Shown piece by piece: positions 1-64,000 of a stretch of 64,000 bases of DNA (positions are counted from its first letter, which is position 1; the number at the start of each line of letters is the position of its first letter). The translations under genes were made by a program, and so were the position numbers. Origin of the DNA: an uncultured bacterium. GTDB lineage: Bacteria; Cyanobacteriota; Vampirovibrionia; Gastranaerophilales; Gastranaerophilaceae. The notes beneath the pieces were generated by a model, which saw only the letters and a program-made list of their open reading frames with translations, did no database searches and was not told the DNA's origin. Location: positions 62,001 to 126,000 of the forward strand of contig ONOE01000005.1 in the NCBI GenBank assembly GCA_900319365.1, written 5' to 3'.

Positions 1-672
1 GGATTAACTGATGTGGAAGGGAACATACTTGTACCCGTAAAATATCGTCAGACCGACAGAATTTTAGGAAAATTTGCAAAGTTCGGAAACACAAACGATT
101 TCGGGCTGTATGATGAATACGGGAAACTGATTATTCCGCACGAATATCAAAAAATCGATTTGCTGTTCGGGAAAATGTTTTTAACCTGCAAAAATTATAA
201 ATACGGTGTAATGAGTTTTGACGGGAAAGTATTACTTGATAACGAATATGACGACATTTACATGCCGACATTTAATTCCATGAGAATTTTATATAAAGGC
301 GAATGGTATGAAGTCGAGCAGGTAAATTCCGCAACCCTTACATTGCCCGAAAATGCAAGAGAGCACATAAATGACTCAGACATAAATGTTTACAAATTCG
401 TCAAAGATACGGCCGTTGCATCGGGATATTCTGTTTTGACCCTGTCTGATTATATTATCAAATTGTTTTCATCTATATCGCCGGCACATGAAGAAACTAT
501 TGATGAACTTATGCTCTCGCACGGTGCAGACACTTTAAATATTTATAAAAAATTCCTGTGGCTGCCAAAATACCCGATAACTTATGCACAAAAATATTAT
601 CAGATAATAAGAAATCCTAATTCGGGACCTTTGACGGATTTGAAAAACGATTTGAAGAAAAAAATGAACTGA
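1..672 (+). CDS. WG-repeat protein, C-terminal part (cut by window edge)
   Basis: The reading frame is open from the first base, so the true start lies upstream; GTG at 13 is not a convincing start because it has no ribosome binding site. The visible ~223 residues begin with two or three WG-type beta repeats: 'FGLYDEYGKLIIPHEYQKID' and 'YGVMSFDGKVLLDNEYDDIY' show the usual G-x-x-(D/N)-x-x-G-(K/N)-x-(L/I)-(I/V)-x-x-x-Y-(D/E) pattern. WG repeats form beta-propeller-like surfaces of unclear role, often in secreted or envelope proteins. The last ~110 residues are helical and unassigned. No membrane segment is seen in the visible part. The family call is good for the repeats; function is unknown. 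Confidence 0.7.
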   Translation, partial: GLTDVEGNILVPVKYRQTDRILGKFAKFGNTNDFGLYDEYGKLIIPHEYQKIDLLFGKMFLTCKNYKYGVMSFDGKVLLDNEYDDIYMPTFNSMRILYKGEWYEVEQVNSATLTLPENAREHINDSDINVYKFVKDTAVASGYSVLTLSDYIIKLFSSISPAHEETIDELMLSHGADTLNIYKKFLWLPKYPITYAQKYYQIIRNPNSGPLTDLKNDLKKKMN

Positions 673-835
673 TGTTTGAATTTTTTTAAAGGTAAAATAC
701 TTTACAAAAGTACAAACATGTGAAATAATATAAGCGTGCATAAATGTAACATTTTGTTAAACATATAGCAAAAATTTTTTTCTGCGGTTTTACTAAGAAC
801 AAAATAAAAATACAAGTAGTGTGGAGATATATAAT

Positions 836-1492
836 ATGTTAGCGATTCAACCGGTATCAGTAAAAGGTTATTCAAAACCCGCATTCACTCAAAGATATGA
901 CAGAGATGATTCATTGGAAAGCGACAGAAGCTTTTTTGAAGATCAAAAAGCAGAAATCAACGGTTTGCTTGATGATGAAAGACTTCCCGGAGGAATGAAA
1001 AAAGGTTTAAAAGTCGTCAGCGTAATTACTGACGGTATTATTGCAGGAATTTCAGTTGCATGTGCTACAATTGCCGGCTCAAAATGGAGCAAAGGAGCAT
1101 TTACAAGAATAGCAAAAAGCCAATTCGGTAAAAATGCCGCAGAAACAATTAAACCTTTGAAAGAATTTGTTTCTAAAGAATCAGATACAATTGAAGGCTT
1201 GGTTGCAAAAGGCTTAAAGAAATTCAAAGAAACTAAATTCGGCAAAAAAGTTGTAGAATTATACAACGATTTCAAAGCAACAAAATTCGGTGCAAAAGTT
1301 GTAAAAGCAGCTAAAAAAGTTGCCGAAAAAACAAAAGCATTTTTCAAAGGAATGAATATATTTAAAGACGAAGCATCTTATGACAAAGCAACAAAAAAAA
1401 CCGCAACCGTACTCGGAGCAGGTTCGGGCGTTGCAAGTGCTTACGCTACGGCAGTAAAAGAATCAGAACTAAAAGAGGGTGAAGCTGAATAA
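836..1492 (+). CDS. Lysine-rich small membrane protein of unknown function
   Basis: I chose ATG 836 over GTG 821 because GGAG at 822-825 then sits ten bases upstream. The 218-residue product has a polar N-terminus with 'IQPVSVKGYSKPAF', one membrane segment at about residues 57-80 (VVSVITDGIIAGISVACATI), then a long lysine-rich amphipathic stretch with an internal repeat (ETKFGKKVVELYNDF / ATKFGAKVVKAAKKV), and a Gly/Ala-rich hydrophobic C-terminus. Its TAA overlaps the ATG of the next gene by one base, so the two are probably co-translated. I do not recognise the family. The layout (short motif, membrane helix, basic amphipathic helices) recurs in the 149-residue protein at 63358. Confidence 0.75.
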   Translation: MLAIQPVSVKGYSKPAFTQRYDRDDSLESDRSFFEDQKAEINGLLDDERLPGGMKKGLKVVSVITDGIIAGISVACATIAGSKWSKGAFTRIAKSQFGKNAAETIKPLKEFVSKESDTIEGLVAKGLKKFKETKFGKKVVELYNDFKATKFGAKVVKAAKKVAEKTKAFFKGMNIFKDEASYDKATKKTATVLGAGSGVASAYATAVKESELKEGEAE

Positions 1493-1965
1493 TGGATACG
1501 ACAATTAATTCTACACATATTCCATATTCTCAAATGACTCCCGAGCAAAAAGCTCAAAGACGTCATGAAACCCAACAGGTTGCAGCAGGCGTCGGAGCAG
1601 CAGGTGTAACGGCTCATGTTGCTACAACCCGTAAAAGTTCAATGGGTATGCTGCGTAAAATGTATGCAGATATGATGCAGGCAACAAAAACCGTTCCTCA
1701 AACAAAAGAAGTCGCTACGGGTCTTTGGGGCAGATTAGTTCGTGATACTAAGCGTTTCAGCGGTCATGCGATGAAACATTTGTTAAAATTCAAAGATAAC
1801 AAGATTTTAGGTCCGATTATCAAAAGTCCCGTTATGAAAAAATTAACAGGCTTGTTCGGCGGAGTTACGGCATTCTTCGTATTGATTACGGGTTTGAGCG
1901 AAACTTCCAAAAACGGTAAAATCGCACTTGCTGATATTAAAGACAGATTTAATATAGCAGCTTAA
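1492..1965 (+). CDS. Small basic membrane protein of unknown function
   Basis: The 157-residue product is translationally coupled to the preceding gene (TAATG overlap). It starts with a Gln/Thr-rich polar region (MTPEQKAQRRHETQQ), then an Ala/Gly-rich segment, a basic middle, and one good membrane helix near residues 117-135 (KLTGLFGGVTAFFVLITGL). No catalytic motif is visible. With its partner it forms a two-gene unit closed by a hairpin at 1992-2029. Function is unknown; the pairing suggests the two proteins act together in the membrane. Confidence 0.75.
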   Translation: MDTTINSTHIPYSQMTPEQKAQRRHETQQVAAGVGAAGVTAHVATTRKSSMGMLRKMYADMMQATKTVPQTKEVATGLWGRLVRDTKRFSGHAMKHLLKFKDNKILGPIIKSPVMKKLTGLFGGVTAFFVLITGLSETSKNGKIALADIKDRFNIAA

Positions 1966-1991
1966 TTGAATTTATAAAATTTGAAAAAAGT

Positions 1992-2029
1992 AAAAAATCA
2001 TGCTAGTTTTATTCTATGCATGATTTTTT
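1992..2029 (+). terminator. Terminator-like hairpin overlapping the folP start
   Basis: AAAAAATCATGC at 1992-2003 is a perfect 12-base inverted match to GCATGATTTTTT at 2018-2029, with a 14-base loop. The 3' arm ends in a run of six T, so it can end the two-gene unit upstream. Its 3' arm contains the last base of the proposed folP start codon (2016-2018) and the next codons. Confidence 0.65.
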
Positions 2030-3164
2030 ATTGAAAAAAATATCAAACGATAACATTGAAAAAGAGCTTATTGAAATAGGCTATGACAAATCTTACGTCC
2101 ATAAAGCCAAGAATAAATTTCAATATATGACATTGAAAATTTTTGGCATAACTCCCGCTCAAGGCAACATTATAAAACAGCTTGCGCTTTCTTGCGGAAC
2201 AGATTGCGGAACAAACAAAGATGTTATAACGGGCAAAATAGAAAAATCAGACTGTATTTTAACTGGCAATTTCAGTCAACTTTCACTAATTGCGAAGAAG
2301 TTGCAATTGCAGCCGTTCGGATTAAAAGATTTAGGCAAATTGATAGAAGAAAAGATTACACCTAAAGCCAATGTTAAAACCAAAATCATGGGAATTTTAA
2401 ACGTTACGACAAATTCTTTTTCTGACGGCGGGAAGTATTATAAATTTGAAGATGCTATTGAACATTTAAATCAATTGATAAAAGACGGCGCAGATGTTAT
2501 AGATATCGGGGCTGAATCGACCAAACCCGGAACAAACGGTGTAAGCGCAGACAAACAACTTGAACACATCACACCTGTTCTTGAATATATTAAAAAGAAT
2601 GATATCAAAATCCCCATAAGCATTGATACACGGAGCGCAGTCGTCGCATCAGAATGCATAAAACTCGGCGCATCAATAATTAATGATGTTTCGGGTTTTG
2701 ACTATGACAAAGATATGATAAATGTAATTGCGCAAAACCCTGAAGTAAAAGTCGTTATACAGCATTCTTCTTCCACACCCGATAATATGCAGCAGCACAC
2801 GGATTATAAGAATTTAATTAATGACATTTACTTTTCGCTTGAAAATAAAGTAAAACTTGCAACATCGCTCGGGATAAAAAAAGAAAATATTATAATCGAC
2901 CTGGGGATAGGATTTGGCAAAACAAGAGAACAAAATTTTGAACTCCTCAAACGTTGGAGAGAGTTTCAAACAATCGGCTGTCCCGTGCTTATCGGTTTAT
3001 CAAGAAAAAGTCTTTTAAATATGCCGCAAGCACCGAACGATGAAAAAGATTTGTACACCCTTGCGCTTGACAGTATATTAATTAATGAAAACGTGGATTA
3101 TATCAGGGTTCATAATGTCAAAATCCATAAAACACTTATGGATATGATACCCGACTTGCTATAA
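2016..3164 (+). CDS. folP: Dihydropteroate synthase with N-terminal extension
   Basis: FolP condenses p-aminobenzoate with the pterin pyrophosphate to make dihydropteroate, the folate step blocked by sulfonamides. The TIM-barrel core lies at about residues 123-380: MGILNVTTNSFSDGG (125-139), DIGAESTKPG (163-172), SIDT (202-205), NDVSG (223-227), GLSRKS (327-332) and RVHN (364-367). The usual M-H before the flexible loop reads IQHSSSTP here. Residues 1-120 form an extra domain. Several bacteria have ~380-residue FolP proteins with such an extension. No ribosome binding site precedes ATG 2016, and the start lies in a hairpin, so the true start could be further in. The gene stands alone between a small-membrane-protein pair and a convergent gene. 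Confidence 0.9.
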   Translation: MHDFLLKKISNDNIEKELIEIGYDKSYVHKAKNKFQYMTLKIFGITPAQGNIIKQLALSCGTDCGTNKDVITGKIEKSDCILTGNFSQLSLIAKKLQLQPFGLKDLGKLIEEKITPKANVKTKIMGILNVTTNSFSDGGKYYKFEDAIEHLNQLIKDGADVIDIGAESTKPGTNGVSADKQLEHITPVLEYIKKNDIKIPISIDTRSAVVASECIKLGASIINDVSGFDYDKDMINVIAQNPEVKVVIQHSSSTPDNMQQHTDYKNLINDIYFSLENKVKLATSLGIKKENIIIDLGIGFGKTREQNFELLKRWREFQTIGCPVLIGLSRKSLLNMPQAPNDEKDLYTLALDSILINENVDYIRVHNVKIHKTLMDMIPDLL

Positions 3165-3176
3165 CTTCCTAAGTAG

Positions 3177-3245
3177 GGTGTGCTTGCACTTCGCACCGCT
3201 TTAATTTGTTAAATAAAGTAATTCTTCGGCTTTCAGCCTCTGAAT
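3177..3245. repeat. Two REP-like palindromes between convergent genes
   Basis: The gap between folP and the convergent YkgJ-type gene holds two small hairpins. The first (3177-3197) has outer GGTG/CACC and inner GTGC-TT-GCAC. The second (3221-3245) pairs ATTC/GAAT and GGCT/AGCC around TTC bulges. On the minus strand it reads GTCATTCAGAGGCTGAAAGC followed by CGAAGAAT, which resembles the dispersed GTCATTCTGAG...CGAAGAATC intergenic repeats known from many bacterial genomes. Copies elsewhere in this genome would be needed to prove a repeat family. Confidence 0.4.
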
Positions 3246-3254
3246 GACGAATTT

Positions 3255-3860
3255 TTAGAGCCATTCAAGCAGAGTTTTTAATTCGCCGAAATCGAGCCCC
3301 ATAATCTCTTTTCCGAATTTATTCATCAAAAATTCAACCCCTAAGTTATACACTACAGGCGGTTTTTCATAACCCGTTTTTTCATACAATTCTTTTGAAA
3401 AATCGTTTATTTTCGGGTCATACACTTCACTGTAATTCAGCCCCATCTTTGAGCAGAAAGGAATCTTTACCGTGTATTTATTCGTTTTTTCGTCCATATC
3501 GTAATAAGAAAGTCCGAAAGTTCGGCAAATAATCATACGGTATCTGTAAACGCTGCATCTGTGATTTATCAAAAACGGGCAGGTATAAATGAATTTCTTG
3601 CCTTTATATTGGGCTTTTTCTTTTTTCAACTGTTCAATTTTATCCGTGATAATTTTTCTTGTTTCAAGCGGCAGGGTCATAAAACCGAGTTTTAAAAATT
3701 CAAACTCCAATTCAGAGCACGGATATTCTCCGTTTTCGCAGCACTTTGAGCACCCCTCTTTACAATGAATATAATCTTTTTGATCGACAAAATGCGCATC
3801 AATTCTTTCCATTATAACCCTTATAAACTGGGAATATTTTTCCATCTGCCCCGCAATCAT
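3255..3860 (-). CDS. YkgJ-family cysteine cluster protein
   Basis: The 201-residue protein carries the Zn/Fe-chelating cysteine cluster of the YkgJ/UPF0153 family: CKEGCSKCC near residues 33-41, then CPFLINHRCSVYRYRMIICR around residues 110-130. Members coordinate a metal or Fe-S centre; the biochemical role is not settled. No signal peptide is seen. The start ATG overlaps by one base the TGA of the upstream gene (3860-4597), so the two are probably one operon. Family membership is secure; activity is unknown. Confidence 0.8.
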   Translation of the reverse strand: MIAGQMEKYSQFIRVIMERIDAHFVDQKDYIHCKEGCSKCCENGEYPCSELEFEFLKLGFMTLPLETRKIITDKIEQLKKEKAQYKGKKFIYTCPFLINHRCSVYRYRMIICRTFGLSYYDMDEKTNKYTVKIPFCSKMGLNYSEVYDPKINDFSKELYEKTGYEKPPVVYNLGVEFLMNKFGKEIMGLDFGELKTLLEWL

Positions 3861-4597
3861 CAGTCATTCCTTTCGGTTCTTGCAAAATTATACACAACCA
3901 TTGCAACAAGTATTGCAATAATCCCGTAAACTTTGAATGTCAGCACCGTAAACGAAACAACAATCGTAATAAGAATTAAAAGAAAAGCATAGTACAAATG
4001 TTTTTTAATTCGTTTATGCTTGCGTTCTTTGAGGTAATCTCGAGCCATAATATCAATATTAGACTGTTCTTTGGCTTTTTCTTCGGTTTCTTCGTTTATA
4101 ATATGTGAATCTTTTAACTCCTCAACGGCATCTTGATAAGTTCGGTTGACATACTTTTCTACAATATTTAATACAACACTTTCGGGGGCATTATTTTGAA
4201 TGCAGGCATACATTACCTCCCACATCGTATACCAGATTTTTTGCATAACGGTTTTCCAGTATTTGGGAGGAATCCCCGAACGAAACAAATCGATTTCTTT
4301 ATGGAACGACCATTCCGCCATAATCTGTATATATACGCATTGGGCAGGGAAATCCAAGCTCATAAAAACCGTATCTTCTTGCATGGATTTTGCAAGAAGC
4401 ATAGTCGATTTTTTAATATTACTGATAAGATAATCTTCCTGCAAAGCGTTAATATCTTTAGGAAGCAGGGTATGAATCTGCTCTACCAAATTATCTATAT
4501 AATCAATATATTTTTGTTCAACCTCGGTATCTGCCATTCTACTATTATAGGCAAGAAAAGCTGATAATTTGTCATATATATAGACTAATTTTACCAA
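3860..4597 (-). CDS. Hypothetical protein with C-terminal membrane hairpin
   Basis: The 245-residue product is mostly helical and soluble, with two adjacent membrane helices at the C-terminus (about 200-240: YYAFLLILITIVVSFTVLTF and VYGIIAILVAMVVYNF) joined by a short turn. A charged stretch, KERKHKRIKKH, precedes them, which places the N-terminus in the cytoplasm by the positive-inside rule. No known motif was found. It is directly upstream of, and overlaps by one base, the YkgJ-type cysteine-cluster gene. Confidence 0.7.
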   Translation of the reverse strand: MVKLVYIYDKLSAFLAYNSRMADTEVEQKYIDYIDNLVEQIHTLLPKDINALQEDYLISNIKKSTMLLAKSMQEDTVFMSLDFPAQCVYIQIMAEWSFHKEIDLFRSGIPPKYWKTVMQKIWYTMWEVMYACIQNNAPESVVLNIVEKYVNRTYQDAVEELKDSHIINEETEEKAKEQSNIDIMARDYLKERKHKRIKKHLYYAFLLILITIVVSFTVLTFKVYGIIAILVAMVVYNFARTERND

Positions 4598-4618
4598 TTA
4601 TTTTAAATATTATTTATC

Positions 4619-5260
4619 TTATTTTGCCATTCTTAAACCCGATTGATATGCAACTTCCAAATCTTTAGGGAACTGAGTTTCATGATGTTTTAATTTTTCG
4701 TTTTTATCAAAGATTTCGCATACATATTTATCGTAATCGGTAAACTGATACGTATCAAAAGAACAAATCCTTTCAGGCTTTGAAAAGACTTTTTCTATCG
4801 GGGCTTCAAAATTATCAAACACATGCGTATACAATTTTTGAGCCCAATCTTGCGGACAATTCATTGTATAAATTACGGCAGTTTTCAACTTTTTAGGAGC
4901 AAGGGACTCTCCATCTGCAATATATTGATAAAAAGGAAAAACCAATCGTTCGTAAAAACTTCTCATAACACCCGTTACATCTCCAAAGTAAATCGGAGTA
5001 GCAAGAAGAAGCCCGTCGCTTTGCGAAATTTCGTCAAGTATTGCAGTTAAGCCGTCAGGGAATGCGCATCTGCCAAAATTTTTACCGTTTTTCATTTTGC
5101 ATGCAAAACAACTTCTGCATCCTTTAAAATCAACATCATAGAGATTTATCGTTCTAACTTCTGCACCTGCTTCTTTTGCACCTTTTGCAAAACTTTCACA
5201 CATTTGCGCCGTATTCCATTTTTTTCTCGGGCTTGCATTTATTATAATAATTTTATTCAT
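4619..5260 (-). CDS. Flavodoxin-fold NAD(P)H-dependent oxidoreductase
   Basis: This is a 213-residue FMN-reductase/flavodoxin-like protein: it begins with beta1 KIIIINASPRKKWNTAQM, whose SPR...T loop binds the FMN phosphate, followed by the iron-sulfur-flavoprotein-like CRSCFACKMK (about 49-58) and the flavin-ring segment ATPIYFGDVTGVMRSFYER. The cysteine cluster resembles that of archaeal/clostridial iron-sulfur flavoproteins, but spacing alone does not prove a bound cluster. It probably moves electrons between NAD(P)H or ferredoxin and small acceptors in an anaerobe. A stretch of A and T with AAGGAG lies just before the start. Confidence 0.85.
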   Translation of the reverse strand: MNKIIIINASPRKKWNTAQMCESFAKGAKEAGAEVRTINLYDVDFKGCRSCFACKMKNGKNFGRCAFPDGLTAILDEISQSDGLLLATPIYFGDVTGVMRSFYERLVFPFYQYIADGESLAPKKLKTAVIYTMNCPQDWAQKLYTHVFDNFEAPIEKVFSKPERICSFDTYQFTDYDKYVCEIFDKNEKLKHHETQFPKDLEVAYQSGLRMAK

Positions 5261-5295
5261 ACACTATCTCCTTATTTTTTATATATAGAATTTTA

Positions 5296-6237
5296 TCATG
5301 AACAATTTGAATCTGATTTAAATAGCAGTAATGCGCAAACGCACAATATTGAAGCCCCCACAAAAACTTCAAACGGAAAAGTTACAAGCAGATTTTTATT
5401 TATTATCATCGGGATTAATAAAATTGCACCTGCAGGCGGGAAAAATATTTGAATTTTACTGAGCGCTATAAATAATATCAGGCACGCAAGCGCCGTACAA
5501 ACACATAACGGCACCCCAAGATAAATATTTAATACCAATTTTAATAAACACCCGATTGCGGCGCCAAACGTCATCAACCCGACAATATACAAAGGCTTTT
5601 TCCTTGCGGGACTTTGCGGATTGGACAATTCCGTAAACATAACGATTAGAGGAGGCGCAAGAAAATAAACCTGATGTTCTTTAAACGGTATCAGGGCAAT
5701 TAGTCCGAATACAAGCAAAAGTTTTGTCCATTTTTTTATTTGAAATTTGATATTAAATTTGCACGGAACGAATTTATTTACGGGTCTTAAACGGTATTTT
5801 TCCATCAGCCATTGCGCAGCAATTATAATTAATGCCATGCAAGAAACAGATATCGGATAAACCCAACTTTCCGTTCTTAAATATACGGGCAGAATACACG
5901 CAGAAATAATCGGGATAAAATTCGTTTTAAAAAGAGTCAGAATAAATCCCGTAAAAGCAAAACACAGACACACCTGAAATATCATGGCAAGATGAACATA
6001 TCGCACGGTCAAAACGCCGAACAATGCTGCAAGCGACATAAGGATAAAAATTCGTCTTTTATCGGTTGCCCAAGGCTGCTGCTCACTAATCCAAGAACCT
6101 ATGGTTAAGGCGCAAATCTCGGGAAAAATTATTTCACTCTGCCCGCTTTCTTCTGCCACAAATACCATAACAAAAGCCATAAGTATTCCGAAAATACAGC
6201 GTTCAACTCTTATTCTGCGTAATGCTTCAACTTTCAT
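5296..6237 (-). CDS. HPP-family-like integral membrane protein
   Basis: The 313-residue protein has about nine or ten hydrophobic helices in two halves. The second half shows the HPP-family pattern: FLAPPLIVMFTELSNPQSPA (about 198-217), a G-rich helix, then FFPPAGAILLIPM (about 273-285). HPP proteins are inner-membrane proteins; some cyanobacterial members affect nitrite transport. The substrate here cannot be read from sequence. It lies between the flavodoxin-type gene and glgA, all on the minus strand. It could instead belong to an FUSC-like transporter family. Confidence 0.55.
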   Translation of the reverse strand: MKVEALRRIRVERCIFGILMAFVMVFVAEESGQSEIIFPEICALTIGSWISEQQPWATDKRRIFILMSLAALFGVLTVRYVHLAMIFQVCLCFAFTGFILTLFKTNFIPIISACILPVYLRTESWVYPISVSCMALIIIAAQWLMEKYRLRPVNKFVPCKFNIKFQIKKWTKLLLVFGLIALIPFKEHQVYFLAPPLIVMFTELSNPQSPARKKPLYIVGLMTFGAAIGCLLKLVLNIYLGVPLCVCTALACLILFIALSKIQIFFPPAGAILLIPMIINKNLLVTFPFEVFVGASILCVCALLLFKSDSNCS

Positions 6238-6291
6238 AACTTTATGTTAAAACAACAGAACCCATTATTCAAATAAGAAATTTTAAGGATT

Positions 6292-7740
6292 TTATTTCAA
6301 ACCCGTAATTTCACGGTACATTTTCATATATTCTTTTGCACTTTGTTTCCAAGAAAAATCTTTTTCCATAGCAGATTTTCTCATTGCGTTTAACACATAT
6401 TTATCTTTATAAACCCAAAGAGCACATTTTATGGCATTGAGCATATCCCAACCGTTGTAATTCCAGAATTTAAAACCCGTTGAATTGTCTAAAGGATAGC
6501 CCGTTACGGTATCTTCAAGCCCGCCCGTTGCTCTGACTATTGGTAATGAGCCGTAGCGCATTGCTATCATTTGGCTCAAACCGCAAGGTTCAAATTTTGA
6601 CGGCATCAAAAATAAATCCGAACCAGCATAAAGCAAATCCGCAAGTTTTGAATTATATCCGACATAAGCTCTTATATTTGCGGTATTATTTGACAACCAG
6701 ATAAAGAGGTTTTCGTAATCCTTATCCCCGCTGCCCAAAAATACAAAATCAGCATCAAGATTTTGAAGTTCATACTGCATATCACGGATTAAATCTAAAC
6801 CTTTTTGCCCGACAAGTCTTGAAATTAAGGAAACCAAGGGTCTGTCGGGATTATAGTTCAAGCCGAAATATTTACAAATCGCTTTTTTGTTTTCTTCTTT
6901 ATTTTTCAATGATTTAACATCATAATTTTTTACAAGAGCCTTGTCTTTTTTAGGATTGTAAACGGTATAATCAATTCCGTTTAAGATGCCTCTTAGTTTA
7001 GCCTGATTCATACGCAGTGTGTAATCTAATCCCTCTCCGTATTCTCCAGTTAAAATTTCTCTTGCATAAGTCGGAGAAACGGCAACAACTCTATCGGAAT
7101 AATTTATTGCGCCTTTCATCCAGTTTACTCTGCCATAGTGCTCGCAGCCCCATTGATTGTACACAATGTCTTTGCGCATATTAGCGTAATCAATTACATC
7201 TTCAAACCACACACCCTGATATGCAAGGTTATGAATTTCAAAAACACATTTTGTATGTTCCCAGAACGGGTCAAATTTATAATTTGAATGAAGATATAAA
7301 GGAAGCATTGCGGTATGCCAATCATTTGCATGAATTACATCAGCTCTGAAATTAAGCTGTTTTGCATATTCCATAACAGCAAGCGAAAAAGAAATATATC
7401 TTTCATGTTCATAACGAGGATCCAAATATTTCGGATAAACTTCTTTAAACGGAGTGAAATACCAATCATTTCTTACAAAAAATACATTGATATTTGTCCC
7501 GGGGAGTTTTGTCATATAAAGGTAAAATTTTTGAGGAGAAGAACCCATCGTAAGCCACATTTCCGAATTTTCAAGTTCTTTAATGTGATATTTTTCTTTA
7601 TCAATACAACCATGCAGAGGGGTAAAGATTGCAATTTGTGCATCTTTTTCCAATTCTTTCGGTAAACTGCCAACTACATCTGCCAATCCGCCTGCTTTAG
7701 AAAACGGGGCAACTTCTGCTGCCGCAAATAATATCTTCAT
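6292..7740 (-). CDS. glgA: Glycogen synthase, ADP-glucose type
   Basis: The 482-residue GT5 enzyme extends alpha-1,4-glucan from ADP-glucose. The N-terminal Rossmann domain has the family signature FSKAGGLADVVGSLP (13-27), with Lys15 expected to contact the ADP-glucose. HANDWHTAMLP and HNLAYQG follow. The C-terminal domain has SRLVGQKGLDLI, the catalytic EPCGLSQMIAMRYG and TGGLEDTV. Length and motifs are complete. A purine-rich AAAGAGAGGAAAA precedes the ATG. No other glg genes are adjacent, but a GT5-like membrane protein lies at 14465 on the other strand. Confidence 0.95.
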   Translation of the reverse strand: MKILFAAAEVAPFSKAGGLADVVGSLPKELEKDAQIAIFTPLHGCIDKEKYHIKELENSEMWLTMGSSPQKFYLYMTKLPGTNINVFFVRNDWYFTPFKEVYPKYLDPRYEHERYISFSLAVMEYAKQLNFRADVIHANDWHTAMLPLYLHSNYKFDPFWEHTKCVFEIHNLAYQGVWFEDVIDYANMRKDIVYNQWGCEHYGRVNWMKGAINYSDRVVAVSPTYAREILTGEYGEGLDYTLRMNQAKLRGILNGIDYTVYNPKKDKALVKNYDVKSLKNKEENKKAICKYFGLNYNPDRPLVSLISRLVGQKGLDLIRDMQYELQNLDADFVFLGSGDKDYENLFIWLSNNTANIRAYVGYNSKLADLLYAGSDLFLMPSKFEPCGLSQMIAMRYGSLPIVRATGGLEDTVTGYPLDNSTGFKFWNYNGWDMLNAIKCALWVYKDKYVLNAMRKSAMEKDFSWKQSAKEYMKMYREITGLK

Positions 7741-7764
7741 TTTTCCTCTCTTTCCTTTAAACGG

Positions 7765-10700
7765 TTATTTATTATCTTCATTCGGTGTATTCTGTTCTAT
7801 ACCTGATAAATCGGGTAATTGGATATTGTTATCGGATAAGAATTTTTCCATATCAAAATCCGTATTGAAGTTTAATCCGTATTTCTTCACAATGTAATTT
7901 GCCTGAGATATGCAAATATTAGCCTTATCTTCAACTTTCAAGCATTTCATAAGTTTATACATCGTGAATTTATTTAATAACATGAGATAATCGCTCACTC
8001 CGCCGAGTTTTTCCATTTGGATAGATGAATTGTTCAACATTCCGTAAGCTATATCAAATCTGCCCTGTTTCATGTGCAGTACGCTGAGGACATACCAACC
8101 CATAAACATTATAGCGTTCAAGCCTTTATCTTTGGCGCTTTTAACAACTTCATACAAAATTGAAGATGCTTTATAGTATGATTTCAATTCAGAATATGCA
8201 TACCCGATTACCAGATCCGCAAAGAGTTCAAACGGATATAAGAAAGCTTCTTTTGCAACAAGTTTTGATTTATAAATTTCTTTCGCAAGTTCCGTCGGAT
8301 TATCTTTGTAATCGGTAAACGCTTTTATTATGTAATAAAGCAGGCTTGAAAATACGTTGTTCCCTTTATCATCATCTGTTACGGATACCTCTTTGCCTTT
8401 AATTAAATCCTGCAATTTTAAGAAAATATTATATTCTTTGGGGATAAAATCGTATAATTTATTTGCAATATTTAAAAATTCCCCGACATCTTCTCTCATT
8501 ATAAGGACATCAGATATCATAGCGTAACCGATACCTTCAGTTAGCAAAGCCTTGAAATCGTCTTTTGACACAAGAGAGCAATCAATCATATCAAGTTTTG
8601 TTTCGTCAAGAACATTTATAATATTATACGCAATATCAACACAATCATTAAATGCACCTATTCCGAATAATATTTTTATATGAACAATAGACATTAAAAG
8701 GAATTTCAAATTGAAATTAGATGCGGCAGGATCAATTGAAGCATCGTTCATAACGGATAAAATTTTATGCGTCAAGCTCAAAGCATACAAATATTCGCCA
8801 TGATTTAAAGCACCTTGAATCATTTTTGTACATAAATCCGTAAAGTTTGCTTTATCCTGCGATTTTTGTAAATCTTCCAGCGTTTTGTCCGCTATTTCTC
8901 TTGTCTGCTCGGGGTCATATTCAAACATATTATTTGAAATATTTTCATAAACCGTAGATTTGTATTGATCTAATTCTTCTTTTGACCAATCTTTTTCATA
9001 TTTATCCAAAGATTTTATAAGCTCTGCCGAACAATTCAAATACGCAGAAAAATCACCCATCGACAAATCAAGATTTGCAAGATTTTCCCATTCTGATATT
9101 ACTTTTTTATGTTCATCCTCTATTTCGTACATTTTTGCTTTTTCGGGCGACGGCATTTCATCGGTGTAAACTTTTTCAAACAACTCATTAACAAGCGCTT
9201 TCAATTTATCTTCATCATACACCGCAACAATATTTTCTCTCAAAATATTATAATTCGGGAAATAAATATTATCGTTATAGAAATACAAGAAACCTCTTTG
9301 TGCCAAATCCTGCGCTAATTCTTCCCACTTATCGATACCGAAAGATTCTACCGTTCTGCGGTCGACTCTTGGTCCGAGTAATGCTCCCATTGACAAAAGT
9401 TTGAGCAAATTCTTATTATCTTTCATTATATTTAAACGTCTTTGCATCAAAAGTTTCAAACTTGAAGGAAGCATTGTTGTTTTTGCGTTCTTTAAAACGA
9501 TTGAATTGTCCGTAAACTCATAAACTTCCGACTCTACCAGATATTGAATTGCATAATCGAAGAACAGAATACTCCCCGCCGCATATTTTGCAATACGTTT
9601 GAAAAAGAAATCGTTTTTGATGTTTTTATAATAATCTCCGCCCTCTGCGACAATACTGTCAAATGATGCGGGAACAAGGGTTATTTCCGTATAATAAGGT
9701 CTTGACAGAAGGAAGTGATTATTTTTATGCAATGAAAATTCCTTGTCATGAGAAATTATGCAGCTTATATTCATTTGTTCGAAATTGTCAAACAACAACC
9801 CGAGAACAAACATCGAAGCCGAATCCGCCTTTTCGAAATTTTCTATATAAATTAATGTATCGGGGATGGATTTTAACAAAGATAAAAATACTTCAAAATA
9901 CTTTTGTCTTGTATCTTCAAGATTTTCCATTCCTCTTTGTTTTAAATTAATCAAATCTCTCAACAAATTATCCGTATCAAAACTTGAGAATGTCGAAAAA
10001 TCATTTGTTGAGAATAACTTTGGGGAAACAGTAAAATCAAAAATTGATGAAACCAATTCTCTAAAGAATGAATACGGGGAATATTTCATATTATCATGAC
10101 AAGTTACGGGTATGATATTTTGATACAACCCGAGCTCGCTAACGGTTGATAATACCCTCAAAGTATAAGGCTGATACATGCTTGAACCTTTTATCGCAAT
10201 TATACCTTTCGGAACTTCCTGCAAAACTTCGGTTAAATTATCAAGAATCCTGACATTTTCCGTTGTATAAAAGGCGCAATTTATTTCATCAAAATTTATA
10301 AGGTCAACATTGTATAAATCTTCGCCCGCAATCTCGTTTGCTTCTTCTATAGACTGCTCAACGATTTTATCCTGTGCAAGCATACCTTCGTGAATAAAGT
10401 TCGGGATTTCGGGGTTTGCTTCTTCTTCCTGTTCCTGAACTTCTTTTATATATTCATCTATATTTATAAATTCTTTTATATTGATTTCAAAAAATCTTTT
10501 CATTCTACCGTTCACAAGGACAGAATCAAGAGATTCCATTTTGTAAGTTTTGGAATAAATTTCTTCGAAATCATCATCTGTCATAACCTGACAGGAATCA
10601 AGCGCCCTTGCGGATTTGTCGTTGCTCTGATTGAGCATATTTGCCTGAAATCCCGTTTCAATATCGTAAGGATCTTTATCCGCATCCCTTTTAATAATGG

Positions 10701-11259
10701 TAAAATTGGCTTTAAGCGAAATATTTTTTTTGCTTATAAGTTTTACATTCAAACGGGTAATTTTATTTGCAAGAGCAATAACGGTTTCTATTGCGGATTT
10801 TGCAGATGATGACATTGTATAAGCTTTGTTAAAACGAATTATGTAAATACCGTTTTTAAGAATTTGCCTTCTGACTTTTTTCGGCGAGGTACAAGATAAA
10901 ATAAGCTTATCAATGTTAGATTTAAACTTTGTAAAAAGCTGATTTGAGCCGAGTGCGGCTTTTATAACGTCATAATTCGGAAATTCGATTTTAACGACCG
11001 CAAAAGTGTCGGCGTTAGATTCGTTTCTGACGGCGCTGATTTCTGTCGGATAACCGCATTTTACACACTTGCGGTTTTTCATCATATTAATTTTCCCGCA
11101 ATTTGAGCATTTTACTACGAGAATTTCTCCGCACTTCTTACATATATTTTTTTCGTTAACGGTTCGGCAGACAGGGCAAACGATTTTCAAAACTTTTTTG
11201 CAGTTAGGACAAACCATTGCGCTTTTATCAATTTCTGCACCGCACTTAGGACATTCCAT
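7765..11259 (-). CDS. Giant zinc-ribbon, degenerate cyclase/ATPase-like, helical-repeat protein
   Basis: The 1164-residue protein starts with three zinc ribbons (Cys pairs 3/6-17/20, 28/31-40/43, 51/54-65/68). Residues 85-265 have the secondary-structure rhythm of a class III nucleotide cyclase domain but lack clear metal-binding Asp residues. Residues ~340-640 align with the ATPase part of the paralogue at 56618. There the intact P-loop GEKGCGKT is KGSSMYQPYT here (357-366), and the Walker B IIIDNFD is IYIENFE. The C-terminal ~500 residues are TPR-like helical repeats. The order zinc ribbon, cyclase, AAA/STAND ATPase, TPR is a known signalling architecture. I infer a scaffold or pseudo-enzyme. 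It is predicted to be transcribed without a leader (see 11266-11294). Confidence 0.7.
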   Translation of the reverse strand: MECPKCGAEIDKSAMVCPNCKKVLKIVCPVCRTVNEKNICKKCGEILVVKCSNCGKINMMKNRKCVKCGYPTEISAVRNESNADTFAVVKIEFPNYDVIKAALGSNQLFTKFKSNIDKLILSCTSPKKVRRQILKNGIYIIRFNKAYTMSSSAKSAIETVIALANKITRLNVKLISKKNISLKANFTIIKRDADKDPYDIETGFQANMLNQSNDKSARALDSCQVMTDDDFEEIYSKTYKMESLDSVLVNGRMKRFFEINIKEFINIDEYIKEVQEQEEEANPEIPNFIHEGMLAQDKIVEQSIEEANEIAGEDLYNVDLINFDEINCAFYTTENVRILDNLTEVLQEVPKGIIAIKGSSMYQPYTLRVLSTVSELGLYQNIIPVTCHDNMKYSPYSFFRELVSSIFDFTVSPKLFSTNDFSTFSSFDTDNLLRDLINLKQRGMENLEDTRQKYFEVFLSLLKSIPDTLIYIENFEKADSASMFVLGLLFDNFEQMNISCIISHDKEFSLHKNNHFLLSRPYYTEITLVPASFDSIVAEGGDYYKNIKNDFFFKRIAKYAAGSILFFDYAIQYLVESEVYEFTDNSIVLKNAKTTMLPSSLKLLMQRRLNIMKDNKNLLKLLSMGALLGPRVDRRTVESFGIDKWEELAQDLAQRGFLYFYNDNIYFPNYNILRENIVAVYDEDKLKALVNELFEKVYTDEMPSPEKAKMYEIEDEHKKVISEWENLANLDLSMGDFSAYLNCSAELIKSLDKYEKDWSKEELDQYKSTVYENISNNMFEYDPEQTREIADKTLEDLQKSQDKANFTDLCTKMIQGALNHGEYLYALSLTHKILSVMNDASIDPAASNFNLKFLLMSIVHIKILFGIGAFNDCVDIAYNIINVLDETKLDMIDCSLVSKDDFKALLTEGIGYAMISDVLIMREDVGEFLNIANKLYDFIPKEYNIFLKLQDLIKGKEVSVTDDDKGNNVFSSLLYYIIKAFTDYKDNPTELAKEIYKSKLVAKEAFLYPFELFADLVIGYAYSELKSYYKASSILYEVVKSAKDKGLNAIMFMGWYVLSVLHMKQGRFDIAYGMLNNSSIQMEKLGGVSDYLMLLNKFTMYKLMKCLKVEDKANICISQANYIVKKYGLNFNTDFDMEKFLSDNNIQLPDLSGIEQNTPNEDNK

Positions 11260-11265
11260 AAAATA

Positions 11266-11294
11266 ATTATATCATACTTTCAAAACTTTGTAAA
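11266..11294 (-). promoter_or_regulatory. Promoter giving a leaderless mRNA for the giant protein
   Basis: On the minus strand TTTACA (11294-11289) and TATAAT (11271-11266) are separated by 17 bases. Only six bases lie between the -10 box and the ATG (11259), so transcription should start at or next to the start codon. No ribosome binding site exists. Confidence 0.6.
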
Positions 11295-11318
11295 AGAGTT
11301 TTCGCTCCGTTAAGCAAT

Positions 11319-11346
11319 TTGCATTATTAAAAAATACGGTTATAAT
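11319..11346 (+). promoter_or_regulatory. Promoter of the 100-residue hypothetical gene
   Basis: TTGCAT (11319-11324) and TATAAT (11341-11346) are separated by 16 bases, about 27 bases upstream of ATG 11373. This is one half of a divergent promoter region shared with the giant-protein gene. Confidence 0.65.
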
Positions 11347-11372
11347 ATTTTATTAACAGGGATATATTATAA

Positions 11373-11675
11373 ATGCTTAAAAAATTTGCAAAACAATTTT
11401 CTATATCAAAAAGGGCTATGGCAGAAAGTTCTCATGTTACTTCACCATATAGCCAAGATAACAGCCTTTTAAACCCGTTTTTAAAAGGACTTACAAAAAG
11501 GGCGCTGAATTTGTATGAGAAAAATGCGGATATTAAAAAATTTGCAAAACTTGCATTATCCGATCCCGATAATACCGACTGCAACGACAGAGTAAAAGAA
11601 GTTATGTCGTCATACCAAGACGATTTGTTCGACCTGACAAATAACGAAAAATTCTTAAAAGATTTAGGATTGTAA
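11373..11675 (+). CDS. Small hypothetical protein upstream of clpC
   Basis: The 100-residue product has no membrane segment and no motif I recognise. It begins with a basic segment (MLKKFAKQFSISKRAM) and ends in an acidic helical part with a DNTDCNDRVKEVMSSYQDD run. It has its own sigma-70-type promoter and a weak AGGG ribosome site, and is followed at once by a strong terminator, so it is a separate transcription unit from clpC. The good promoter and coding-like composition argue it is real. Confidence 0.65.
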   Translation: MLKKFAKQFSISKRAMAESSHVTSPYSQDNSLLNPFLKGLTKRALNLYEKNADIKKFAKLALSDPDNTDCNDRVKEVMSSYQDDLFDLTNNEKFLKDLGL

Positions 11676-11698
11676 TTTTTTAAAATTATACAAAATAT

Positions 11699-11737
11699 AA
11701 AGTTTCAACAAAAAACAAGATTTTTGTTGAAACTTTT
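11699..11737 (+). terminator. Rho-independent terminator before clpC
   Basis: AAAGTTTCAACAAAAA (11699-11714) pairs perfectly with TTTTTGTTGAAACTTT (11721-11736), a 16-base stem with a six-base loop, ending in T-rich sequence. Its 3' arm also carries the -35 box of the clpC promoter. Confidence 0.75.
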
Positions 11738-11755
11738 GCGTTTTTTGTGTATAAT
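11727..11755 (+). promoter_or_regulatory. clpC promoter
   Basis: TTGAAA (11727-11732) and TATAAT (11750-11755) are spaced by 17 bases, near the sigma-70 consensus. The -35 box lies in the 3' arm of the upstream terminator. No CtsR heptad repeat or CIRCE element is visible, so stress control, if any, is not through those sites. Confidence 0.75.
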
Positions 11756-11783
11756 TTAATCAAAGAAGATAGAGGAGCAAAAT

Positions 11784-14333
11784 ATGTTCGAACGATTTAC
11801 TGAAAAAGCTATTAAGGTTATAATGCTCGCACAGGAAGAAGCCAGAAGACTCGGTCATAACTTCGTAGGAACCGAGCAGATCTTACTCGGCTTAATCGGG
11901 GAAGGAACGGGAGTTGCCGCTAAAACATTAAAATCAATGGGAGTTAATCTCAAAGATGCAAGAGCTGAAGTTGAAAAAATCATCGGCAGAGGTTCGGGGT
12001 TTGTTGCGGTTGAAATACCTTTCACTCCGAGAGCTAAAAGGGTTCTGGAACTTTCATGGGACGAAGCAAGACAATTAGGTCATAATTATATCGGAACAGA
12101 GCACTTATTACTCGGTTTAATAAGAGAGGGTGAAGGCGTCGCCGCTCGTGTTCTTGAAAATATGGGCGTAGATTTAAATAAAGTCCGCAGCAATGTTATT
12201 AAAATGTTGGGTGAAACCAAGCCGACAGCAGGCGCAGGGACTTCATCATCAAGCTCATCTTCATCAAGTTCATCATCTTCTAAAGCAAAGACTCCGAGCC
12301 TGGATGAATTTGGCAGAGATTTGACTTTAGCTGCTCAAGAACAAAGATTAGACCCTGTTGTAGGCAGAGAAAAAGAAATTGAAAGAGTTATTCAAATTCT
12401 TGCAAGAAGAACCAAAAACAACCCAGTTTTATTAGGGGAACCGGGTGTAGGTAAAACAGCTGTAGCTGAAGGACTTGCCATAAGAATTGTTAACGGCGAA
12501 GTTCCCGACATTCTCGACGGAAAGAAAATCATTCAGCTTGATATGGGCTTGCTTGTTGCAGGTACCAAATACCGTGGAGAATTTGAAGAAAGACTTAAAA
12601 AAATCATGGACGAAATTCGTCAGGCAGGAAATATTATTCTTGTAATTGATGAAATGCATACCCTTATCGGTGCAGGTGCAGCAGAAGGCGCAATTGATGC
12701 TGCCAACATTTTGAAACCCGCATTGTCAAGAGGTGAAATTCAGGTTATCGGTGCTACAACATCTGATGAATACAGACGTTATATCGAAAAAGATTCGGCT
12801 TTAGAAAGAAGATTTCAGCCCGTAATCATTGAAGAACCGTCTGTTGAAGATTCTATTGAAATCATCAGGGGTTTAAAACCTAAATACGAAGAACACCATC
12901 AATTAAATATCTCCGATGAAGCAATTGTTGCGGCGGTTAAACTGTCAAGCAAATACATAAATGACAGATATCTTCCCGATAAAGCAATTGACGTAATTGA
13001 TGAAGCAAGTTCAAAAGTAAGGTTGAAGGCATCAAAGATGTGCCCCGAAGCAAAAGAACTTGAAAAACAATTGAAAAATCTTGTTAAACAAAAAGAAGAT
13101 GCAATTAGAAATCAGGAATTTGAAGAAGCTTCCCAATTGAGAGAAGAAGAAGCAGATTTGAAAGATAAAATCAGAGATGTTTCAGACAAATGGAAAGCTG
13201 AAAACGAAGTCAACAAAGCAACCGTTCAACCCGAAGATGTTGCACAGGTTGTTGCAATGATGACGGGCGTTCCGGTTACAAAATTAACCGAAGGCGAAAG
13301 CGAAAGGTTAATGCACCTTGAAGATATTCTTCATGAAAGAGTAATCGGACAAAACGATGCCATCGTTGCCGTTTCAAAAGCAATAAGACGTGCAAGAGTA
13401 GGTTTGAAATCCCCGAACAGACCAATCGGAAGTTTCATCTTCTGCGGGCCTACGGGTGTCGGTAAAACAGAACTTGCTAAAGCACTCGCCGAAGCAATGT
13501 TTGGCTCTGAAGATAACATGATAAGAGTTGATATGTCAGAATTTATGGAAAAACATTCAACCGCAAAACTTATCGGTTCACCTCCGGGGTATGTCGGATA
13601 TGATGACGGCGGCAATTTAGCAGAACAGGTAAGAAAGAAACCTTATTCGGTTATCCTGTTTGATGAAATTGAAAAAGCTCATCCCGACGTATTCAATATC
13701 ATGTTACAAATCTTGGATGACGGCAGATTGACGGATTCTAAAGGTCGTCATATCAGCTTTAAAAATACCGTAATCATCATGACTTCAAACGTCGGCGCAA
13801 GCATGATTGCAAACAAATCAAGACTCGGTTTCTCAACCGAAGAAGACGAATCAAAAGACAAATACGAATTGTTAAAAGATACGGTTCAAGAAGAAATGAA
13901 AAAAGCTTTCAGACCGGAATTCTTAAATCGTATTGATGAAATAATCGTATTCTCGAACTTGTCGAAACCTGAAATCAGACAAATTGTTGATTTGATGATG
14001 AAAGACTTGTTGAAACGTTTGAAAGAGAAAAATCTTAATATCGAAGTAACTGATGAGGTAAAAGATCACCTTGCAGAAAGCGGATACTCGGAAGCTTACG
14101 GTGCAAGACCGTTAAGACGACTAATTCAACGTAAAGTTGAAGATAGTCTTGCAGAAGAAATCCTTTCAGGCAAATATTCAGCAGGCGATACCATCAGACT
14201 AACGATGAAAGACGGTAAGATTGCTTTTGAAAAAGCAACAAAAAAACGTTCAACGAAGAAAGAAAAAGCAGATGAAAAATTTGAAGAAAAACCGATAGAA
14301 ATAGTCGAAGAAACAACAAATAACGATAAATAA
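11784..14333 (+). CDS. clpC: ClpC-type AAA+ unfoldase
   Basis: The 849-residue Hsp100 ATPase unfolds substrates for ClpP. Two Clp-N repeats occupy residues 4-66 and 77-141 (both with LGHN-[FY]-[IV]-GTE). A run of 13 serines (154-166) forms the linker, which is unusual. The first ATPase has GEPGVGKT (218-225) and a Walker B VIDEMH, where many homologues have IDEIH/VDEAH. A UVR coiled coil ([12 protein letters not shown] region, ~430-470) marks it as ClpC rather than ClpA or ClpB. The second ATPase has GPTGVGKTE near 555 and [11 protein letters not shown]. The C-terminus has a charged tail. GAGGAG at 11772-11777 is the ribosome site. The gene is monocistronic, with its own promoter and terminator. 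Confidence 0.95.
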
Positions 14334-14342
14334 CAATAAAAT

Positions 14343-14370
14343 AAAAGGACGGATAAAATCGTCCTTTTTT
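14343..14370 (+). terminator. clpC terminator
   Basis: AAAAGGACG pairs with CGTCCTTTT around an eight-base loop and runs into TTTTTT, ten bases after the clpC stop. Confidence 0.85.
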
Positions 14371-14464
14371 ATTTGTTAAAAATTCGTTACATTTATCACA
14401 AATAATAGCAAATTAAATATTTTCGTTTTTTGAAATAATGACGGATTAAAAAGGGGTGTGTGAA

Positions 14465-17089
14465 ATGCAAGTTTATTCAATTAACGGTTACGGGAATTTA
14501 TCGGGCAAAAATTTTAGTACTTCAAGTATTAGCGGCAAGCCTCCCGTGGTAGGAACAATTACTACAAAAAGGCTCAATTTGTACAACATCAGTTTCGGCA
14601 GCAGAAACATGAATCAAATCCTTGAATATACGCCTGAGTGCAGCGGTTTAGGACTACCGGAAGCATCATTAGGCGGCGAGGGTGTTGTCGGATTTGAGTT
14701 AGGGGAAAGTTTAAACGAACACGAGAAAATTAAAGGTAAACCTGTAGATGACAGACATGTCATGCCTATCTGGAACTATGACAACCCGAAAGGCGGACAT
14801 AAATTTTTAATACACAGAGGAGTATCATTTAAAGATTTAGATGTGTTACCTGACACATTTCCTGCAAAATTATTTATCTCGGCTAATCCCGGAGAAACCA
14901 AAGAAGAAGTTGCAAGAAGATTAAAATTAAAAAGTTTAGATGATATTGATTATGTAGTACAAAGCAAACCTAACGGAAGCGGTCCCGAAGCTCAGTCAAA
15001 ATACTGTATTATTGAGCCGACAAGTGCAAAAGGAACGGTAAAAGTTCCCTCTACTACAGGTCAACTCGGCGAAATGAAGGTTTTACCTTATCAATTGATG
15101 AGGATTTCCGAAAAGAACCCCAAATACAATAAATTCAAAACAAGAAGTCATAATTACTTCTTATACACACCTGAACTTGCAAGAACTTCAAAACCGTATT
15201 CATACGACTGTTGGGGCAATACCCCGTTTGAAGCCGAAATTACAAGTTCTAACGGAATGAGAGCACTTGCAAAAATTACCGCAAATCAAATGGATACCGA
15301 AGAATTCGGTTACTTCAAACCTGCAAGTTTCATTGCCCATGACAGACCCGCATCAACTTTTATGAACCACATTGCCAACATGTCAAACGGCGGAAACAGA
15401 GAAGTTAACGGTATAAAAATTCACAAAGTCGAACATAACCCGAGCTACGATTATCAGGGCAGAACAAAAGATCCGTTCAAAATGCTTGAAGTCGTTGCAG
15501 ACGAAAGGGATATGGAAGTTTTGAGAAATCATCCCGATTATGAAATCATAAATAAAGCTTTCAAAAACGGCTTTGATTCTCTTACGGATAACGAAAAACA
15601 AATCGCAAGAAATGTTATAGAGCCGTTTGTTGCGCCGTTCAAAGATTACTTTGGGGATTATAATATTACAAAAATTCCTATAGTCGGCGTTAAAAGAAAT
15701 CCGAGAAATATGTCATTAGGATCTGTATCATGGCACTTTGATGCGGAGATGAAATCCCCTGATACTCCTGATGCTGCAAAAGGCTTAACGGGTGATTATG
15801 CAAGTATTCCGACAAAACCCGTTGCAAACGGCGTTACAATCAAGAACCTGGCATTTGATAAGCAAGATGCACAGTTCGGACGAGGAAACAACGGATTATC
15901 CGCCCCGGAAAACCTCAAAAACTTTACACCGTTCTCATATGACGGAACAAATATTAAAGAAGTATTGGCAGCCAAAGAAAAGAACGCACATTGGCTTACG
16001 GATTTAATATGGAAAGCGGGAGAAAAAGGACAAAAAGAATTAAATAAATTGTTCTTTAACGAAGGACAAATTGCTGAAGGACAAAAAGTCATGGGCTATT
16101 TATCTCCTCTTAAAGACGGTGAAATAATCATTTTAGGCTTAGGCAGACCCGATACCCAGAAAGGATTTCCTATTTCAACGGGTGCAGCACTTCATTTCTT
16201 TAAAAGAAAAGATGTTCCCGATGAAATGAAATCTAAGGTTAAATTCATATTCGGCGCAGGCAAATGGAATGAAAATCATCCGCACTATCAAGCCATAGTC
16301 CGTGATTTGAAAGAATTGGTAAAATTAGACGGCGGCAAATACAAACATAACATGATGTATATTGACGGTTTCACACCTAACAGAATGAATGCATGCACTC
16401 ATTTCGGCAGCTATACATCAGAATATGAAATGTTTGGTATAACCCCGATTGAAGCTAAAGCTGCGGGTTCTCCGTCAAGCGTAACCGCAACCGGCGGGTT
16501 TATGGATTACACAAAAGACGGCATAAACGGTTTCACGACTAAAGATGTTGTTATGGGCAAACCCGAAACTTACGGTTTAACTTATAACGATTCACCCGAA
16601 GCCATTGAGAAAGCAAGAATAGAGCATCAAATTCCGCAAGTCAGCGACAATTATAAACGTATGATTGAACTTTACACAAATGATCATGACGGATACGTCG
16701 AAATGTGCAAAAAAAATATTGATGAAAAAGTTGATTGGCACAACAATTCCGCATACAACCACGGTAAAAGCGCAAACAGAAGATATTTAGATGATATTTT
16801 CGAAACCGAAAAAGGCTGGCGTGCAAGAAGTAAAAAAGCTATGCGCAGACTTGTTGGCGAATTCGGTTCACTCAAAGAAAATATCGAAATTGCCGCAAGA
16901 ACAACAAAATCACGTCCCGTAAAAATTATCTTAGGCGTGGCTCTGGGTGTAATTGCAGCAGGAACGGGCGCTTATATGTATATAAGACAACGCAAAAAAA
17001 CCGCAACTACCGTTGCAACTAATCCTATTAATGATCCCAAAGCTTCAATAGCTACGAAAACACCTAAAGAAACTTCAAAAGCCGCCTGA
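14465..17089 (+). CDS. GT5-like glycosyltransferase-related protein with C-terminal membrane anchor
   Basis: ATG 14465 is preferred to GTG 14456 because AAGGGG at 14450-14455 gives normal spacing. The 874-residue product has 'LYNISFGSRN' near residue 45. Its C-terminal half (about 540-760) resembles the second Rossmann domain of glycogen/starch synthases: VKFIFGAGKWNENHPHY, YEMFGITPIEAKAAG (the E-x-FG-x-x-x-x-EA motif) and TATGGFMDYTKDGINGF. The first half lacks the KxGGL signature. A helix at ~825-845 (KIILGVALGVIAAGTGAYMY), followed by basic residues, suggests a tail anchor. It may be a glucan-binding or synthesising enzyme at the membrane; acceptor and donor are unknown. Confidence 0.65.
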   Translation: MQVYSINGYGNLSGKNFSTSSISGKPPVVGTITTKRLNLYNISFGSRNMNQILEYTPECSGLGLPEASLGGEGVVGFELGESLNEHEKIKGKPVDDRHVMPIWNYDNPKGGHKFLIHRGVSFKDLDVLPDTFPAKLFISANPGETKEEVARRLKLKSLDDIDYVVQSKPNGSGPEAQSKYCIIEPTSAKGTVKVPSTTGQLGEMKVLPYQLMRISEKNPKYNKFKTRSHNYFLYTPELARTSKPYSYDCWGNTPFEAEITSSNGMRALAKITANQMDTEEFGYFKPASFIAHDRPASTFMNHIANMSNGGNREVNGIKIHKVEHNPSYDYQGRTKDPFKMLEVVADERDMEVLRNHPDYEIINKAFKNGFDSLTDNEKQIARNVIEPFVAPFKDYFGDYNITKIPIVGVKRNPRNMSLGSVSWHFDAEMKSPDTPDAAKGLTGDYASIPTKPVANGVTIKNLAFDKQDAQFGRGNNGLSAPENLKNFTPFSYDGTNIKEVLAAKEKNAHWLTDLIWKAGEKGQKELNKLFFNEGQIAEGQKVMGYLSPLKDGEIIILGLGRPDTQKGFPISTGAALHFFKRKDVPDEMKSKVKFIFGAGKWNENHPHYQAIVRDLKELVKLDGGKYKHNMMYIDGFTPNRMNACTHFGSYTSEYEMFGITPIEAKAAGSPSSVTATGGFMDYTKDGINGFTTKDVVMGKPETYGLTYNDSPEAIEKARIEHQIPQVSDNYKRMIELYTNDHDGYVEMCKKNIDEKVDWHNNSAYNHGKSANRRYLDDIFETEKGWRARSKKAMRRLVGEFGSLKENIEIAARTTKSRPVKIILGVALGVIAAGTGAYMYIRQRKKTATTVATNPINDPKASIATKTPKETSKAA

Positions 17090-17101
17090 GGGCTACGGAC
17101 A

Positions 17102-18508
17102 TTATTTATATTTTCGGACAAACTCAACCGCTTGATTTTTAGTGGTTACGTCTTCATTTAGCTGAGCTTCATGAAGGGCATTAAGGATTTTGCCAAGTTT
17201 TGGGGATGGGGAAATATTAAGAAGTTTCATAACTTCATTCCCATCCAGAAGCTTGGGCAAAGGTTTAATCGTATCAAGGAACTTTATATAAAAATCGCAC
17301 AATCTTGTTAAAGAGTTCAAATTATCCTCAACCATCCGTTTTGTAATTTCAGGACCGAGAGCAGACAACCTGTCAGCTTTCGCAATGATTATTGCATCAA
17401 TCGAATTGTCGCCCATTTTCCTGATATATCGGCGCATTGCTTTTTCTGACAGTTCGGGAGAACTCATCACCATAGACGGGTACATGTGATTTTTTATCAT
17501 GAGCTTTATATAATTAATTTGCTTGTTTGAAAAAGATAACTTTCGCAAAATTTCGGGACACATTTTTGCACCGACATCTTCATGTTTAAAAAATCTGTGG
17601 CGCCCAGTTTCAGATTCAATAAACCATGTTGAAAATTTTCCGATATCATGCATAAATCCTGCAAGTTTCAAATGTGCAAGCCTTGAGAACCCGCCAAAAT
17701 CGACTTTATTCATGTGTTTTTTTACAAAATCATTTTCATTTTCATAAATCAATTGAATTTGACGTACGGTTTCGATGCTGTGATGAAACAAATCCAAATG
17801 ATGATGCGCATTTGGCGGAACCTGCTTTAATTCCTTTACAAACGGGAAAATTATTTCCAAAATCCCTGCTTCATCCATTTTTAACAAAGCACTATGCGCA
17901 AATTTCCCATCAAAGAGTTTCATAAGTTCATACTCAACACGTTCTTTTGCAGGTTCTGTAATTAAATTGGCATATTTTTTTGCAATTTTCATCAAATTAT
18001 CTGAAATCTTAAATCCCGTAGTCGAATGGAATCTGAAAATTCGCAAAATCCTTAACGGATCATCCGTGAAATTTTCTTCGCTGATACCATTTAATATACC
18101 GTTTTCAATATCGCTCAATCCGTTTATCAAATCAAGGATTTCGCCTGTTTTAATATTTACGGCAAGTGCATTTATTGTCAAATCTCTGCGAAAAATGTCT
18201 TTTTCTAAAGAATTTTCAACGGGATTTGTAATATCAAGTTCGTTTATTTTATCTTTCATAACCACACGGTAAATGTTATTAACTTCATCAAGCTCAATGA
18301 ATTTTCCGTCAAAAATTTGAGCAGCTTTAAGCGCAAAATCTTTAGCACTCATGCCTGTAACAATCAAATCTCTGTCGGTTATTTCTTTACCTAAAATTAA
18401 ATCCCGAACGCCCCCGCCGACAAGGTAAATTTCATTTTCAAACCTTGAGGCTAAATCTTTTAAAATTTTATCATTTAATATTTTATTTTTGATAATTTGT
18501 GTATTCAT
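17102..18508 (-). CDS. CCA-adding/poly(A)-polymerase-type nucleotidyltransferase with HD domain
   Basis: The 468-residue class II nucleotidyltransferase has VGGGVRDLILGKEITDRDLI (about 30-50), where GG-VRD and the D-x-D metal ligands sit, then RRDLTINALAV and the RNA-binding DDPLRILRIFRF. A C-terminal HD domain follows (HHHLDLFHHSIETV and GFMHDIGKF). Such enzymes add CCA, or CC or A alone, to tRNA 3' ends; sequence alone does not separate these from poly(A) polymerase I. It lies eight bases after higA and may be read with the toxin-antitoxin pair. There is no clear ribosome site. Confidence 0.85.
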   Translation of the reverse strand: MNTQIIKNKILNDKILKDLASRFENEIYLVGGGVRDLILGKEITDRDLIVTGMSAKDFALKAAQIFDGKFIELDEVNNIYRVVMKDKINELDITNPVENSLEKDIFRRDLTINALAVNIKTGEILDLINGLSDIENGILNGISEENFTDDPLRILRIFRFHSTTGFKISDNLMKIAKKYANLITEPAKERVEYELMKLFDGKFAHSALLKMDEAGILEIIFPFVKELKQVPPNAHHHLDLFHHSIETVRQIQLIYENENDFVKKHMNKVDFGGFSRLAHLKLAGFMHDIGKFSTWFIESETGRHRFFKHEDVGAKMCPEILRKLSFSNKQINYIKLMIKNHMYPSMVMSSPELSEKAMRRYIRKMGDNSIDAIIIAKADRLSALGPEITKRMVEDNLNSLTRLCDFYIKFLDTIKPLPKLLDGNEVMKLLNISPSPKLGKILNALHEAQLNEDVTTKNQAVEFVRKYK

Positions 18509-18516
18509 GATAGAGA

Positions 18517-18801
18517 TTACATTGCAATTATTTCTACATTGTCAAGATTGGTACGCTGTCTTGCACGCCATAGATCATAGGCTTGTTGAAGATTCAGCCA
18601 GTATTGCGGAGAAGTGCCGAAAGCTTTTGCCAATTTTAATGCCATTTCCGCAGATATTCCGTTTTTGCAATTTACAAGTTCAGATGCGGTGGTTCTTGAA
18701 ACTCCGAGTTTCAGCGCAAATGCACTTACCGACAATTTGTATTCGGGAAGATACATTCCTTTTAAAATTTCACCGGGGTGCGGAGGATTATACATTTCCA
18801 T
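18517..18801 (-). CDS. higA: HigA-family antitoxin, XRE-type HTH
   Basis: The 94-residue protein starts with the HigA signature HPGEILKGMYLPEY and carries an XRE helix-turn-helix (SVSAFALKLGVSRTTASELV, about 24-43, then ISAEMALKLAKAFGTSPQYW). HigA neutralises HigB and represses the operon. It is 13 bases downstream of higB; the toxin-first order is typical of hig loci. The operator proposed at 19108-19126 is the natural target. Intact. Confidence 0.9.
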   Translation of the reverse strand: MEMYNPPHPGEILKGMYLPEYKLSVSAFALKLGVSRTTASELVNCKNGISAEMALKLAKAFGTSPQYWLNLQQAYDLWRARQRTNLDNVEIIAM

Positions 18802-18814
18802 AATATATTCCTTT

Positions 18815-19099
18815 CTAATGATAATTTTGATAATCTACAATATATGCGTTTTGAGTTTCTTCATCGTATTCAAATGTTATGCGCCAATTTGTCTGAACCG
18901 TAACGGAATATAAATTCTTCATATTTCCTTGCAGTTTGTGCAATTTTAAAGGCGGCAATGTTAAATCATTCACTTGATAGGCAGAATTTAACATATCTAA
19001 AATCAATCTTATCCGCTTTACGTGTATGGCTTGAATACCCTTTGTTGATCCTGTTGTATAAAAAAGCTCAAGCCCTTTGTGTTTGAAAGATTTAATCAT
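18815..19099 (-). CDS. higB: HigB-family toxin, RelE-like mRNA interferase
   Basis: The 94-residue protein matches the HigB/RelE fold: MIKSFKHKGLELFY, IHVKRIRLILDMLN, LPPLKLHKLQGN, and C-terminal YSVTVQTNWRITFEYDEE with YIVDYQNYH. The N-W-R-I-x-F strand and final D-Y-x-x-Y-H are family hallmarks. HigB cleaves mRNA on ribosomes during translation. It is preceded by a promoter with an embedded palindrome. All key segments are present, so it is probably active. Confidence 0.9.
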   Translation of the reverse strand: MIKSFKHKGLELFYTTGSTKGIQAIHVKRIRLILDMLNSAYQVNDLTLPPLKLHKLQGNMKNLYSVTVQTNWRITFEYDEETQNAYIVDYQNYH

Positions 19100-19105
19100 A
19101 TTAAT

Positions 19106-19134
19106 ATTGTAAACTATAAGTTTACAGTTGTCAA
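19106..19134 (-). promoter_or_regulatory. higBA promoter with palindromic operator
   Basis: On the minus strand TTGACA (19134-19129) and TACAAT (19111-19106) are separated by 17 bases. The spacer and part of the -10 box are a perfect inverted repeat, TGTAAAC-N5-GTTTACA (19108-19126). A HigA dimer bound there would block RNA polymerase. The ATG of higB follows seven bases after the -10 box. Confidence 0.75.
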
Positions 19135-19153
19135 GTGCAATGAAAGAAAGAAC

Positions 19154-19900
19154 TTACTTGTTAAAATTCGAATACTCGTAAATTACATTTCCAAGGGCTA
19201 CGGTTACGGCAGTTTCGGCACGCAGTATCATATCACCGAGTGTCAACATTTCTATATTATTATTTGATGCAAAATAATCAAACTCGTTTTGTGAAAATCC
19301 GCCTTCGGGTCCGATTATTACAAGAACTTTGTCGCCTTTTTTAATCGGTTTATTTTTAAAAGAATCTTTAAGAGTTTTTGTTGCAATTCTTTCGCAAAAA
19401 ACAATTATTTTATCAAAAGAGTTATTTTCAAGAACCTCTTTAAACGTTGTTCTTGGGAAACATTTCGGAACATCTGCTCTTTCGCATTGTTTGGAACTTT
19501 CATACATTATTTTTTGCCATTTGGGAATTTTTTTGTCAATCATATCACTATTTAGAGCACAATTATCCGTTTTTACGGGGTAAACACCGTAAACCCCGAG
19601 TTCCGTTGCTTTTTCTATTAAGGCATTTTGTCTGTCGCTGCGCAAAGGGCTTTGAGCAAGATAAAGTTTGAAATCCAAAAATCTGTGTGAGGGATAGGAT
19701 TTATCAATCTTTGTTATAATTTCATCATTGGTTATTTTTTCGATAGTTGTTTCATACTGGATTTTATTTTCATCAAGCAGTAAAAGCCTTTCTCCGCTGC
19801 GTGCACGCAAAGACCTTGCGATATGATAATAATTATCCTTATCATTTATCGTTATATTGTTGTTATTTACCTGATTTGAATCAATAAAAAAATGCGGCAT
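19154..19900 (-). CDS. rsmE: 16S rRNA m3U1498 methyltransferase
   Basis: The 248-residue SPOUT enzyme methylates N3 of U1498 in 16S rRNA. The N-terminal PUA-like part is followed by the knot fold: RSDRQNALIEKATELGVYGV (about 92-111), VIIGPEGGFSQNEFDYF (about 193-209) and MILRAETAVTVALG (about 225-238), which bind SAM. The ribosome site is AAAAGGAAG before ATG 19900. It lies between rqcH and higBA, all minus strand. Complete. Confidence 0.92.
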   Translation of the reverse strand: MPHFFIDSNQVNNNNITINDKDNYYHIARSLRARSGERLLLLDENKIQYETTIEKITNDEIITKIDKSYPSHRFLDFKLYLAQSPLRSDRQNALIEKATELGVYGVYPVKTDNCALNSDMIDKKIPKWQKIMYESSKQCERADVPKCFPRTTFKEVLENNSFDKIIVFCERIATKTLKDSFKNKPIKKGDKVLVIIGPEGGFSQNEFDYFASNNNIEMLTLGDMILRAETAVTVALGNVIYEYSNFNK

Positions 19901-19934
19901 AAAAATCTTCCTTTTGCCCTAAATTATACCACAA

Positions 19935-21407
19935 CTAATCAATGACGATTTCTTTTTCGTTGCGATAGGTAACATAACCTAAGTTTGCTTTTGGCGGTTT
20001 GCGCAGGTATTTTCGTTTTGTGTAAATTACCCCGATTTTTGAAGAATCAGAACCTTGAGAATATTTTTTGGCAAGTTTAGCGCATTCCAAAATCAATCCG
20101 TCTGTTACCTTCTGCGTTTTTAATAACACGTGAGATCCGGGGCAATCTTTTGTATGGAACCACAAATCATCGTCCTGTGCTAATTTTGAAACAATATAAT
20201 CATTTTGTTTATTGTTTTTGCCGATATAAATCCTTGTATTACCACCTTTTTCAATCATCATCGGTTCTGATTTTTTATTTTGCTCGGATTTTGTTTCGTT
20301 CGAAGTACCTTTGATTTTGAAAATTTCCGGTTCTATATCTTTTAATTCATCAATATTTTGAGTTATTTCAATCGAATAAATCAAACTTTTTAAATAATCT
20401 TTTTTCTGCTGCGCATTCTCAACCAATTCGCAAAGTTTATTTTTTGTATTTTTCAATTTGTTGTACTTTTTATAAAAATCATTGGCATTTTCTTTTATCG
20501 TTTTGGTTTCATTTAAAGGTAGAGAAATTCCCTCGTTATGCTCATAGTCAAACACTACGGCATTTTTGGTATAATCTTTGAGGTTGTATAAATTTGCCAT
20601 AAGTAAATCCGCACGCAAGCGATATTTGTCATAATCCTCGCTTTTTTGGATTTGGTAATTCATCTTTTGGAAAGATTTTTCTTCTTTTTTCAACATTTGG
20701 CGAATTTCGCTCAAATACTTATTTTTCAACGCAAGAAACTTATCTTTTCCCGTCAGATATGCGTAATAATTATCCAAAACAGAACTGTAATCATTATAAA
20801 GCTTTTTATAAATATCTATCGGTGCGCATTTTAAATAATTCAACAAAAATGCATACCTTTCATAGATAAAGCCCTGATTATTCTGCTTGGGCGGATAAGT
20901 ATAAGGAATTGTACCGTAAACCTCACGAACCGTACTTTTATCTTCCCCCACATTATGAGCTGCACCCAGAATAATATCCGTATCCGTGTTGTATAGAATT
21001 ACGTTTGAATACTTACCCATAAGTTCAAGTGCAAGACATAAATAAATTTTATCCCTGATTTCGTTATATGTTTCAATGAATAACTCTAAAATCCTTTCGC
21101 CGTCAGGTTGGTTAACTTTTGCAATTCTTGAATTGTTCAAATATTTGCGCAAAAGCATACAAAACATCGGCGGCTTTTGAGGAATTTCGATAAGCCTTTC
21201 TTTCAACGTTTGGGGGCTTGCAAAGCATACATGATAATTTTGGGGCGTAATATTTATGTACAATTGACGGGTCGTACCGTTATTGCGCAAAGCCAGAATA
21301 AGCTCACGTCTTGTCGGCTGCTGAATTTTATAAATTCTTGAGCCTTGAATAAAATCCTTGTTCTCGCATAAAAAAGTATTCAACATCAAATTATCAAACG
21401 TAATCAT
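19935..21407 (-). CDS. rqcH: RqcH/NFACT-family ribosome rescue factor
   Basis: The 490-residue protein has the NFACT-N domain (MITFDNLMLNTFLCE, RRELILALRN, LLRKYLNNSRI), a coiled-coil middle (~230-370, rich in K/E/Q) and the C-terminal NFACT-R domain, RIYIGKNNKQNDYIVSKLAQ and DDLWFHTKDCPGSHVLL. RqcH binds split 50S subunits and adds C-terminal alanine tails. The domain was once annotated as fibronectin-binding FbpA. At 490 residues it is a little shorter than Bacillus RqcH, mostly in the coiled coil. No ribosome site is evident. Confidence 0.88.
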   Translation of the reverse strand: MITFDNLMLNTFLCENKDFIQGSRIYKIQQPTRRELILALRNNGTTRQLYINITPQNYHVCFASPQTLKERLIEIPQKPPMFCMLLRKYLNNSRIAKVNQPDGERILELFIETYNEIRDKIYLCLALELMGKYSNVILYNTDTDIILGAAHNVGEDKSTVREVYGTIPYTYPPKQNNQGFIYERYAFLLNYLKCAPIDIYKKLYNDYSSVLDNYYAYLTGKDKFLALKNKYLSEIRQMLKKEEKSFQKMNYQIQKSEDYDKYRLRADLLMANLYNLKDYTKNAVVFDYEHNEGISLPLNETKTIKENANDFYKKYNKLKNTKNKLCELVENAQQKKDYLKSLIYSIEITQNIDELKDIEPEIFKIKGTSNETKSEQNKKSEPMMIEKGGNTRIYIGKNNKQNDYIVSKLAQDDDLWFHTKDCPGSHVLLKTQKVTDGLILECAKLAKKYSQGSDSSKIGVIYTKRKYLRKPPKANLGYVTYRNEKEIVID

Positions 21408-21435
21408 AAAAAAAATTTAGCAAAAAGGCATACGG

Positions 21436-21465
21436 TTGTCCATAATTTTTTGTTTGTGATAATAT
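21436..21465 (+). promoter_or_regulatory. aspS promoter
   Basis: TTGTCC (21436-21441) and GATAAT (21458-21463) or the overlapping TAATAT are spaced by 16-18 bases. The predicted leader is about 95 bases and has two short hairpins (GTAAAA/TTTTAC and GTGCA/TGCAC). No T-box consensus is present. Confidence 0.5.
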
Positions 21466-21566
21466 AAAAACAGTCGGTAAAATAAGCCGTTTTACAAATT
21501 AAATAAACCGTGTGCACCGATAAAATGCACTATTTAAAAAATAAATTAATAAGGATATAAGGAAAA

Positions 21567-23345
21567 ATGATTAAAACAGATTACAAAGATCACGAATGCG
21601 GAAAGTTAAGAATGGACAACATCGGCGAAACCGTTACTCTTTCAGGGTGGGTTTCAACCGTCAGAGATTTAGGCGGAATTTTATTTATTGAATTGCGTGA
21701 CAGAAGCGGATTTTTCCAGCTTGTTGCAAACCCTCAAATAAACCCTAAAGTTCATGATGTTTTCGGCAAAGTAAGAAGTGAATATGTTATAAAAGTTACG
21801 GGCAAAATTACAAAAAGACCGCCCGAAACTTACAATGAAAAATACCCGACAGGTCAGGTTGAAATGTACCCTGACGAAGTTGAAGTATTGTCTGAAGCAA
21901 AGGTTTTACCTTTCGTACTTGATGATGACAACGTATCTGAAGATGTTCGTTTGAAATACAGATACCTTGATTTAAGACGTGAAACAATGCTTTCAAAACT
22001 CGTTTTAAGACATAACATCGTTCAAGCAATCAGAGCATACTTAAATAAATTAGACTTTTTGGAAGTTGAAACTCCTATCCTTATTAAAACAACCCCTGAA
22101 GGTGCAAGAGATTACCTTGTTCCCTCAAGAGTTCAGGAAGGTAAGTTCTATGCACTTCCTCAATCTCCGCAAATTTACAAACAATTGTTGATGGTTGGCG
22201 GAATTGAAAGATATTATCAAATCGCAAAATGTTTCCGTGATGAGGATTTAAGAGCTGACAGACAGCCTGAATTTACGCAGGTCGACTTGGAAATGTCTTT
22301 TGTTAAACAACCTGACGTTATTAAAGTAGTTGAAGGCTTGATTGTTGATGCATTCAAAGCTGCAGGAGTTGACGTTAAACCTCCGTTTAAACAAATTCCT
22401 TGGCAGGAAGCAATGGATAAATACGGTTCCGATAAGCCTGATGTAAGATTCGGTTTGGAATTGTTTGATATCGGCGATATTATCTTGCAATCGAACTTCA
22501 ATATCGTTAAAAATACATTGGAAGCAGGCGGTATCGTTCGTGGTATAAGAATCCCCGGCGGTGCTAAATTCTCAAGAAAAGAAATTGATGAAATTACAAA
22601 ACTTGCAGTTTCATTCGGAGCAAAAGCATTGGCAAACATCATTTACCAACCTGACGGAACTCCGAAATCCCCTGTTATGAAATTTGTAACAGAAGAACAG
22701 GCTAAACAAATTCAACAAAGAGCAGGCGCTCAAGCAGGTGATATAATCTTCTTCCTGGCTGATAAACCGAAACTTGTTTATGACATTATGGGAAGATTAA
22801 GATTATACTTTGGTAAAAAACTCAATTTGATTGATGAATCAAAACATGCGCTTTTATGGGTAGTTGACTTCCCGATGTTTGAATGGTCTGATGAAGAACA
22901 AAGATATATGGCAATGCACCACCCGTTCACATCACCTAATTTAGACGATATGGACAAATTAAAAGCAGGCGATTTGGGACATGTTAAATCAATCGCTTAT
23001 GATATCGTTTATAACGGTACAGAATTGGGCGGCGGATCTGTCAGAATCCATTCACCGGAAGTTCAATCAGAAATCTTCAAGGCATTAGGCTTAACCCAAG
23101 AAGAAGCTGAAGAAAAATTCGGATTTATGGTTAATGCATTGCAATACGGCACACCTCCTCATGCAGGTTTAGCGATCGGGTTAGACAGACTTGTTGCATT
23201 GTTGGCAAGAACCGATTCAATCCGTGATGTTATCGCATTCCCGAAAAATGCGGCAGCAAAAGACTTGATGAGCGGAGCTCCCGGAGATGCTTCAATCAAG
23301 CAATTAAGAGAATTGCACATAAAAAGCACGGCAGTAAAGCAATAA
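21567..23345 (+). CDS. aspS: Aspartyl-tRNA synthetase
   Basis: The 592-residue class IIb enzyme charges tRNA(Asp). An OB-fold anticodon-binding domain (GWVSTVRDLGGILFIELRDR, about 28-47) precedes the catalytic core with motif 2 CFRDEDLRADRQPEFTQVD and motif 3 GLAIGLDRLVALLART. The GAD insertion typical of bacterial AspS lies near 290-410. AAGGA at 21558-21562 is the ribosome site. Whether it also charges tRNA(Asn) cannot be told without the rest of the genome. Monocistronic, with its own promoter and terminator. Confidence 0.95.
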   Translation: MIKTDYKDHECGKLRMDNIGETVTLSGWVSTVRDLGGILFIELRDRSGFFQLVANPQINPKVHDVFGKVRSEYVIKVTGKITKRPPETYNEKYPTGQVEMYPDEVEVLSEAKVLPFVLDDDNVSEDVRLKYRYLDLRRETMLSKLVLRHNIVQAIRAYLNKLDFLEVETPILIKTTPEGARDYLVPSRVQEGKFYALPQSPQIYKQLLMVGGIERYYQIAKCFRDEDLRADRQPEFTQVDLEMSFVKQPDVIKVVEGLIVDAFKAAGVDVKPPFKQIPWQEAMDKYGSDKPDVRFGLELFDIGDIILQSNFNIVKNTLEAGGIVRGIRIPGGAKFSRKEIDEITKLAVSFGAKALANIIYQPDGTPKSPVMKFVTEEQAKQIQQRAGAQAGDIIFFLADKPKLVYDIMGRLRLYFGKKLNLIDESKHALLWVVDFPMFEWSDEEQRYMAMHHPFTSPNLDDMDKLKAGDLGHVKSIAYDIVYNGTELGGGSVRIHSPEVQSEIFKALGLTQEEAEEKFGFMVNALQYGTPPHAGLAIGLDRLVALLARTDSIRDVIAFPKNAAAKDLMSGAPGDASIKQLRELHIKSTAVKQ

Positions 23346-23360
23346 TCAAATAAATGTGAT

Positions 23361-23396
23361 AAAAAAAGAGTTCCTTAGAGATAAGGGGCTCTTTTT
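23361..23396 (+). terminator. aspS terminator
   Basis: AAAAAGAGTTCCTTA pairs with TAAGGGGCTCTTTTT, a 15-base stem with two G-U pairs, 15 bases after the aspS stop. The stem is T-rich on one side and A-rich on the other, so it can act both ways. Confidence 0.85.
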
Positions 23397-23522
23397 ATTG
23401 ACCAAATTTGCATAGTAGGTCGGGATTGCCATGCCGACAATGTAAATAAAGAATGGAAATGCCCTTGTGATACTATGTAGACAATAATAAGAAACTCTTT
23501 TTTATTGACTGAATTTGCAAAG
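23389..23522. repeat. Duplicated gene-end sequence flanking a REP-like hairpin
   Basis: CTCTTTTTATTGAC..AATTTGCA at 23389-23415 recurs at 23495-23522 with three mismatches and one extra T. On the minus strand the second copy encodes the final L-C-K-F-S-Q-stop of the secreted protein at 23502. The first copy would read L-C-K-F-G-Q-stop. Between them, at 23419-23438, lies a hairpin GTCGG-N10-CCGAC. Confidence 0.5.
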
Positions 23523-23897
23523 TTTTAGCGCCATTGCATCAATTGCCGTACCCGAAACTATCGGTTGAAATTGTGCATACCTGTTATAATCGCCGTTTAC
23601 GAAATTATCTTTCGAATCGTAAGAATCAAGCACCCCGATTTTGTACGTATGCCTCAGGCAGTTTATTTCATATTGTCCGAGGGTATATTCAACATCTTTG
23701 CCGTTTATGGGTTCATACTGACCTTTATTGTATGATTTAAGCATAAAGGAAAATCCGTACATATTTTCTAACCCCATTATGCCGTCTTTATAAACGTAGT
23801 TATTCGGGGCAACATAATCCCACTCCTCGCTTTCCCCGCCGTAAGACGGAACAAGCGAAAAACAAATAATAAAAATTGCTGCCAATAACCTTTTCAT
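23502..23897 (-). CDS. Small secreted protein, adhesin-E-like
   Basis: The 131-residue protein has a signal peptide (MKRLLAAIFIICFSLVPSYG, cleavage near 20). The mature part shows W-x-Y near the start, a central YEINCLRHTYKIGVLDSY, and a final IVSGTAIDAMALKLCKF with two cysteines that could bond. This order resembles the surface-adhesin protein E family, which is a weak match by eye. A remnant of its 3' end lies just downstream, which suggests a lost tandem copy. Confidence 0.6.
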   Translation of the reverse strand: MKRLLAAIFIICFSLVPSYGGESEEWDYVAPNNYVYKDGIMGLENMYGFSFMLKSYNKGQYEPINGKDVEYTLGQYEINCLRHTYKIGVLDSYDSKDNFVNGDYNRYAQFQPIVSGTAIDAMALKLCKFSQ

Positions 23898-23945
23898 ACT
23901 TATTATTATAATCTTAATTTCAAAAATTTCTATACTGATAACGAA

Positions 23946-26417
23946 TTAAATATATTTTGCGGTTTTTGAATTTTTGCAATTTTTCAAATCTTTCGGAGTT
24001 CCCGCAAAAACTATCTCCCCGCCGTATTCTCCGCCGTCAGGTCCCATATCAATAATATAATCGGCATTTTTTATTACATCTAAATCGTGTTCAATAACAA
24101 TAACCGTTGCACCGTCATCAATAAGAGATTGGAAAACTCCTAAAAGCGTTTGGACATCCTGCGGATGAAGTCCGATTGTCGGTTCATCAAAAACAAAGAC
24201 CGATTCTGATTGAGTTTTTCTCATTTCACTTGCAAGTTTCAACCTTTGAGCCTCCCCGCCCGAAAGATTAGGAGTTGCTTCACCCAAAGTTAAATACCCG
24301 AGCCCCAAATCTTTTAGAACCTGCAATCTTTGAGCTACGAGTTTCAAATCCTTACACGCACCGATTGCCGTATTTACATCCATTGCCATAAGTTCAGGCA
24401 GCGAATAATTGTTATATTTAACCGATTTTGCGAATTTGGAATACCTTGAACCTCCGCAATCAGGGCACGGAATTTCGACATCGGGCAAAAATTGAATATC
24501 TAAATTGATTATTCCCGTACCGTCGCATGTCGGGCAGCGTAATTTACCCGTATTATAAGAAAAATCGCCCGCTTTGTATTTCAGTTCTTTTGCTTTTGAA
24601 GTTTTTGCAAAAACTTTTCTTAATTCGTCATGAATATTTGCATAAGTCGCAACGGTAGAACGTACATTTATCCCGATAGGTGCAGCATCAATAAGTTTGA
24701 CCTGTTTAACATTATCTGCTTGAATTTTTAAAACATGAGAGGGCAGCTTTTTGCCGCTTGAAATTGTTTCAAGTGCAGGAACAAGACTCTCAAGTATCAT
24801 TGTGGTTTTGCCCGACCCTGAAACTCCCGTAACAACAGTCATTCTGCCTTTCGGGATATCAACTTTGAGCGGTTTAACCGTATGGATATGTCCTGTTTCC
24901 ATGTGAATTTTGCCATACTCAAACATTTTATCTTTTTGAGCAGGTTTTCGCACAAGCACATTTTTACGCCCCGATAAATAATCCCCGATAATGGAATTTT
25001 TGTTATCCTCAATTTCTTTTATTGTGCCCTGAGCTATTACGTTGCCTCCGTCAGCTCCCGCACCTTTGCCCATCTCTAATACCCAATCGGAAACATTTAA
25101 TATCTGGGTATCATGATCAACAAGAATTACGGAATTGCAGTCTGCAATCAAATCTTTTATTACGCCCTTCAAGCCCTCTATGTTAGAGGGATGAAGTCCG
25201 ATAGAAGGTTCATCAAGCACGTACAAAACACCCGTTGTACGATTTCTTACGGCTCTTGCAAGCTGCATTCTCTGCCTTTCACCCGTTGAGAGAGTATAAG
25301 ATGCCCTGTCTAAAGTCAAATACCCCAGACCCAAATCTATTAATCGCTTTGCAGCCGTTTGAAACGATTCGCAAATACTTTTTGCCATAGGCACCATTTC
25401 TTCAGGCAATGAAGCGGGGACTTTTTCGACCCAATCAGACACCTGCGACAAAGTCATTTGGCAAACCTTATCCAAAGTTATTCCCATAACTTTAGGATAC
25501 ATAGCTTCTTTACTCAGTCTTGTGCCATGGCAATCGGGGCAGATATCCTGTTTTAAGAATTTTTCAACACGTTTCATACTCTTTTCGTCTTTTGCCTTTG
25601 AAAGAGCATTTTGAACGGTATAAATCGCATTGAAATACGTAAAATCCATTTCGCCCGTAGATCCTGCTCTTGCGCCTGATTTTACCTGATAAACCATGTG
25701 ATGCTTTACGGGCTTACCGTAAAATACCATATCTTTTTCTTTTTTAGTTAAATCTTTAAACGGAACATTTGTTCTCACACCCAAATCCCTTGCGATATCT
25801 TTCATCAAAGACCACATCAGAGTTTGCCACGGCGCAACAGCCCCCTCATCAATCGTTAAACTGTCATCGGGAACAATTGTTGATTCATCAACAATTCTGA
25901 CAATTCCCGTACCGCCGCATGTCGGACAAGCCCCCTGACTGTTAAAAGCAAGTTCTTCTGCCGACGGAGGGATTACCTGAGCCCCGCACACGGGGCATAT
26001 AATTTCTTTTTCCGCAGCAACGGCAAGAGTAGGTTCAACATAATGACCGTTCGGGCATCTGTGGCTTGCAAGTCTTGAAAACATTAGTCTTAAACTGTTT
26101 AAAAGTTCCGTTCCCGTTCCGAATGTACTTCTTACCCCGGGAATTACAGGTCTTTGATGCAACGCAAGAGCAGCAGGAATATATAAAATATCATCTATCA
26201 ATGCTTTTTGCGCCTGTGTCATTCTACGTCTTGTATAAGTTGAAAGCGCTTCAAGATATCTTCTTGAGCCCTCCGAATACAAAACCCCGAGCGCAAGAGA
26301 AGATTTGCCCGACCCTGAAACACCCGCTATTCCGACTACTTTATTTAACGGAATATCGACATCAATGTTTTTTAAGTTATGAACTTTTGCCCCTCGAACA
26401 AGTATTTTATCAACCAT
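23946..26417 (-). CDS. UvrA-like ABC ATPase, short paralogue
   Basis: The 823-residue protein has two ABC halves with GVSGSGKSSLA (about 33-43) and GVSGSGKTTMI, signature loops LSTGERQRMQLARA and LSGGEAQRLKLAS, and zinc-finger pairs CPVCG...CPTCGG and CPTCDGTG...CPDCGG. It is ~120 residues shorter than the canonical UvrA at 43811, mainly in the UvrB-binding/insertion part. Such paralogues occur in many bacteria and have been linked to drug resistance or alternative damage handling rather than standard excision repair. No uvrB or uvrC is nearby. Intact. Confidence 0.88.
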   Translation of the reverse strand: MVDKILVRGAKVHNLKNIDVDIPLNKVVGIAGVSGSGKSSLALGVLYSEGSRRYLEALSTYTRRRMTQAQKALIDDILYIPAALALHQRPVIPGVRSTFGTGTELLNSLRLMFSRLASHRCPNGHYVEPTLAVAAEKEIICPVCGAQVIPPSAEELAFNSQGACPTCGGTGIVRIVDESTIVPDDSLTIDEGAVAPWQTLMWSLMKDIARDLGVRTNVPFKDLTKKEKDMVFYGKPVKHHMVYQVKSGARAGSTGEMDFTYFNAIYTVQNALSKAKDEKSMKRVEKFLKQDICPDCHGTRLSKEAMYPKVMGITLDKVCQMTLSQVSDWVEKVPASLPEEMVPMAKSICESFQTAAKRLIDLGLGYLTLDRASYTLSTGERQRMQLARAVRNRTTGVLYVLDEPSIGLHPSNIEGLKGVIKDLIADCNSVILVDHDTQILNVSDWVLEMGKGAGADGGNVIAQGTIKEIEDNKNSIIGDYLSGRKNVLVRKPAQKDKMFEYGKIHMETGHIHTVKPLKVDIPKGRMTVVTGVSGSGKTTMILESLVPALETISSGKKLPSHVLKIQADNVKQVKLIDAAPIGINVRSTVATYANIHDELRKVFAKTSKAKELKYKAGDFSYNTGKLRCPTCDGTGIINLDIQFLPDVEIPCPDCGGSRYSKFAKSVKYNNYSLPELMAMDVNTAIGACKDLKLVAQRLQVLKDLGLGYLTLGEATPNLSGGEAQRLKLASEMRKTQSESVFVFDEPTIGLHPQDVQTLLGVFQSLIDDGATVIVIEHDLDVIKNADYIIDMGPDGGEYGGEIVFAGTPKDLKNCKNSKTAKYI

Positions 26418-26432
26418 TATATTTCGCCTTTT

Positions 26433-28100
26433 TTAATTTTTCTTTTGATAAATGTAATATGTAAAATTGCCGCTTTGATATGCGTTGACAAAATTAAAAT
26501 CAGCATTGAGCATTGCCGCAATATCACACATATATTTTTTAAACAACACATCAAGCGTATTGGATTTTACATATTGAATATCTTTTATCTGTTTGCGCAA
26601 ATCATCTATATTTATAATGGCATTGTTATCTGTTCCGTACATTATAAGCACGGCGTATCTACCTTTTGAAACGTTATTTGTAACGTTAGTTTTGAAATAT
26701 TTATAAAATTTATTTGAAAATACATCATTTTCGCCGATTTTTTTATAGATTAAATCATATTTTTTATTACTTTTCATAACTTTTTGCTGATTGTTGTCAT
26801 AATATACCCCGTAAGGATTTCTTGCTATTTTATGGAAATCGAAATTCGGAGCAACGGGAGCCGTCAAATCTCTAAAGTAATACGGCGCATCAGAGCCAAA
26901 CGGCATTATGACTACATCGTTTGAATTTAGACCTAGCTTTGCGCATTCGATTGCGGAGATTTTAAATGCGGTTTCTTTATTTGTGTTTATGGTTTTTGCA
27001 TTTTTTATGCTAAATACCCCCGAGCACAAAATAAATAATATTAAAAATATTTTAAAATGTTTTTGCGATAATTTTTCTCTCAAACCTATAACAGATAATA
27101 TTATCGCCATTGGCAAAACATATAAAATATATCTGCAAGTGAAAACATTCACTTTTAATGCCGAAAATAAAATTGCAAACGCAAAATTAGCAAATACCAA
27201 AATTGATAAGAATTTAATAAATCCGTTATCGTCTTTTAAAGTTTTTATATAGCCCCATATAAAATACACGCACGGTACAATTACAAGCAGGCAAAAACCA
27301 AAAGTCAAGGTAAACGTATCATTCACCCAGTAAACGTTATTTTCAATCGTTGCACCGAAGAAATTTCGTATTACATCAATTATATAAGCAAATCTCAATG
27401 CGCCCTCATGGCTTATTACAAAAAGACTTCGCATTTTTGCATAGTAAAAAATCAAAATAAAATACGGAATTAAGCACAGCCACTCGATTTTTTCATATTT
27501 CAAATATTTATGCAATTTCTCTTTATTATTTTTAATTAAATAATGCGAATAGCAAATAATTAACGACAGATTGTATAAAATACCGCCCACAAAAGTATAC
27601 GGTATTAATATATTTGTAATCACAAGTTTTATTAAAGATTTTTTATCATTTTTCTGCTCAAAATCCGTCAAATAATTTAACGACAGCAAAACAAGAAAAA
27701 CAACGGCCGAATACATTCTGACTTCGCTTGAAAATAAAACAAGCAAAGGACATACGCAACATACCAACCCTGCAAAGAACGCATTTGATTTTGAAGTAAT
27801 TTTATTTGCAAGAATAAATGTTAAAGGAACTGTTAACACCCCGAAAATCAAAGACAGAAACCTAATCGCAAATTCAGAAGCCCCGAAGATTTTCATCCAA
27901 TAATGCAACAAGAAAAAGTATAAAGGCGTATGCTGCAAATCCGTATTTAACAGATTACGCATAATACCTGACGGGAAACTTTGCACGGCGGTTGCCCATG
28001 AACATGCCTCGTCATACCATAACGGTGCGCCCGCATAGATTATTCTCAATACCAAACCTATAATAAATAAAAATAAAATTATAAATATATTCTTTTTCAT
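26433..28100 (-). CDS. ArnT/PMT-like membrane glycosyltransferase
   Basis: The 555-residue GT-C-fold protein has about eleven hydrophobic helices and the first-loop catalytic acid motif APLWYDEACSW (about 25-35), followed by LQHTPLYFFLLHYWMKIFG. Members transfer sugars from polyprenyl-phosphate donors to lipid A, proteins or cell-wall polymers in the periplasm. A soluble domain (~420-555) follows the last helix. The substrate is unknown. The gene ends 15 bases before the UvrA-like gene, on the same strand. Confidence 0.8.
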   Translation of the reverse strand: MKKNIFIILFLFIIGLVLRIIYAGAPLWYDEACSWATAVQSFPSGIMRNLLNTDLQHTPLYFFLLHYWMKIFGASEFAIRFLSLIFGVLTVPLTFILANKITSKSNAFFAGLVCCVCPLLVLFSSEVRMYSAVVFLVLLSLNYLTDFEQKNDKKSLIKLVITNILIPYTFVGGILYNLSLIICYSHYLIKNNKEKLHKYLKYEKIEWLCLIPYFILIFYYAKMRSLFVISHEGALRFAYIIDVIRNFFGATIENNVYWVNDTFTLTFGFCLLVIVPCVYFIWGYIKTLKDDNGFIKFLSILVFANFAFAILFSALKVNVFTCRYILYVLPMAIILSVIGLREKLSQKHFKIFLILFILCSGVFSIKNAKTINTNKETAFKISAIECAKLGLNSNDVVIMPFGSDAPYYFRDLTAPVAPNFDFHKIARNPYGVYYDNNQQKVMKSNKKYDLIYKKIGENDVFSNKFYKYFKTNVTNNVSKGRYAVLIMYGTDNNAIINIDDLRKQIKDIQYVKSNTLDVLFKKYMCDIAAMLNADFNFVNAYQSGNFTYYIYQKKN

Positions 28101-28161
28101 TTTTTAATCCCACGCTTATAATAATACAATGAAAATTATCCGTTTTGCAATGTGCATACGC

Positions 28162-29082
28162 CTATTTATATAAATTTATCGTTTGATTTATAAGATCTAT
28201 CATTTTGTTTCGCAGATACTTTGGCGAAATAATTTCACACGAAAACGAATACCTCATCAACCTTGCAAGAAGTTTATCCATCGGTTCATCTTTATTTACT
28301 ACATATATTTCATCGTTTTCTTTTCTGTCCAGATATTCATTCTCTTTTAGTCTGTAAGATTTTGCAAGACGACCTTTCAATTTGTAAACGACAGTCATTG
28401 TCTGAGCGGAGGCGGAAGCTTTTTGCGGCTGGACTTCTATTGATAAAATATTAGGCAATGCAATTTCGACATTTTCATTGCTTGTCATATTATAAACTTT
28501 TAAATATGCCGTTTTGTTGTCATATATCATTTCTTTTGCGCTGCATTTGATTTTTGTTTCCCTGCCGTTTGATAAAAATGTTATATTCAGAATTTGATTA
28601 TTCTTGCAATAGTTTCTGCATTTTTCTATCTGGGTTTTAAAATCGGTATAGAAAAATGAGAAATCATAATTTGTTTGAAGAGTGTGAAGTTCTTTTTTAT
28701 CGGGATTGTTCATTCTTAGCAGCAATTCTGATGCAAAAGATCGAAAATTGCCAGAAATTTCTTTATCGGGAAAATTATTTGCGGCATTAAGAAGCATGCT
28801 TATTGATTTCAAATCATCAAGGGTATAATTTAGTGAATACAAGCTGCTTTCAAATTCATATTTATTGTTCTTTTTTATAATTTTTATGCCGAAAACTCTT
28901 AATGCATTAATATATTTATTTAAAACAACCTGAGTAATTTTTGGATTTTTCCGGGCTTCAACTTCCTCGTTAAAGATTCTTATAACCTTGTCATAATAAG
29001 CATTATCCTCATATAAGAGAGAGAGGAATTTGAAAATATTTAAACATCCGTTATTTATTTTTTTATTATTTTTCTTTGCCAA
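28162..29082 (-). CDS. WYL-domain transcriptional regulator (second of pair)
   Basis: The 306-residue protein has an N-terminal winged-helix-like domain (CLNIFKFLSLLYED, VLNKYINALRVFGIKIIKK), a WYL-type SH3-like domain (QILNITFLSNGRETKIKCSA to IALPNILSIEV, about 145-215) and a C-terminal WCX-like extension. WYL proteins sense nucleic acid or nucleotide ligands and control DNA-damage or defence genes. It overlaps the upstream paralogue by 17 bases. The tandem pair recalls PafB/PafC of actinobacteria, but direct orthology is not implied. Confidence 0.7.
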   Translation of the reverse strand: MAKKNNKKINNGCLNIFKFLSLLYEDNAYYDKVIRIFNEEVEARKNPKITQVVLNKYINALRVFGIKIIKKNNKYEFESSLYSLNYTLDDLKSISMLLNAANNFPDKEISGNFRSFASELLLRMNNPDKKELHTLQTNYDFSFFYTDFKTQIEKCRNYCKNNQILNITFLSNGRETKIKCSAKEMIYDNKTAYLKVYNMTSNENVEIALPNILSIEVQPQKASASAQTMTVVYKLKGRLAKSYRLKENEYLDRKENDEIYVVNKDEPMDKLLARLMRYSFSCEIISPKYLRNKMIDLINQTINLYK

Positions 29083-30013
29083 AATAACCCTCTTTCATTT
29101 TATTAAGGCATTCTATTATTTCTTCCTTGTAGCTTTGCGGAGAAATAACTTTGCATTTGTTTGACAGAGATAGAATCCTTTGAGTGATACTAAATTTATT
29201 TTTAGATGAAATTTCTACAAGAATTTTATTTTCATCTCGCTTTAAGACTTTTTCTTCCGTGATAAGTTCCAAATCATTGTTATCCGTTTTGTAATATTCA
29301 TAAACCGCTTTAAATGCGGGAATATTTAATTGAGCGGGATTTATATTCACGCTCAATATTTTTATTATTTTTGAAACGGGAAATGAATAGTAATTGTTAT
29401 ATTCCGAATTAACGCCCGACAAATAGAGTTTGCCATTTGTTATACTCAATTTATCAGCCGCAATATCTATCTCTTTTTTGCCCGAATTTGGGGAATTGTA
29501 TAGTATTTTAATCCACGCTTTTTTATTTGTGTAATGCATCAAGTCCTTTACAAGCTCGGGATTTATACTGCAAAGCGGAGATAAATTTTCGATTTGTATT
29601 TTTAAATCTTCATTTGCTATATATTTTGAAATCTTTAAAAAAAACTGCTGCAGGGCTAAATAATCAAAAATATCAATTGATTTTGAAATAGCTTTGTAGA
29701 TTTTAATAATACTTTTTGCCTGTTTATCGGAAATTTTCAGTTTAAAAGGATGAGAGGCAATATAATACTTGGTCTGCTTACCTCTCTTTTCACTCTCAAT
29801 TTTGCATCCTGCTTCTTTTAAAGAGTTAATATAAATTCTTATTGTGTCAAACGAAACGCTCTCGTGCAGATATTCGTTTTCTTCAAGCGCTTTTTGAATA
29901 TCAGAATAAGTTTTGGGGCTTTCGGCAAGCAGAGAAAAAATTAAAATTGATTTAAAACCGCTAAAAGACATTAAATTATGAGTAACTTCATTTGTTTCCA
30001 TAAAACGTTTCAT
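29066..30013 (-). CDS. WYL-like transcriptional regulator (first of pair)
   Basis: The 315-residue protein shares its plan with the next gene: N-terminal winged helix (SILIFSLLAESPKTYSDIQK, SFDTIRIYINSLKEAGCKIE), WYL-like core (KKAWIKILYNSPNSGKKEID to SFPVSKIIKILSV) and a C-terminal WCX-like part with a similar closing pattern (CKVISPQSYKEEIIECLNKM versus CEIISPKYLRNKMIDLINQT). It overlaps the downstream gene, so the two are co-translated and may form a heterodimer. A second Met at residue 5 is an alternative start. Confidence 0.65.
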   Translation of the reverse strand: MKRFMETNEVTHNLMSFSGFKSILIFSLLAESPKTYSDIQKALEENEYLHESVSFDTIRIYINSLKEAGCKIESEKRGKQTKYYIASHPFKLKISDKQAKSIIKIYKAISKSIDIFDYLALQQFFLKISKYIANEDLKIQIENLSPLCSINPELVKDLMHYTNKKAWIKILYNSPNSGKKEIDIAADKLSITNGKLYLSGVNSEYNNYYSFPVSKIIKILSVNINPAQLNIPAFKAVYEYYKTDNNDLELITEEKVLKRDENKILVEISSKNKFSITQRILSLSNKCKVISPQSYKEEIIECLNKMKEGYFGKEK

Positions 30014-30206
30014 AATAAAAAATCCCGCTCTATCTTATTTTTAGCATGCCTTTTCCTTTTCACTAATTCTATAATGTCAAACACTTTTTCGCAAAATATT
30101 TACATGATTTCATTAAGTTATCTTCATTAAGATTTAATAACACGAATTTTTATTTACGTATTCAAGGGGCATGGTCAATTGTAAAAAAATAATAATTTTT
30201 TTTTAC
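30014..30206. other. AT-rich gap between WYL gene and candidate RNA
   Basis: This stretch has no gene. It should hold the minus-strand promoter of the WYL pair; TTTGCG-N16-TATAGA on that strand is possible but weak. Long A and T runs lie near 30183-30205. Confidence 0.4.
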
Positions 30207-30600
30207 TTGTAATTCTCAAAACTTAGTTCTACAGTAATAAACGTAGACAGGAAGCCAAATAAAACAGGCTGCCGGATTGTTTTAGGGGATTTACCTCAAG
30301 GTAATAAAAAGTAAGTAACAAAGGAAGTAAGGAAAAGAAAGAAACAGAGGTGATGGTGAAGTAGTTTGGAAAGGAGATAAGATTAAATTCTTGAACAGAT
30401 AATTTTGTAGTTGGGAGATTAGGGATATTTTTTCACAAAGGGTGAAAAAGATTAAAAGAATTTAAAGTATAAAAAAGATTTTATTTTATATATCTGGTTA
30501 ATTAAGGGAGTAAAGTTAAAAGCTTTAAGAAGAGAGTAAAAATTGGATAGTTGTAAACTTCAATATAGTCTGAACAAATGTTCAGGCTTTTTCATTTTTT
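30207..30600 (+). ncRNA. Candidate GGA-rich structured RNA or anmK leader
   Basis: A promoter-like TTGTAA (30207-30212) and TACAGT (30230-30235), 17 bases apart, predict a start near 30242. About 360 bases follow with no reading frame, strong purine bias and eleven GGA motifs. Small hairpins are TAAAACA/TGTTTTA, TTACC-TCAA-GGTAA (near 30291-30304) and TTTTTTCAC-AAAG-GGTGAAAAA (near 30428-30450). It ends in a terminator at 30567-30600, 30 bases before anmK. It does not match RNase P, SRP, tmRNA or 6S consensus elements I know. Either a free RNA or an attenuated leader would fit. Confidence 0.4.
30567..30600 (+). terminator. Terminator just upstream of anmK
   Basis: AGTCTGAAC pairs with GTTCAGGCT (one G-U pair) over a four-base loop, then TTTTCATTTTTT. 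It ends the candidate RNA; if that RNA is a leader, it could be an attenuator. Confidence 0.8.
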
Positions 30601-30630
30601 ACGGTAATTTTATGGTAGGATAATTTTGTT

Positions 30631-31758
30631 ATGGAAGATTTGCAAACAAAAAAAGTTATAGCCCTGATGTCGGGGACTTCATGTGACAGTATAGATGCAG
30701 GATTGTGCGAGGTTCATTCCGATATGAGCGTCAAATTGATTCAGGGGATAAATTACAAATATCCGCCGCATATTCAATCTAAGATTTTTTCAATATTTAG
30801 AGGCGATGCGGGGGTAAAAGATATTTGTCTTATGAATTTTGCAATCGGTGAATGTTTTGCAAATGCAGCAAACGCTTTGATTGCGGAATTTGGCAAGCCC
30901 GATTTTATATCAAGCCACGGACAAACGATATATCACTATCCTTATGACGAAAAGATTGATGATATTTCGTTAAAAAGCACCCTGCAAATCGGGGAAAGTT
31001 CTGTTATTGCGCAAAAAACAGGCTGCATGACGATTTCGAATTTCAGAGAAGCTGACATTGCTCAAGGCGGACAGGGCGCACCGCTTGTTTGTTTTGCCGA
31101 TGAAAAATGGTTTAAAAATAAAGGCAAAAATTTTGCAATTCAAAATATCGGCGGAATTTCTAATGTAACGGTTGTATCAAAAGATTTCGACACATTCGGA
31201 TTTGATACGGGTTTGGGCAATATTATGATTGATTATTGCGCAAATAAATATTTTTCACTTCCATACGATAAGGACGGAAAAATTGCGGCACAAGGAATAA
31301 TAAATGACAGCTGGCTTGATATTTTGCTGCAGGATGAATATTATTCCGTTGAACCTCCAAAATCAACGGGCAGAGAATATTTCACGCCTAAATATATTGA
31401 AAATGCCTTAAAATTTGCCCCCGAAGACCCGAAAGATATAATGGCAACAGTTACCGCCCTGACGGCTAAAACCATTGCGCAAAGCTATGAAAGATTTATT
31501 TATCCCCAAGTCGGTATTCACGTAGCCGTAATTTGCGGAGGCGGAGCTTATAACAAAACCTTGATGAAATTTCTAAAATCTTATCTGCCGTCATACATTG
31601 ATTTAAAGACCTGCGAAGATTACGGAATTTCAAACAATTTTAAAGAAGTTATGGCGTTTGCACTTTTAGGCTACTGCACGTATTACGGCATACCGAATAA
31701 TCTGCCTTGCTGCACGGGAGCAAAGAAGCGTGTTGTTATGGGCAAAGTCAGCTACTAA
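30631..31758 (+). CDS. anmK: Anhydro-N-acetylmuramic acid kinase
   Basis: The 375-residue ASKHA-fold kinase phosphorylates and opens 1,6-anhydroMurNAc from recycled peptidoglycan to give MurNAc-6-phosphate. Visible motifs are ALMSGTSCDSIDAGLCEV (about 11-28), SSHGQTIYHYP, QGGQGAPLVCFADEKWF with the catalytic Asp, NIGGISNVTVV, FGFDTGLGNIMID and VICGGGAYNKTLM. Length is normal. No murQ or other recycling gene is adjacent. A GATAAT box ten bases before the ATG and a candidate leader RNA upstream leave its promoter open. AGGA at 30617-30620 can serve as ribosome site. Confidence 0.93.
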   Translation: MEDLQTKKVIALMSGTSCDSIDAGLCEVHSDMSVKLIQGINYKYPPHIQSKIFSIFRGDAGVKDICLMNFAIGECFANAANALIAEFGKPDFISSHGQTIYHYPYDEKIDDISLKSTLQIGESSVIAQKTGCMTISNFREADIAQGGQGAPLVCFADEKWFKNKGKNFAIQNIGGISNVTVVSKDFDTFGFDTGLGNIMIDYCANKYFSLPYDKDGKIAAQGIINDSWLDILLQDEYYSVEPPKSTGREYFTPKYIENALKFAPEDPKDIMATVTALTAKTIAQSYERFIYPQVGIHVAVICGGGAYNKTLMKFLKSYLPSYIDLKTCEDYGISNNFKEVMAFALLGYCTYYGIPNNLPCCTGAKKRVVMGKVSY

Positions 31759-31769
31759 AGCGTTGCTTT

Positions 31770-32051
31770 TTAAGAACTTTTTTTGAATGATTCTTTAAAA
31801 TACGTAACAGCTCCCGCAACAAGAGCCAGTATACCGTTTACGGCAAGAGAGTTTTTAGAGGGAGAGTTTTTGTATATTACGCATTTTCTTGTTAAAAAAT
31901 CAAACCCTAATCCGAATCCGAGCCACAACCCTGCCGTTTTTAAACTGTCTGCTGCGGGGTGCGAAACACGAGTTGAAGAATTATTCTTATTATTTTGTTG
32001 ATAATTATTTTTAAAATATATACTTGTATTTTGTACGGGTAAAATGTTCAT
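31770..32051 (-). CDS. Small membrane protein of unknown function
   Basis: The 93-residue product begins MNILPVQNTSIYFKNN, a polar N-terminus with an aromatic-Phe-Lys motif like those of other small proteins here. It then has an Asn/Ser-rich stretch and two hydrophobic segments (LKTAGLWLGFGLGFDFL, about 36-52; SLAVNGILALVAGAVTYF, about 69-86). GAGGTTT precedes the ATG. It converges with anmK with an 11-base gap. I do not recognise a family. Confidence 0.65.
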   Translation of the reverse strand: MNILPVQNTSIYFKNNYQQNNKNNSSTRVSHPAADSLKTAGLWLGFGLGFDFLTRKCVIYKNSPSKNSLAVNGILALVAGAVTYFKESFKKSS

Positions 32052-32324
32052 ACTTTAAACCTCTTAATAAAATTAATGACAAAAAGTTCAGACGATATGC
32101 GCCTGATTAGAAATTATTAATAAATATATTTTGGGGTAATTTATTCAAGAAAACCTATCTCTTTTATGCAAAAATGAAAAGAGTAATTTTTAATATATTC
32201 AAATACCGAAAAGATAAGATTTTCCATAGCATTATTATATTACATAAATAACTTTATTTTACAACAATTGTAAATGTAAAATGTTACAAAATATATAAAA
32301 ATGTCAATGCTTGCAAATAAAACT

Positions 32325-32714
32325 TTATCTTTTATCAACGACTTTAATCAAATGCCAACCGAACTTTGTACCAACGGGATCGGAAATTTTACCTATAGGC
32401 AAATCAAACGCCGTATCGGCAAAGGTTTGGTCCATTTTTCTGCGGTTAAAGTAGCCCAAATCTCCGCCTCTTGGTCCTGTCGGGCAAAGCGAATACTGTT
32501 GCGCAGCTTCTTCAAAAGTAATTTTGCCGCTTTCGATATCTTTTTTTATGGCAACGGCATCTTTTCTTTTGCGAACAAGAATATGACTTGCTCTGACTTC
32601 CGTTATATCAAGATTCGGGTTTAAATAATGTCCCAGTTTTGTTTGAGCCTGACATTGCGGAACCGCACAAAACAGCATTAAAAATATTACAAAAATCGAT
32701 ATTATTTTTTTCAT
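32325..32714 (-). CDS. Secreted parvulin-type peptidyl-prolyl isomerase
   Basis: The 129-residue protein has a signal peptide (MKKIISIFVIFLMLFCAVPQ, cleavage near 23) and then a single rotamase domain: RASHILVRKRKDA, ITFEEAAQQYSLCPTGPRGG, DLGYFNRRKMDQTFADTAF and DPVGTKFGWHLIKV. These are the canonical PpiC/SurA motifs, with the active-site His-Cys-His/Phe set present. It helps fold exported proteins. It lacks the N-terminal chaperone domain of SurA or PrsA. It is divergent from the hydrogenase locus. AAGGAG precedes the ATG. Confidence 0.9.
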   Translation of the reverse strand: MKKIISIFVIFLMLFCAVPQCQAQTKLGHYLNPNLDITEVRASHILVRKRKDAVAIKKDIESGKITFEEAAQQYSLCPTGPRGGDLGYFNRRKMDQTFADTAFDLPIGKISDPVGTKFGWHLIKVVDKR

Positions 32715-32817
32715 TTTTTCTCCTTAGTATACTTTCATTTTAACACTTTAAGTTATTTATGGCAAAAATTTAACCCGTCCGATAGGCAAAATTTTATGTT
32801 ATACTTTTATAAAAACC

Positions 32818-32851
32818 TTGCCTTTAGCAGGTTCTCATTATAAAATATAAT
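32818..32851 (+). promoter_or_regulatory. Promoter of the hydrogen-sensing operon
   Basis: TTGCCT (32818-32823) and TAAAAT (32841-32846) lie 17 bases apart, with an overlapping TATAAT at 32846-32851. They sit 33-66 bases before ATG 32884. Confidence 0.5.
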
Positions 32852-32883
32852 ATGAGTTAAATGGTATAAGGGCACAAAGCACA

Positions 32884-33117
32884 ATGCACACTCTAAAAGT
32901 CTGTATGGGAAGCTCGTGTTTTGCAAGAGGCAATATGAGCAACCTTGAATACATAGAAAATTTCATCAGCGAAAACAATTTGTCGGATAAAATCGACCTT
33001 GTCGGGGCTCATTGCCAAAACAAATGCGAATCCGGTCCGCATATTTTTGTTGATGATAAAATGTACGACGAAGTAGATGAAGAAAAGTTGAAAGAGATAC
33101 TTCGTGAAATTTCATAA
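32884..33117 (+). CDS. Thioredoxin-like 2Fe-2S ferredoxin
   Basis: The 77-residue protein has the C-x4-C...C-x3-C pattern of NuoE/HoxE-type 2Fe-2S proteins: CMGSSCFARG (8-17) and AHCQNKCESGP (about 40-50). In clostridia, such small ferredoxins sit beside HydS and [FeFe]-hydrogenases, and probably pass electrons within the module. A second paralogue lies at 36177. It begins the operon. The 166-base gap to the next gene holds the repeat at 33121-33261. Confidence 0.85.
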   Translation: MHTLKVCMGSSCFARGNMSNLEYIENFISENNLSDKIDLVGAHCQNKCESGPHIFVDDKMYDEVDEEKLKEILREIS

Positions 33118-33120
33118 AAA

Positions 33121-33261
33121 GGATACTGGGACACTAAGATACTAAGATGCTTCGGTGCTTCGCTCATTGTATTTTTTCAAAATCGAAATTGCCTAAAAAG
33201 TATATAAACTTAAAATCCTGATGCCTTAGTGCCTTAGTATCTCAGTATCTCAGTATCTTAT
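33121..33261. repeat. Inverted 8-base-period repeat array inside the hydrogen operon
   Basis: The left arm is built of octamers ATACTGGG, ACACTAAG, ATACTAAG, ATGCTTCG, GTGCTTCG (33123-33162). The right arm has TGCCTTAG twice (33222-33237), TATCTCAG twice (33238-33253) and TATCTTAT (33254-33261). The right-arm reverse complement (CTGAGATA, CTAAGGCA) matches the left octamers with one or two changes, so the transcript can form a long hairpin of about 35-40 pairs over an ~60-base loop. Confidence 0.75.
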
Positions 33262-33283
33262 AAAAAAACAGGGGTTAAATAAT

Positions 33284-35002
33284 ATGACAGTTGAAAAACA
33301 GCATCCGGTCTATACGCTCACAAATGAATGCAGAGATTGTTATAAATGCGTAAGACATTGTCCCGTTAAGGCAATCAAAATAGAAAACGATCACGCATCG
33401 GTAATTGCAGGAAAATGCATATCATGCGGGAATTGCGTAAAAGTTTGCCCGACTAATGCAAAATGCGTTCGAGGGGATTTGGAAAAAGTTAAGAACCTTT
33501 TTATTGCCAAAAAAGATGTTTATGTGTCTTTAGCTCCGTCGTGGCGAGCTGTTTTTGAAAACTCCGCACAAAAAATGATTGCGGTATTAAAAGTTTTGGG
33601 ATTTAAAGAGGTTTCTGAAACCGCACTCGGAGCTCAAGAAGTTTCGATTGAAGATACAAAACTTATGAATCAAATGGATAAAGGTCTGCTTATTTCAAGC
33701 GCCTGTCCCGTTATTGTCGATTATATCAGACTTTATCAACCGCAATTTGCAAAATATATCACGCCCATCGGCTCACCTGCAAAGACCCATGCAAAAATGC
33801 TCAAAACCAAATACGGTGATGATATAGCGGTTGTATTTATCGGACCTTGCATAGGTAAAAAGAATGAAGCCGATGAAGATGACGGATTGATTGATGTTGC
33901 GCTGACTTTTGAAGAATTGAAATACTGGATTGACGATGAAATCGGCGATATTTCTCAAATTAAAAAAGAAGAAAGCTATGAATTTGTACCATACAGCGCT
34001 TGCGAAGGGACTCTTTATCCTATCAACGGCGGAATGAACGAAACTATCAGAAAAGTCGGGGTTAAACCCGAAGTGCAACTTATGGAAATATGCTCAATCC
34101 CTGCATTTGAAAAAGCTCTGGAGAATTTAAATCCCGAAACATTAGAAAGACCGGTATTTGTAGAAGCGCTTGCGTGCGAATCGGGCTGTATTACAGGTCC
34201 TTGTATAGCTTCAGACAAAGCAAGCATAAGTTCGATATCAGACGTTATGTTCAAAGTCAAAACAAGGGATAATATACCCAAAGAGCCATCTACGGTTGTA
34301 GAATGCGATTATCACGAAACACCCGTGGTGCACTCAAAATACACTTACGAAGAAATTAAACAGGCTCTTAAAAGAATAGGTAAACATTCCGAAGAAGATG
34401 AGCTCAATTGCGGCGGCTGCGGGTATTCTTCATGCAGAGAACTTGCGGTTGCGCTTTTAGACGGGGTAGCTGAAACTTCAATGTGCGTTTCTTATATGAG
34501 AAAAATTGCAATGAGAAAAGCTGCCGCAATGCTCAGAAGTATGCCATCAGCAATCGTTATGGTTGACAGAAATCTGAAAATATTGGAAGCAAACGACAGC
34601 TTTATGAAAATGTTTACAGGCGAGATGTATGATATCTTCAAATCTCGTCCCGACGGGCTTTTAGGCGCATCATTAGACAGAATTATAGATTTTTCGGATA
34701 TCTTTGCGACTATTTTAAAAACGGGAAAAGACTTGCACAAAGAACATTATCACGTTGACGATAAATTGTATGATATAAATGCGTTTACCATTGAAGAAAA
34801 CGAAATCGTCGGCGCTGTCATAACAGATGTAACCCAAACGGAAACCAACCGTGAAAAGATTTCCGAAAAGGCAAGAGAAGTCATTTCAAAAAATATTTCC
34901 ATTGTTCAGGAAATTGCATGCCTTTTGGGCGAACACATGGTAGAAACCGAAACCCTGTTAAACTCCATCGCAAACGATTACGACGATGAAAAGGACGAAT
35001 AA
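33284..35002 (+). CDS. HydS-like sensory [FeFe]-hydrogenase homologue with PAS domain
   Basis: The 572-residue protein starts with two [4Fe-4S] motifs (C16/19/22/26 and C45/48/51/55). The hydrogenase large-subunit fold follows, with cluster-binding segments changed as in group C: SSACPVIV (C141), GPCIGKK (C179) and ACESGCITGP (C298, C302). All four H-cluster cysteines remain. A further [4Fe-4S] motif (C366, C369, C374, C391) precedes a PAS domain (about 405-520) and a coiled C-terminus. Such proteins are thought to sense H2 and signal through a partner phosphatase or kinase. The next gene overlaps by one base and encodes a SpoIIE-type phosphatase. Confidence 0.88.
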   Translation: MTVEKQHPVYTLTNECRDCYKCVRHCPVKAIKIENDHASVIAGKCISCGNCVKVCPTNAKCVRGDLEKVKNLFIAKKDVYVSLAPSWRAVFENSAQKMIAVLKVLGFKEVSETALGAQEVSIEDTKLMNQMDKGLLISSACPVIVDYIRLYQPQFAKYITPIGSPAKTHAKMLKTKYGDDIAVVFIGPCIGKKNEADEDDGLIDVALTFEELKYWIDDEIGDISQIKKEESYEFVPYSACEGTLYPINGGMNETIRKVGVKPEVQLMEICSIPAFEKALENLNPETLERPVFVEALACESGCITGPCIASDKASISSISDVMFKVKTRDNIPKEPSTVVECDYHETPVVHSKYTYEEIKQALKRIGKHSEEDELNCGGCGYSSCRELAVALLDGVAETSMCVSYMRKIAMRKAAAMLRSMPSAIVMVDRNLKILEANDSFMKMFTGEMYDIFKSRPDGLLGASLDRIIDFSDIFATILKTGKDLHKEHYHVDDKLYDINAFTIEENEIVGAVITDVTQTETNREKISEKAREVISKNISIVQEIACLLGEHMVETETLLNSIANDYDDEKDE

Positions 35003-36165
35003 TGTTCATAGATATAGCTTGTAACCAATTAAAAAAATATAACCAGAATGCATACGGAGATTATTTCGTATCAAAAAGAAAACCTGATGAAGAACGACTT
35101 ATTGCGGTTTTATCAGACGGCTTGGGCTCGGGTATTAAAGCAAACATTTTATCCTGTATGACTGCAACTATGCTTTTAAAATTTGTCGAAGGCGATCAAA
35201 TTCCGATAAAAGATGCGGCAGAAATCGTTATGAACTCTTTGCCTGTTTGTCAGGTCAGGAAAATAAGCTATTCTACTTTCTCAATAGTTGATGCAAACGA
35301 CGAAGGGCACGCAAAAATTGTCGAAGAAGGAAATCCCGATTTCATTTGGATAAAGAACGGAGAAGTTCAAAAGCCGTCATTTGAAGCCATTCCGTCAAAA
35401 ACTCACAAAAACCGCTGCATGAAAAGCTACAAAATCGAATTGAATTTAGGTCACAGATTAATATTTTGTTCTGACGGAATTACACAATGCGGCTTGGGCA
35501 ATGAAAAATTAAAACTCGGGTTAAGACGCAGCGGGTTAATTGCACTTGTGTTGGAAAAATTAAAAGAAGAACCCGAAATTTCCAGTCAGGAATTGTCAAA
35601 ATACATCGTTCATCAGGCAAGAAACATTGAAACAGACAGAAAGCCCAAAGACGATATGTCGGCACTTGTATTGTATTGCAGAGAACCGAGAAAATCTCTT
35701 GTATTTACGGGACCTCCGTTTAATCAAAAAAATGATGCAATGTATGCAAAAGAGTTTTGGGATTTCAAAGGCAAAAAGGCAATTGCCGGCGGAACAACCG
35801 CAAATTTAATTTCAAGAGAATTAAATATCCCGATTACAATGGATAAAACAATAAGTATAGGTAAACTCCCGAGCTGCTCTTATATGGAGGGGGTTGATCT
35901 TGTAACGGAAGGCATTTTGACCCTGACACAAACACTTGAATACTTAACAAACGAGCAATGGGATATTGACAATGCAGCAGGGAAATTGGTACAATTCTTA
36001 TTAGATAGTGATTGTATCCATTTCATGGTCGGTGCAAAAATAAATCAGGCACATTACAATCCTAATATGCCTATAGAAATAGAAATTCGCAAAAATATCA
36101 TCAAAAAAATCAAAGCGGTTTTACAGGACAAATATTATAAAAAAGTTAGTGTACAGTATATGTAG
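35002..36165 (+). CDS. SpoIIE-family PP2C-type phosphatase of the hydrogen module
   Basis: The 387-residue protein has PP2C/SpoIIE metal-binding segments: AVLSDGLGSGIKANILS (about 36-52), LIFCSDGITQCGLG (about 153-166) and PKDDMSALVLYCRE (about 215-228). The remaining ~160 residues form a second domain without a motif I can name (it contains AGGTTANLISRELNIP and SYMEGVDLVTEG). Its ATG overlaps the stop of the HydS-like gene, which fits a sensor-effector pair. Targets would be serine/threonine-phosphorylated partners, perhaps anti-anti-sigma-like proteins; none is encoded nearby. Confidence 0.87.
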   Translation: MFIDIACNQLKKYNQNAYGDYFVSKRKPDEERLIAVLSDGLGSGIKANILSCMTATMLLKFVEGDQIPIKDAAEIVMNSLPVCQVRKISYSTFSIVDANDEGHAKIVEEGNPDFIWIKNGEVQKPSFEAIPSKTHKNRCMKSYKIELNLGHRLIFCSDGITQCGLGNEKLKLGLRRSGLIALVLEKLKEEPEISSQELSKYIVHQARNIETDRKPKDDMSALVLYCREPRKSLVFTGPPFNQKNDAMYAKEFWDFKGKKAIAGGTTANLISRELNIPITMDKTISIGKLPSCSYMEGVDLVTEGILTLTQTLEYLTNEQWDIDNAAGKLVQFLLDSDCIHFMVGAKINQAHYNPNMPIEIEIRKNIIKKIKAVLQDKYYKKVSVQYM

Positions 36166-36176
36166 GAGCAAGAAAT

Positions 36177-36431
36177 ATGGCTAAAGTTAATGTAAAAGTA
36201 TGTTTAGGAACAACCTGTTTTGTTATGGGATCTTCAAATTTGCAGGAATTAATCGATTTGGTTCCGAAAAAATACGGCGACAAAGTTGATGTTGCAGGTT
36301 CTCCGTGCTTGGGACTCTGCTCTATTGATTGGGAATTTTCAAAAGCACCTTATGTAAAAGTAAATGATACCGTAATCAAAGAAGCTACGGTTGAAAAAGT
36401 GCTTGAAGAAATTGACAAACAATTAAAATAA
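36177..36431 (+). CDS. Thioredoxin-like 2Fe-2S ferredoxin (second copy)
   Basis: The 84-residue protein shows CLGTTCFVMGSSNLQEL (8-24) and SPCLGLCSIDWE (about 41-52), the C-x4-C...C-x3-C ligands of NuoE-type ferredoxins. It follows the phosphatase by 11 bases, with AGGAGCAAG as ribosome site. Its position between the sensory module and the hydrogenase suggests it serves as electron carrier to or from the hydrogenase. Confidence 0.85.
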   Translation: MAKVNVKVCLGTTCFVMGSSNLQELIDLVPKKYGDKVDVAGSPCLGLCSIDWEFSKAPYVKVNDTVIKEATVEKVLEEIDKQLK

Positions 36432-36552
36432 AATTTTATAAAATATTTCAAAAAATTGTACAAAAATATGTAGAAGCGGTGTTTTACTTATACATTTTTT
36501 ATTTTTGTGCAATAATAAAGTAAATTAGGAAATAGCAAGAAGGATAAATGAT

Positions 36553-38022
36553 ATGAGCGTAAATACCCCGAATAAACAGACTTCGCACTTAAAGCGAGAA
36601 ATATTGGTAAGATTAATAAAAGCATACTTAGGTGATAACTATGCGGAAGATGTAAGATTAATTCCTTACAGAATGCGTCCGCAGGGAAGTGATATTCAAT
36701 TCAGATGTTGTATTCATAAAGAAAGAGCTATTTTAAGGGATAGAGTTATTGCCGGATTAGGCTTTGACATTGAAGAAGCACAGGACTGGGAATTGTTATC
36801 CGATTTAGCCGTAAAAGCTTTGGATAGAAAAACTCCAGAAGAACATCCGCTAACACTTTTACAAACAGCATGCAACGAATGTGTTCCCGCAAGAATCCAT
36901 GTAACGGATTTATGCCAGGGGTGTGTTGCAAGACCTTGCGAATCTGCTTGCAGATTTGGTGCAATCAAGGTTGTTAACGGCAAATCACATATCGACCAAA
37001 CAAAATGCAAAAGCTGCGGATTATGCGCTCAGGTTTGTCCTTTTCAGGCAATAACAAGAATTATCGTTCCTTGTGAACACGCATGTCCTGTAGGCGCAAT
37101 CGCAAAAGACGAGGACGGCTTAACAAGAATTGACCACGAAAAATGTATTTCTTGCGGCAAATGCGTAAAAGCTTGTCCGTTCGGCGCTGTTCATAAAAAA
37201 AGCCAGCTTATAGATATTTTGAAAAATATTAAAGCTAAAAAACAGGTTATTGCAATGGTTGCCCCCGCAATAATGGGTCAATTGCCTTGCACCCCGCAGC
37301 AATTAAGAGAAGCGATTATTGACCTCGGCTTTGCAGATGTTGTAGAAGTCGCAGTCGGCGCTGATGTTACATCAGAAACAGAATCAAAAGAATTTAAAGA
37401 AAGAGTAATCGAAAACGGCGATCCGTTTATGACAACTTCTTGCTGTGCTGCTTATAACGAGCTTGTTGAAAAGCACATACCCGAATTAAAAAGATACAGA
37501 TCAACTGCAAAAACTCCCGCATACTATACGGCAGAAATCGTAAAGAAAGAAAATCCGAATGCGGTTACGGTATTTTTCAGCCCTTGTGTTGCAAAAAGAC
37601 GTGAAGCGCTTCAAAACCCGAATATAGATTATGTTTTAAGCTTTGAAGAACTCGGAGCATGGTTTATTGCAACGGGAACTCAGGTTGCGGAGTACAAAGG
37701 GGAAGAATATACCAAGAAAGCATCCGCAGAAGGCAGAAATTATGCTGTTACCGGTGGTGTTGCAGGTGCGGTAAATGCTTTGCTTGATGATAAAGACAAG
37801 GCTAAACCGTATTACGTTGACGGATTAGACAAAGCATCAATCAGAGATTTGAAAAAATTCGCCAAAAACGGTAAATGCGATTTGGGCAATTTGATAGAAG
37901 TTATGGCATGCCCCGGAGGCTGCTTAGGCGGTCAAAATACAATCAATGCATATCGACCTGCCGCAAAGCAACTTGCAGAATATGTTAAAAACAGCCCTGA
38001 TATTAAAGAAATAATTAAATAA
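36553..38022 (+). CDS. [FeFe]-hydrogenase, group B-like
   Basis: The 489-residue protein has an N-terminal cap with several cysteines (107/110, 121/124/129/133), two ferredoxin-type [4Fe-4S] motifs (C152/155/158/162 and C198/201/204/208) and the H-cluster domain: TTSCCAAYN (C297 probable proton-transfer, C298 ligand), FSPCVAKRRE (C345) and EVMACPGGCLGGQ (C453, C457). It reversibly makes H2 from reduced ferredoxin. The usual Pro after TSCC is Ala. It lacks a standard N-terminal 2Fe-2S domain; the small ferredoxin upstream may compensate. A promoter (TTATAC-N17-AATAAT, 36488-36516) may drive it separately. HydEFG maturases are not in the window. Confidence 0.92.
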   Translation: MSVNTPNKQTSHLKREILVRLIKAYLGDNYAEDVRLIPYRMRPQGSDIQFRCCIHKERAILRDRVIAGLGFDIEEAQDWELLSDLAVKALDRKTPEEHPLTLLQTACNECVPARIHVTDLCQGCVARPCESACRFGAIKVVNGKSHIDQTKCKSCGLCAQVCPFQAITRIIVPCEHACPVGAIAKDEDGLTRIDHEKCISCGKCVKACPFGAVHKKSQLIDILKNIKAKKQVIAMVAPAIMGQLPCTPQQLREAIIDLGFADVVEVAVGADVTSETESKEFKERVIENGDPFMTTSCCAAYNELVEKHIPELKRYRSTAKTPAYYTAEIVKKENPNAVTVFFSPCVAKRREALQNPNIDYVLSFEELGAWFIATGTQVAEYKGEEYTKKASAEGRNYAVTGGVAGAVNALLDDKDKAKPYYVDGLDKASIRDLKKFAKNGKCDLGNLIEVMACPGGCLGGQNTINAYRPAAKQLAEYVKNSPDIKEIIK

Positions 38023-38057
38023 GTGCAAAATTTGCAGCTATTTAAAGAACATAGATT

Positions 38058-38095
38058 AAATAAAGACTTGTTTATTTTGACGCAAGTCTTTATTT
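38058..38095. terminator. Bidirectional terminator after the hydrogenase gene
   Basis: AAATAAAGACTTG pairs with CAAGTCTTTATTT, a 13-base perfect stem between the hydrogenase gene and the convergent receiver-domain gene. Confidence 0.8.
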
Positions 38096-38103
38096 ATGCA
38101 TTT

Positions 38104-39408
38104 TTATTTATTGTATTCTTTAACAAGAGAGTCTGCCCATTTGATTATGGCGGGAATTTCGTAAGGTTTGGGGATATACAAATCAGCGCCCGTATTCAAG
38201 ACAAGCTCTTTATCGTGAATTATTGAAGTTGCTATGATTTTTGAATTTCTGAAAATCGCAGATGATTTTAATTTCGCACAGAATTTCAAACCGTTTTGTT
38301 TTTCCAAATCTCCCGCATCCACTATAAACAGAGCAGGCGGTTCGGTTTTTGCAGGGGGCAGTTTGTATTCATTCATTATTTTTACATTGTACCCTTGCAG
38401 ATTAAATATTGTATACAAAAGGGTTGATAGAGCCTCATCTGTTTCATAGATATAAATATTTTTATTATATTCTCGCTGCTTAACAGAACCTTTCCCCGAC
38501 AATTTCGGTCGGTCCATCAAATAGTTTGATTTTGTCGGCTGTTCCGCCATTCTGCGCAATTGTTCAAGGGTTGATAAAACCTGCCCGCTGTTTTTAAATT
38601 TGCTTATGGCGTTTGACGTTACCCCGATTGTAAAATGAACGAAGTCAGCTCTTTTCCCCGCAAATTCATCTCCTTGCAAAATCAAATACCCTCGTTTTAA
38701 ATCATTTTCATTATAGAATTTACTAACGACGGTATCAAAAGCAAAAATCAGAAATTTTGCAATTTTTTCGGCTTTTATGGTATCTGTTATTACGATAAAT
38801 GAATTTTCGCCGAGTTTTCCCGCATAATCTTTACCTGAAATTGAGGCACGAATAATTGCCGAATAAGTTTGGAGCAATTTATCAGATGCAAGTTCCGTAT
38901 AAGCCTCTTTGTACGCATTGAAATTTTGAATTGTTATATAAAGCATACCCCATTTTTTTTCAAAATTTATCGCTCTTTTTATGGCTCTGAGGGTATAGTT
39001 TTTATTTGGTAAAATGCGTTTTGTGTCAAGATTTGATTCAAATTCACGCCTTAAATGCGCTTCTATTCTTACTCTAAATTCTTTTGAATTAATGGGTTCT
39101 GATAAGAAGTCATCTGCTCCGCTATTTAAAACCTTTATTCTGTCATTTATATCGGCAGATTTTGAAATACCCACAATGACGGGGCGCATATTGTATGTCA
39201 GCGCTCTTATCTGCCTGCAAAAATCCGACAAATCATCATTTATACTATCAGAAATTATAATTAAATCAGGCTCCATATCTTTTATTATTTTTATAGAACT
39301 TAAAAAATCTTTCGAAATAATAACATAATTATAATCAGATGCCAGAAGTTTTTTATATTTTGCCGATAATTCAGGACGTTTATCAATAATAAGAGTTACT
39401 GCTTGCAT
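38104..39408 (-). CDS. Receiver - degenerate GGDEF - receiver protein
   Basis: The 434-residue protein has a first receiver (about 5-125; DLIIISDSIN holds the presumed phospho-Asp, but the conserved Lys near the end is replaced in LSEPINSKE). A GGDEF-fold domain follows (about 145-320), whose active loop reads LGENSF instead of GGDEF, so it should not make cyclic-di-GMP. A second receiver (about 325-430) has intact FIVDAGD and IPKPY. This is likely a phospho-switchable scaffold. It overlaps the histidine kinase gene by 13 bases, so the two are a pair; the kinase is upstream. Confidence 0.78.
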   Translation of the reverse strand: MQAVTLIIDKRPELSAKYKKLLASDYNYVIISKDFLSSIKIIKDMEPDLIIISDSINDDLSDFCRQIRALTYNMRPVIVGISKSADINDRIKVLNSGADDFLSEPINSKEFRVRIEAHLRREFESNLDTKRILPNKNYTLRAIKRAINFEKKWGMLYITIQNFNAYKEAYTELASDKLLQTYSAIIRASISGKDYAGKLGENSFIVITDTIKAEKIAKFLIFAFDTVVSKFYNENDLKRGYLILQGDEFAGKRADFVHFTIGVTSNAISKFKNSGQVLSTLEQLRRMAEQPTKSNYLMDRPKLSGKGSVKQREYNKNIYIYETDEALSTLLYTIFNLQGYNVKIMNEYKLPPAKTEPPALFIVDAGDLEKQNGLKFCAKLKSSAIFRNSKIIATSIIHDKELVLNTGADLYIPKPYEIPAIIKWADSLVKEYNK

Positions 39409-40133
39409 TTTATTCTTATCTGCTCCTCCTGATTTTTGACGGGAAATACAAGCGTAAACGTTATTTTATCAAGTTTAGAATTTGGAATGCTTTCTGATTT
39501 TACGGAGATATTTCCGCCTATTTTTTCGGTTAAATTTTTGGTTATGTATAACCCTAATCCGCTACCTTGGACTTTTCTTGTCAAAGGGTTATCGATTCTT
39601 GAAAACTTGGTAAAGATTTTTTCATAATCGTCTTGGCTGATTTTTAAACCTTTGTTGCTTATTTCTATATAAATATCATTATCTTTGGCACTTATTTCAA
39701 TATTTGTAACCTTATCTTCAAGTGAATATTTTGCGCTGTTTTCAAGCAAATTGGTCATTATTTGCTGAAACTTATCTTTGTCAGCGAAAAGTTTCGGAAT
39801 ATTATTTACATAATTGCAAACAAATTTTTGCGACGAATACTGTGTTTTCAGAATCATAATCGTTTGATCGATTACGGGTTTAATATCAAATTCGTTAAAG
39901 CGCAGGATATCTTTTTTGCGCATTTTCGTAACCGTAAGCATGTTTTCAACCAGATTTATCAACCTTTGCGATTGTTCTTCAATAATTTTTATAAACTTTT
40001 TCTTTGAAGCATCATCAAGCCTGTCCCAAGAGGCAAGCATCGTTTGAGAGAACCCTTTGATTGAAGTTAAAGGCGTTCTCAATTCGTGGCTTATTGTTGA
40101 TATAAAATCTTCGTAATCCTGATTAGTTTCCAT
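39396..40133 (-). CDS. Soluble histidine kinase
   Basis: The 245-residue kinase has no sensor or membrane region. The HisKA domain starts at once, with SHELRTPLTSIKGFSQ (phospho-His16). The ATPase domain has the N-box MTNLLENSAKYS, F-box-like KIFTKFSRID and G2 GSGLGLYITKN. The G1 box reads EISNKGLKIS where DNGxGI is expected, so the adenine-binding Asp is Asn. It may work weakly or depend on partners. It is encoded just upstream of, and overlapping, its probable receiver partner. Confidence 0.87.
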   Translation of the reverse strand: METNQDYEDFISTISHELRTPLTSIKGFSQTMLASWDRLDDASKKKFIKIIEEQSQRLINLVENMLTVTKMRKKDILRFNEFDIKPVIDQTIMILKTQYSSQKFVCNYVNNIPKLFADKDKFQQIMTNLLENSAKYSLEDKVTNIEISAKDNDIYIEISNKGLKISQDDYEKIFTKFSRIDNPLTRKVQGSGLGLYITKNLTEKIGGNISVKSESIPNSKLDKITFTLVFPVKNQEEQIRIKCKQ

Positions 40134-40319
40134 ACCTTGATTATATCAAATTAAACAATAATAACAAATATTAAGATATGTGAAAATAAAATTAAAATTC
40201 TCGAAATCCGCTTATTTTGCTCCTGCTGCTCAATCATAGCCGTATTTGCGGGGCAATTTTTGAATGGAAATATTTTTTATATATTTACACAGGGGAAATA
40301 TAAATATAAGGGAGAAAAC

Positions 40320-42047
40320 ATGTCAATTGCAAAAATATTAGCAACCGACGGACTGGGAGCCATGAAAAAGGGCGTATCTTATGTATCAAAAGAAGCAAGA
40401 GTTGCAATTACTCAGCATACGGCCATAGGCAGACGTTTAAGCGAAGGAGTTCATTCTGCAAGAGAGGCCGTTCATACTCAGATTGAAAAATTGCAAAGCG
40501 CAACGGGAAGCATTACCGAACGTTATAAAAAAGCTTTAATTTTAAGAGGTAACAAAATTGCTTACAAGCTTGTAAGTGATCCTGAATTTGTCGCTCTTTA
40601 TAACAAATATGCAGACAAAACAGGCATAAAACATTTGACTCTCCAAGGCAAAACAGATGCCCAATTTTTTCAGGAAATGATTGAAAAATCAGGTGTAGGA
40701 CCTACAAAATTGGCTCAAATTAAATCAAACGATCCTGAATTTATGTCATCTTTAGACAAATACCCAGAACTTAAAGAAGCAATAGCAAACACAAAAAGCG
40801 GATGTTCTTTTTCAAGAACCGTTGAAGAAGCTCAAAAGGTAATTGATGACTCATTCCCCGAAAGGGGAATTAAAATTACAAAAGAACTTAAAGCAGGAAG
40901 TATCGGTGCTGCATACATTGTAGAACGCAAAGACGGTAGCAAAGCCATAGTCAAAATGCTCAAAAAAGGGGTAGATGAAGAACAGTTAAACCTTGAAGAA
41001 CAAATTATGAAACGTATCATACCCGAATTGGAGGACAGCCCCGAAACAGCAGCCAAAACCACCAAAATGATGGAAAACTTATACAGAGATTGGCGCAAAG
41101 AATTAAACTTCGGCGAAGAAATGGCAAATAACAAGGCGCTTGCTGCAGGTGCAAAAAGATACAAAGTTGCCGACATCAAAAATATTTCAAAAGACGGCAG
41201 ATGCATCATCATGGATATGGCTCACGGTATCCAAATGGATAAATTAGTAAAAATGCTTCAGGATTACAAAGCTAAACCTATGGAATTTGCGACAAAATAT
41301 GCAAAAGAAATTAAAGCTAATCCTTGGTTGAGCGATCCTGAAAAAGTAATGAAACAATTGCCTGAAGTTCTTACAAAAACATTTGACGAACAATTTATGT
41401 TTATGAAAGAAGGCGGCAAAAGTATTATGCACGGCGACCCGCACACAGGCAACTTCTTTATCACAACCGATGAAAAAGGTAAACTTATCCCTGAATTTAT
41501 TGATACGGGCAACTGCGTACAACGTACGGGCGAACAAATTAAAAGCGATATCAACTTCTTTACAAATTACTTTGTCGGCAACTCAGAAGGCGTTGCAAAA
41601 TACTTTATAAATCAATGCGGTTACAAAGGAACAGACAAAGCAGAAGTTATCAAAAAGATTGCTCAAGATATTCAAAATCAAATATTCGGACAAAAACACG
41701 ACATCACAAAATTTGCTGATGTTCAGGCAAATATTCAGGTAATTCTTGAAAAATACGGTTTAAAAATGTCAACTGAAAACGCAACCGCAATGAAAGCTCA
41801 AATGCAATTCTTCTCGGCTATCAGCGAAGCAGGCAAATTATCGGGACAAAGTTTCAACATGATGACAATTCTTAAAGACGTACCTCAAGCAAGTTGGAAT
41901 ATGATTAAACAAGGTACTAACCCGTTCAAAGCATTGAAAGATGCATTCAAATTTGCTTATCACAACCAACAGCAGGCAATGGGTACCGCTTATCAATTCA
42001 CAATAAGTGATGTTGAAAAAGGACTCGGACTTGAATTAAAAGCATAG
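40320..42047 (+). CDS. ABC1/UbiB-like atypical kinase
   Basis: ATG 40320 is chosen because AAGGGAG lies six to twelve bases upstream; a TTG 60 bases earlier has no such site. The 575-residue protein has the UbiB-type core: AGSIGAAYIV (192-201, in place of the Ala-rich AxxASIGQVH loop), IVKMLKK with the probable ATP Lys, catalytic HGDPHTGNF (about 370-378) and metal-binding FIDTGN. The N-terminal KxGQ inhibitory motif is absent. UbiB kinases support isoprenoid-lipid/quinone metabolism, yet no quinone genes are nearby. Its substrate is unknown. It is followed after 38 bases by an unknown gene on the same strand. Confidence 0.8.
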   Translation: MSIAKILATDGLGAMKKGVSYVSKEARVAITQHTAIGRRLSEGVHSAREAVHTQIEKLQSATGSITERYKKALILRGNKIAYKLVSDPEFVALYNKYADKTGIKHLTLQGKTDAQFFQEMIEKSGVGPTKLAQIKSNDPEFMSSLDKYPELKEAIANTKSGCSFSRTVEEAQKVIDDSFPERGIKITKELKAGSIGAAYIVERKDGSKAIVKMLKKGVDEEQLNLEEQIMKRIIPELEDSPETAAKTTKMMENLYRDWRKELNFGEEMANNKALAAGAKRYKVADIKNISKDGRCIIMDMAHGIQMDKLVKMLQDYKAKPMEFATKYAKEIKANPWLSDPEKVMKQLPEVLTKTFDEQFMFMKEGGKSIMHGDPHTGNFFITTDEKGKLIPEFIDTGNCVQRTGEQIKSDINFFTNYFVGNSEGVAKYFINQCGYKGTDKAEVIKKIAQDIQNQIFGQKHDITKFADVQANIQVILEKYGLKMSTENATAMKAQMQFFSAISEAGKLSGQSFNMMTILKDVPQASWNMIKQGTNPFKALKDAFKFAYHNQQQAMGTAYQFTISDVEKGLGLELKA

Positions 42048-42085
42048 ATTAATCAAAAAATTTATTTAGAGATTTTAGAATAAAT

Positions 42086-42916
42086 ATGAATATAAAAGGC
42101 ATACTAAAAACAGGTCTGAACGGCTGTAAAAAAATAATTAAATTCAAAAATGCCGCATTTAAAAACAATGCAGCCATAAGTTCGTTTGCCCAAGATCCGA
42201 TAAATTTTAAAAAGGTAGATTTATCTGCTTATACAAAAGATATGGCTGATATTAAAATTAACAAAATGCAAAATATCAGCTCCACCGAAATTCTTAAAAA
42301 ACAAAATTTTTTAAATGCAGATATTAAAAAATGCGTTACCGCCCTGCAAGGAGATAACCCCAGAGAATATGCAATTCTTGCAGATGAAAAAACGGGCAAA
42401 GTAGTAACAGAAGGAATGGGCAGCATCACAAGATGCAGACTTTTTCTGAAGAATTTCGATTATCCCGTAAAGAAAAAGAAATTAAGCATTTTCCACGGTC
42501 ATATTCCCATAATGACAAAAGCCGGTAAAATGACTTTGCCTGTCAGCTTACAGGATTTCATCGTATTGAATGATTCTCCCGTGCGCAAAATCGTTTCTTT
42601 CGATGCAAAAGGGCGCAGCGCCGTTCTTGAAAAAATGGAGGATTTCAAAAAATTAACCCCCGAAGATTTATCAGACCTAAAAAGCTACTATATGAAAGAA
42701 TTGCTTAATCAATCCCCCAAAGACAAAACCGACGGAATTAAAAAGCTTTATGAATATTCAAAAACTCACCCGCAAGATCTTGCCGTTAAACGTGAAATTA
42801 CAAATGAGATTAATCGATTGCAATATCAAGAAGGCGCAGATAAAATCATAGACGGATTTTGGAAAAAATATTCACAAGATTACAGACTTCGCTACAACTG
42901 CGATTATGTACAATAA
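42086..42916 (+). CDS. Unknown protein downstream of the UbiB-like kinase
   Basis: The 276-residue protein starts with a basic amphipathic region (MNIKGILKTGLNGCKKIIKF) and has no membrane segment. The central part, EYAILADEKTGKVVTEG to SIFHGHIPIMTKAGKMTLPV to SLQDFIVLND, has an H-G-H...S/D spacing that vaguely recalls metal-binding deubiquitinase-like (JAB) or toxin-like folds; this is weak. The C-terminal ~90 residues are helical and charged. Likely in one transcript with the kinase gene, and closed by the terminator at 42929. Confidence 0.65.
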   Translation: MNIKGILKTGLNGCKKIIKFKNAAFKNNAAISSFAQDPINFKKVDLSAYTKDMADIKINKMQNISSTEILKKQNFLNADIKKCVTALQGDNPREYAILADEKTGKVVTEGMGSITRCRLFLKNFDYPVKKKKLSIFHGHIPIMTKAGKMTLPVSLQDFIVLNDSPVRKIVSFDAKGRSAVLEKMEDFKKLTPEDLSDLKSYYMKELLNQSPKDKTDGIKKLYEYSKTHPQDLAVKREITNEINRLQYQEGADKIIDGFWKKYSQDYRLRYNCDYVQ

Positions 42917-42928
42917 AATATCTTTTAT

Positions 42929-42963
42929 AAAATCGGCGCTTGAAAAATCTTGCGCCGATTTTT
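42929..42963. terminator. Bidirectional terminator between convergent genes
   Basis: AAAATCGGCGC pairs perfectly with GCGCCGATTTT over a 12-base loop, followed by T on both strands. Confidence 0.85.
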
Positions 42964-42977
42964 AAATTCGAAGAATT

Positions 42978-43646
42978 TTATATAAATAATTTCAAGCCTC
43001 CAATGCCTGCATTGATTGCGGCATTAAGCCAGTCCATACCGTTTGAAGATTGATTTTGTGCCGCATTGTATGCGTTCTGATTGTATTGAGAACCTGATGC
43101 GGCGTTGCCGTTTGCGATATTGAGATATTGGATAATTCTGTTATTGATTGAAGAATTAATTCCGTTTAAAAGATTTAACAAATTCATTCTGTTTTGAATT
43201 TCCTGCGTATACAAATTGCTTTGCTTTGCAGCCAGATTGTCTGATAAAGTTGCAACCGCCTGAGCTTTATTATTTGTAATGTTTTTAAGATTGTTTAAAA
43301 ATATCGAATTATCAAGATTGCCAAATCTTGAAGCTATATCATTTTTCAAATTTCTCTCCATCGGAGTATAAATGTTATTAATATTTTGAATGCCTTGTTT
43401 TTGCAGAGCATCAAGTTCATTTTGCCATTGTTTGCGCTCGTTATCAGAAATCGAAAAAAGATTTTCCATAGAAGATGCCATATTATTTTGAAGTGAATTG
43501 TACATCCTTGCCTCGGCATCTGACATGTTGTAGTTTGAATGTATTTTATTACCGCTTTTATCAACAGAAGCTATGTCTGTTCCGTTTATCCTGACAGAGC
43601 CTCCGGAATATGACGGATAAGAAACTTTCTTAGACTTTTTAGACAT
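42978..43646 (-). CDS. Asn/Gln-rich helical protein of unknown function
   Basis: The 222-residue protein begins with a basic stretch and a short beta segment (GGSVRINGTDIASVDKSGNK, about 15-34), then NYNMSDAEARMYNSLQ and long Asn/Gln-rich helices (about 55-200), ending in the hydrophobic NAAINAGIGGLKLFI. This layout recalls small phage or pilus-type structural proteins, but no neighbouring gene supports a prophage. AGGAAAGGAT precedes the ATG. It is a single gene between two terminators or promoter regions. Confidence 0.6.
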   Translation of the reverse strand: MSKKSKKVSYPSYSGGSVRINGTDIASVDKSGNKIHSNYNMSDAEARMYNSLQNNMASSMENLFSISDNERKQWQNELDALQKQGIQNINNIYTPMERNLKNDIASRFGNLDNSIFLNNLKNITNNKAQAVATLSDNLAAKQSNLYTQEIQNRMNLLNLLNGINSSINNRIIQYLNIANGNAASGSQYNQNAYNAAQNQSSNGMDWLNAAINAGIGGLKLFI

Positions 43647-43810
43647 AATAAATTTATCCTTTCCTGATCTCGGACACTTTATTATGAACAGTTATTAAAA
43701 AAGAGATGTATATTTACTATTATACCATTCAACCCCCGTTTTCTCCAAGTATAAATTTTCTTGCATGAATATTTGAATTAATAATTTCTTTATCGGATAA
43801 TGTAGATGTT

Positions 43811-46639
43811 ATGACAGACAAAATTAAAATAGTTGGTGCAAAAGAACATAACTTAAAGAATGTATCATTAGAAATCCCCAAAAACGAGCTGGTAGTCTTT
43901 ACCGGCGTATCAGGTTCGGGGAAAAGTTCTCTTGCGTTTGATACGATTTTTGCAGAAGGACAAAGGCGCTATGTCGAAAGCCTTTCAACTTACGCAAGAC
44001 AATTTTTGGGACAGCTTGATAAGCCTGATGTTGAATATATTGACGGATTATCTCCTGCCATATCGATTGATCAAAAATCAACCAGCAACAACCCCAGATC
44101 AACCGTCGGAACCATAACCGAAATTTATGATTATTTAAGGCTGATGTACGCAAGAATCGGCACTCCTTACTGCCCGAAATGCGGCAAGAAAATTAAGCCC
44201 CAAACTCTTGATGAAATCGTAAATAAAATCATGCAGCTTGAAGAAGGTACCAAAATTCAAATTTTAGCACCGATTGTAAGGGGCAAAAAAGGAGAATATT
44301 CTTCCACTTTTAAAGAACTGCATCAAGAAGGCTTTGTCAGAGTAAAAGTTGACGGCAAAACATACAGCCTTGATGAATATGATATTGAACTTGAAAAAAC
44401 AAAAAGACACGATATAAGTATCGTTGTAGATAGAATTGTCGTAAAAGAAAAAGCGCTTTCGAGAATAACAGACAGCGTTGAAACAGCCTTGAAAAGAGCC
44501 GACGGAATTGTAAATATTGACATCATCGGAGGAGAAGAAAAAATCTTCAGTGAAAAACTCGCATGTTCTGATTGCGGATTGAGTTTTGAAGAATTGACCC
44601 CAAGAATTTTTTCATTCAACGCTCCTTACGGTGCATGCGAAAGATGCGGCGGCTTAGGTGCGGATTTTGTGGTAGATCCCGATTTGGTTGTTCCCGATAA
44701 GACAAAATCTATTAACGAAAACGCTATTTATGCTTGGGACAGACCCGCAACAACTTATTACAAAGATATGCTTGCATCGGTTTGCTCGGCATACGATATT
44801 AACCCCGATACTCCGTTTAAAGATTTATCTGAAAAAGAGCAAGATATTATTCTCTACGGCTCAAACGAACTTATAAGAATGCGAATAAAAGATTTCGGCA
44901 CAGGCAGATATCAAACAAGAGTAATGCCGTTTATCGGAGTTATTCCGTATTTAGAAAAAAAATACAACGAAACAAACGGTGATTATTGGAGAGAAGAAAT
45001 TGAGCCGTTTATGGTTGCAAAACCTTGCCTCAAATGCCATGGTGCAAGGTTAAAAGAATTTCCGCTTGCCGTTAAGATTAAAGATAAAAATATTTTTGAA
45101 TTTACTCAAATGTCAATTGATGACGAGTTTCAATTTATCACGGATTTATATCTTGATTTATCTCAATATCAATTAAAAATTGCAAAACAGATACTTGATG
45201 AAATTCGGGCAAGGTTGAAATTCTTAATAGATGTCGGCTTGCACTATTTAAACCTTTCACGCCGAGCAGGAACACTTTCAGGCGGCGAAGCACAGAGAAT
45301 AAGACTTGCCTCACAAATCGGCAGCGGATTATCGGGAGTTTTGTATGTTCTTGATGAACCGTCAATCGGCTTGCACCAAAGAGATAACGATATGCTTATT
45401 AAAACGCTCTTTAAGCTGCGTAATTTAGGCAACACTTTGATTGTTGTCGAGCACGACGAGGACACCATAAGAAGTGCCGATTATATAGTTGATATAGGGC
45501 CTAAAGCAGGCGAGGACGGCGGCAAAGTTATTGCTCAGGGTAAAGTAGAAGATATTATCGCCGCAAAAAATTCTATAACGGGTAAATATTTAAGCGGAGA
45601 AAAATTTATTCCCATTCCCGACAAATTAAGGGAGGGTAACGGGCAATTCCTTCAAATCAAAAATGCACACCTTAACAATTTAAAAAATATTGATGTTGAT
45701 ATACCTTTAGGCAAAATCGTTGTATTAACGGGGGTCTCAGGTAGCGGAAAATCAACATTGATGCAGGATTTGCTATACCAGTTTGCTATTCACAAACTCA
45801 GAAAAAACAAACCAAAACCCCAAGGTGTTGACGATATTTTGGGGTTTGAAAATATTGATAAAGTAATCAATATAGATCAATCACCCATCGGCAAAACTCC
45901 TCGTTCAAACCCTGCAACGTATACAGATGTTTTCTCGCAAATTCGTGATGTATTTGCCAAAACAAACGAAGCCAAGGTCAGAGGCTATAAACCCGGCAGA
46001 TTCAGCTTTAACGTAAAAGGCGGAAGATGCGAAGCCTGCAAAGGCGACGGGCTTGTTAAAATTGAAATGAACTTTTTGTCTGACGTTTACGTAAAATGCG
46101 ACGTTTGCAAAGGTAAGCGATACAACAGAGAAACTCTTGAAGTAAAATACAAGGGCAAAAATATCTCTGAAGTTCTTGATATGAGTATTAAAGAAGCGCT
46201 TAAATTCTTTGAAAACGTTCCGTCGATTAAAAGAAAACTTCAAACTCTAAATGATGTCGGACTGGATTATATGAAACTCGGACAAAGTTCAACGACTCTG
46301 TCAGGCGGGGAAGCTCAAAGAATAAAATTAGCCTCCGAATTAAACAAACGTTCAACGGGTAAAACTCTTTATCTGCTTGATGAACCGTCTGTCGGCCTTC
46401 ATTGGGCGGATTTGGATAAACTCGTAAAAATCCTGCACGCTCTGGCAGATCAGGGAAATACTATTTTAATGATTGAACATAATCTTGATTTAATAAAAAT
46501 TGCCGATCATATTATTGACTTAGGACCCGAAGGCGGGCTTGGAGGCGGTCAAATAGTCGCTCAGGGTACACCGAAACAAATCATGAAATGTGAAAAATCT
46601 TACACAGGCAAATATTTAAAAATGTATTTGGATAAATAA
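43811..46639 (+). CDS. uvrA: Excinuclease ABC subunit A
   Basis: The 942-residue UvrA is the DNA-damage-scanning ATPase of nucleotide excision repair. It has Walker A GVSGSGKSSLAFDTIF (31-46), the UvrB-interaction region with ARQFLGQLDKPDVEYIDGLS, zinc sites CPKCGKK, CSDCGLSF...CERCGG and CEACKGDG...CDVCKGKR, signature LSGGEAQRIRLAS and LSGGEAQRIKLAS, and the second Walker A GVSGSGKSTLMQDLL. The length is normal. No recognisable SOS box was found upstream. The shorter UvrA-like protein at 23946 is its paralogue; uvrB is not in the window. Confidence 0.96.
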   Translation: MTDKIKIVGAKEHNLKNVSLEIPKNELVVFTGVSGSGKSSLAFDTIFAEGQRRYVESLSTYARQFLGQLDKPDVEYIDGLSPAISIDQKSTSNNPRSTVGTITEIYDYLRLMYARIGTPYCPKCGKKIKPQTLDEIVNKIMQLEEGTKIQILAPIVRGKKGEYSSTFKELHQEGFVRVKVDGKTYSLDEYDIELEKTKRHDISIVVDRIVVKEKALSRITDSVETALKRADGIVNIDIIGGEEKIFSEKLACSDCGLSFEELTPRIFSFNAPYGACERCGGLGADFVVDPDLVVPDKTKSINENAIYAWDRPATTYYKDMLASVCSAYDINPDTPFKDLSEKEQDIILYGSNELIRMRIKDFGTGRYQTRVMPFIGVIPYLEKKYNETNGDYWREEIEPFMVAKPCLKCHGARLKEFPLAVKIKDKNIFEFTQMSIDDEFQFITDLYLDLSQYQLKIAKQILDEIRARLKFLIDVGLHYLNLSRRAGTLSGGEAQRIRLASQIGSGLSGVLYVLDEPSIGLHQRDNDMLIKTLFKLRNLGNTLIVVEHDEDTIRSADYIVDIGPKAGEDGGKVIAQGKVEDIIAAKNSITGKYLSGEKFIPIPDKLREGNGQFLQIKNAHLNNLKNIDVDIPLGKIVVLTGVSGSGKSTLMQDLLYQFAIHKLRKNKPKPQGVDDILGFENIDKVINIDQSPIGKTPRSNPATYTDVFSQIRDVFAKTNEAKVRGYKPGRFSFNVKGGRCEACKGDGLVKIEMNFLSDVYVKCDVCKGKRYNRETLEVKYKGKNISEVLDMSIKEALKFFENVPSIKRKLQTLNDVGLDYMKLGQSSTTLSGGEAQRIKLASELNKRSTGKTLYLLDEPSVGLHWADLDKLVKILHALADQGNTILMIEHNLDLIKIADHIIDLGPEGGLGGGQIVAQGTPKQIMKCEKSYTGKYLKMYLDK

Positions 46640-46778
46640 TTATTGCCTTTTATTTCTAATTCTGCTAATATATCCTTGTAGATTTTCCGTTAAAAAAATT
46701 TATTTTTTGTTTTAAAAGAAATAAATAAAAAAAAAGGAAGTACAATATATATATAAACCATAAAAGGAGTAATATAAA

Positions 46779-47195
46779 ATGAAAAAATTGTTAAGTGTAA
46801 TTGTTTGTGCAGTCCTTGCTTTCGGCGTTGCAATATCTGCTCAGGCAAAGACTATTCAAGTGTCTGCACTGGAAGATTTTAATACGGGAAACCCTCCCGC
46901 TGAATTGCATGTTCAAATGAATGCCAATACAAGACTTGATTATGATTTAATGTTATTTCAAGGATATCAGGTTACGGGGAAAGTTGTTCCTCAACAGGGC
47001 GGATTTGAATTTACACCGACAAGCTATGTAAACTTTCAAGAAGAACAGGTTCCTATAGCAAAAGCTTATCCCGCATTCTTCAAAGGACCATCGGTATTAA
47101 TCAGACAAGATCAACCGTTTTTGTTAATATTCCCCGAAAACGGACCTGATACATTCCAATATTATGTACCGAGTTCAGACGATATAAATAAGTAA
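46779..47195 (+). CDS. Small secreted protein of unknown function
   Basis: The 138-residue protein has a clear signal peptide (MKKLLSVIVCAVLAFGVAIS then AQA-K, cleavage near 23). The mature region is beta-rich (IQVSALEDFNTGNPPAELHV, LMLFQGYQVTGKVVPQQGGF) with no cysteine and no metal motif. A possible reading is a DUF4384/C-terminal beta-domain type envelope protein, but I cannot name a family. AAAAGGAG is the ribosome site. Terminated at 47208. Confidence 0.7.
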   Translation: MKKLLSVIVCAVLAFGVAISAQAKTIQVSALEDFNTGNPPAELHVQMNANTRLDYDLMLFQGYQVTGKVVPQQGGFEFTPTSYVNFQEEQVPIAKAYPAFFKGPSVLIRQDQPFLLIFPENGPDTFQYYVPSSDDINK

Positions 47196-47207
47196 ACGAT
47201 TTGTAAT

Positions 47208-47245
47208 ATAAGCGAATAAGATAATAAACTTATTCGCTTATAATC
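47208..47245 (+). terminator. Terminator after the small secreted protein
   Basis: ATAAGCGAATAAG pairs perfectly with CTTATTCGCTTAT over an eight-base loop, followed by AATCTTTTA. Confidence 0.8.
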
Positions 47246-47272
47246 TTTTATTACTAATATAAAGAGAGCAGA

Positions 47273-48322
47273 ATGGTAAAATATTTTCACGATTCAATAT
47301 TTGTTACAATCGCCGGTATTCTTATTGCTTATTTTTGGGGTGAACACGTAAAGCCCGGCGGCGGATTGATGGCGGTATTCATTGCATGTGTACTTGCAAT
47401 ACTTGAAATAAGCTTATCTTTTGATAATGCTGTTGTTAACGCAATGAAATTAAAAAATATGTCAAAAAAATGGCAGCACAGATTTTTGACATGGGGCATT
47501 GTCATTGCGGTATTCGGGATGAGATTTTTGTTCCCGATACTTGTTGTTGCAGTCTTTGCCCATCTTGATATGCTGACTGTTACAAAGATTGCGTTAAATG
47601 ATAGTGATAAATATGCGCATTATCTGTCTTTATCCCACGCACCGATTGTTACATTCGGCGGATTGTTCCTCACAATGCTGTTTTTATATTACTTTTTCAA
47701 TAATGAAAAAAAAATTCATTGGATAACCTGTGTTGAAAAGCCTTTATCCTACCTTGACCATTTTAAAGGGATAGAAATAGTTATATCTTTGCTTATAATA
47801 ATTTTCCTGCAAACATTTATACCTGAGGAAGAAAAAGTTTCCGTAATCATTGCGGGAATGGTCGGGATTATAACGTTTCTTACGATTGAAGGGATTTCAC
47901 AATTTTTGGAGCACCACGAACAGGAAAGACTTGCCAAATGCGTTTCAAGCGGGGCAGCCTGCACGGGATTGGTAAGTTTTCTGTATTTGGAACTTATAGA
48001 TGCATCGTTTTCATTAGACGGGGTCTTAGGAGCCTTTGCATTGAGTGATGATATTATAATCATAGCGGTCGGTCTTGGTATCGGAGCTATGTTTGTAAGA
48101 TCTCTAACCTTACTTATAGTTGATACAAATACGCTTGCAAAATTCAGATACCTTGAACACGGCGCACATTGGGCAATCGGAGCTCTGGCTATTATAATGC
48201 TTGTTACAACAGTAAAACAGGTACCCGAAGTAGTAACAGGTTTAATCGGCTTGTTCTTTATTGTTGCGGCATTAATTTCTTCAATTGTTTATAATAAAAA
48301 ACATGCACAAGACGAAGAATAG
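47273..48322 (+). CDS. DUF475/TerC-like integral membrane protein
   Basis: The 349-residue protein has about nine membrane helices and the TerC-superfamily acidic motifs: LEISLSFDNAVVNAMKL (about 43-59) and LELIDASFSLDGVLGAFALS (about 240-259), with the paired intramembrane Asp residues. TerC/DUF475 proteins are implicated in metal (Mn2+ or other) export or metalation of exported enzymes. No yybP-ykoY manganese riboswitch is visible in the 31-base space upstream. AAAGAGAG precedes the ATG. Confidence 0.85.
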   Translation: MVKYFHDSIFVTIAGILIAYFWGEHVKPGGGLMAVFIACVLAILEISLSFDNAVVNAMKLKNMSKKWQHRFLTWGIVIAVFGMRFLFPILVVAVFAHLDMLTVTKIALNDSDKYAHYLSLSHAPIVTFGGLFLTMLFLYYFFNNEKKIHWITCVEKPLSYLDHFKGIEIVISLLIIIFLQTFIPEEEKVSVIIAGMVGIITFLTIEGISQFLEHHEQERLAKCVSSGAACTGLVSFLYLELIDASFSLDGVLGAFALSDDIIIIAVGLGIGAMFVRSLTLLIVDTNTLAKFRYLEHGAHWAIGALAIIMLVTTVKQVPEVVTGLIGLFFIVAALISSIVYNKKHAQDEE

Positions 48323-48356
48323 TTAAATTCTTCGATAAAAAACAATTTGAGATATG

Positions 48357-48391
48357 AATGATATGAATTTAGTATAATATCATTATTTTTT
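48357..48391 (+). terminator. Weak AT-rich terminator
   Basis: AATGATAT (48357-48364) pairs with ATATCATT (48377-48384), followed by ATTTTTTG. It lies between the DUF475 gene and the convergent glycosidase gene. Confidence 0.45.
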
Positions 48392-48420
48392 GACCGATTT
48401 CAGCGAATATTTTCAGCAAT

Positions 48421-49689
48421 CTATCCGCCGATTTTTTTAGATATGACAACAGCATTTGAAAGAGCGATACCTCCGGGTTGTGCAGGTTTGTTTACTATAG
48501 AACCGTTTACATACATGACAGTCGACCCGCCGCCATCTAAATTTATTGCATTTATGCAGCCTAACGATCTCATAAACCCTGCAAGTTCATACAACGTAAG
48601 GCCGACCGAACTTCCTTCCCTGCCGTCAACCGCAACGATAATTAAATTGTTGTCGCTTGTGTATCCAATGGCAGTTCTGGGATTTTTGCCTCCGATAGAA
48701 CCTAATTTTTCTTCAGACATATCTATAAATATATTTCCGTCTTTGACCAAATACGGTCCGCCGCTTATTATATGCTTAACATTTTCCCATTTGGGATTTA
48801 ATCCTATATCAATATTTACGGAATCTGCACCGTATAATGCGTTCAATTTTGATTTAGGTCCGACAAGAACAAAACCGTTTTCGGGAATTGAAAGAGGATT
48901 TGCGGAAGCTCTGAGGATTTTGCCGTTTAAAATTTGCAATTGAGCCCCGCCCTTAGGAGATGCGGGAGCGTATTTACCCCAATCTCTTGTATATGCCAAA
49001 ACGTAAGATGATAACATTCTGGGCTGGTTTATATTATCAATTTTAATTTGGGTATTGTTTCCCGTGATTTTTCCGTCAAACTCGATTCTGCTGACGTCAT
49101 ATCCGTTATCAAAAATTCCCAAAGCTACTCTGTTATAAATAGGTCCCGTATAGATTTTTCTGTTAATAACAAGAGTACCGAGCGGAACGCCGGTTTGAGG
49201 TTTGAAAAATCCGCCGTTAACCGCAACGATTGAATTTGTTCTGCCGGCTATAGTGCGAACGGTATTTTTGCGATTTAAAGACATATCAGATGCGGTTGCA
49301 GGCATAAGTTCATAGTCTTTTGCAACATCCTGGTTCAGCTCAACAACGTTTATTCTGACAGGACGACCCGAGAAATATTTTGTCATTTTTACATGTTTAA
49401 TGCCGTCTGCAACATTATTTACTCTCATGCCTTTGTATTTTGCGGCAATTTTTTGGTCGAAAAGCTCTTTTTGATATGCGGGACTAATTTCTGATATTAA
49501 CTTTTCTTTTGCCTTGTACATAGACGGTGCAGAAATTACGGTGTTTGCAATCAAATCATTTGCATACATCGGAGTTTGGAATGAAATATTCGATACTGCC
49601 AAAATGAATAAAAGAGAAATGGCAAGGAGGTACTCACCCGCTTTATTTGGCAGCTCAAAACCAATATTCTTAAAAGTTAACGTATCCAT
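48421..49689 (-). CDS. Phosphodiester glycosidase (NAGPA) family protein
   Basis: The 422-residue protein has a signal-anchor helix (about 20-37, YLLAISLLFILAVSNISF) and an extracytoplasmic NAGPA domain: SIVAVNGGFFKPQTGVPLG (about 155-173), NPRTAIGYT, IIVAVDGREGSSVGLTLYEL and NAINLDGGGSTVMYVNG (about 385-401). These are the hallmark motifs of the family, related to the human mannose-6-phosphate uncovering enzyme. Bacterial members act on envelope polysaccharides such as phosphodiester-linked glycans. Translation initiation may be controlled by the leader at 49690-49804. Confidence 0.9.
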   Translation of the reverse strand: MDTLTFKNIGFELPNKAGEYLLAISLLFILAVSNISFQTPMYANDLIANTVISAPSMYKAKEKLISEISPAYQKELFDQKIAAKYKGMRVNNVADGIKHVKMTKYFSGRPVRINVVELNQDVAKDYELMPATASDMSLNRKNTVRTIAGRTNSIVAVNGGFFKPQTGVPLGTLVINRKIYTGPIYNRVALGIFDNGYDVSRIEFDGKITGNNTQIKIDNINQPRMLSSYVLAYTRDWGKYAPASPKGGAQLQILNGKILRASANPLSIPENGFVLVGPKSKLNALYGADSVNIDIGLNPKWENVKHIISGGPYLVKDGNIFIDMSEEKLGSIGGKNPRTAIGYTSDNNLIIVAVDGREGSSVGLTLYELAGFMRSLGCINAINLDGGGSTVMYVNGSIVNKPAQPGGIALSNAVVISKKIGG

Positions 49690-49804
49690 AGTTATACCTG
49701 CTTTATTACTTAAAGAGTAACCTGCGGATACCTTTTTTATTTAAGAGTGGTTGTGGGGTATAACACTCATCGGAAACCTATGAGGGTAAATAGGAACTTC
49801 CTAC
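49690..49804 (-). promoter_or_regulatory. Structured leader that can hide the ribosome site
   Basis: On the minus strand GTTATACC (49764-49757) can pair perfectly with GGTATAAC (49698-49691), which covers the GG of the only Shine-Dalgarno-like AGG (49699-49697) seven bases before the ATG. Inside lie TTACT-CTTTA-AGTAA (49720-49706). Outside lies CTCAT-N9-ATGAG (49784-49766). A perfect short palindrome, TAGGAA-C-TTCCTA, is at 49791-49803. It matches no riboswitch class I can name. Confidence 0.45.
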
Positions 49805-50037
49805 TATTATTGTAACATATTTTAACATTTTTCTCAATATTTTTGCGAAAATTTTGGGAAAAATTTTACAATTTGAAATAAGGGCAAAGTTACACTTGTT
49901 AAGGGCTTGAGGGTATTTCATACACTTGTAATTTTGGTATTTTTTTGCCTAAATTTTTGTTAGGCTATTCGCTCATTTTTAAAGAAATTGCCCTGCACAT
50001 TCTGTGCTGGGCAATTTCGAAATTAAAAACTATTTGA
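49805..50037. other. Gap with direct repeats and a glnA 3' hairpin
   Basis: No gene is present. TACACTTGT occurs at 49891 and again at 49921, exactly 30 bases apart, perhaps a paired regulator site for the glycosidase gene. A strong hairpin at 49984-50018 (GAAATTGCCC/GGGCAATTTC plus GCACA/TGTGC) lies 20 bases past the glnA stop and probably protects or ends that mRNA, though the T run after it is weak. GCCTAA/TTAGGC at about 49951-49970 is a smaller hairpin. Confidence 0.45.
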
Positions 50038-51402
50038 TTAATATTTTGCCAAATATTTATCAATTTCCCATTGAGAAACATAAGTTCTGAATGAATCCCA
50101 TTCTTTTTTCTTGGTAGACATAAATTCTTTAAAGATATGTTCTCCTAAAGCTGCATGAGTAACGAGGGATTTATCCATAAGCTCGATTGCTTCTGCCAAA
50201 CTTCCGGGCAATGAATCGATTCTTTGTTTTTTACGTTCTTTCGGGGTTAATTTGTAAATATTACTTTCAACCGGAGCAGGCGGATCAATTTTGTTTCTGA
50301 TACCGTCCATACAAGCTTCCAAGATTGCTGCAAAAGCCAAATACGGATTGCAAGACGGATCAGGCGATCTCAATTCAACCCTTGTCGAAATACCTCTTTT
50401 TGCGGGAACTCTTAACAGAGCACTTCTGTTTGCAAGGGACCACGCAAGATAAACGGGAGCTTCATACCCGGGAACTAATCTTTTGTAGCTGTTTACAAGC
50501 GGGTTTGTGATAGCGGTGAAGTTTTTAACATGTTTTAAAATACCGCCGACAGAGTATTTTGCAACTTCTGACAATTGATATTCCGCATCTTTATCATAGA
50601 ACGCATTTTTACCGTCTTTAAACAATGAAATGTTGCAATGCATACCCGAACCGTTTATTCCGAAAATCGGTTTCGGCATAAATGTTGCATGCAAATTGTG
50701 TTTTGTCGCAATAGCTCTTACGGCAATTTTAAATGTTGTAACGTTATCTGCCGCAGTCAAAATATCTGCATATTTAAAATCTATTTCGTGCTGACCGTCT
50801 GCAACTTCGTGATGAGATGCTTCAATATCAAAACCCATTTCCTGTAAGGTCAAAACGATATCAGATCTTACATCTTCCCCCAAATCCTCGGGACCTACGT
50901 CATAATACCCTGCATGGTCTTGCGTTGTAGTTGTGATATTGCCGTCTTTATCCTTTGCAAATAAGAAAAATTCGGCTTCAGCGCCGATATTCATTGAAAA
51001 GCCCATTTTTTCGGCAGCTTCCATTACTCTTTTTAAGTTGCATCTCGGGCATCCCTCAAACGGGGTTCCGTCGGCATTGTAAATATCACAAATCAAACGA
51101 GCGGAATTTACGCCCTCCTTTTCCCTCCACGGCAGGATTTGGAAACTTGTAACATCAGGATGGAAGAACATATCCGATGTTTCAATACTTCTAAAACCTT
51201 TAATAGACGAACCGTCAAGCATTATTTCATTATTCAAAGCCTTGTCTATCTGCTCTGACGGAACGGTCATATTTTTAACCTGTCCGTTTATATCGACGAA
51301 CTGCAATTTTATAAACTTGATATTGTACTCATTTATAAGCCTTTTAACATCCTCCGCCGTAAATACTTTCCCATCTCTCCTTTTGTGCGTAAATTCTGTC
51401 AT
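50038..51402 (-). CDS. glnA: Type I glutamine synthetase, alpha subclass
   Basis: The 454-residue enzyme makes glutamine from glutamate, ammonia and ATP. It has the beta-grasp N-domain with VDINGQVKNMTVP, DGSSIKGFRSIETSDM (with the feedback Arg), the metal/ATP core GAEAEFFLF, ASHHEVADGQHEIDF, KPIFGINGSGMHCN and RVPAKRGISTRVELRSPDPS. It lacks the NLYDLPPEE adenylylation loop (SNIYKLTPKER is present), so it is the GSI-alpha feedback type. It ends W-x-x-x-x-T-Y-V-S-Q-W-E as in the Bacillus enzyme. A possible promoter, TTGACC with TATATC, lies about 55-75 bases upstream on the minus strand. Confidence 0.95.
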   Translation of the reverse strand: MTEFTHKRRDGKVFTAEDVKRLINEYNIKFIKLQFVDINGQVKNMTVPSEQIDKALNNEIMLDGSSIKGFRSIETSDMFFHPDVTSFQILPWREKEGVNSARLICDIYNADGTPFEGCPRCNLKRVMEAAEKMGFSMNIGAEAEFFLFAKDKDGNITTTTQDHAGYYDVGPEDLGEDVRSDIVLTLQEMGFDIEASHHEVADGQHEIDFKYADILTAADNVTTFKIAVRAIATKHNLHATFMPKPIFGINGSGMHCNISLFKDGKNAFYDKDAEYQLSEVAKYSVGGILKHVKNFTAITNPLVNSYKRLVPGYEAPVYLAWSLANRSALLRVPAKRGISTRVELRSPDPSCNPYLAFAAILEACMDGIRNKIDPPAPVESNIYKLTPKERKKQRIDSLPGSLAEAIELMDKSLVTHAALGEHIFKEFMSTKKKEWDSFRTYVSQWEIDKYLAKY

Positions 51403-51524
51403 ACTTGCCTCTTTTCTTATACAAATTTTTACTTTTAAAGGATATAATTTTTTTTTAAATTGGTCAAGTAAAGATTTTATAAAGATGCTCTTAAAACCTG
51501 ACTGTTAAACTCCCATAAGAGCAC

Positions 51525-51565
51525 AAAAAGACAGTCTTTCAAAGATTTTGAAAGGCTGTCTTTTT
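51525..51565. terminator. leuS terminator, bidirectional
   Basis: AAAAAGACAG-T-CTTTCAAA pairs with TTTGAAAG-G-CTGTCTTTTT around GATT, 16 bases after the leuS stop. A further seven-base inverted repeat, GCTCTTA/TAAGAGC (51487-51522), lies next to it on the glnA side. Confidence 0.88.
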
Positions 51566-51580
51566 ATTTGTTATTTATTA

Positions 51581-54067
51581 TTATTTTGCAACAATATTAA
51601 CAAGTTTCTTCGGAACTACAATGACTTTGACAATATTTTTGCCTGCCGTTAATTCCTTGATTTTAGGACTGTTTAGCGCATGCTGTTCCATTTCTTTTTT
51701 AGAAATATCAGCACTTACTTCAATCCTGTCTTTAACTTTGCCGTTAATTTGTACAACTAATGTCATAGAGTTAGGTTTTGCAAGGTTTTCGTCCCACTTG
51801 CACCAAGGCTGATCGTGGATTGAGCCCTCTCCGCCCAATTCATGCCATGCTTCTTCGGTCAAATAAACCGCAACAGGCGACATAAGTTTAAGCATCGTTA
51901 CAATCGCAAAGCTCAAAACATTTTTATCTTCGTCATTAAGTTCTTTCTTTTTACCCTGCCAATCATAAATTGCATTAACAAGTTCTCGATATTTTGAAAT
52001 TACGGTATTAAATTGAAATTCGTTATTGATATCATTTGTAATACCTTTAATTTGCATGTGAACCGTTCTGACCAATTCATCATTGTCTTTAGAAAGATTA
52101 GTTCCTACATTGTATTTGAGATTGATATTATCCGCATTTGTTGCAACAAGGCGCCAAACTCTGTTTAAGAATTTGTAGCAGCCCTCAACACCTGCATCGG
52201 ACCAATCAAAATCACGTGCGGGAGGTGAATCTGACAGGATAAATAATCTTGCCGTATCAGCCCCGTAGTTTTCAAATATTTCATCGGGATCTACCGTGTT
52301 GCCTTTTGATTTTGACATCTTAGAACCGTCTTTAAGAACCATACCTTGAGTTAAAAGGTTTTTAAACGGTTCATCAAAGTCTAAAAGTCCGCAATCTCTT
52401 AATGCTTTTGTGAAAAATCTTGAATAAAGCAAGTGCAAAATTGCATGCTCAATTCCGCCGACATACTGATCAACGGGCAGCCAATGGTTTACAAGGTCTT
52501 TATTAAAGCATTCTTTGTCATTGCGGGCATCAGAATATCTCAAATAATACCAGCTTGAACAAATAAATGTATCCATCGTGTCCATTTCTCTTGTTGCATG
52601 ACCGCCGCAAACAGGACAAGCAGTATCTTTAAATGTCGGAGATGTAGTTATGGGGGACTTACCGACAACCGAGAAATCAACGTCTTTGGGCAATAATACG
52701 GGGAGTTGATCTTCGGGTACGGGTTGTATTCCGCATTTGTCGCAATAAACAACGGGAATGGGAGCGCCCCAGTATCTTTGGCGTGAAATTAACCAGTCCC
52801 TTAATCTGTATTGAGTTTTAAATTCGCCAAAGCCCTCATCAACCGCTTTTTGAGTAATTGCTTTTTTAGCTTCGGTATTTTTCATTCCGTTAAATTCGCC
52901 CGAATTAACCAGAACACCTTCTTCCGTATATGCTTCATTTTCGCAATCTGACGGATTTTCAGGATTTTGGATAACGACTTTCATCGGAAGATTATATTTT
53001 TTAGCAAATGCAAAATCTCTTGTGTCGTGAGTCGGAACAGCCATTACAGCACCGGTTCCGTATTCGGCAAGCGCATAATCTGCCGTCCATAGAGGGAAAA
53101 TTTCTCCCGTGAACGGGTTTTTGCAATGCGTACCTAAAGGAACACCCGTTTTAACTCTTTCGGTTGATAATCTTTCGATTTCAGACATTTTGCGAGCATT
53201 TGCTCTGTATTCTTCAACGGCCTTTTTATTTTCGGGCGTTGTTAAATCCTCAATGTCTTTGTATTCGGGAGCTACAACAAGATATGTAATACCATGAACC
53301 GTATCGGGTCTTGTTGTATAAACGGGAACTTCTTTAACTTTGCCTGACGGGCTGTCGACTACGGGGAATCTGAAAATTGCACCCTCTGATTTGCCAATCC
53401 AGTTAGCCTGCATGGTTTTAACGTTATCGCCCCAACCTGTCAAAAGGTCTAAATCTTTTAATAATTCATCGGCATAAGCCGTGATTTTGATAAACCATTG
53501 AGATAAATATTTTTTCTCAACTTCGTGATCGCATCTCCAGCATTTGCCGTCAATTACCTGCTCGTTTGCAAGTACGGTTCCGCAATCGGGGCACCAGTTT
53601 ACGGCAGCCTTTTTCTTATAAACAAGTCCTTTTTTATATAATTGCAGGAACAACCATTGAGTCCATTTGTAATATTCGGGCTTGCAGGTTGTAACTTCTC
53701 TATCCCAGTCATAAGAAAGTCCGAGTCTTTTCAACTGTTCTTTCATATATGCGATATTTTCATCAGTCCAAGTTTCGGGGTCAACACCGTGTTTCATTGC
53801 CGCATTTTCGGCAGGCAGCCCGAAACTGTCCCATCCTATCGGATGCAAAACATTGTATCCGTTTGCTTTTTTAAATCTCGCAATAACATCTGTTATCGTA
53901 TAATTTCTGACATGCCCCATGTGTAATTTCCCTGACGGATACGGGAACATAGACAGCGCATAATATTTAGGTTTATCCGATTTGTCGGGAGTTTTGAAAA
54001 CTTTATTTTCATCCCAAAACTTTTTCCATTTCTTTTCGGTTTCCTGCGGATAATAACTCTGTTTCAT
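51581..54067 (-). CDS. leuS: Leucyl-tRNA synthetase
   Basis: The 828-residue class Ia enzyme has the HIGH-type motif FPYPSGKLHMGHVRNYTI (about 41-58), a zinc/editing region with CPDCG and TTRPDTVHGITYLVVAP (editing site), the KMSKS motif KMSKSKGNTVDP (about 583-594), and a C-terminal anticodon-binding domain. It charges tRNA(Leu). There are four Cys pairs, including CPVCG. Length is normal for bacterial LeuS. It may be read from the upstream unit (68-base gap to 54136). Confidence 0.96.
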   Translation of the reverse strand: MKQSYYPQETEKKWKKFWDENKVFKTPDKSDKPKYYALSMFPYPSGKLHMGHVRNYTITDVIARFKKANGYNVLHPIGWDSFGLPAENAAMKHGVDPETWTDENIAYMKEQLKRLGLSYDWDREVTTCKPEYYKWTQWLFLQLYKKGLVYKKKAAVNWCPDCGTVLANEQVIDGKCWRCDHEVEKKYLSQWFIKITAYADELLKDLDLLTGWGDNVKTMQANWIGKSEGAIFRFPVVDSPSGKVKEVPVYTTRPDTVHGITYLVVAPEYKDIEDLTTPENKKAVEEYRANARKMSEIERLSTERVKTGVPLGTHCKNPFTGEIFPLWTADYALAEYGTGAVMAVPTHDTRDFAFAKKYNLPMKVVIQNPENPSDCENEAYTEEGVLVNSGEFNGMKNTEAKKAITQKAVDEGFGEFKTQYRLRDWLISRQRYWGAPIPVVYCDKCGIQPVPEDQLPVLLPKDVDFSVVGKSPITTSPTFKDTACPVCGGHATREMDTMDTFICSSWYYLRYSDARNDKECFNKDLVNHWLPVDQYVGGIEHAILHLLYSRFFTKALRDCGLLDFDEPFKNLLTQGMVLKDGSKMSKSKGNTVDPDEIFENYGADTARLFILSDSPPARDFDWSDAGVEGCYKFLNRVWRLVATNADNINLKYNVGTNLSKDNDELVRTVHMQIKGITNDINNEFQFNTVISKYRELVNAIYDWQGKKKELNDEDKNVLSFAIVTMLKLMSPVAVYLTEEAWHELGGEGSIHDQPWCKWDENLAKPNSMTLVVQINGKVKDRIEVSADISKKEMEQHALNSPKIKELTAGKNIVKVIVVPKKLVNIVAK

Positions 54068-54135
54068 ATTTTACTCTCCATTTATCCTTGTGCATTCAGT
54101 ATACCATAAAAATACCGCTTAAAATCCTGATAAAT

Positions 54136-55608
54136 TTATTTTTCTAAAAGGGTTTTTAATTCTTTTTCAACACTATCAAATACGCTTTTCCAATCCCCGT
54201 TTGTCGGCTGCCTGAAAAGTTTTACGCTGTCGTACCAGTCGCATTTTGACAAATCATTGTGCCAACGCCAATTGTAAACATGTGGCAGCAAAACCCAGCA
54301 GGGTTTGCACATTGCGCCCGCAAGATGAACCAAAGACGTATCGTTGCAGATTACTAAATCCAGATTTTCCAGCGCTCCTGACGTATAAGAAAAATCCTTA
54401 AATGTCGGCGCTAAATCAATGACATTATATTTTCCTTTAATCTTTTCAAACTCTTGAGAGCCCTCAAAAGTCTGACACGAATAAAATTGAGTTCCGTCAA
54501 GTTCAAATAATCTGAAGAAATCTTCGACCTTTAAAATTCGTTCTTTGTCATAATACGAATTTCCCTGCCATTTTATTCCGATTTTGAATTTGTCGTTATT
54601 GAAATAATTTTCTTTATAGAATTTTACTTTCTGCGGGTTTGGTTTCAAATACCCGTCATCATGGTGAATAAACATATCATCACCCGTTTTGCCAAGAACG
54701 TAAGGCAGGCTCAAAAACGGCAAATGATAGTCAAAATACATTTCTTTTTCGTTTTCATAAAGCCCCATAAATTCAGCACCGTACGAATTTTCCTCAAAAA
54801 GCGGTTTCAATTCCTTTTGGGGCTTAAAAATAACTTTTTTGCATTTTGAAGTTAATTCTTCCATATAGCGGTAAAACATCAAAACGTCCCCAAATCCTGC
54901 CTCATAATAGGTATAAAGAATTTTATCAGAAAGATCCTCTTTGCCCGTATAAATCGGTTTTTCTTTCATAAGATGAGGGTATGTTTTTTCTTGAGATAAA
55001 ATGGCACTTTGCTTGCAAAGCCTTTGCTCAAAGCATCTTAAACCATCTTTATAATTTTTGCATTGCATATATGCAAGCCCGAGAAAATAAGTTGTTTCCC
55101 AATCATCAGGCTTGTATTCAAGAACTTTTTTAAAACATTTAATAGCTCCCTGCGGGTCATTATCATTAAAATAAAGATACGCAAGGTTAAAATATGCTTC
55201 TGTTTTTTCGGGGGCTAACTTTATGGCTTTCAAGTAGGTTTCTTTAGCCTGCTCCATTTGGGAATTGTTTTTATATGACATTGCAAGATGAAAAATATCA
55301 TCATAATTATTCGGGTTGTATTTTACAAGAATTTCATAAATTTCGACGGCTTTTTCAAAGTCGCCTTTTTCAAAATACATTCTGCCGATATTTTCAATAT
55401 AGTAATTTGACGGCTTTATGGAAATAGCCTTTTGCAAACAGGTTAAAGCTTTGTCAAACTGTTTTGCCTGAGTATACAAAACACCGAGCAAATCCCAAAC
55501 CTCATGATTTTGCGGTTCCTCTTTTAAAATTTGTTCATACAAATCTCTTGCAGCAGTCAATTTCCCGCTCTTATGATTTGCAAACGCTTCATCAAATATT
55601 TTGTTCAT
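54136..55608 (-). CDS. TPR protein with GT9/GT41-like glycosyltransferase domain
   Basis: The 490-residue protein has about five or six TPR units in the first 200 residues (e.g. HEVWDLLGVLYTQAKQFDKA, DIFHLAMSYKNNSQMEQAKE). A glycosyltransferase-like region follows (about 230-490), with DLVICNDTSLVHLAGAMCKP, close to the donor-binding D-T/S-x-x-x-H-x-A-x-A motif of heptosyltransferase-like families. This architecture is common in protein O-glycosylation. Donor and acceptor are unknown. The ATG overlaps the stop of the upstream permease by one base (TAATG). Confidence 0.8.
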   Translation of the reverse strand: MNKIFDEAFANHKSGKLTAARDLYEQILKEEPQNHEVWDLLGVLYTQAKQFDKALTCLQKAISIKPSNYYIENIGRMYFEKGDFEKAVEIYEILVKYNPNNYDDIFHLAMSYKNNSQMEQAKETYLKAIKLAPEKTEAYFNLAYLYFNDNDPQGAIKCFKKVLEYKPDDWETTYFLGLAYMQCKNYKDGLRCFEQRLCKQSAILSQEKTYPHLMKEKPIYTGKEDLSDKILYTYYEAGFGDVLMFYRYMEELTSKCKKVIFKPQKELKPLFEENSYGAEFMGLYENEKEMYFDYHLPFLSLPYVLGKTGDDMFIHHDDGYLKPNPQKVKFYKENYFNNDKFKIGIKWQGNSYYDKERILKVEDFFRLFELDGTQFYSCQTFEGSQEFEKIKGKYNVIDLAPTFKDFSYTSGALENLDLVICNDTSLVHLAGAMCKPCWVLLPHVYNWRWHNDLSKCDWYDSVKLFRQPTNGDWKSVFDSVEKELKTLLEK

Positions 55609-56606
55609 TAAATTTTAACCCCGATTGCTGCGAAAAGGTCATTTATGTGGAATACATTATACTGGAAGAACAACCCGAGTAGCGTACCGACCAAAATCAA
55701 TATGCCGATAATTATTGCCGTATCTTTTCTATCTCTGTTTTTGCGCAGCAATACAAGAATACCCAGTCCGCCTGAAGTACAAAGACCTGCAAGCAATGAC
55801 CCGAAGCTTATAGTATTTTTGATATAAAGCATTGTAAGCATTACAGATATTGCGCAATTGGGAATTAACCCCACAAGCGATACCAAAAACGGCTGCAAGG
55901 GAGAATTTATTAAACAATATTTTGCAAGAGCTTCTTCTGAGCCCGTTCTTGACAAAATGTATGCCAAAACAACAGATATTATAAAGATAAATACAAAAAT
56001 ATTTAAAGTGTGTTTCAAAGGATGTATCCAAAAATCTTTTGAATGCGCCGCACCTGCAAGATGGTGATGGCAGCAGCCGACTTCATCGGCATCAACCTCA
56101 AGATTTTCAAGATTTTCATGTTCAATCGGAGGTTCTTTTGCATGATAAGTTACGACAGCATCTACCAAATACCCCACAGCAATTGCAACAAGCACTTTTA
56201 TAAATATTACGGGAATTATTACCCCCGCTTTATGCGGATAGGAAATCAATACGGGAATCGCTTCATCTGACGTTGCCAAATATACTGCAATAATCGTACC
56301 TCTGCTTAACAATCTTCTTGTATAAACCGTCGTTGCAATAACCGAAAATCCGCATTGCGGAATTGATGCGAACAAACTGCCGAATAACGGCCCGACCTTT
56401 TTTATAAAAAATAAGAACAGATGTCTTTTTTTTGTGTAATACTGTTCGATTATTTCAATAAGTAAGAAGATTAAAAATAACAGCGGAACAAGTCCGATAC
56501 TGTCAATCAATGCATCTTTTAAAAAATCGGGTAAAAAGCCTATAGGCTCAATTAATTCTTCCGGCAAGTTCCAAATATATTTCAGTATTGTGATTATATG
56601 TTCCAT
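55608..56606 (-). CDS. ArsP_2-like heavy-metal exporter family permease
   Basis: The 332-residue protein has about nine or ten membrane helices in two related halves: SIPQCGFSVIATTVYTRRLL and GLIPNCAISVMLTMLYIKNT, each with P-x-C-x-x-S-V. A cytosolic loop between them carries VGCCHHHLAGAAH, a plausible metal site. This matches the putative 10TM heavy-metal exporter (ArsP_2) family annotated as arsenic or manganese transporters; the ion is not known. AATGAGGAATT is the ribosome site, and it follows the STAND-type gene by 11 bases. Confidence 0.78.
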   Translation of the reverse strand: MEHIITILKYIWNLPEELIEPIGFLPDFLKDALIDSIGLVPLLFLIFLLIEIIEQYYTKKRHLFLFFIKKVGPLFGSLFASIPQCGFSVIATTVYTRRLLSRGTIIAVYLATSDEAIPVLISYPHKAGVIIPVIFIKVLVAIAVGYLVDAVVTYHAKEPPIEHENLENLEVDADEVGCCHHHLAGAAHSKDFWIHPLKHTLNIFVFIFIISVVLAYILSRTGSEEALAKYCLINSPLQPFLVSLVGLIPNCAISVMLTMLYIKNTISFGSLLAGLCTSGGLGILVLLRKNRDRKDTAIIIGILILVGTLLGLFFQYNVFHINDLFAAIGVKI

Positions 56607-56617
56607 AATTCCTCATT

Positions 56618-59593
56618 TTACAAATTAAATCCGTTTTTCAAACAGTATTCGTTAAGCATTTCTTTTTGCTGAACAACAGCATTTTTTACGTAAGCGTTTT
56701 GAGTTTCTTTTACTGTTAATTCCATTGCTTTTTCATACATTGACGATGCCCCACGTAAATATTCTATTTTATCCTGATTTACGTAAGTACCGATTTCATA
56801 ATAATATTTGCCGTAAGTCAAATATATTCTTGCAAGTAAATCATACGTCTTGAAATGTTTTGCAAGCTTCAATGCTTCTTCCAAATTCATTTTAGCGGAC
56901 GTATAATCAGCAATATTCATATATGCAGCAGATAAAACCATTCTCAAATTAACAGCAAAAAAATAATTATCTATTGCAGGGTTCATTGAGATTTCAAGAG
57001 CCTGAGTCGCAACATCAATTGCACCTTTTGAATTATCGGTAACAATGGTTGCTTCTGCAATCAGATACCACGAAAGCAAGGCACCGAGTGCCATTTTTTC
57101 TTTTGCAAAATACGTTACCTGCTCATCATAAATTTCAAGTGCATGCTGAGCCTTGTTTTCATCTTTCAACAATTTGCCCAAAAGGGTTTTCAAGATATTT
57201 TTGGTAAAATTGTCCCCCGTATTGTTTGCAAAAGTAACCGCATCAAAAAGATTTTCTCTTAAATCCGTATAATCTTTTGTTACAAACTTGTTGATGATAT
57301 ATACAAGATTCATTCTTGAAACCGTATTATCGTCCATATACTCGTTTTTATAGCGTTCGTTTACCTCAAGTAAAATTTTGTTTGAAGTATTGATATCGCC
57401 TTTTACCGTATTTGCGTAAGCCTGAACAATTTTTGCTTTTGCAAAAAGCAGTTTATCATTAATTTTATGCTTTTGAATTATGGTAAATAAATTATTTAAT
57501 ACCTCAAAAGCTCTGTCATTACCTTGAATTGCAAGTGCTTTTGCAAGTATAAGATATACATTCAACCACGTATCAAATAACAGCCCCAGAGGGAACAATT
57601 TGCTCAATCTCGGTCTTTCGAGATATTTGTTTAATACGGGCAAAACATCATGATCTATTAAATTTATAACCTCGCCGCAATTTCCGATATCAAGAAGCGA
57701 CGGGAGTTTTGAGCCGATAATCATGGCTCTTTCAAGTTCTGCGCCCGTGCTGATTTTTTTCAATACATTATCCGCACACTCAACATTCCCGAAATAATTT
57801 CCCGTTTTGCTGCAACATTTTGCAAGATACCCCAGAAGCTCAATTTCTTTTACTTCATCATTACTTTTTCTTGCATTTGAAATTGCATCGGGCAAAAATT
57901 CCACAGCTTCTTCAGGATCATATTCTGTTAAGAGTTTGCCCAGTTTTTCGCTTATACTGTATCTTATATTCAAAGTTTCCGATTCGTTAAACTCATTTAA
58001 CAGCGCAAGACATTGTTTTTGAGCAATTACATAAAGATTAATATCGCCTATATATGCGGCAAGCCTTGTCGTTTTTGTCCAGATATCAAACGCCATTCTG
58101 TTTTCTTTGAGATTGTGCGCAATCATTGCCATTGTAGCGTTTGTATTGAGGTTGAATATACTTATTGATTTGATGATTTTGATATTTAAATCTTCAAAAT
58201 CCGAATCATGCGTAATACCTTTGAGAATGGTTTCCCATAACAAAAGATTGTTAAATTCGTAATGAACTTCATCATAAGGGTGAATAAAATCAGACATTTC
58301 AAGATAATGAAGAATGTCATTAAATTCTTTTTCTTCAAATCCGAAAATTTCTCTTATTAAAGTCTTATTTATTTTATCTCCGAGAATTGCGGCACCGCAT
58401 AAAACTTTATAAGCAATTTTGTTGCTTTTTTTTAAAGTTTGAAGCCTGATTTTTATTAAATCTTCAAAAGTTTCGGGGAGTACAAACGCCTTGTCATTTA
58501 TCTGGCAGTCAAAAACATAACTGTACGCCTGCTGAATGTATGCAAGATTGCAATCAGATTTTGAAATGATTACTTCTTTTTCTTTTTCCGATACGCAATT
58601 TTGTAAATCCTGCCTGAATTTCAGGTTTCCAAACTCTTGCGGCGTTATGGGGCGTAAATTTATATCGGTAAACTCTTTTAAATTGCGATTATCGATTCCG
58701 AGCAAACCGCTTATGGGTTTCGGATTATTATAAACCGCAATAAACTTAATATTTTTGCGAATTTTGTCATTGTTTAACAAATTAGTTATAAACTCTGCAC
58801 TAAATCCGTCTATAAAATCAAAATTATCTATTATGATTAAAAATCTGCCCGTTGATGCAAAAGCCGAAAAGATTTTGTGCAACAGAGCAAAAGTTCTTTT
58901 CTTATTTATAATTATATCTTCATAATTTCCGTCATTGAAATTATATATAAAATTGATAAAATCCTGTACTTCCGACGGATTTAAGAACTTAAACTCTTTT
59001 GTAAAAAATTCGGTTGCATTTTTTATAAGTTCTTTATTTTTAATACTGAACACGGGCAATGCAAAAAGATTTAGCATCATATCCTGAATAACTCCGCCCG
59101 GAGTTAACTGGGTAAGTTGGGTGCATTTGCCTATGCATGGCTGCATTCCGTTTTGAACGGCATGGGATATTCCGTTTTTCAGGACGGTAGTTTTACCGCA
59201 GCCTTTTTCTCCCGTTACGGAAATTATTTTTTTATCTTTATCGGATAATGCAGATTTTAAAAGCTCTACACCCTCCCAAACCGAATGGTATTCGGGATTG
59301 TATTCAAGCGGATTGTTTGTTTTTTGCTTTTTCTTTTCCTTTTCCTTTTTATCTTTTTTTTCGGGAACTCCGAAACTTGAACCGCATTTTCTGCATTTGA
59401 CGGCACTCGGATAATTTATTCCCGAGCATTTCGGACAAACTTTGAGCAAATCATGTCCGCATTTAGAACATTTTAAATTCGTCAAAGGATTTATCGTATT
59501 GCAATAGCTGCATAATAAACCTGTTCTTGTTTTGCAGTACGGACATTTAATTGAGTTATCTGCTATATTTTTTTTACATACCGGACATTTCAT
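56618..59593 (-). CDS. Zinc-ribbon STAND-type ATPase with TPR repeats
   Basis: The 991-residue protein begins with three zinc ribbons (Cys 3/6-17/20, 28/31-42/45, 53/56-67/70), then a Lys/Glu linker (77-92). An ATPase core follows, with P-loop GEKGCGKT (128-135) and Walker B FLIIIDNFD (251-259). A winged-helix-like part (~380-450) and ~500 residues of TPR-like helices complete it. This is the STAND layout: a ligand-gated switch that often activates transcription or assembly. It lies 12 bases behind the sigma-like gene and shares a transcript with it. It is the intact paralogue of the protein at 7765, but lacks the cyclase-like part. Confidence 0.82.
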   Translation of the reverse strand: MKCPVCKKNIADNSIKCPYCKTRTGLLCSYCNTINPLTNLKCSKCGHDLLKVCPKCSGINYPSAVKCRKCGSSFGVPEKKDKKEKEKKKQKTNNPLEYNPEYHSVWEGVELLKSALSDKDKKIISVTGEKGCGKTTVLKNGISHAVQNGMQPCIGKCTQLTQLTPGGVIQDMMLNLFALPVFSIKNKELIKNATEFFTKEFKFLNPSEVQDFINFIYNFNDGNYEDIIINKKRTFALLHKIFSAFASTGRFLIIIDNFDFIDGFSAEFITNLLNNDKIRKNIKFIAVYNNPKPISGLLGIDNRNLKEFTDINLRPITPQEFGNLKFRQDLQNCVSEKEKEVIISKSDCNLAYIQQAYSYVFDCQINDKAFVLPETFEDLIKIRLQTLKKSNKIAYKVLCGAAILGDKINKTLIREIFGFEEKEFNDILHYLEMSDFIHPYDEVHYEFNNLLLWETILKGITHDSDFEDLNIKIIKSISIFNLNTNATMAMIAHNLKENRMAFDIWTKTTRLAAYIGDINLYVIAQKQCLALLNEFNESETLNIRYSISEKLGKLLTEYDPEEAVEFLPDAISNARKSNDEVKEIELLGYLAKCCSKTGNYFGNVECADNVLKKISTGAELERAMIIGSKLPSLLDIGNCGEVINLIDHDVLPVLNKYLERPRLSKLFPLGLLFDTWLNVYLILAKALAIQGNDRAFEVLNNLFTIIQKHKINDKLLFAKAKIVQAYANTVKGDINTSNKILLEVNERYKNEYMDDNTVSRMNLVYIINKFVTKDYTDLRENLFDAVTFANNTGDNFTKNILKTLLGKLLKDENKAQHALEIYDEQVTYFAKEKMALGALLSWYLIAEATIVTDNSKGAIDVATQALEISMNPAIDNYFFAVNLRMVLSAAYMNIADYTSAKMNLEEALKLAKHFKTYDLLARIYLTYGKYYYEIGTYVNQDKIEYLRGASSMYEKAMELTVKETQNAYVKNAVVQQKEMLNEYCLKNGFNL

Positions 59594-59605
59594 AATACTT
59601 GCAAC

Positions 59606-60223
59606 TTATTGTTCATCAAGAACACTTTTAACTTTATCTATAAGCCCATATAATCTTTTTGAAACCTCAGATTGAGAAATTCCGAGTTCGGATGCTATTT
59701 CTTTCTGAGTCATACCTCTGTCATACCTTAATAAAAAGATTTCCATATATTTTTCATCAGGTTCGTTTAAGTTTATTTCCTGAATGGTATCGGCAACGAA
59801 ATCAAGAATTTCATGCTGAATGGCATTTTCTTCGGGATTCATCGGCACATTTATGCAACCGTAATCGACATTATATGAACCGTAATCAACAGTTTCGATA
59901 TTATCAAACGCCGCAACGGGAGCTTCCGTTATCGGTTCGGGAGCTCTGACGGTTTCAAGCGGAACTTCGTTTGTTGTCATATAGCCCGTTTTTACTCTGC
60001 GCAAACGCCCGGAATCTTTTAAAACGTTTATAATAGAAGTTGTTACGATTTTTCTTAAATATGCCGTAAGGGTAGTTTCGTTATCAATAGCGTTTATGAT
60101 TGCAACAGAACGATGACAAGCTTCATTTAAAAAGTCCTCGTATAAATCTTCATTGCCTTGATATTTACGATCATTTTTAACAAGCTTTGATATTAAATCT
60201 ATTTTGTCCTGCGTTATTTCCAC
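59606..60223 (-). CDS. Sigma-70-like regulator with HTH
   Basis: I place the start at GTG 60223, because AAGGGA lies seven bases upstream; TTG 60229 is too close to that site. The ~205-residue protein has a region-2-like segment (LYEDFLNEACHRSVAIINAI, TTLTAYLRKIVTTSIINVLK) and a C-terminal region-4-type helix-turn-helix, RGMTQKEIASELGISQSEVS (about 165-184). An acidic middle separates them. It could be an ECF-type sigma factor or a sigma-like regulator. In cyanobacteria sigma-like genes often lie near DUF1822 genes, as here. Confidence 0.78.
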   Translation of the reverse strand: MEITQDKIDLISKLVKNDRKYQGNEDLYEDFLNEACHRSVAIINAIDNETTLTAYLRKIVTTSIINVLKDSGRLRRVKTGYMTTNEVPLETVRAPEPITEAPVAAFDNIETVDYGSYNVDYGCINVPMNPEENAIQHEILDFVADTIQEINLNEPDEKYMEIFLLRYDRGMTQKEIASELGISQSEVSKRLYGLIDKVKSVLDEQ

Positions 60224-60246
60224 AAACAATCCCTTCGTTTAAGGAA

Positions 60247-60252
60247 ATTATA
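60247..60252 (-). promoter_or_regulatory. Extended -10 promoter of the sigma-like gene
   Basis: On the minus strand TGC-TATAAT is an extended -10 element 24 bases before the GTG start. A weak TTAAAA lies 17 bases further up. It sits between the 973-residue gene and the sigma-like gene, so the latter can be transcribed independently. Confidence 0.55.
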
Positions 60253-60258
60253 GCATAT

Positions 60259-63180
60259 TTACAAATAAATTTTAAGTATCACGGTTGTACTTTCGTCATT
60301 TCCCACGCTATTAGGCGCTTTGAGCACCTTTAAGGTTTGGTTAACAGATTGTAACACAATGTTATCCACCTGACTCGAGCCGCTTGATAATAATATCCTT
60401 GATTGCTTGAATGTTCCGTCCCTATCAAAGACTATACTTACTTTTATCTGGTCAGAATATACATAATCGGTTGCAAGAAGTAAATCACTTGATAAAGCCG
60501 ATTTCAAACTCTTGCCCGTTGATTGGAAATACTGCCTGAAGTTTGAATTGTATGAAATATAATCGGGAACTTCCCAGCTCAATTTCTTTATTGATAAGAA
60601 TGAAGTTGCGGCAATTTGTTTTGCGGATCTTGTCGGAGCTGCCGTATTTGCCTGCGGAGCGGGAGGCTGTGCCGTATTCATGTTGTTGTTATTATCGTTC
60701 ATTACAACATTGTTATTATCAATATTCATTGCGTTCGGATCTTGAGCGGCAGGATTATTCTGATTATACTCGTTATCCTCGGATATCGGTTGATTATCCT
60801 GAGAATTCATTTTTGAAACCGAGAAAAGTATTGCACCCGTAATCATTACAACAAGCGCAACTCCTGCTATCCCGACACCGAGTGGAATAGGCTTAGAATC
60901 TTTTCTTACGACTCTTACATCATTATTTAACCCGGAATCCTGAACGAGTTCATCATTATCATTATATAAGCCGTTGATTCCGTCGCCCGCATCAGCCTCA
61001 TCATCCGATTTTTTATTTATATCAATAGGAATTTCACCGACTTTGAACGTTTTATCGCTTATTACGGTAGAATTTTCTTTTACTCCGTTTTCGTCTGTAT
61101 CTTGTACTGCAACGGGTTCTTCGTCGGGATTATCGGTAGCTTTCATAAGTTCTTCCGCATCAACCGTTTCGAAATCCGAAAAATCTTCAATTTTATCATC
61201 ATCTTCGACATTTTCTGAAAGATTTTCATCTTTTTCGGGCGGCATTGCAGCTAAATCAGAAAAATCAACCAAATCATAATCCGCATCTTCTTCAGACCCA
61301 TCTTCTGATGAGATATCCGTAACATCAGACGTCGAAGCAACAGACACCTCATCTTCAGGACTTTGAGTTGCATCAGACGTCATGCCAACTTCAGGTGTTT
61401 CTGTTTCGGTTTCATTTTCACTTTGTGTATTTTGTTCTAAATTCAAATTTTCAACCGTAACATTATCGCCATCAACATCTTGAACCTCATCATTAAGAGA
61501 AATATCCATATCTTGCGGTAAATCTGAAATTCCGCCCGTAAGTTCATTATCAGAAGTTTCATTTTGAATTTCATCGCCCGTATTTTCGATATTCATATCT
61601 TGCGAAACATCATCAAGATTTAACATATCGCCCGTAAAATCCTGATTTGCCAAATCGCTGTCTAACGATAAATCTAAATCGCCCAAATCGGTTTCATCGG
61701 TTGAAATATCCGATAAATCAACAGGGGCATCGTTTTTATTTTCTTCGCTTTCAATATTTTCACTATTATCAACAAGCGTTTCGCTTTCGCCTATTTCAGG
61801 CTCATCAGTTGTTTGAATATCTTTGATCTCATCTTGTTGTATTTGAGAAGTTTCATCTTGGGAATCTTTTTCAGGTTCGGCAGTTTTCTGTTCTGTTACG
61901 GGTTCTTCTACTATATCTGACGGCTCTTGAGAAATTTCAAAATCTTGCACAGCATCGGTTGAAGAATCCGTTGTTTCATTTTCATCAGATAAGAAATCGT
62001 CTAAATTTACATCATCAAAAGACATTTCGTCCATATCGGAAACTTCATTATCATTTGATAATAAATCATCAGAAACATCAGGCAGCTCGTCTTGATTTTT
62101 GTTTTCATTATTATTATTTGAACTGTCTGTCAAATTATCGTATAAACCGTCTAAAAGGTCGCCCGCTGCACCAGCAACGATTTCGCCCGATTGAGCCGCA
62201 AGTTCGATTGCCTCATTTGTTGCGGCGCCTGATGCTATAGCTCCTGCTCCTGCCGCACCTGTTATGGCACCTGCGGCAGCTCCGCCGATTGCGCCTGCTG
62301 CCATTCCCGCTCCCGCATCAAGTACGCCCATGCCGTCATCAAGCATGTCGTCCCCGTTATAATCCTGTTTGGGAGGTTCTTCAACAATTTCGGGTTCAAC
62401 AGTCGAACTTTCATCGCTTAAATTCATAAAATCATCAATATTTACAATTCCGCCGTCTTTTTGCTTTTCTTCGGCTTGCTTAATATCATTATTAAAAATT
62501 TTTGCAACATGATATGCAAGAGTTTCAAAATTATCATATTCAAGTACGGAATTTCTGAGAGAATCACTTTTTACCAAAAGATTTAAAAACTCTTTATATT
62601 CATCGTCTGTTATATCATGATCCGCAAGCGAAACAGATAGTTCTCTGCCTCTTAAAATTTCACTATCGGTTAAATCTTTATTTGTATTACCTTTAAAGTC
62701 AGTTATAAAATCAATAATTGACAAAGTCGAAGATAAATCATCGGGACTGACAAAATAATACTTTCCGTTTGTATTTTTAAAATCTATTATTTTCGGTTCA
62801 AAATACCCGAGGAAATCTGTATGGTCATTGCTTTTATCATATTTTAAAACGATATAAACATCAGGAACTATTCCTAAATCAAAATGCTCTTTAGGGATAA
62901 AAATTTTATCTTTGTCAAAAACGACCCTTACGTCAATATGAATATTGGGGAGGATTATATCTGCAATATCGGTATGCTCAACGACTCTTTTTATGGAATG
63001 GATATAGTGAATATCTTCCGTATTCACACCGTTATTATTTAAATACTGCGAAAATACTTCAGCGCCCAAAACGTTTAAAAATATTCTGTTGCGAACAATT
63101 TTATCAACATAACTTCCACACATAAATTCCGCTTCGGACAAATTTTCCTTAGATACTGCAATTAATTCTTCCATAGCCAT
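60259..63180 (-). CDS. DUF1822-like, acidic, single-pass membrane protein with TonB-C-like end
   Basis: ATG 63180 is preferred to TTG 63222 because GGGAGGAAA (63198-63190) lies just upstream. The 973-residue protein has an N-terminal domain (~20-135) that resembles cyanobacterial DUF1822: IFLNVLGAEVFSQYLNNNGV, ADIILPNIHIDVRVVF and FIPKEHFDLGIVPDVYIVL. Next come a glycine-zipper-like Gly/Ala segment (~285-340), a ~400-residue Asp/Glu/Ser-rich disordered region, one membrane helix (~766-788, GVGIAGVALVVMITGAILF), an Asn/Pro linker and a C-terminal TonB-C-like domain (~870-973; KVSIVFDRDGTFKQSRILLS). Topology by charge is N-in, C-out. It precedes the sigma-like gene on the same strand. I infer an envelope sensor or anchor. 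Confidence 0.75.
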   Translation of the reverse strand: MAMEELIAVSKENLSEAEFMCGSYVDKIVRNRIFLNVLGAEVFSQYLNNNGVNTEDIHYIHSIKRVVEHTDIADIILPNIHIDVRVVFDKDKIFIPKEHFDLGIVPDVYIVLKYDKSNDHTDFLGYFEPKIIDFKNTNGKYYFVSPDDLSSTLSIIDFITDFKGNTNKDLTDSEILRGRELSVSLADHDITDDEYKEFLNLLVKSDSLRNSVLEYDNFETLAYHVAKIFNNDIKQAEEKQKDGGIVNIDDFMNLSDESSTVEPEIVEEPPKQDYNGDDMLDDGMGVLDAGAGMAAGAIGGAAAGAITGAAGAGAIASGAATNEAIELAAQSGEIVAGAAGDLLDGLYDNLTDSSNNNNENKNQDELPDVSDDLLSNDNEVSDMDEMSFDDVNLDDFLSDENETTDSSTDAVQDFEISQEPSDIVEEPVTEQKTAEPEKDSQDETSQIQQDEIKDIQTTDEPEIGESETLVDNSENIESEENKNDAPVDLSDISTDETDLGDLDLSLDSDLANQDFTGDMLNLDDVSQDMNIENTGDEIQNETSDNELTGGISDLPQDMDISLNDEVQDVDGDNVTVENLNLEQNTQSENETETETPEVGMTSDATQSPEDEVSVASTSDVTDISSEDGSEEDADYDLVDFSDLAAMPPEKDENLSENVEDDDKIEDFSDFETVDAEELMKATDNPDEEPVAVQDTDENGVKENSTVISDKTFKVGEIPIDINKKSDDEADAGDGINGLYNDNDELVQDSGLNNDVRVVRKDSKPIPLGVGIAGVALVVMITGAILFSVSKMNSQDNQPISEDNEYNQNNPAAQDPNAMNIDNNNVVMNDNNNNMNTAQPPAPQANTAAPTRSAKQIAATSFLSIKKLSWEVPDYISYNSNFRQYFQSTGKSLKSALSSDLLLATDYVYSDQIKVSIVFDRDGTFKQSRILLSSGSSQVDNIVLQSVNQTLKVLKAPNSVGNDESTTVILKIYL

Positions 63181-63357
63181 ATTGACAAATTTCCTCCCTC
63201 TTTCTATTAATATAGATGACAAAACTATTTAAAATATTCCAAAAACCGTGTAAAGTTTTGTAACGATATTAGTAATATTTTAAATTATTTGTCAAAATTG
63301 ATATGTTAATGGTTTTTATATTACTGTATAAAGTAGTGTGTGTAAGGAGGTTTTCTC

Positions 63358-63807
63358 ATGTCTTTAACTGTTAATCCGGTGTCCAGATTAAGTTTTGGTA
63401 ACGGGGCTCAACCGGCAGCTCCGCAAGATGTTAGTAATACAAACGCCGCTCCTCAAGGTGTAAGTGAGGATATTTTTGCACGTCAGGGAGCATTTGCGAG
63501 CCCTGAAGAACCCGCAGCTGCCGCTGCAAATGACAAACCTAAAAAACATTCCGCATTAAAAACCGTAGCGGGAATCGTAGTCGGATTGGCTGTTGTTGCA
63601 GGCGCTCTGTACGGTTTGAAAAAAGGCGGAGTAGTAAAAGAAGTTGAAAATTTAGCAGATCTTAAAGGATTTGATAAAGTTAAAAAATCAGTAGAACATT
63701 ACCTTGCAAAAGGCGGCGGATACGTTGAACAAGGCGTTAACTCCGTAGCTGATTTCTTTAAGAAAAACTGGAACAAATTGTTCCACAAAGAACCCAAAGC
63801 AGCTTAA
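63358..63807 (+). CDS. Small membrane protein of unknown function
   Basis: The 149-residue product has a perfect AAGGAGG ribosome site eight bases before its ATG. The N-terminus reads MSLTVNPVSRLSFGNG, then an Ala/Pro-rich part, one membrane helix (about 64-84, TVAGIVVGLAVVAGALYGL) and a lysine-rich amphipathic C-terminus. The plan resembles the 218-residue protein at 836. It is divergent from the 973-residue gene and ends in a strong terminator. Likely well expressed; family unknown. Confidence 0.72.
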   Translation: MSLTVNPVSRLSFGNGAQPAAPQDVSNTNAAPQGVSEDIFARQGAFASPEEPAAAAANDKPKKHSALKTVAGIVVGLAVVAGALYGLKKGGVVKEVENLADLKGFDKVKKSVEHYLAKGGGYVEQGVNSVADFFKKNWNKLFHKEPKAA

Positions 63808-63837
63808 AACGGTTACAGACATAAAAACATATAATTA

Positions 63838-63876
63838 AAAAAGACTTTTCGATATGTTAAGAAAAGTCTTTTTTTT
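63838..63876 (+). terminator. Terminator after the small membrane protein
   Basis: AAAGACTTTTC pairs with GAAAAGTCTTT over a ten-base loop and runs into eight T. Confidence 0.88.
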
Positions 63877-63886
63877 GAGTTTACTG

Positions 63887-63916
63887 TTGGATAAAAGGAC
63901 ACATACATAGTATAAT
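63887..63916 (+). promoter_or_regulatory. Promoter of the gene cut by the window end
   Basis: TTGGAT (63887-63892) and TATAAT (63911-63916) are 18 bases apart, about 55 bases before ATG 63971. Confidence 0.6.
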
Positions 63917-63970
63917 TGTATATTCTTTATACTCTCATTTTGCACATAAAATCAAGTGAGAAAGGATTTT

Positions 63971-64000
63971 ATGGCAGCAAATTTACCTTACTCGTTTATT
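63971..64000 (+). CDS. Start of an unidentified gene (partial)
   Basis: ATG 63971 follows AAAGGA with seven bases spacing and opens a frame reading MAANLPYSFI to the window end. Together with the promoter upstream this supports a real start. Ten residues are too few to name it. Confidence 0.6.
   Translation, partial: MAANLPYSFI

Follow-up and report, generated by a model that had tools for sequence, protein, structure and literature searches.

The window, the whole 64-kb stretch of DNA that was analysed, carries at 30207-30600 a region that lies between two leftward genes for WYL-WCX regulators and the rightward anmK gene (Table 1). Sequence inspection and scans bear out what the original prediction had described there: a promoter, a stretch without a reading frame that holds eleven GGA motifs, and a terminator. 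The stretch is also rich in purines. The promoter-like start (TTGTAA, a 17-base spacer and TACAGT) is kept in alignments, where it takes the forms TTGTAA/TTGTCA, 17 bases, and TA-A-T or TACATT-like boxes; a strict consensus promoter scan did not include this pair among its calls. The terminator (30567-30588 plus a T run) stands ~30 bases ahead of anmK. No ORF of at least 60 amino acids in the list for the 64-kb window overlaps 30207-30600, the longest ORF within the RNA has 26 amino acids, and its ORFs are short and not common to relatives. Very probably, the region forms a noncoding RNA gene that stands alone, spans ~350 bases and has its own promoter and terminator. Its 5' end was estimated from the -10 box, and its 3' end was set at the T run.

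Table 1. Features of the locus, with positions numbered along the window.
Feature	Position	Strand	Evidence or remark
WYL2, second WYL-WCX regulator, overlaps WYL1	28162..29082	-	Pfam WCX in 19/31 members; predicted fold
WYL1, divergent WYL-WCX transcription regulator	29066..30013	-	Pfam WCX/WYL in members; predicted fold
Conserved AT-rich regulatory DNA (putative)	30064..30206	+	includes TGTCAAA, CTTCATTAAG 30122-30131, GGGGCATGGTCAATTGTAAA 30166-30185
Promoter	30207..30235	+	-35-like TTGTAA 30207-30212, 17 bases, TACAGT 30230-30235
Noncoding RNA gene (very probable)	30241..30598	+	63 distinct loci by profile; 38-sequence alignment A1
Small 5' hairpin AGCC...GGCT	30253..30270	+	consensus pairs kept, one with two-sided change
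GGCTGCCGGA motif	30267..30276	+	GGCTNCCRGA in 30/38 genus RNAs, 10/25 family RNAs
Invariant GAGGTGATGG	30347..30356	+	first 8 bases complementary to 16S rRNA 3' tail
GATTAGGGATAT motif	30417..30428	+	TTAGGGAT in 35/38 genus RNAs, 24/25 family RNAs
GGATAGTTGTAAACT 3' motif	30545..30559	+	GGATAGTTGTAAAC invariant in 38-sequence alignment A1
Intrinsic terminator	30567..30598	+	terminator scan; stem covariation
anmK (anhydro-N-acetylmuramic acid kinase)	30631..31758	+	PF03702 1.3e-93; neighbour but no fixed partner

The purine content of the region, 64.6%, is attained by 0.12% of the 350-base windows in the 64 kb, and the RNA of this Gastranaerophilales locus is C-poor as well as purine-rich. The repeated AAGGRAGTAA blocks that had been predicted can be read at 30321 (AAGGAAGTAA), 30505 (AAGGGAGTAA) and 30530 (AAGAGAGTAA). 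The count of eleven GGA motifs also stands, but it is no higher than composition predicts (8.58±2.05 in dinucleotide shuffles, 17% of which get there), and GGA enrichment was therefore discarded as the key feature. The single-sequence fold is likewise ordinary (z -1.04). It is conservation, and neither the GGA count nor this fold, that shows the feature to be real.

BLAST with the stretch (E up to 0.01) recovered the RNA and promoter from 44 of the 46 genomes in the genus, although the weakest matches cover small pieces. An iterated profile search of fetched loci gave 75 hits in 63 distinct loci, comprising 38 close relatives (alignment A1) and 25 more distant ones; of the 80 loci that had been fetched through AnmK (L033-L112), the profile matched 44 and missed 36. 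Distribution was followed more widely with R1, a sequence model of the upstream promoter module and not of the RNA body. R1 matches 227 of 286 genomes of the order (217 of 261 of good quality), at one place per genome in all matched genomes but two; in the other 59 the RNA may be absent or the promoter may have diverged. A class-wide draw yielded matches in 90 of 194 genomes, with a single, marginal match (E 0.0099) outside the family of the window. Most of this bacterial family appears to keep the RNA as a single-copy gene, and conservation extends beyond the terminator, to the upstream module and to motifs within the RNA.

The RNA gene is new to Rfam 15. At the gathering threshold no family matched the window, and none matched over the RNA in 20 relatives, in agreement with the original statement that no known family signature was seen. 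The terminator, read in reverse, accounts for a minus-strand match to MicC (21.6 bits against a cut-off of 90), which was set aside as chance. Identity with RNase P or 6S RNA was also rejected, since RNase P RNA and a 6S-like match lie at other places. The 6S-like match (G000:C13:37430-37614, L032; 30.5 bits against a cut-off of 46.4) is probably a divergent 6S RNA. In the literature within our coverage, which leaves out most subscription journals, we found no description of regulatory RNAs from Gastranaerophilales or Melainabacteria.

The DNA upstream of the promoter is more strongly conserved than the RNA itself: across the 38 genus loci, mean pairwise identity reaches 82% in the upstream module but 69% in the RNA. 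In these loci the module has no conserved RNA fold (-0.44 kcal/mol), so it reads as a set of DNA control sites, and a longer RNA that begins within it was ruled out on the same ground. Heavy control of the RNA promoter is well supported. Two other readings were considered and rejected. A general regulon for GGCATGGTCAANTGTAAA was dropped because the 64-kb window holds just its own site. A replication origin was rejected because dnaA is distant from the module in all seven genomes checked (on another contig in six, and ~106 kb off on the same contig in G046); the skew profile makes no clear turn.

Within the RNA, RNAalifold on the genus alignment A1 recovers the 5' hairpin and the terminator, and nothing else. 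Two-sided changes occur in 7 of 13 predicted pairs, 6 of them in the terminator stem, and the terminator is also the main driver of the A1 column-shuffle score. Covariation among relatives is present in the terminator stem and in one pair of the 5' hairpin. Of a stem that flanks the invariant motif, the window's own subclade has lost the strong form. Primary sequence is kept in several places besides, and TTAGGGAT and a 3' GGATAGTTGTAA element are shared among nearer relatives.

One motif in the RNA hardly varies. All 63 loci carry GAGGTGATGG unchanged, and in 40 more distant loci, hand-picked in two sets of 20 from the listed R1 hits and so not a random sample, the motif takes the form RRRGTGRYGG. 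This form is carried by all 103 RNAs examined; shuffles of 20 loci contain it in 0.11 of 20. The first eight bases of the motif pair with the 3' tail of 16S rRNA, the anti-Shine-Dalgarno sequence (GGATCACCTCCTTTCT, read in the relative G169, the window's own assembly having yielded no 16S match). When each RNA is scanned against the G169 tail, the motif and the best anti-Shine-Dalgarno site overlap in 59 of 63, a raw count that is to be read knowing that purine-rich RNA yields Shine-Dalgarno-like sites easily. The final GG of the motif is not complementary to 16S rRNA. Pairing with 16S rRNA therefore cannot account for the whole motif, which may instead bind a protein, pair with mRNA or serve as a start codon.

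Depending on the lineage, the motif often lies within a covarying hairpin. In an unselected test, flanking stems scored by script reach 12.08, against 8.79±0.22 in mononucleotide shuffles of the flanks. Pair changes between lineages are two-sided, with TA, AT and CG at one position; the 48 of 63 stems compared for such changes were themselves selected for pairing. The best stem in the window's own subclade, AAAC/GTTT, is weak.

Our preferred reading, which we hold tentatively, is that the locus encodes a stand-alone RNA that acts in trans, is controlled from upstream, and docks on the 30S subunit through the 16S tail. Transcription would run from the RNA's own promoter, at ~30241, to the terminator at ~30598, and conserved sites in the ~140 bp of upstream DNA would control the gene. 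The RNA, presumably acting in trans, would expose the invariant AGAGGUGAUGG as a single strand, in many cases within a hairpin loop closed by a GGAC/GUCC-type stem, and this motif could pair with the 16S anti-Shine-Dalgarno tail over 8 bases; GAGGUGAU is the element on which a docking effect would rest. Once the upstream region switched the RNA on, docking on free 30S subunits would follow, and translation initiation would be lowered or redirected. We infer this mechanism from a single motif that does not vary and from the context in which it lies, and we regard 30S docking as a possible mechanism more than a probable one.

An unlikely alternative gives the central role to the neighbouring regulators: WYL1 and WYL2, as a PafBC-like pair, would control the RNA promoter, and the RNA may itself be a ligand of their Sm-like WYL domains. 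In 62 of 63 loci (29 of the 30 genus loci) WYL1 lies upstream of the RNA and points away from it, also where anmK is missing downstream, and a WYL1-like protein is present in 28 of 29 genomes tested. That both proteins belong among WYL-domain regulators is indicated by Pfam matches in family members (for WYL1, WCX in 27 and WYL in 16 of 46) and by predicted structures (pLDDT 84.8 each); the window's own WYL1 falls below the WCX cut-off, its WYL2 has no Pfam match, and PDB sequence searches with the two returned nothing firm. The predicted fold of WYL1 matches CapW, BrxR, PafBC and DriD (CapW: Z 12.5, rmsd 14.3 over 214 residues), and that of WYL2 matches BrxR, PafBC and DriD (PafBC: Z 11.6, rmsd 8.2 over 155 residues), all WYL regulators of solved structure. 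Structure comparison also matches the predicted WYL2 barrel to Hfq, and PafBC is described as a heterodimer that senses single-stranded DNA through WYL domains of Sm-like fold (PMC11804915). However, the pair does not adjoin the RNA in 18 of 20 more distant loci, hand-picked from the R1 hits (it does in two), which means that the linkage is not obligate. The synteny count is also not independent, as most of the 63 loci were obtained via AnmK or come from one genus. We regard the link between the RNA and the WYL pair as suggestive synteny.

Beyond the WYL pair, on the same (minus) strand, an 823-amino-acid protein identified by eye as UvrA-like is encoded at 23946-26417; as a neighbour it offers a possible DNA-damage context. 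A more elaborate proposal, in which a family-wide 30S-docking RNA under a PafBC-like WYL pair serves as a genotoxic-stress brake on translation in a lineage with no detected Hfq and often no CsrA, is one to which we give little credence.

About as unlikely as control by the WYL pair is a small RNA that base-pairs with mRNAs through single-stranded GGCTNCCGGA, GATTAGGGAT and GGATAGTTGTAA and dispenses with Hfq. The conservation of several motifs besides the Shine-Dalgarno-like one would suit such an RNA, but several of these motifs are confined to near relatives. Moreover, Hfq (PF17209) was matched in 0 of 10 genomes, which places the RNA outside the Hfq-dependent small RNAs.

Mini-ORFs with no fixed sequence, 2 to 35 codons long, start at an ATG within the motif, and in many loci, at 30347-30356 and its counterparts in relatives, these frames have only 2-3 codons. 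Conceivably the motif is the translation start of a very short ORF, beginning ATGGC, whose translation matters and not the RNA. ATGG follows Shine-Dalgarno-like bases in 63 of 63 loci, and the mini-ORFs begin M(A/V)K... Their length, frame end and peptide are nevertheless all variable, the gap between Shine-Dalgarno-like bases and ATG is only 2 bases, and GTGG or ACGG replaces ATGG in some relatives, so that we consider this explanation improbable.

The original prediction drew a parallel with CsrB, in which GGA motifs of the RNA would titrate a CsrA-type protein; this did not hold up and is now very improbable. The eleven GGA motifs are consistent with such a sponge, as is the presence of csrA in part of the family, where 43 of 117 genomes, spread over 18 of 41 genera, have it. 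However, csrA (PF02599), which was to be looked for in the genome, is absent from the window's own genome (0 of 1), where the RNA persists all the same, and from the five genus genomes tested. In the RNAs of 22 csrA-bearing genomes, a set that draws on hand-picked distant loci, the mean GGA count is 5.59 versus 5.54 in shuffles, and the loop GGA count, from MFE folds only, is 0.73 versus 0.62. The 38 genus RNAs, classed as csrA-minus on the strength of those five genomes, are also close to shuffles (8.42 versus 7.39, and 1.18 versus 0.94 in loops of MFE folds). Some csrA-bearing relatives have GACT-loop-AGTC hairpins whose loop contains GGGG or GGGGA, which would fit a sponge. In L188, L189, L158 and L160 the motif is followed by GACT...AGTC hairpins with GGGGA at or close to the loop, and the predicted folds of L188 and L189 include them.

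An attenuated leader controlling anmK, also put forward originally, is barely credible and was rejected on synteny: anmK follows the RNA in 18 of the 30 genus loci found via the RNA (and in 51 of all 63, a count biased by the loci fetched with an AnmK query), but another gene follows in 11 and a contig end in one, 20 more distant loci include anmK inside the fetched stretch in six, frames that resemble secD or deoB by visual inspection, or still other frames, follow the RNA in distant loci, and the A1 consensus fold has a terminator and no competing helix. Because neighbours change in this way, what stays constant at the locus is the promoter together with the RNA gene.

The Gastranaerophilales, relatives of cyanobacteria that live in the gut, are common but have hardly been cultured. 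Most of one family in this order appears to retain a single-copy RNA gene whose regulatory DNA is more conserved than the RNA and whose motif is nearly invariant. If 30S docking is correct, it would represent an unusual route for RNA control of translation. If the RNA answers to the WYL pair, WYL sensors would be linked to a noncoding RNA.

The sponge RNAs CsrB and CsrC are stand-alone, terminator-ended RNAs of several hundred bases with many GGA motifs and repeated GGA hairpins. The RNA described here resembles them in being stand-alone and terminator-ended, in its length of several hundred bases and in its many GGA motifs. Unlike them, it occurs in a genome with no csrA, its GGA motifs are no denser than composition predicts and are not enriched in hairpin loops, and it has one invariant Shine-Dalgarno-like motif in place of repeated GGA hairpins. 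With PafBC, DriD and CapW (BrxR) the locus shares neighbouring tandem WYL-WCX proteins of the same predicted fold, although sequence similarity to WYL1 and WYL2 is weak; the likeness to the PafBC heterodimer comes from the tandem genes and the predicted fold, and the available portion of the PafBC account mentions no conserved RNA partner (PMC11804915). The large SRP RNA gene adjoins the RNA module in the g13 relatives (L157:1763-2021, L195:85-341 and L191:532-789). Like 6S, RNase P and large SRP RNAs, the RNA has the character of a single-copy, housekeeping-like gene kept across its lineage, but it is distinct from each of them, as they are found, or weakly found, elsewhere, the SRP RNA lying beside it in those three relatives.

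Follow-up and report, generated by a model that had tools for sequence, protein, structure and literature searches.

A conserved gene module of Gastranaerophilales encoding a DUF1822 membrane protein, an ECF-type sigma factor and a zinc-ribbon STAND ATPase: a candidate envelope-signalling switch

The locus and its three genes

The window, i.e. the whole stretch of 64,000 nucleotides that was analysed, is part of contig C12 of a 1.95 Mb genome whose relatives are Candidatus Gastranaerophilales from gut and rumen. Three consecutive genes on its minus strand encode a large membrane protein, a sigma factor and a STAND-type ATPase, here called BIG, SIG and STAND. They are separated by 29 bases (BIG to SIG) and 12 bases (SIG to STAND), and all three were found where a preliminary description of this DNA had placed them (Table 1). 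The ATG of BIG at 63180 (973 aa) is preceded by an AGGGAGG-like ribosome-binding site; with an alternative TTG start the frame is longer and reaches 63222 (987 aa).

A small one-helix protein is encoded divergently from BIG (63358-63807, plus strand of the window), a position kept in many Gastranaerophilales. An arsenic-efflux-type permease (NF037962; 55608-56606, minus strand of the window) and a TPR protein lie downstream of STAND in the nearest relatives only.

Table 1. Features of the module in the window
Feature	Position	Strand	Basis
BIG, membrane protein, 973 aa	60259..63180	-	DUF1822, anti-sigma-like helices, glycine zipper/acidic linker, membrane helix, TonB-CTD-like periplasmic domain
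DUF1822 domain of BIG, predicted PD-(D/E)XK-like fold with D...DxR (model residues D74, D83, R85)	62692..63168	-	Pfam, hhalign, VIA-align
Anti-sigma-like helical domain of BIG, zinc ligands lost in this lineage	62458..62667	-	zf-HC2 in orthologues, RsiW profile, RslA superposition, motif survey
Long acidic linker of BIG, predicted cytoplasmic, residues about 350-776 of the 987-aa frame, ~430 residues	60895..62175	-	composition
Single membrane helix of BIG, N-in/C-out by charge bias, no histidine	60817..60888	-	topology analysis
TonB C-terminal-domain-like domain of BIG, predicted periplasmic	60262..60615	-	Pfam TonB_2 in orthologues, AlphaFold model
SIG, ECF-type sigma factor, regions 2 and 4, 207 aa	59606..60229	-	profile matches
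STAND, zinc-ribbon AAA_16/STAND-type NTPase with TPR-like C-terminus, 991 aa	56618..59593	-	profile, motif conservation
Three zinc ribbons of STAND, 12 conserved cysteines	59384..59587	-	orthologue conservation
P-loop of STAND, GEKGCGKT	59189..59212	-	orthologue conservation
ECF-like promoter element TGGAATA-N13-TGTCATCT	63214..63241	-	conservation upstream of BIG; no second perfect copy in this genome
Sigma-A-like promoter TTGACA-N18-TAATAT, upstream of the BIG operon, before the ECF-like element	63266..63295	-	sequence

SIG, previously described as a sigma-70-like regulator, matches the sigma70-ECF profile TIGR02937 over residues 22-202 (E 7e-21, above cut-off) and has the ECF layout, with sigma regions 2 and 4 and no region 3. 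Region 4 is matched with E 9e-9, and the match to region 2 is weak in the window protein (E 0.07). The third protein proved to be a STAND-type ATPase with three zinc ribbons and an intact P-loop, as had been proposed: six CxxC pairs, corresponding to the three ribbons, are conserved in 28 orthologues, and an AAA_16-type P-loop and a Walker B motif are present.

A paralogue of STAND is encoded in the same window (7765-11259, minus strand; 1164 aa with zinc ribbons). Over the N-terminus the two proteins are 27% identical (E 6e-14), and a second match lies after the NTPase region (E 5e-8); Pfam detected no AAA domain in the paralogue. In other families and in genera g17, g18 and g22 (L054:5907-9593, L070:5173-8895, L302-L311), STAND contains about 200-300 extra residues between the zinc ribbons and the NTPase. 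This extra region resembles a catalytically dead class III nucleotide cyclase in a collinear hhalign alignment of 143 columns, with a probability of only 21%; Pfam returned no match for it, and a PDB profile search only CyaB (E 0.9).

Conservation of the module

In nearly every member of the group that was examined, the three genes are neighbours. SIG is present in 112 of the 117 genomes of the order Gastranaerophilales, and BIG, SIG and STAND follow each other in one direction and with short gaps across many genera, with varying flanking genes. In an independent GTDB genome scan, BIG stood directly before and STAND directly after SIG in 80 of 80 loci, a count limited to nearer relatives because these were the best-matching 80 of 270 loci. 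In the more distant families f2, f3 and f4, BIG and SIG adjoin and STAND is found elsewhere; in family f6 and in genera g17 and g18, all three are present and dispersed. Where unlinked, the components mostly co-occur, and a few genomes have lost single ones; genome G112 lacks all three and G107 retains STAND alone. The SIG homologue of f6 (L057, L058, L059) lies beside a metallo-beta-lactamase-fold gene and not beside BIG, which in G006 and G012 is located elsewhere in the genome. In the rest of the class outside Gastranaerophilales, searches with SIG gave generic region-4 matches only, and of six genomes tested from other orders, five lacked BIG.

At one locus (L043:9723-13975), BIG is divided over two adjacent frames that meet at a repetitive acidic repeat, due to a frameshift, an assembly error or a real split.

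The DUF1822 domain of BIG

BIG of the window matches DUF1822 (PF08852) with E 3.3e-4 and 20.3 bits, below the Pfam cut-off of 25. Among its orthologues, the domain was detected in 31 of 32 N-termini, the best with E 1.7e-14; matches above the cut-off include one of E 6.8e-13. A phylum-wide Pfam search placed DUF1822 above the curated cut-off at the BIG N-terminus in many Gastranaerophilales and also found it in photosynthetic cyanobacteria, and profile-profile comparison (hhalign) of BIG with the cyanobacterial DUF1822 proteins gave 95.8% (E 8e-9).

The predicted model of the BIG N-terminus (pLDDT 91) consists of two parts. For the first (residues 7-163), nearly all top rows of VIA-align were PD-(D/E)XK-fold nucleases (best Z 8.0), namely Hjc resolvases, I-Ssp6803I, DpnI, PvuII, NaeI and SPARDA. 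A PD-(D/E)XK-like fold is accordingly predicted for DUF1822 from its modelled structure. Sequence comparison lent this no support: hhalign of DUF1822 against UPF0102/YraN gave 1.6%, and a PDB profile search yielded no relevant PD-(D/E)XK match. Judging from the end points of the alignment with 1hh1 and from the numbering of the Hjc active site, the E-x-K pair of Hjc presumably falls on D83-x-R85 of BIG. D74 and the (D/E)xR motif are conserved in both Gastranaerophilales and cyanobacteria. The motif stands in place of the (D/E)xK of the PD-(D/E)XK active site, and it is missing from some cyanobacterial DUF1822 paralogues. Because of this arginine and of the motif loss, catalytic activity of DUF1822 is doubtful.

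A probable anti-sigma-like domain in BIG

Between DUF1822 and the acidic linker, BIG likely carries an anti-sigma-like domain, which had been missed in the preliminary description. Four routes lead to it. Pfam zf-HC2 was found in 9 of 32 BIG orthologues (best E 2.7e-6), and in the deep-branching relative L055 DUF1822, zf-HC2 and TonB_2 are all above their cut-offs in one protein. H...HxxxCxxC, the pattern of zinc-binding anti-sigma domains, is present in BIG of families f2, f3 and f4 and of genera g13 and g20. When a profile of the BIG N-termini was compared with all PDB sequences, the best match was the anti-sigma factor RsiW (E 1.7e-4), exactly over this stretch. Finally, in a model without zinc ligands, residues 172-236 of BIG superimposed on the anti-sigma factor RslA as it occurs in complex with region 4 of SigL. 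The superposition covers 62 of 62 residues at Z 4.8, a value that small helical bundles commonly give.

The HxxxCxxC ligands are absent from BIG of the window and from the nearer BIG frames (0 of 81). For this reason, BIG is classed here as a zinc-less relative rather than among the ZAS members. Even though the ligands are gone in the window lineage, its helical fold is predicted to be intact.

Acidic linker, membrane helix and TonB-like domain

The acidic stretch of BIG (residues about 350-780 of the 987-aa frame) contains 32% D+E and 4% K+R. It is followed by the membrane helix (residues 779-802); 106 of 106 BIG proteins have a hydrophobic helix in this place, after the acidic part and before the TonB-like domain, with the N-terminal side the more positive one in 81 of the 106. 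On account of helix and charge bias, BIG should have its DUF1822, anti-sigma-like and acidic parts in the cytoplasm and its TonB-like domain in the periplasm. Pfam TonB_2 was detected in 28 of 31 BIG orthologues. The AlphaFold model of the C-terminus (mean pLDDT 87) matches TonB and TolA C-terminal domains, the closest structure being the H. pylori TonB-CTD (Z 8.8, 91 residues, 2.4 A). Thus the DUF1822 N-terminus, the acidic region, the single membrane helix and the TonB-C domain proposed for the large protein were all recovered. The matches to DUF1822 and TonB-C and the kept gene order, on which the preliminary description had staked its proposal, were both supported on testing.

TonB requires a histidine in its membrane helix for coupling to ExbBD. 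No histidine is present in the BIG helix in any of the 106 orthologues, which makes an ExbBD-driven TonB function of BIG unlikely despite two ExbD genes in the genome.

In genus g14 (L066, L067, L068, L069), regions 2 and 4 of SIG are set apart by a long acidic insert (up to 607 aa, 28% D+E). BIG is shorter in this genus, as though one of the two proteins had passed the acidic stretch to the other.

A conserved putative promoter element upstream of BIG

Upstream of BIG, the boxes TGGAATA and TGTCATCT are conserved at a distance of 13 bases, and the sequence of the spacer is variable. A score of at least 10 of 12 was reached by 84 of 108 upstream regions compared with 27 of 2160 shuffled ones, although many of the regions come from close relatives and the count overstates their independence. 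Families f2 and f5 also show a recognisable copy. The spacing of the element is 1-2 bases shorter than that of classical ECF promoters. Among the genus-mates listed, most have a single perfect copy per genome, and in the window genome the sole perfect copy is the BIG operon's own promoter. Genome scans at the stringency used revealed no regulon beyond this promoter. A one-mismatch site (G000:C26:13323) was rejected as a SIG target, being inside a reading frame taken as dnaA.

By its position and its resemblance to ECF boxes, TGGAATA-N13-TGTCATCT would be the element read by SIG. Its place ahead of the operon in most relatives and its near-uniqueness within each genome suggest autoregulation of the operon.

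Proposed mechanism and alternatives

The gene order, domains, predicted folds, topology, promoter-element conservation and co-occurrence established here by computation are consistent with a membrane sigma/anti-sigma switch with positive feedback, and we consider the sigma/anti-sigma core of this model fairly probable. BIG would reside in the inner membrane, where its cytoplasmic anti-sigma-like helices, beside DUF1822, would bind and hold SIG. In the periplasm, the TonB-CTD-like domain could read a condition of the envelope or outer membrane via a partner. Upon a signal, SIG would be released and would itself act at the conserved ECF-like element to transcribe, at a minimum, the operon that encodes it, which would create positive feedback. 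The STAND ATPase encoded with them may provide a second, cytoplasmic input acting on BIG or SIG. Such a controlling role of STAND, for which conserved adjacency and co-occurrence speak, is considerably less certain. The earlier proposal that the outer domain or STAND controls the sigma factor thus pointed in the right direction, given the anti-sigma-like domain in BIG and the ECF-like element upstream; it lacked the anti-sigma link.

A wider and more tentative model, which we think rather unlikely, is a two-input switch in which the TonB-CTD anti-sigma protein (reporting the outer-membrane state) and the STAND ATPase (reporting the cytoplasmic state) converge on one ECF sigma factor. The PD-(D/E)XK-like DUF1822 would then be a docking site shared with the cyanobacterial caspase-type clusters, and one ancient DUF1822-sigma core would have been coupled to one kind of sensor in cyanobacteria and to another in the related gut bacteria.

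BIG could instead work as an adaptor or co-activator, recruiting SIG and STAND to the membrane without acting as an inhibitor, its DUF1822 and acidic parts serving as a nucleic-acid mimic or binder. The PD-(D/E)XK-like fold, the ~430 acidic residues, the loss of the zinc ligands and the presence of the acidic stretch in SIG instead in genus g14 would fit this, but the zf-HC2 signature of anti-sigma factors in the deeper branches argues against it, and we regard it as improbable. No better are the prospects of a conflict or cell-death system in which STAND senses invasion and triggers a SIG-driven response. Such a role is suggested by the kinship of the DUF1822-sigma pair to the EACC2/CHAT clusters (PMC8195603) and by the frequency of STAND ATPases in such systems; however, the module is near-universal in the order (112/117 genomes) and not patchy, has no effector domain and gave no PADLOC family match beyond generic HTH/P-loop ones. 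That BIG is mainly a mechanical linker of inner and outer membrane like TonB/TolA or GltJ, with SIG and STAND merely co-transcribed, is equally hard to credit, for its TonB-CTD fold, long linker and weak GltJ profile match and the two ExbD genes are met by the missing helix histidine and by an anti-sigma-like domain directly beside a sigma gene, which would otherwise be hard to explain.

If the membrane sigma/anti-sigma switch is real, it is a candidate envelope-signalling system for an uncultured, widespread gut lineage, with BIG joining an anti-sigma-like and a TonB-type domain in one protein. A fold is proposed for DUF1822, which has many cyanobacterial paralogues of unknown function, and the cyanobacterial sigma-DUF1822-CHAT clusters become testable as sigma-regulating systems.

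Comparison with known systems

In the open-access subset of the literature, no description of the BIG domain layout and no paper on Gastranaerophilales paired with sigma factors was found. The ZAS anti-sigma/ECF pairs RsiW-SigW and RslA-SigL share with the module the adjacent sigma gene and a conserved ECF-like element upstream of the operon, and with the predicted architecture of BIG the cytoplasmic anti-sigma-like helices, one membrane helix and a periplasmic C-terminus. They differ from BIG, which has an N-terminal DUF1822, the long acidic linker and a TonB-CTD periplasmic domain, and from the module, in which a STAND ATPase is the third gene, BIG is upstream of SIG and the zinc ligands are lost in the window lineage. 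FecR/FecI-type cell-surface signalling likewise combines a membrane anti-sigma factor that has a periplasmic domain with an ECF sigma factor. FecR has its own periplasmic domain type and not a TonB-CTD, whereas the module has a TonB-CTD and a STAND partner, and no adjacent TonB-dependent receptor gene was seen. GltJ of Myxococcus is built like BIG from cytoplasmic domains, one membrane helix and a periplasmic TonB-C domain. Yet it has neither DUF1822 nor an anti-sigma domain, and its profile match to BIG (E 0.007) covers the helix/linker region only.

Kaur et al. 2021 described cyanobacterial gene neighbourhoods in which an ECF sigma factor occurs together with a DUF1822 protein and an EACC2-caspase protein whose sensor domains vary (PMC8195603). 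In several cyanobacterial loci analysed here, sigma is followed by DUF1822 and this in turn by CHAT with CHASE2 or other sensors; CHAT was found in the four third genes tested, and some neighbours in the sigma position were too divergent to match a sigma profile. The preliminary description was correct in calling DUF1822 with nearby sigma genes a cyanobacterial pattern, which is on record in the literature (PMC8195603), but the two groups do not have the same gene order or the same third gene. The cyanobacterial ECF sigma-DUF1822-EACC2/CHAT(caspase)-CHASE2 clusters (PMC8195603) resemble the module in having DUF1822 beside a sigma factor and a third, larger sensor-type gene. Their order is sigma>DUF1822>CHAT, compared with DUF1822>sigma>STAND in Gastranaerophilales, where an anti-sigma-like domain, a membrane helix and a TonB-CTD replace the C-terminal part of the cyanobacterial DUF1822 protein and the third gene encodes a zinc-ribbon STAND protein without CHAT/caspase. 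The module is best read as a divergent cousin of these cyanobacterial ECF sigma-DUF1822-CHAT clusters (PMC8195603).
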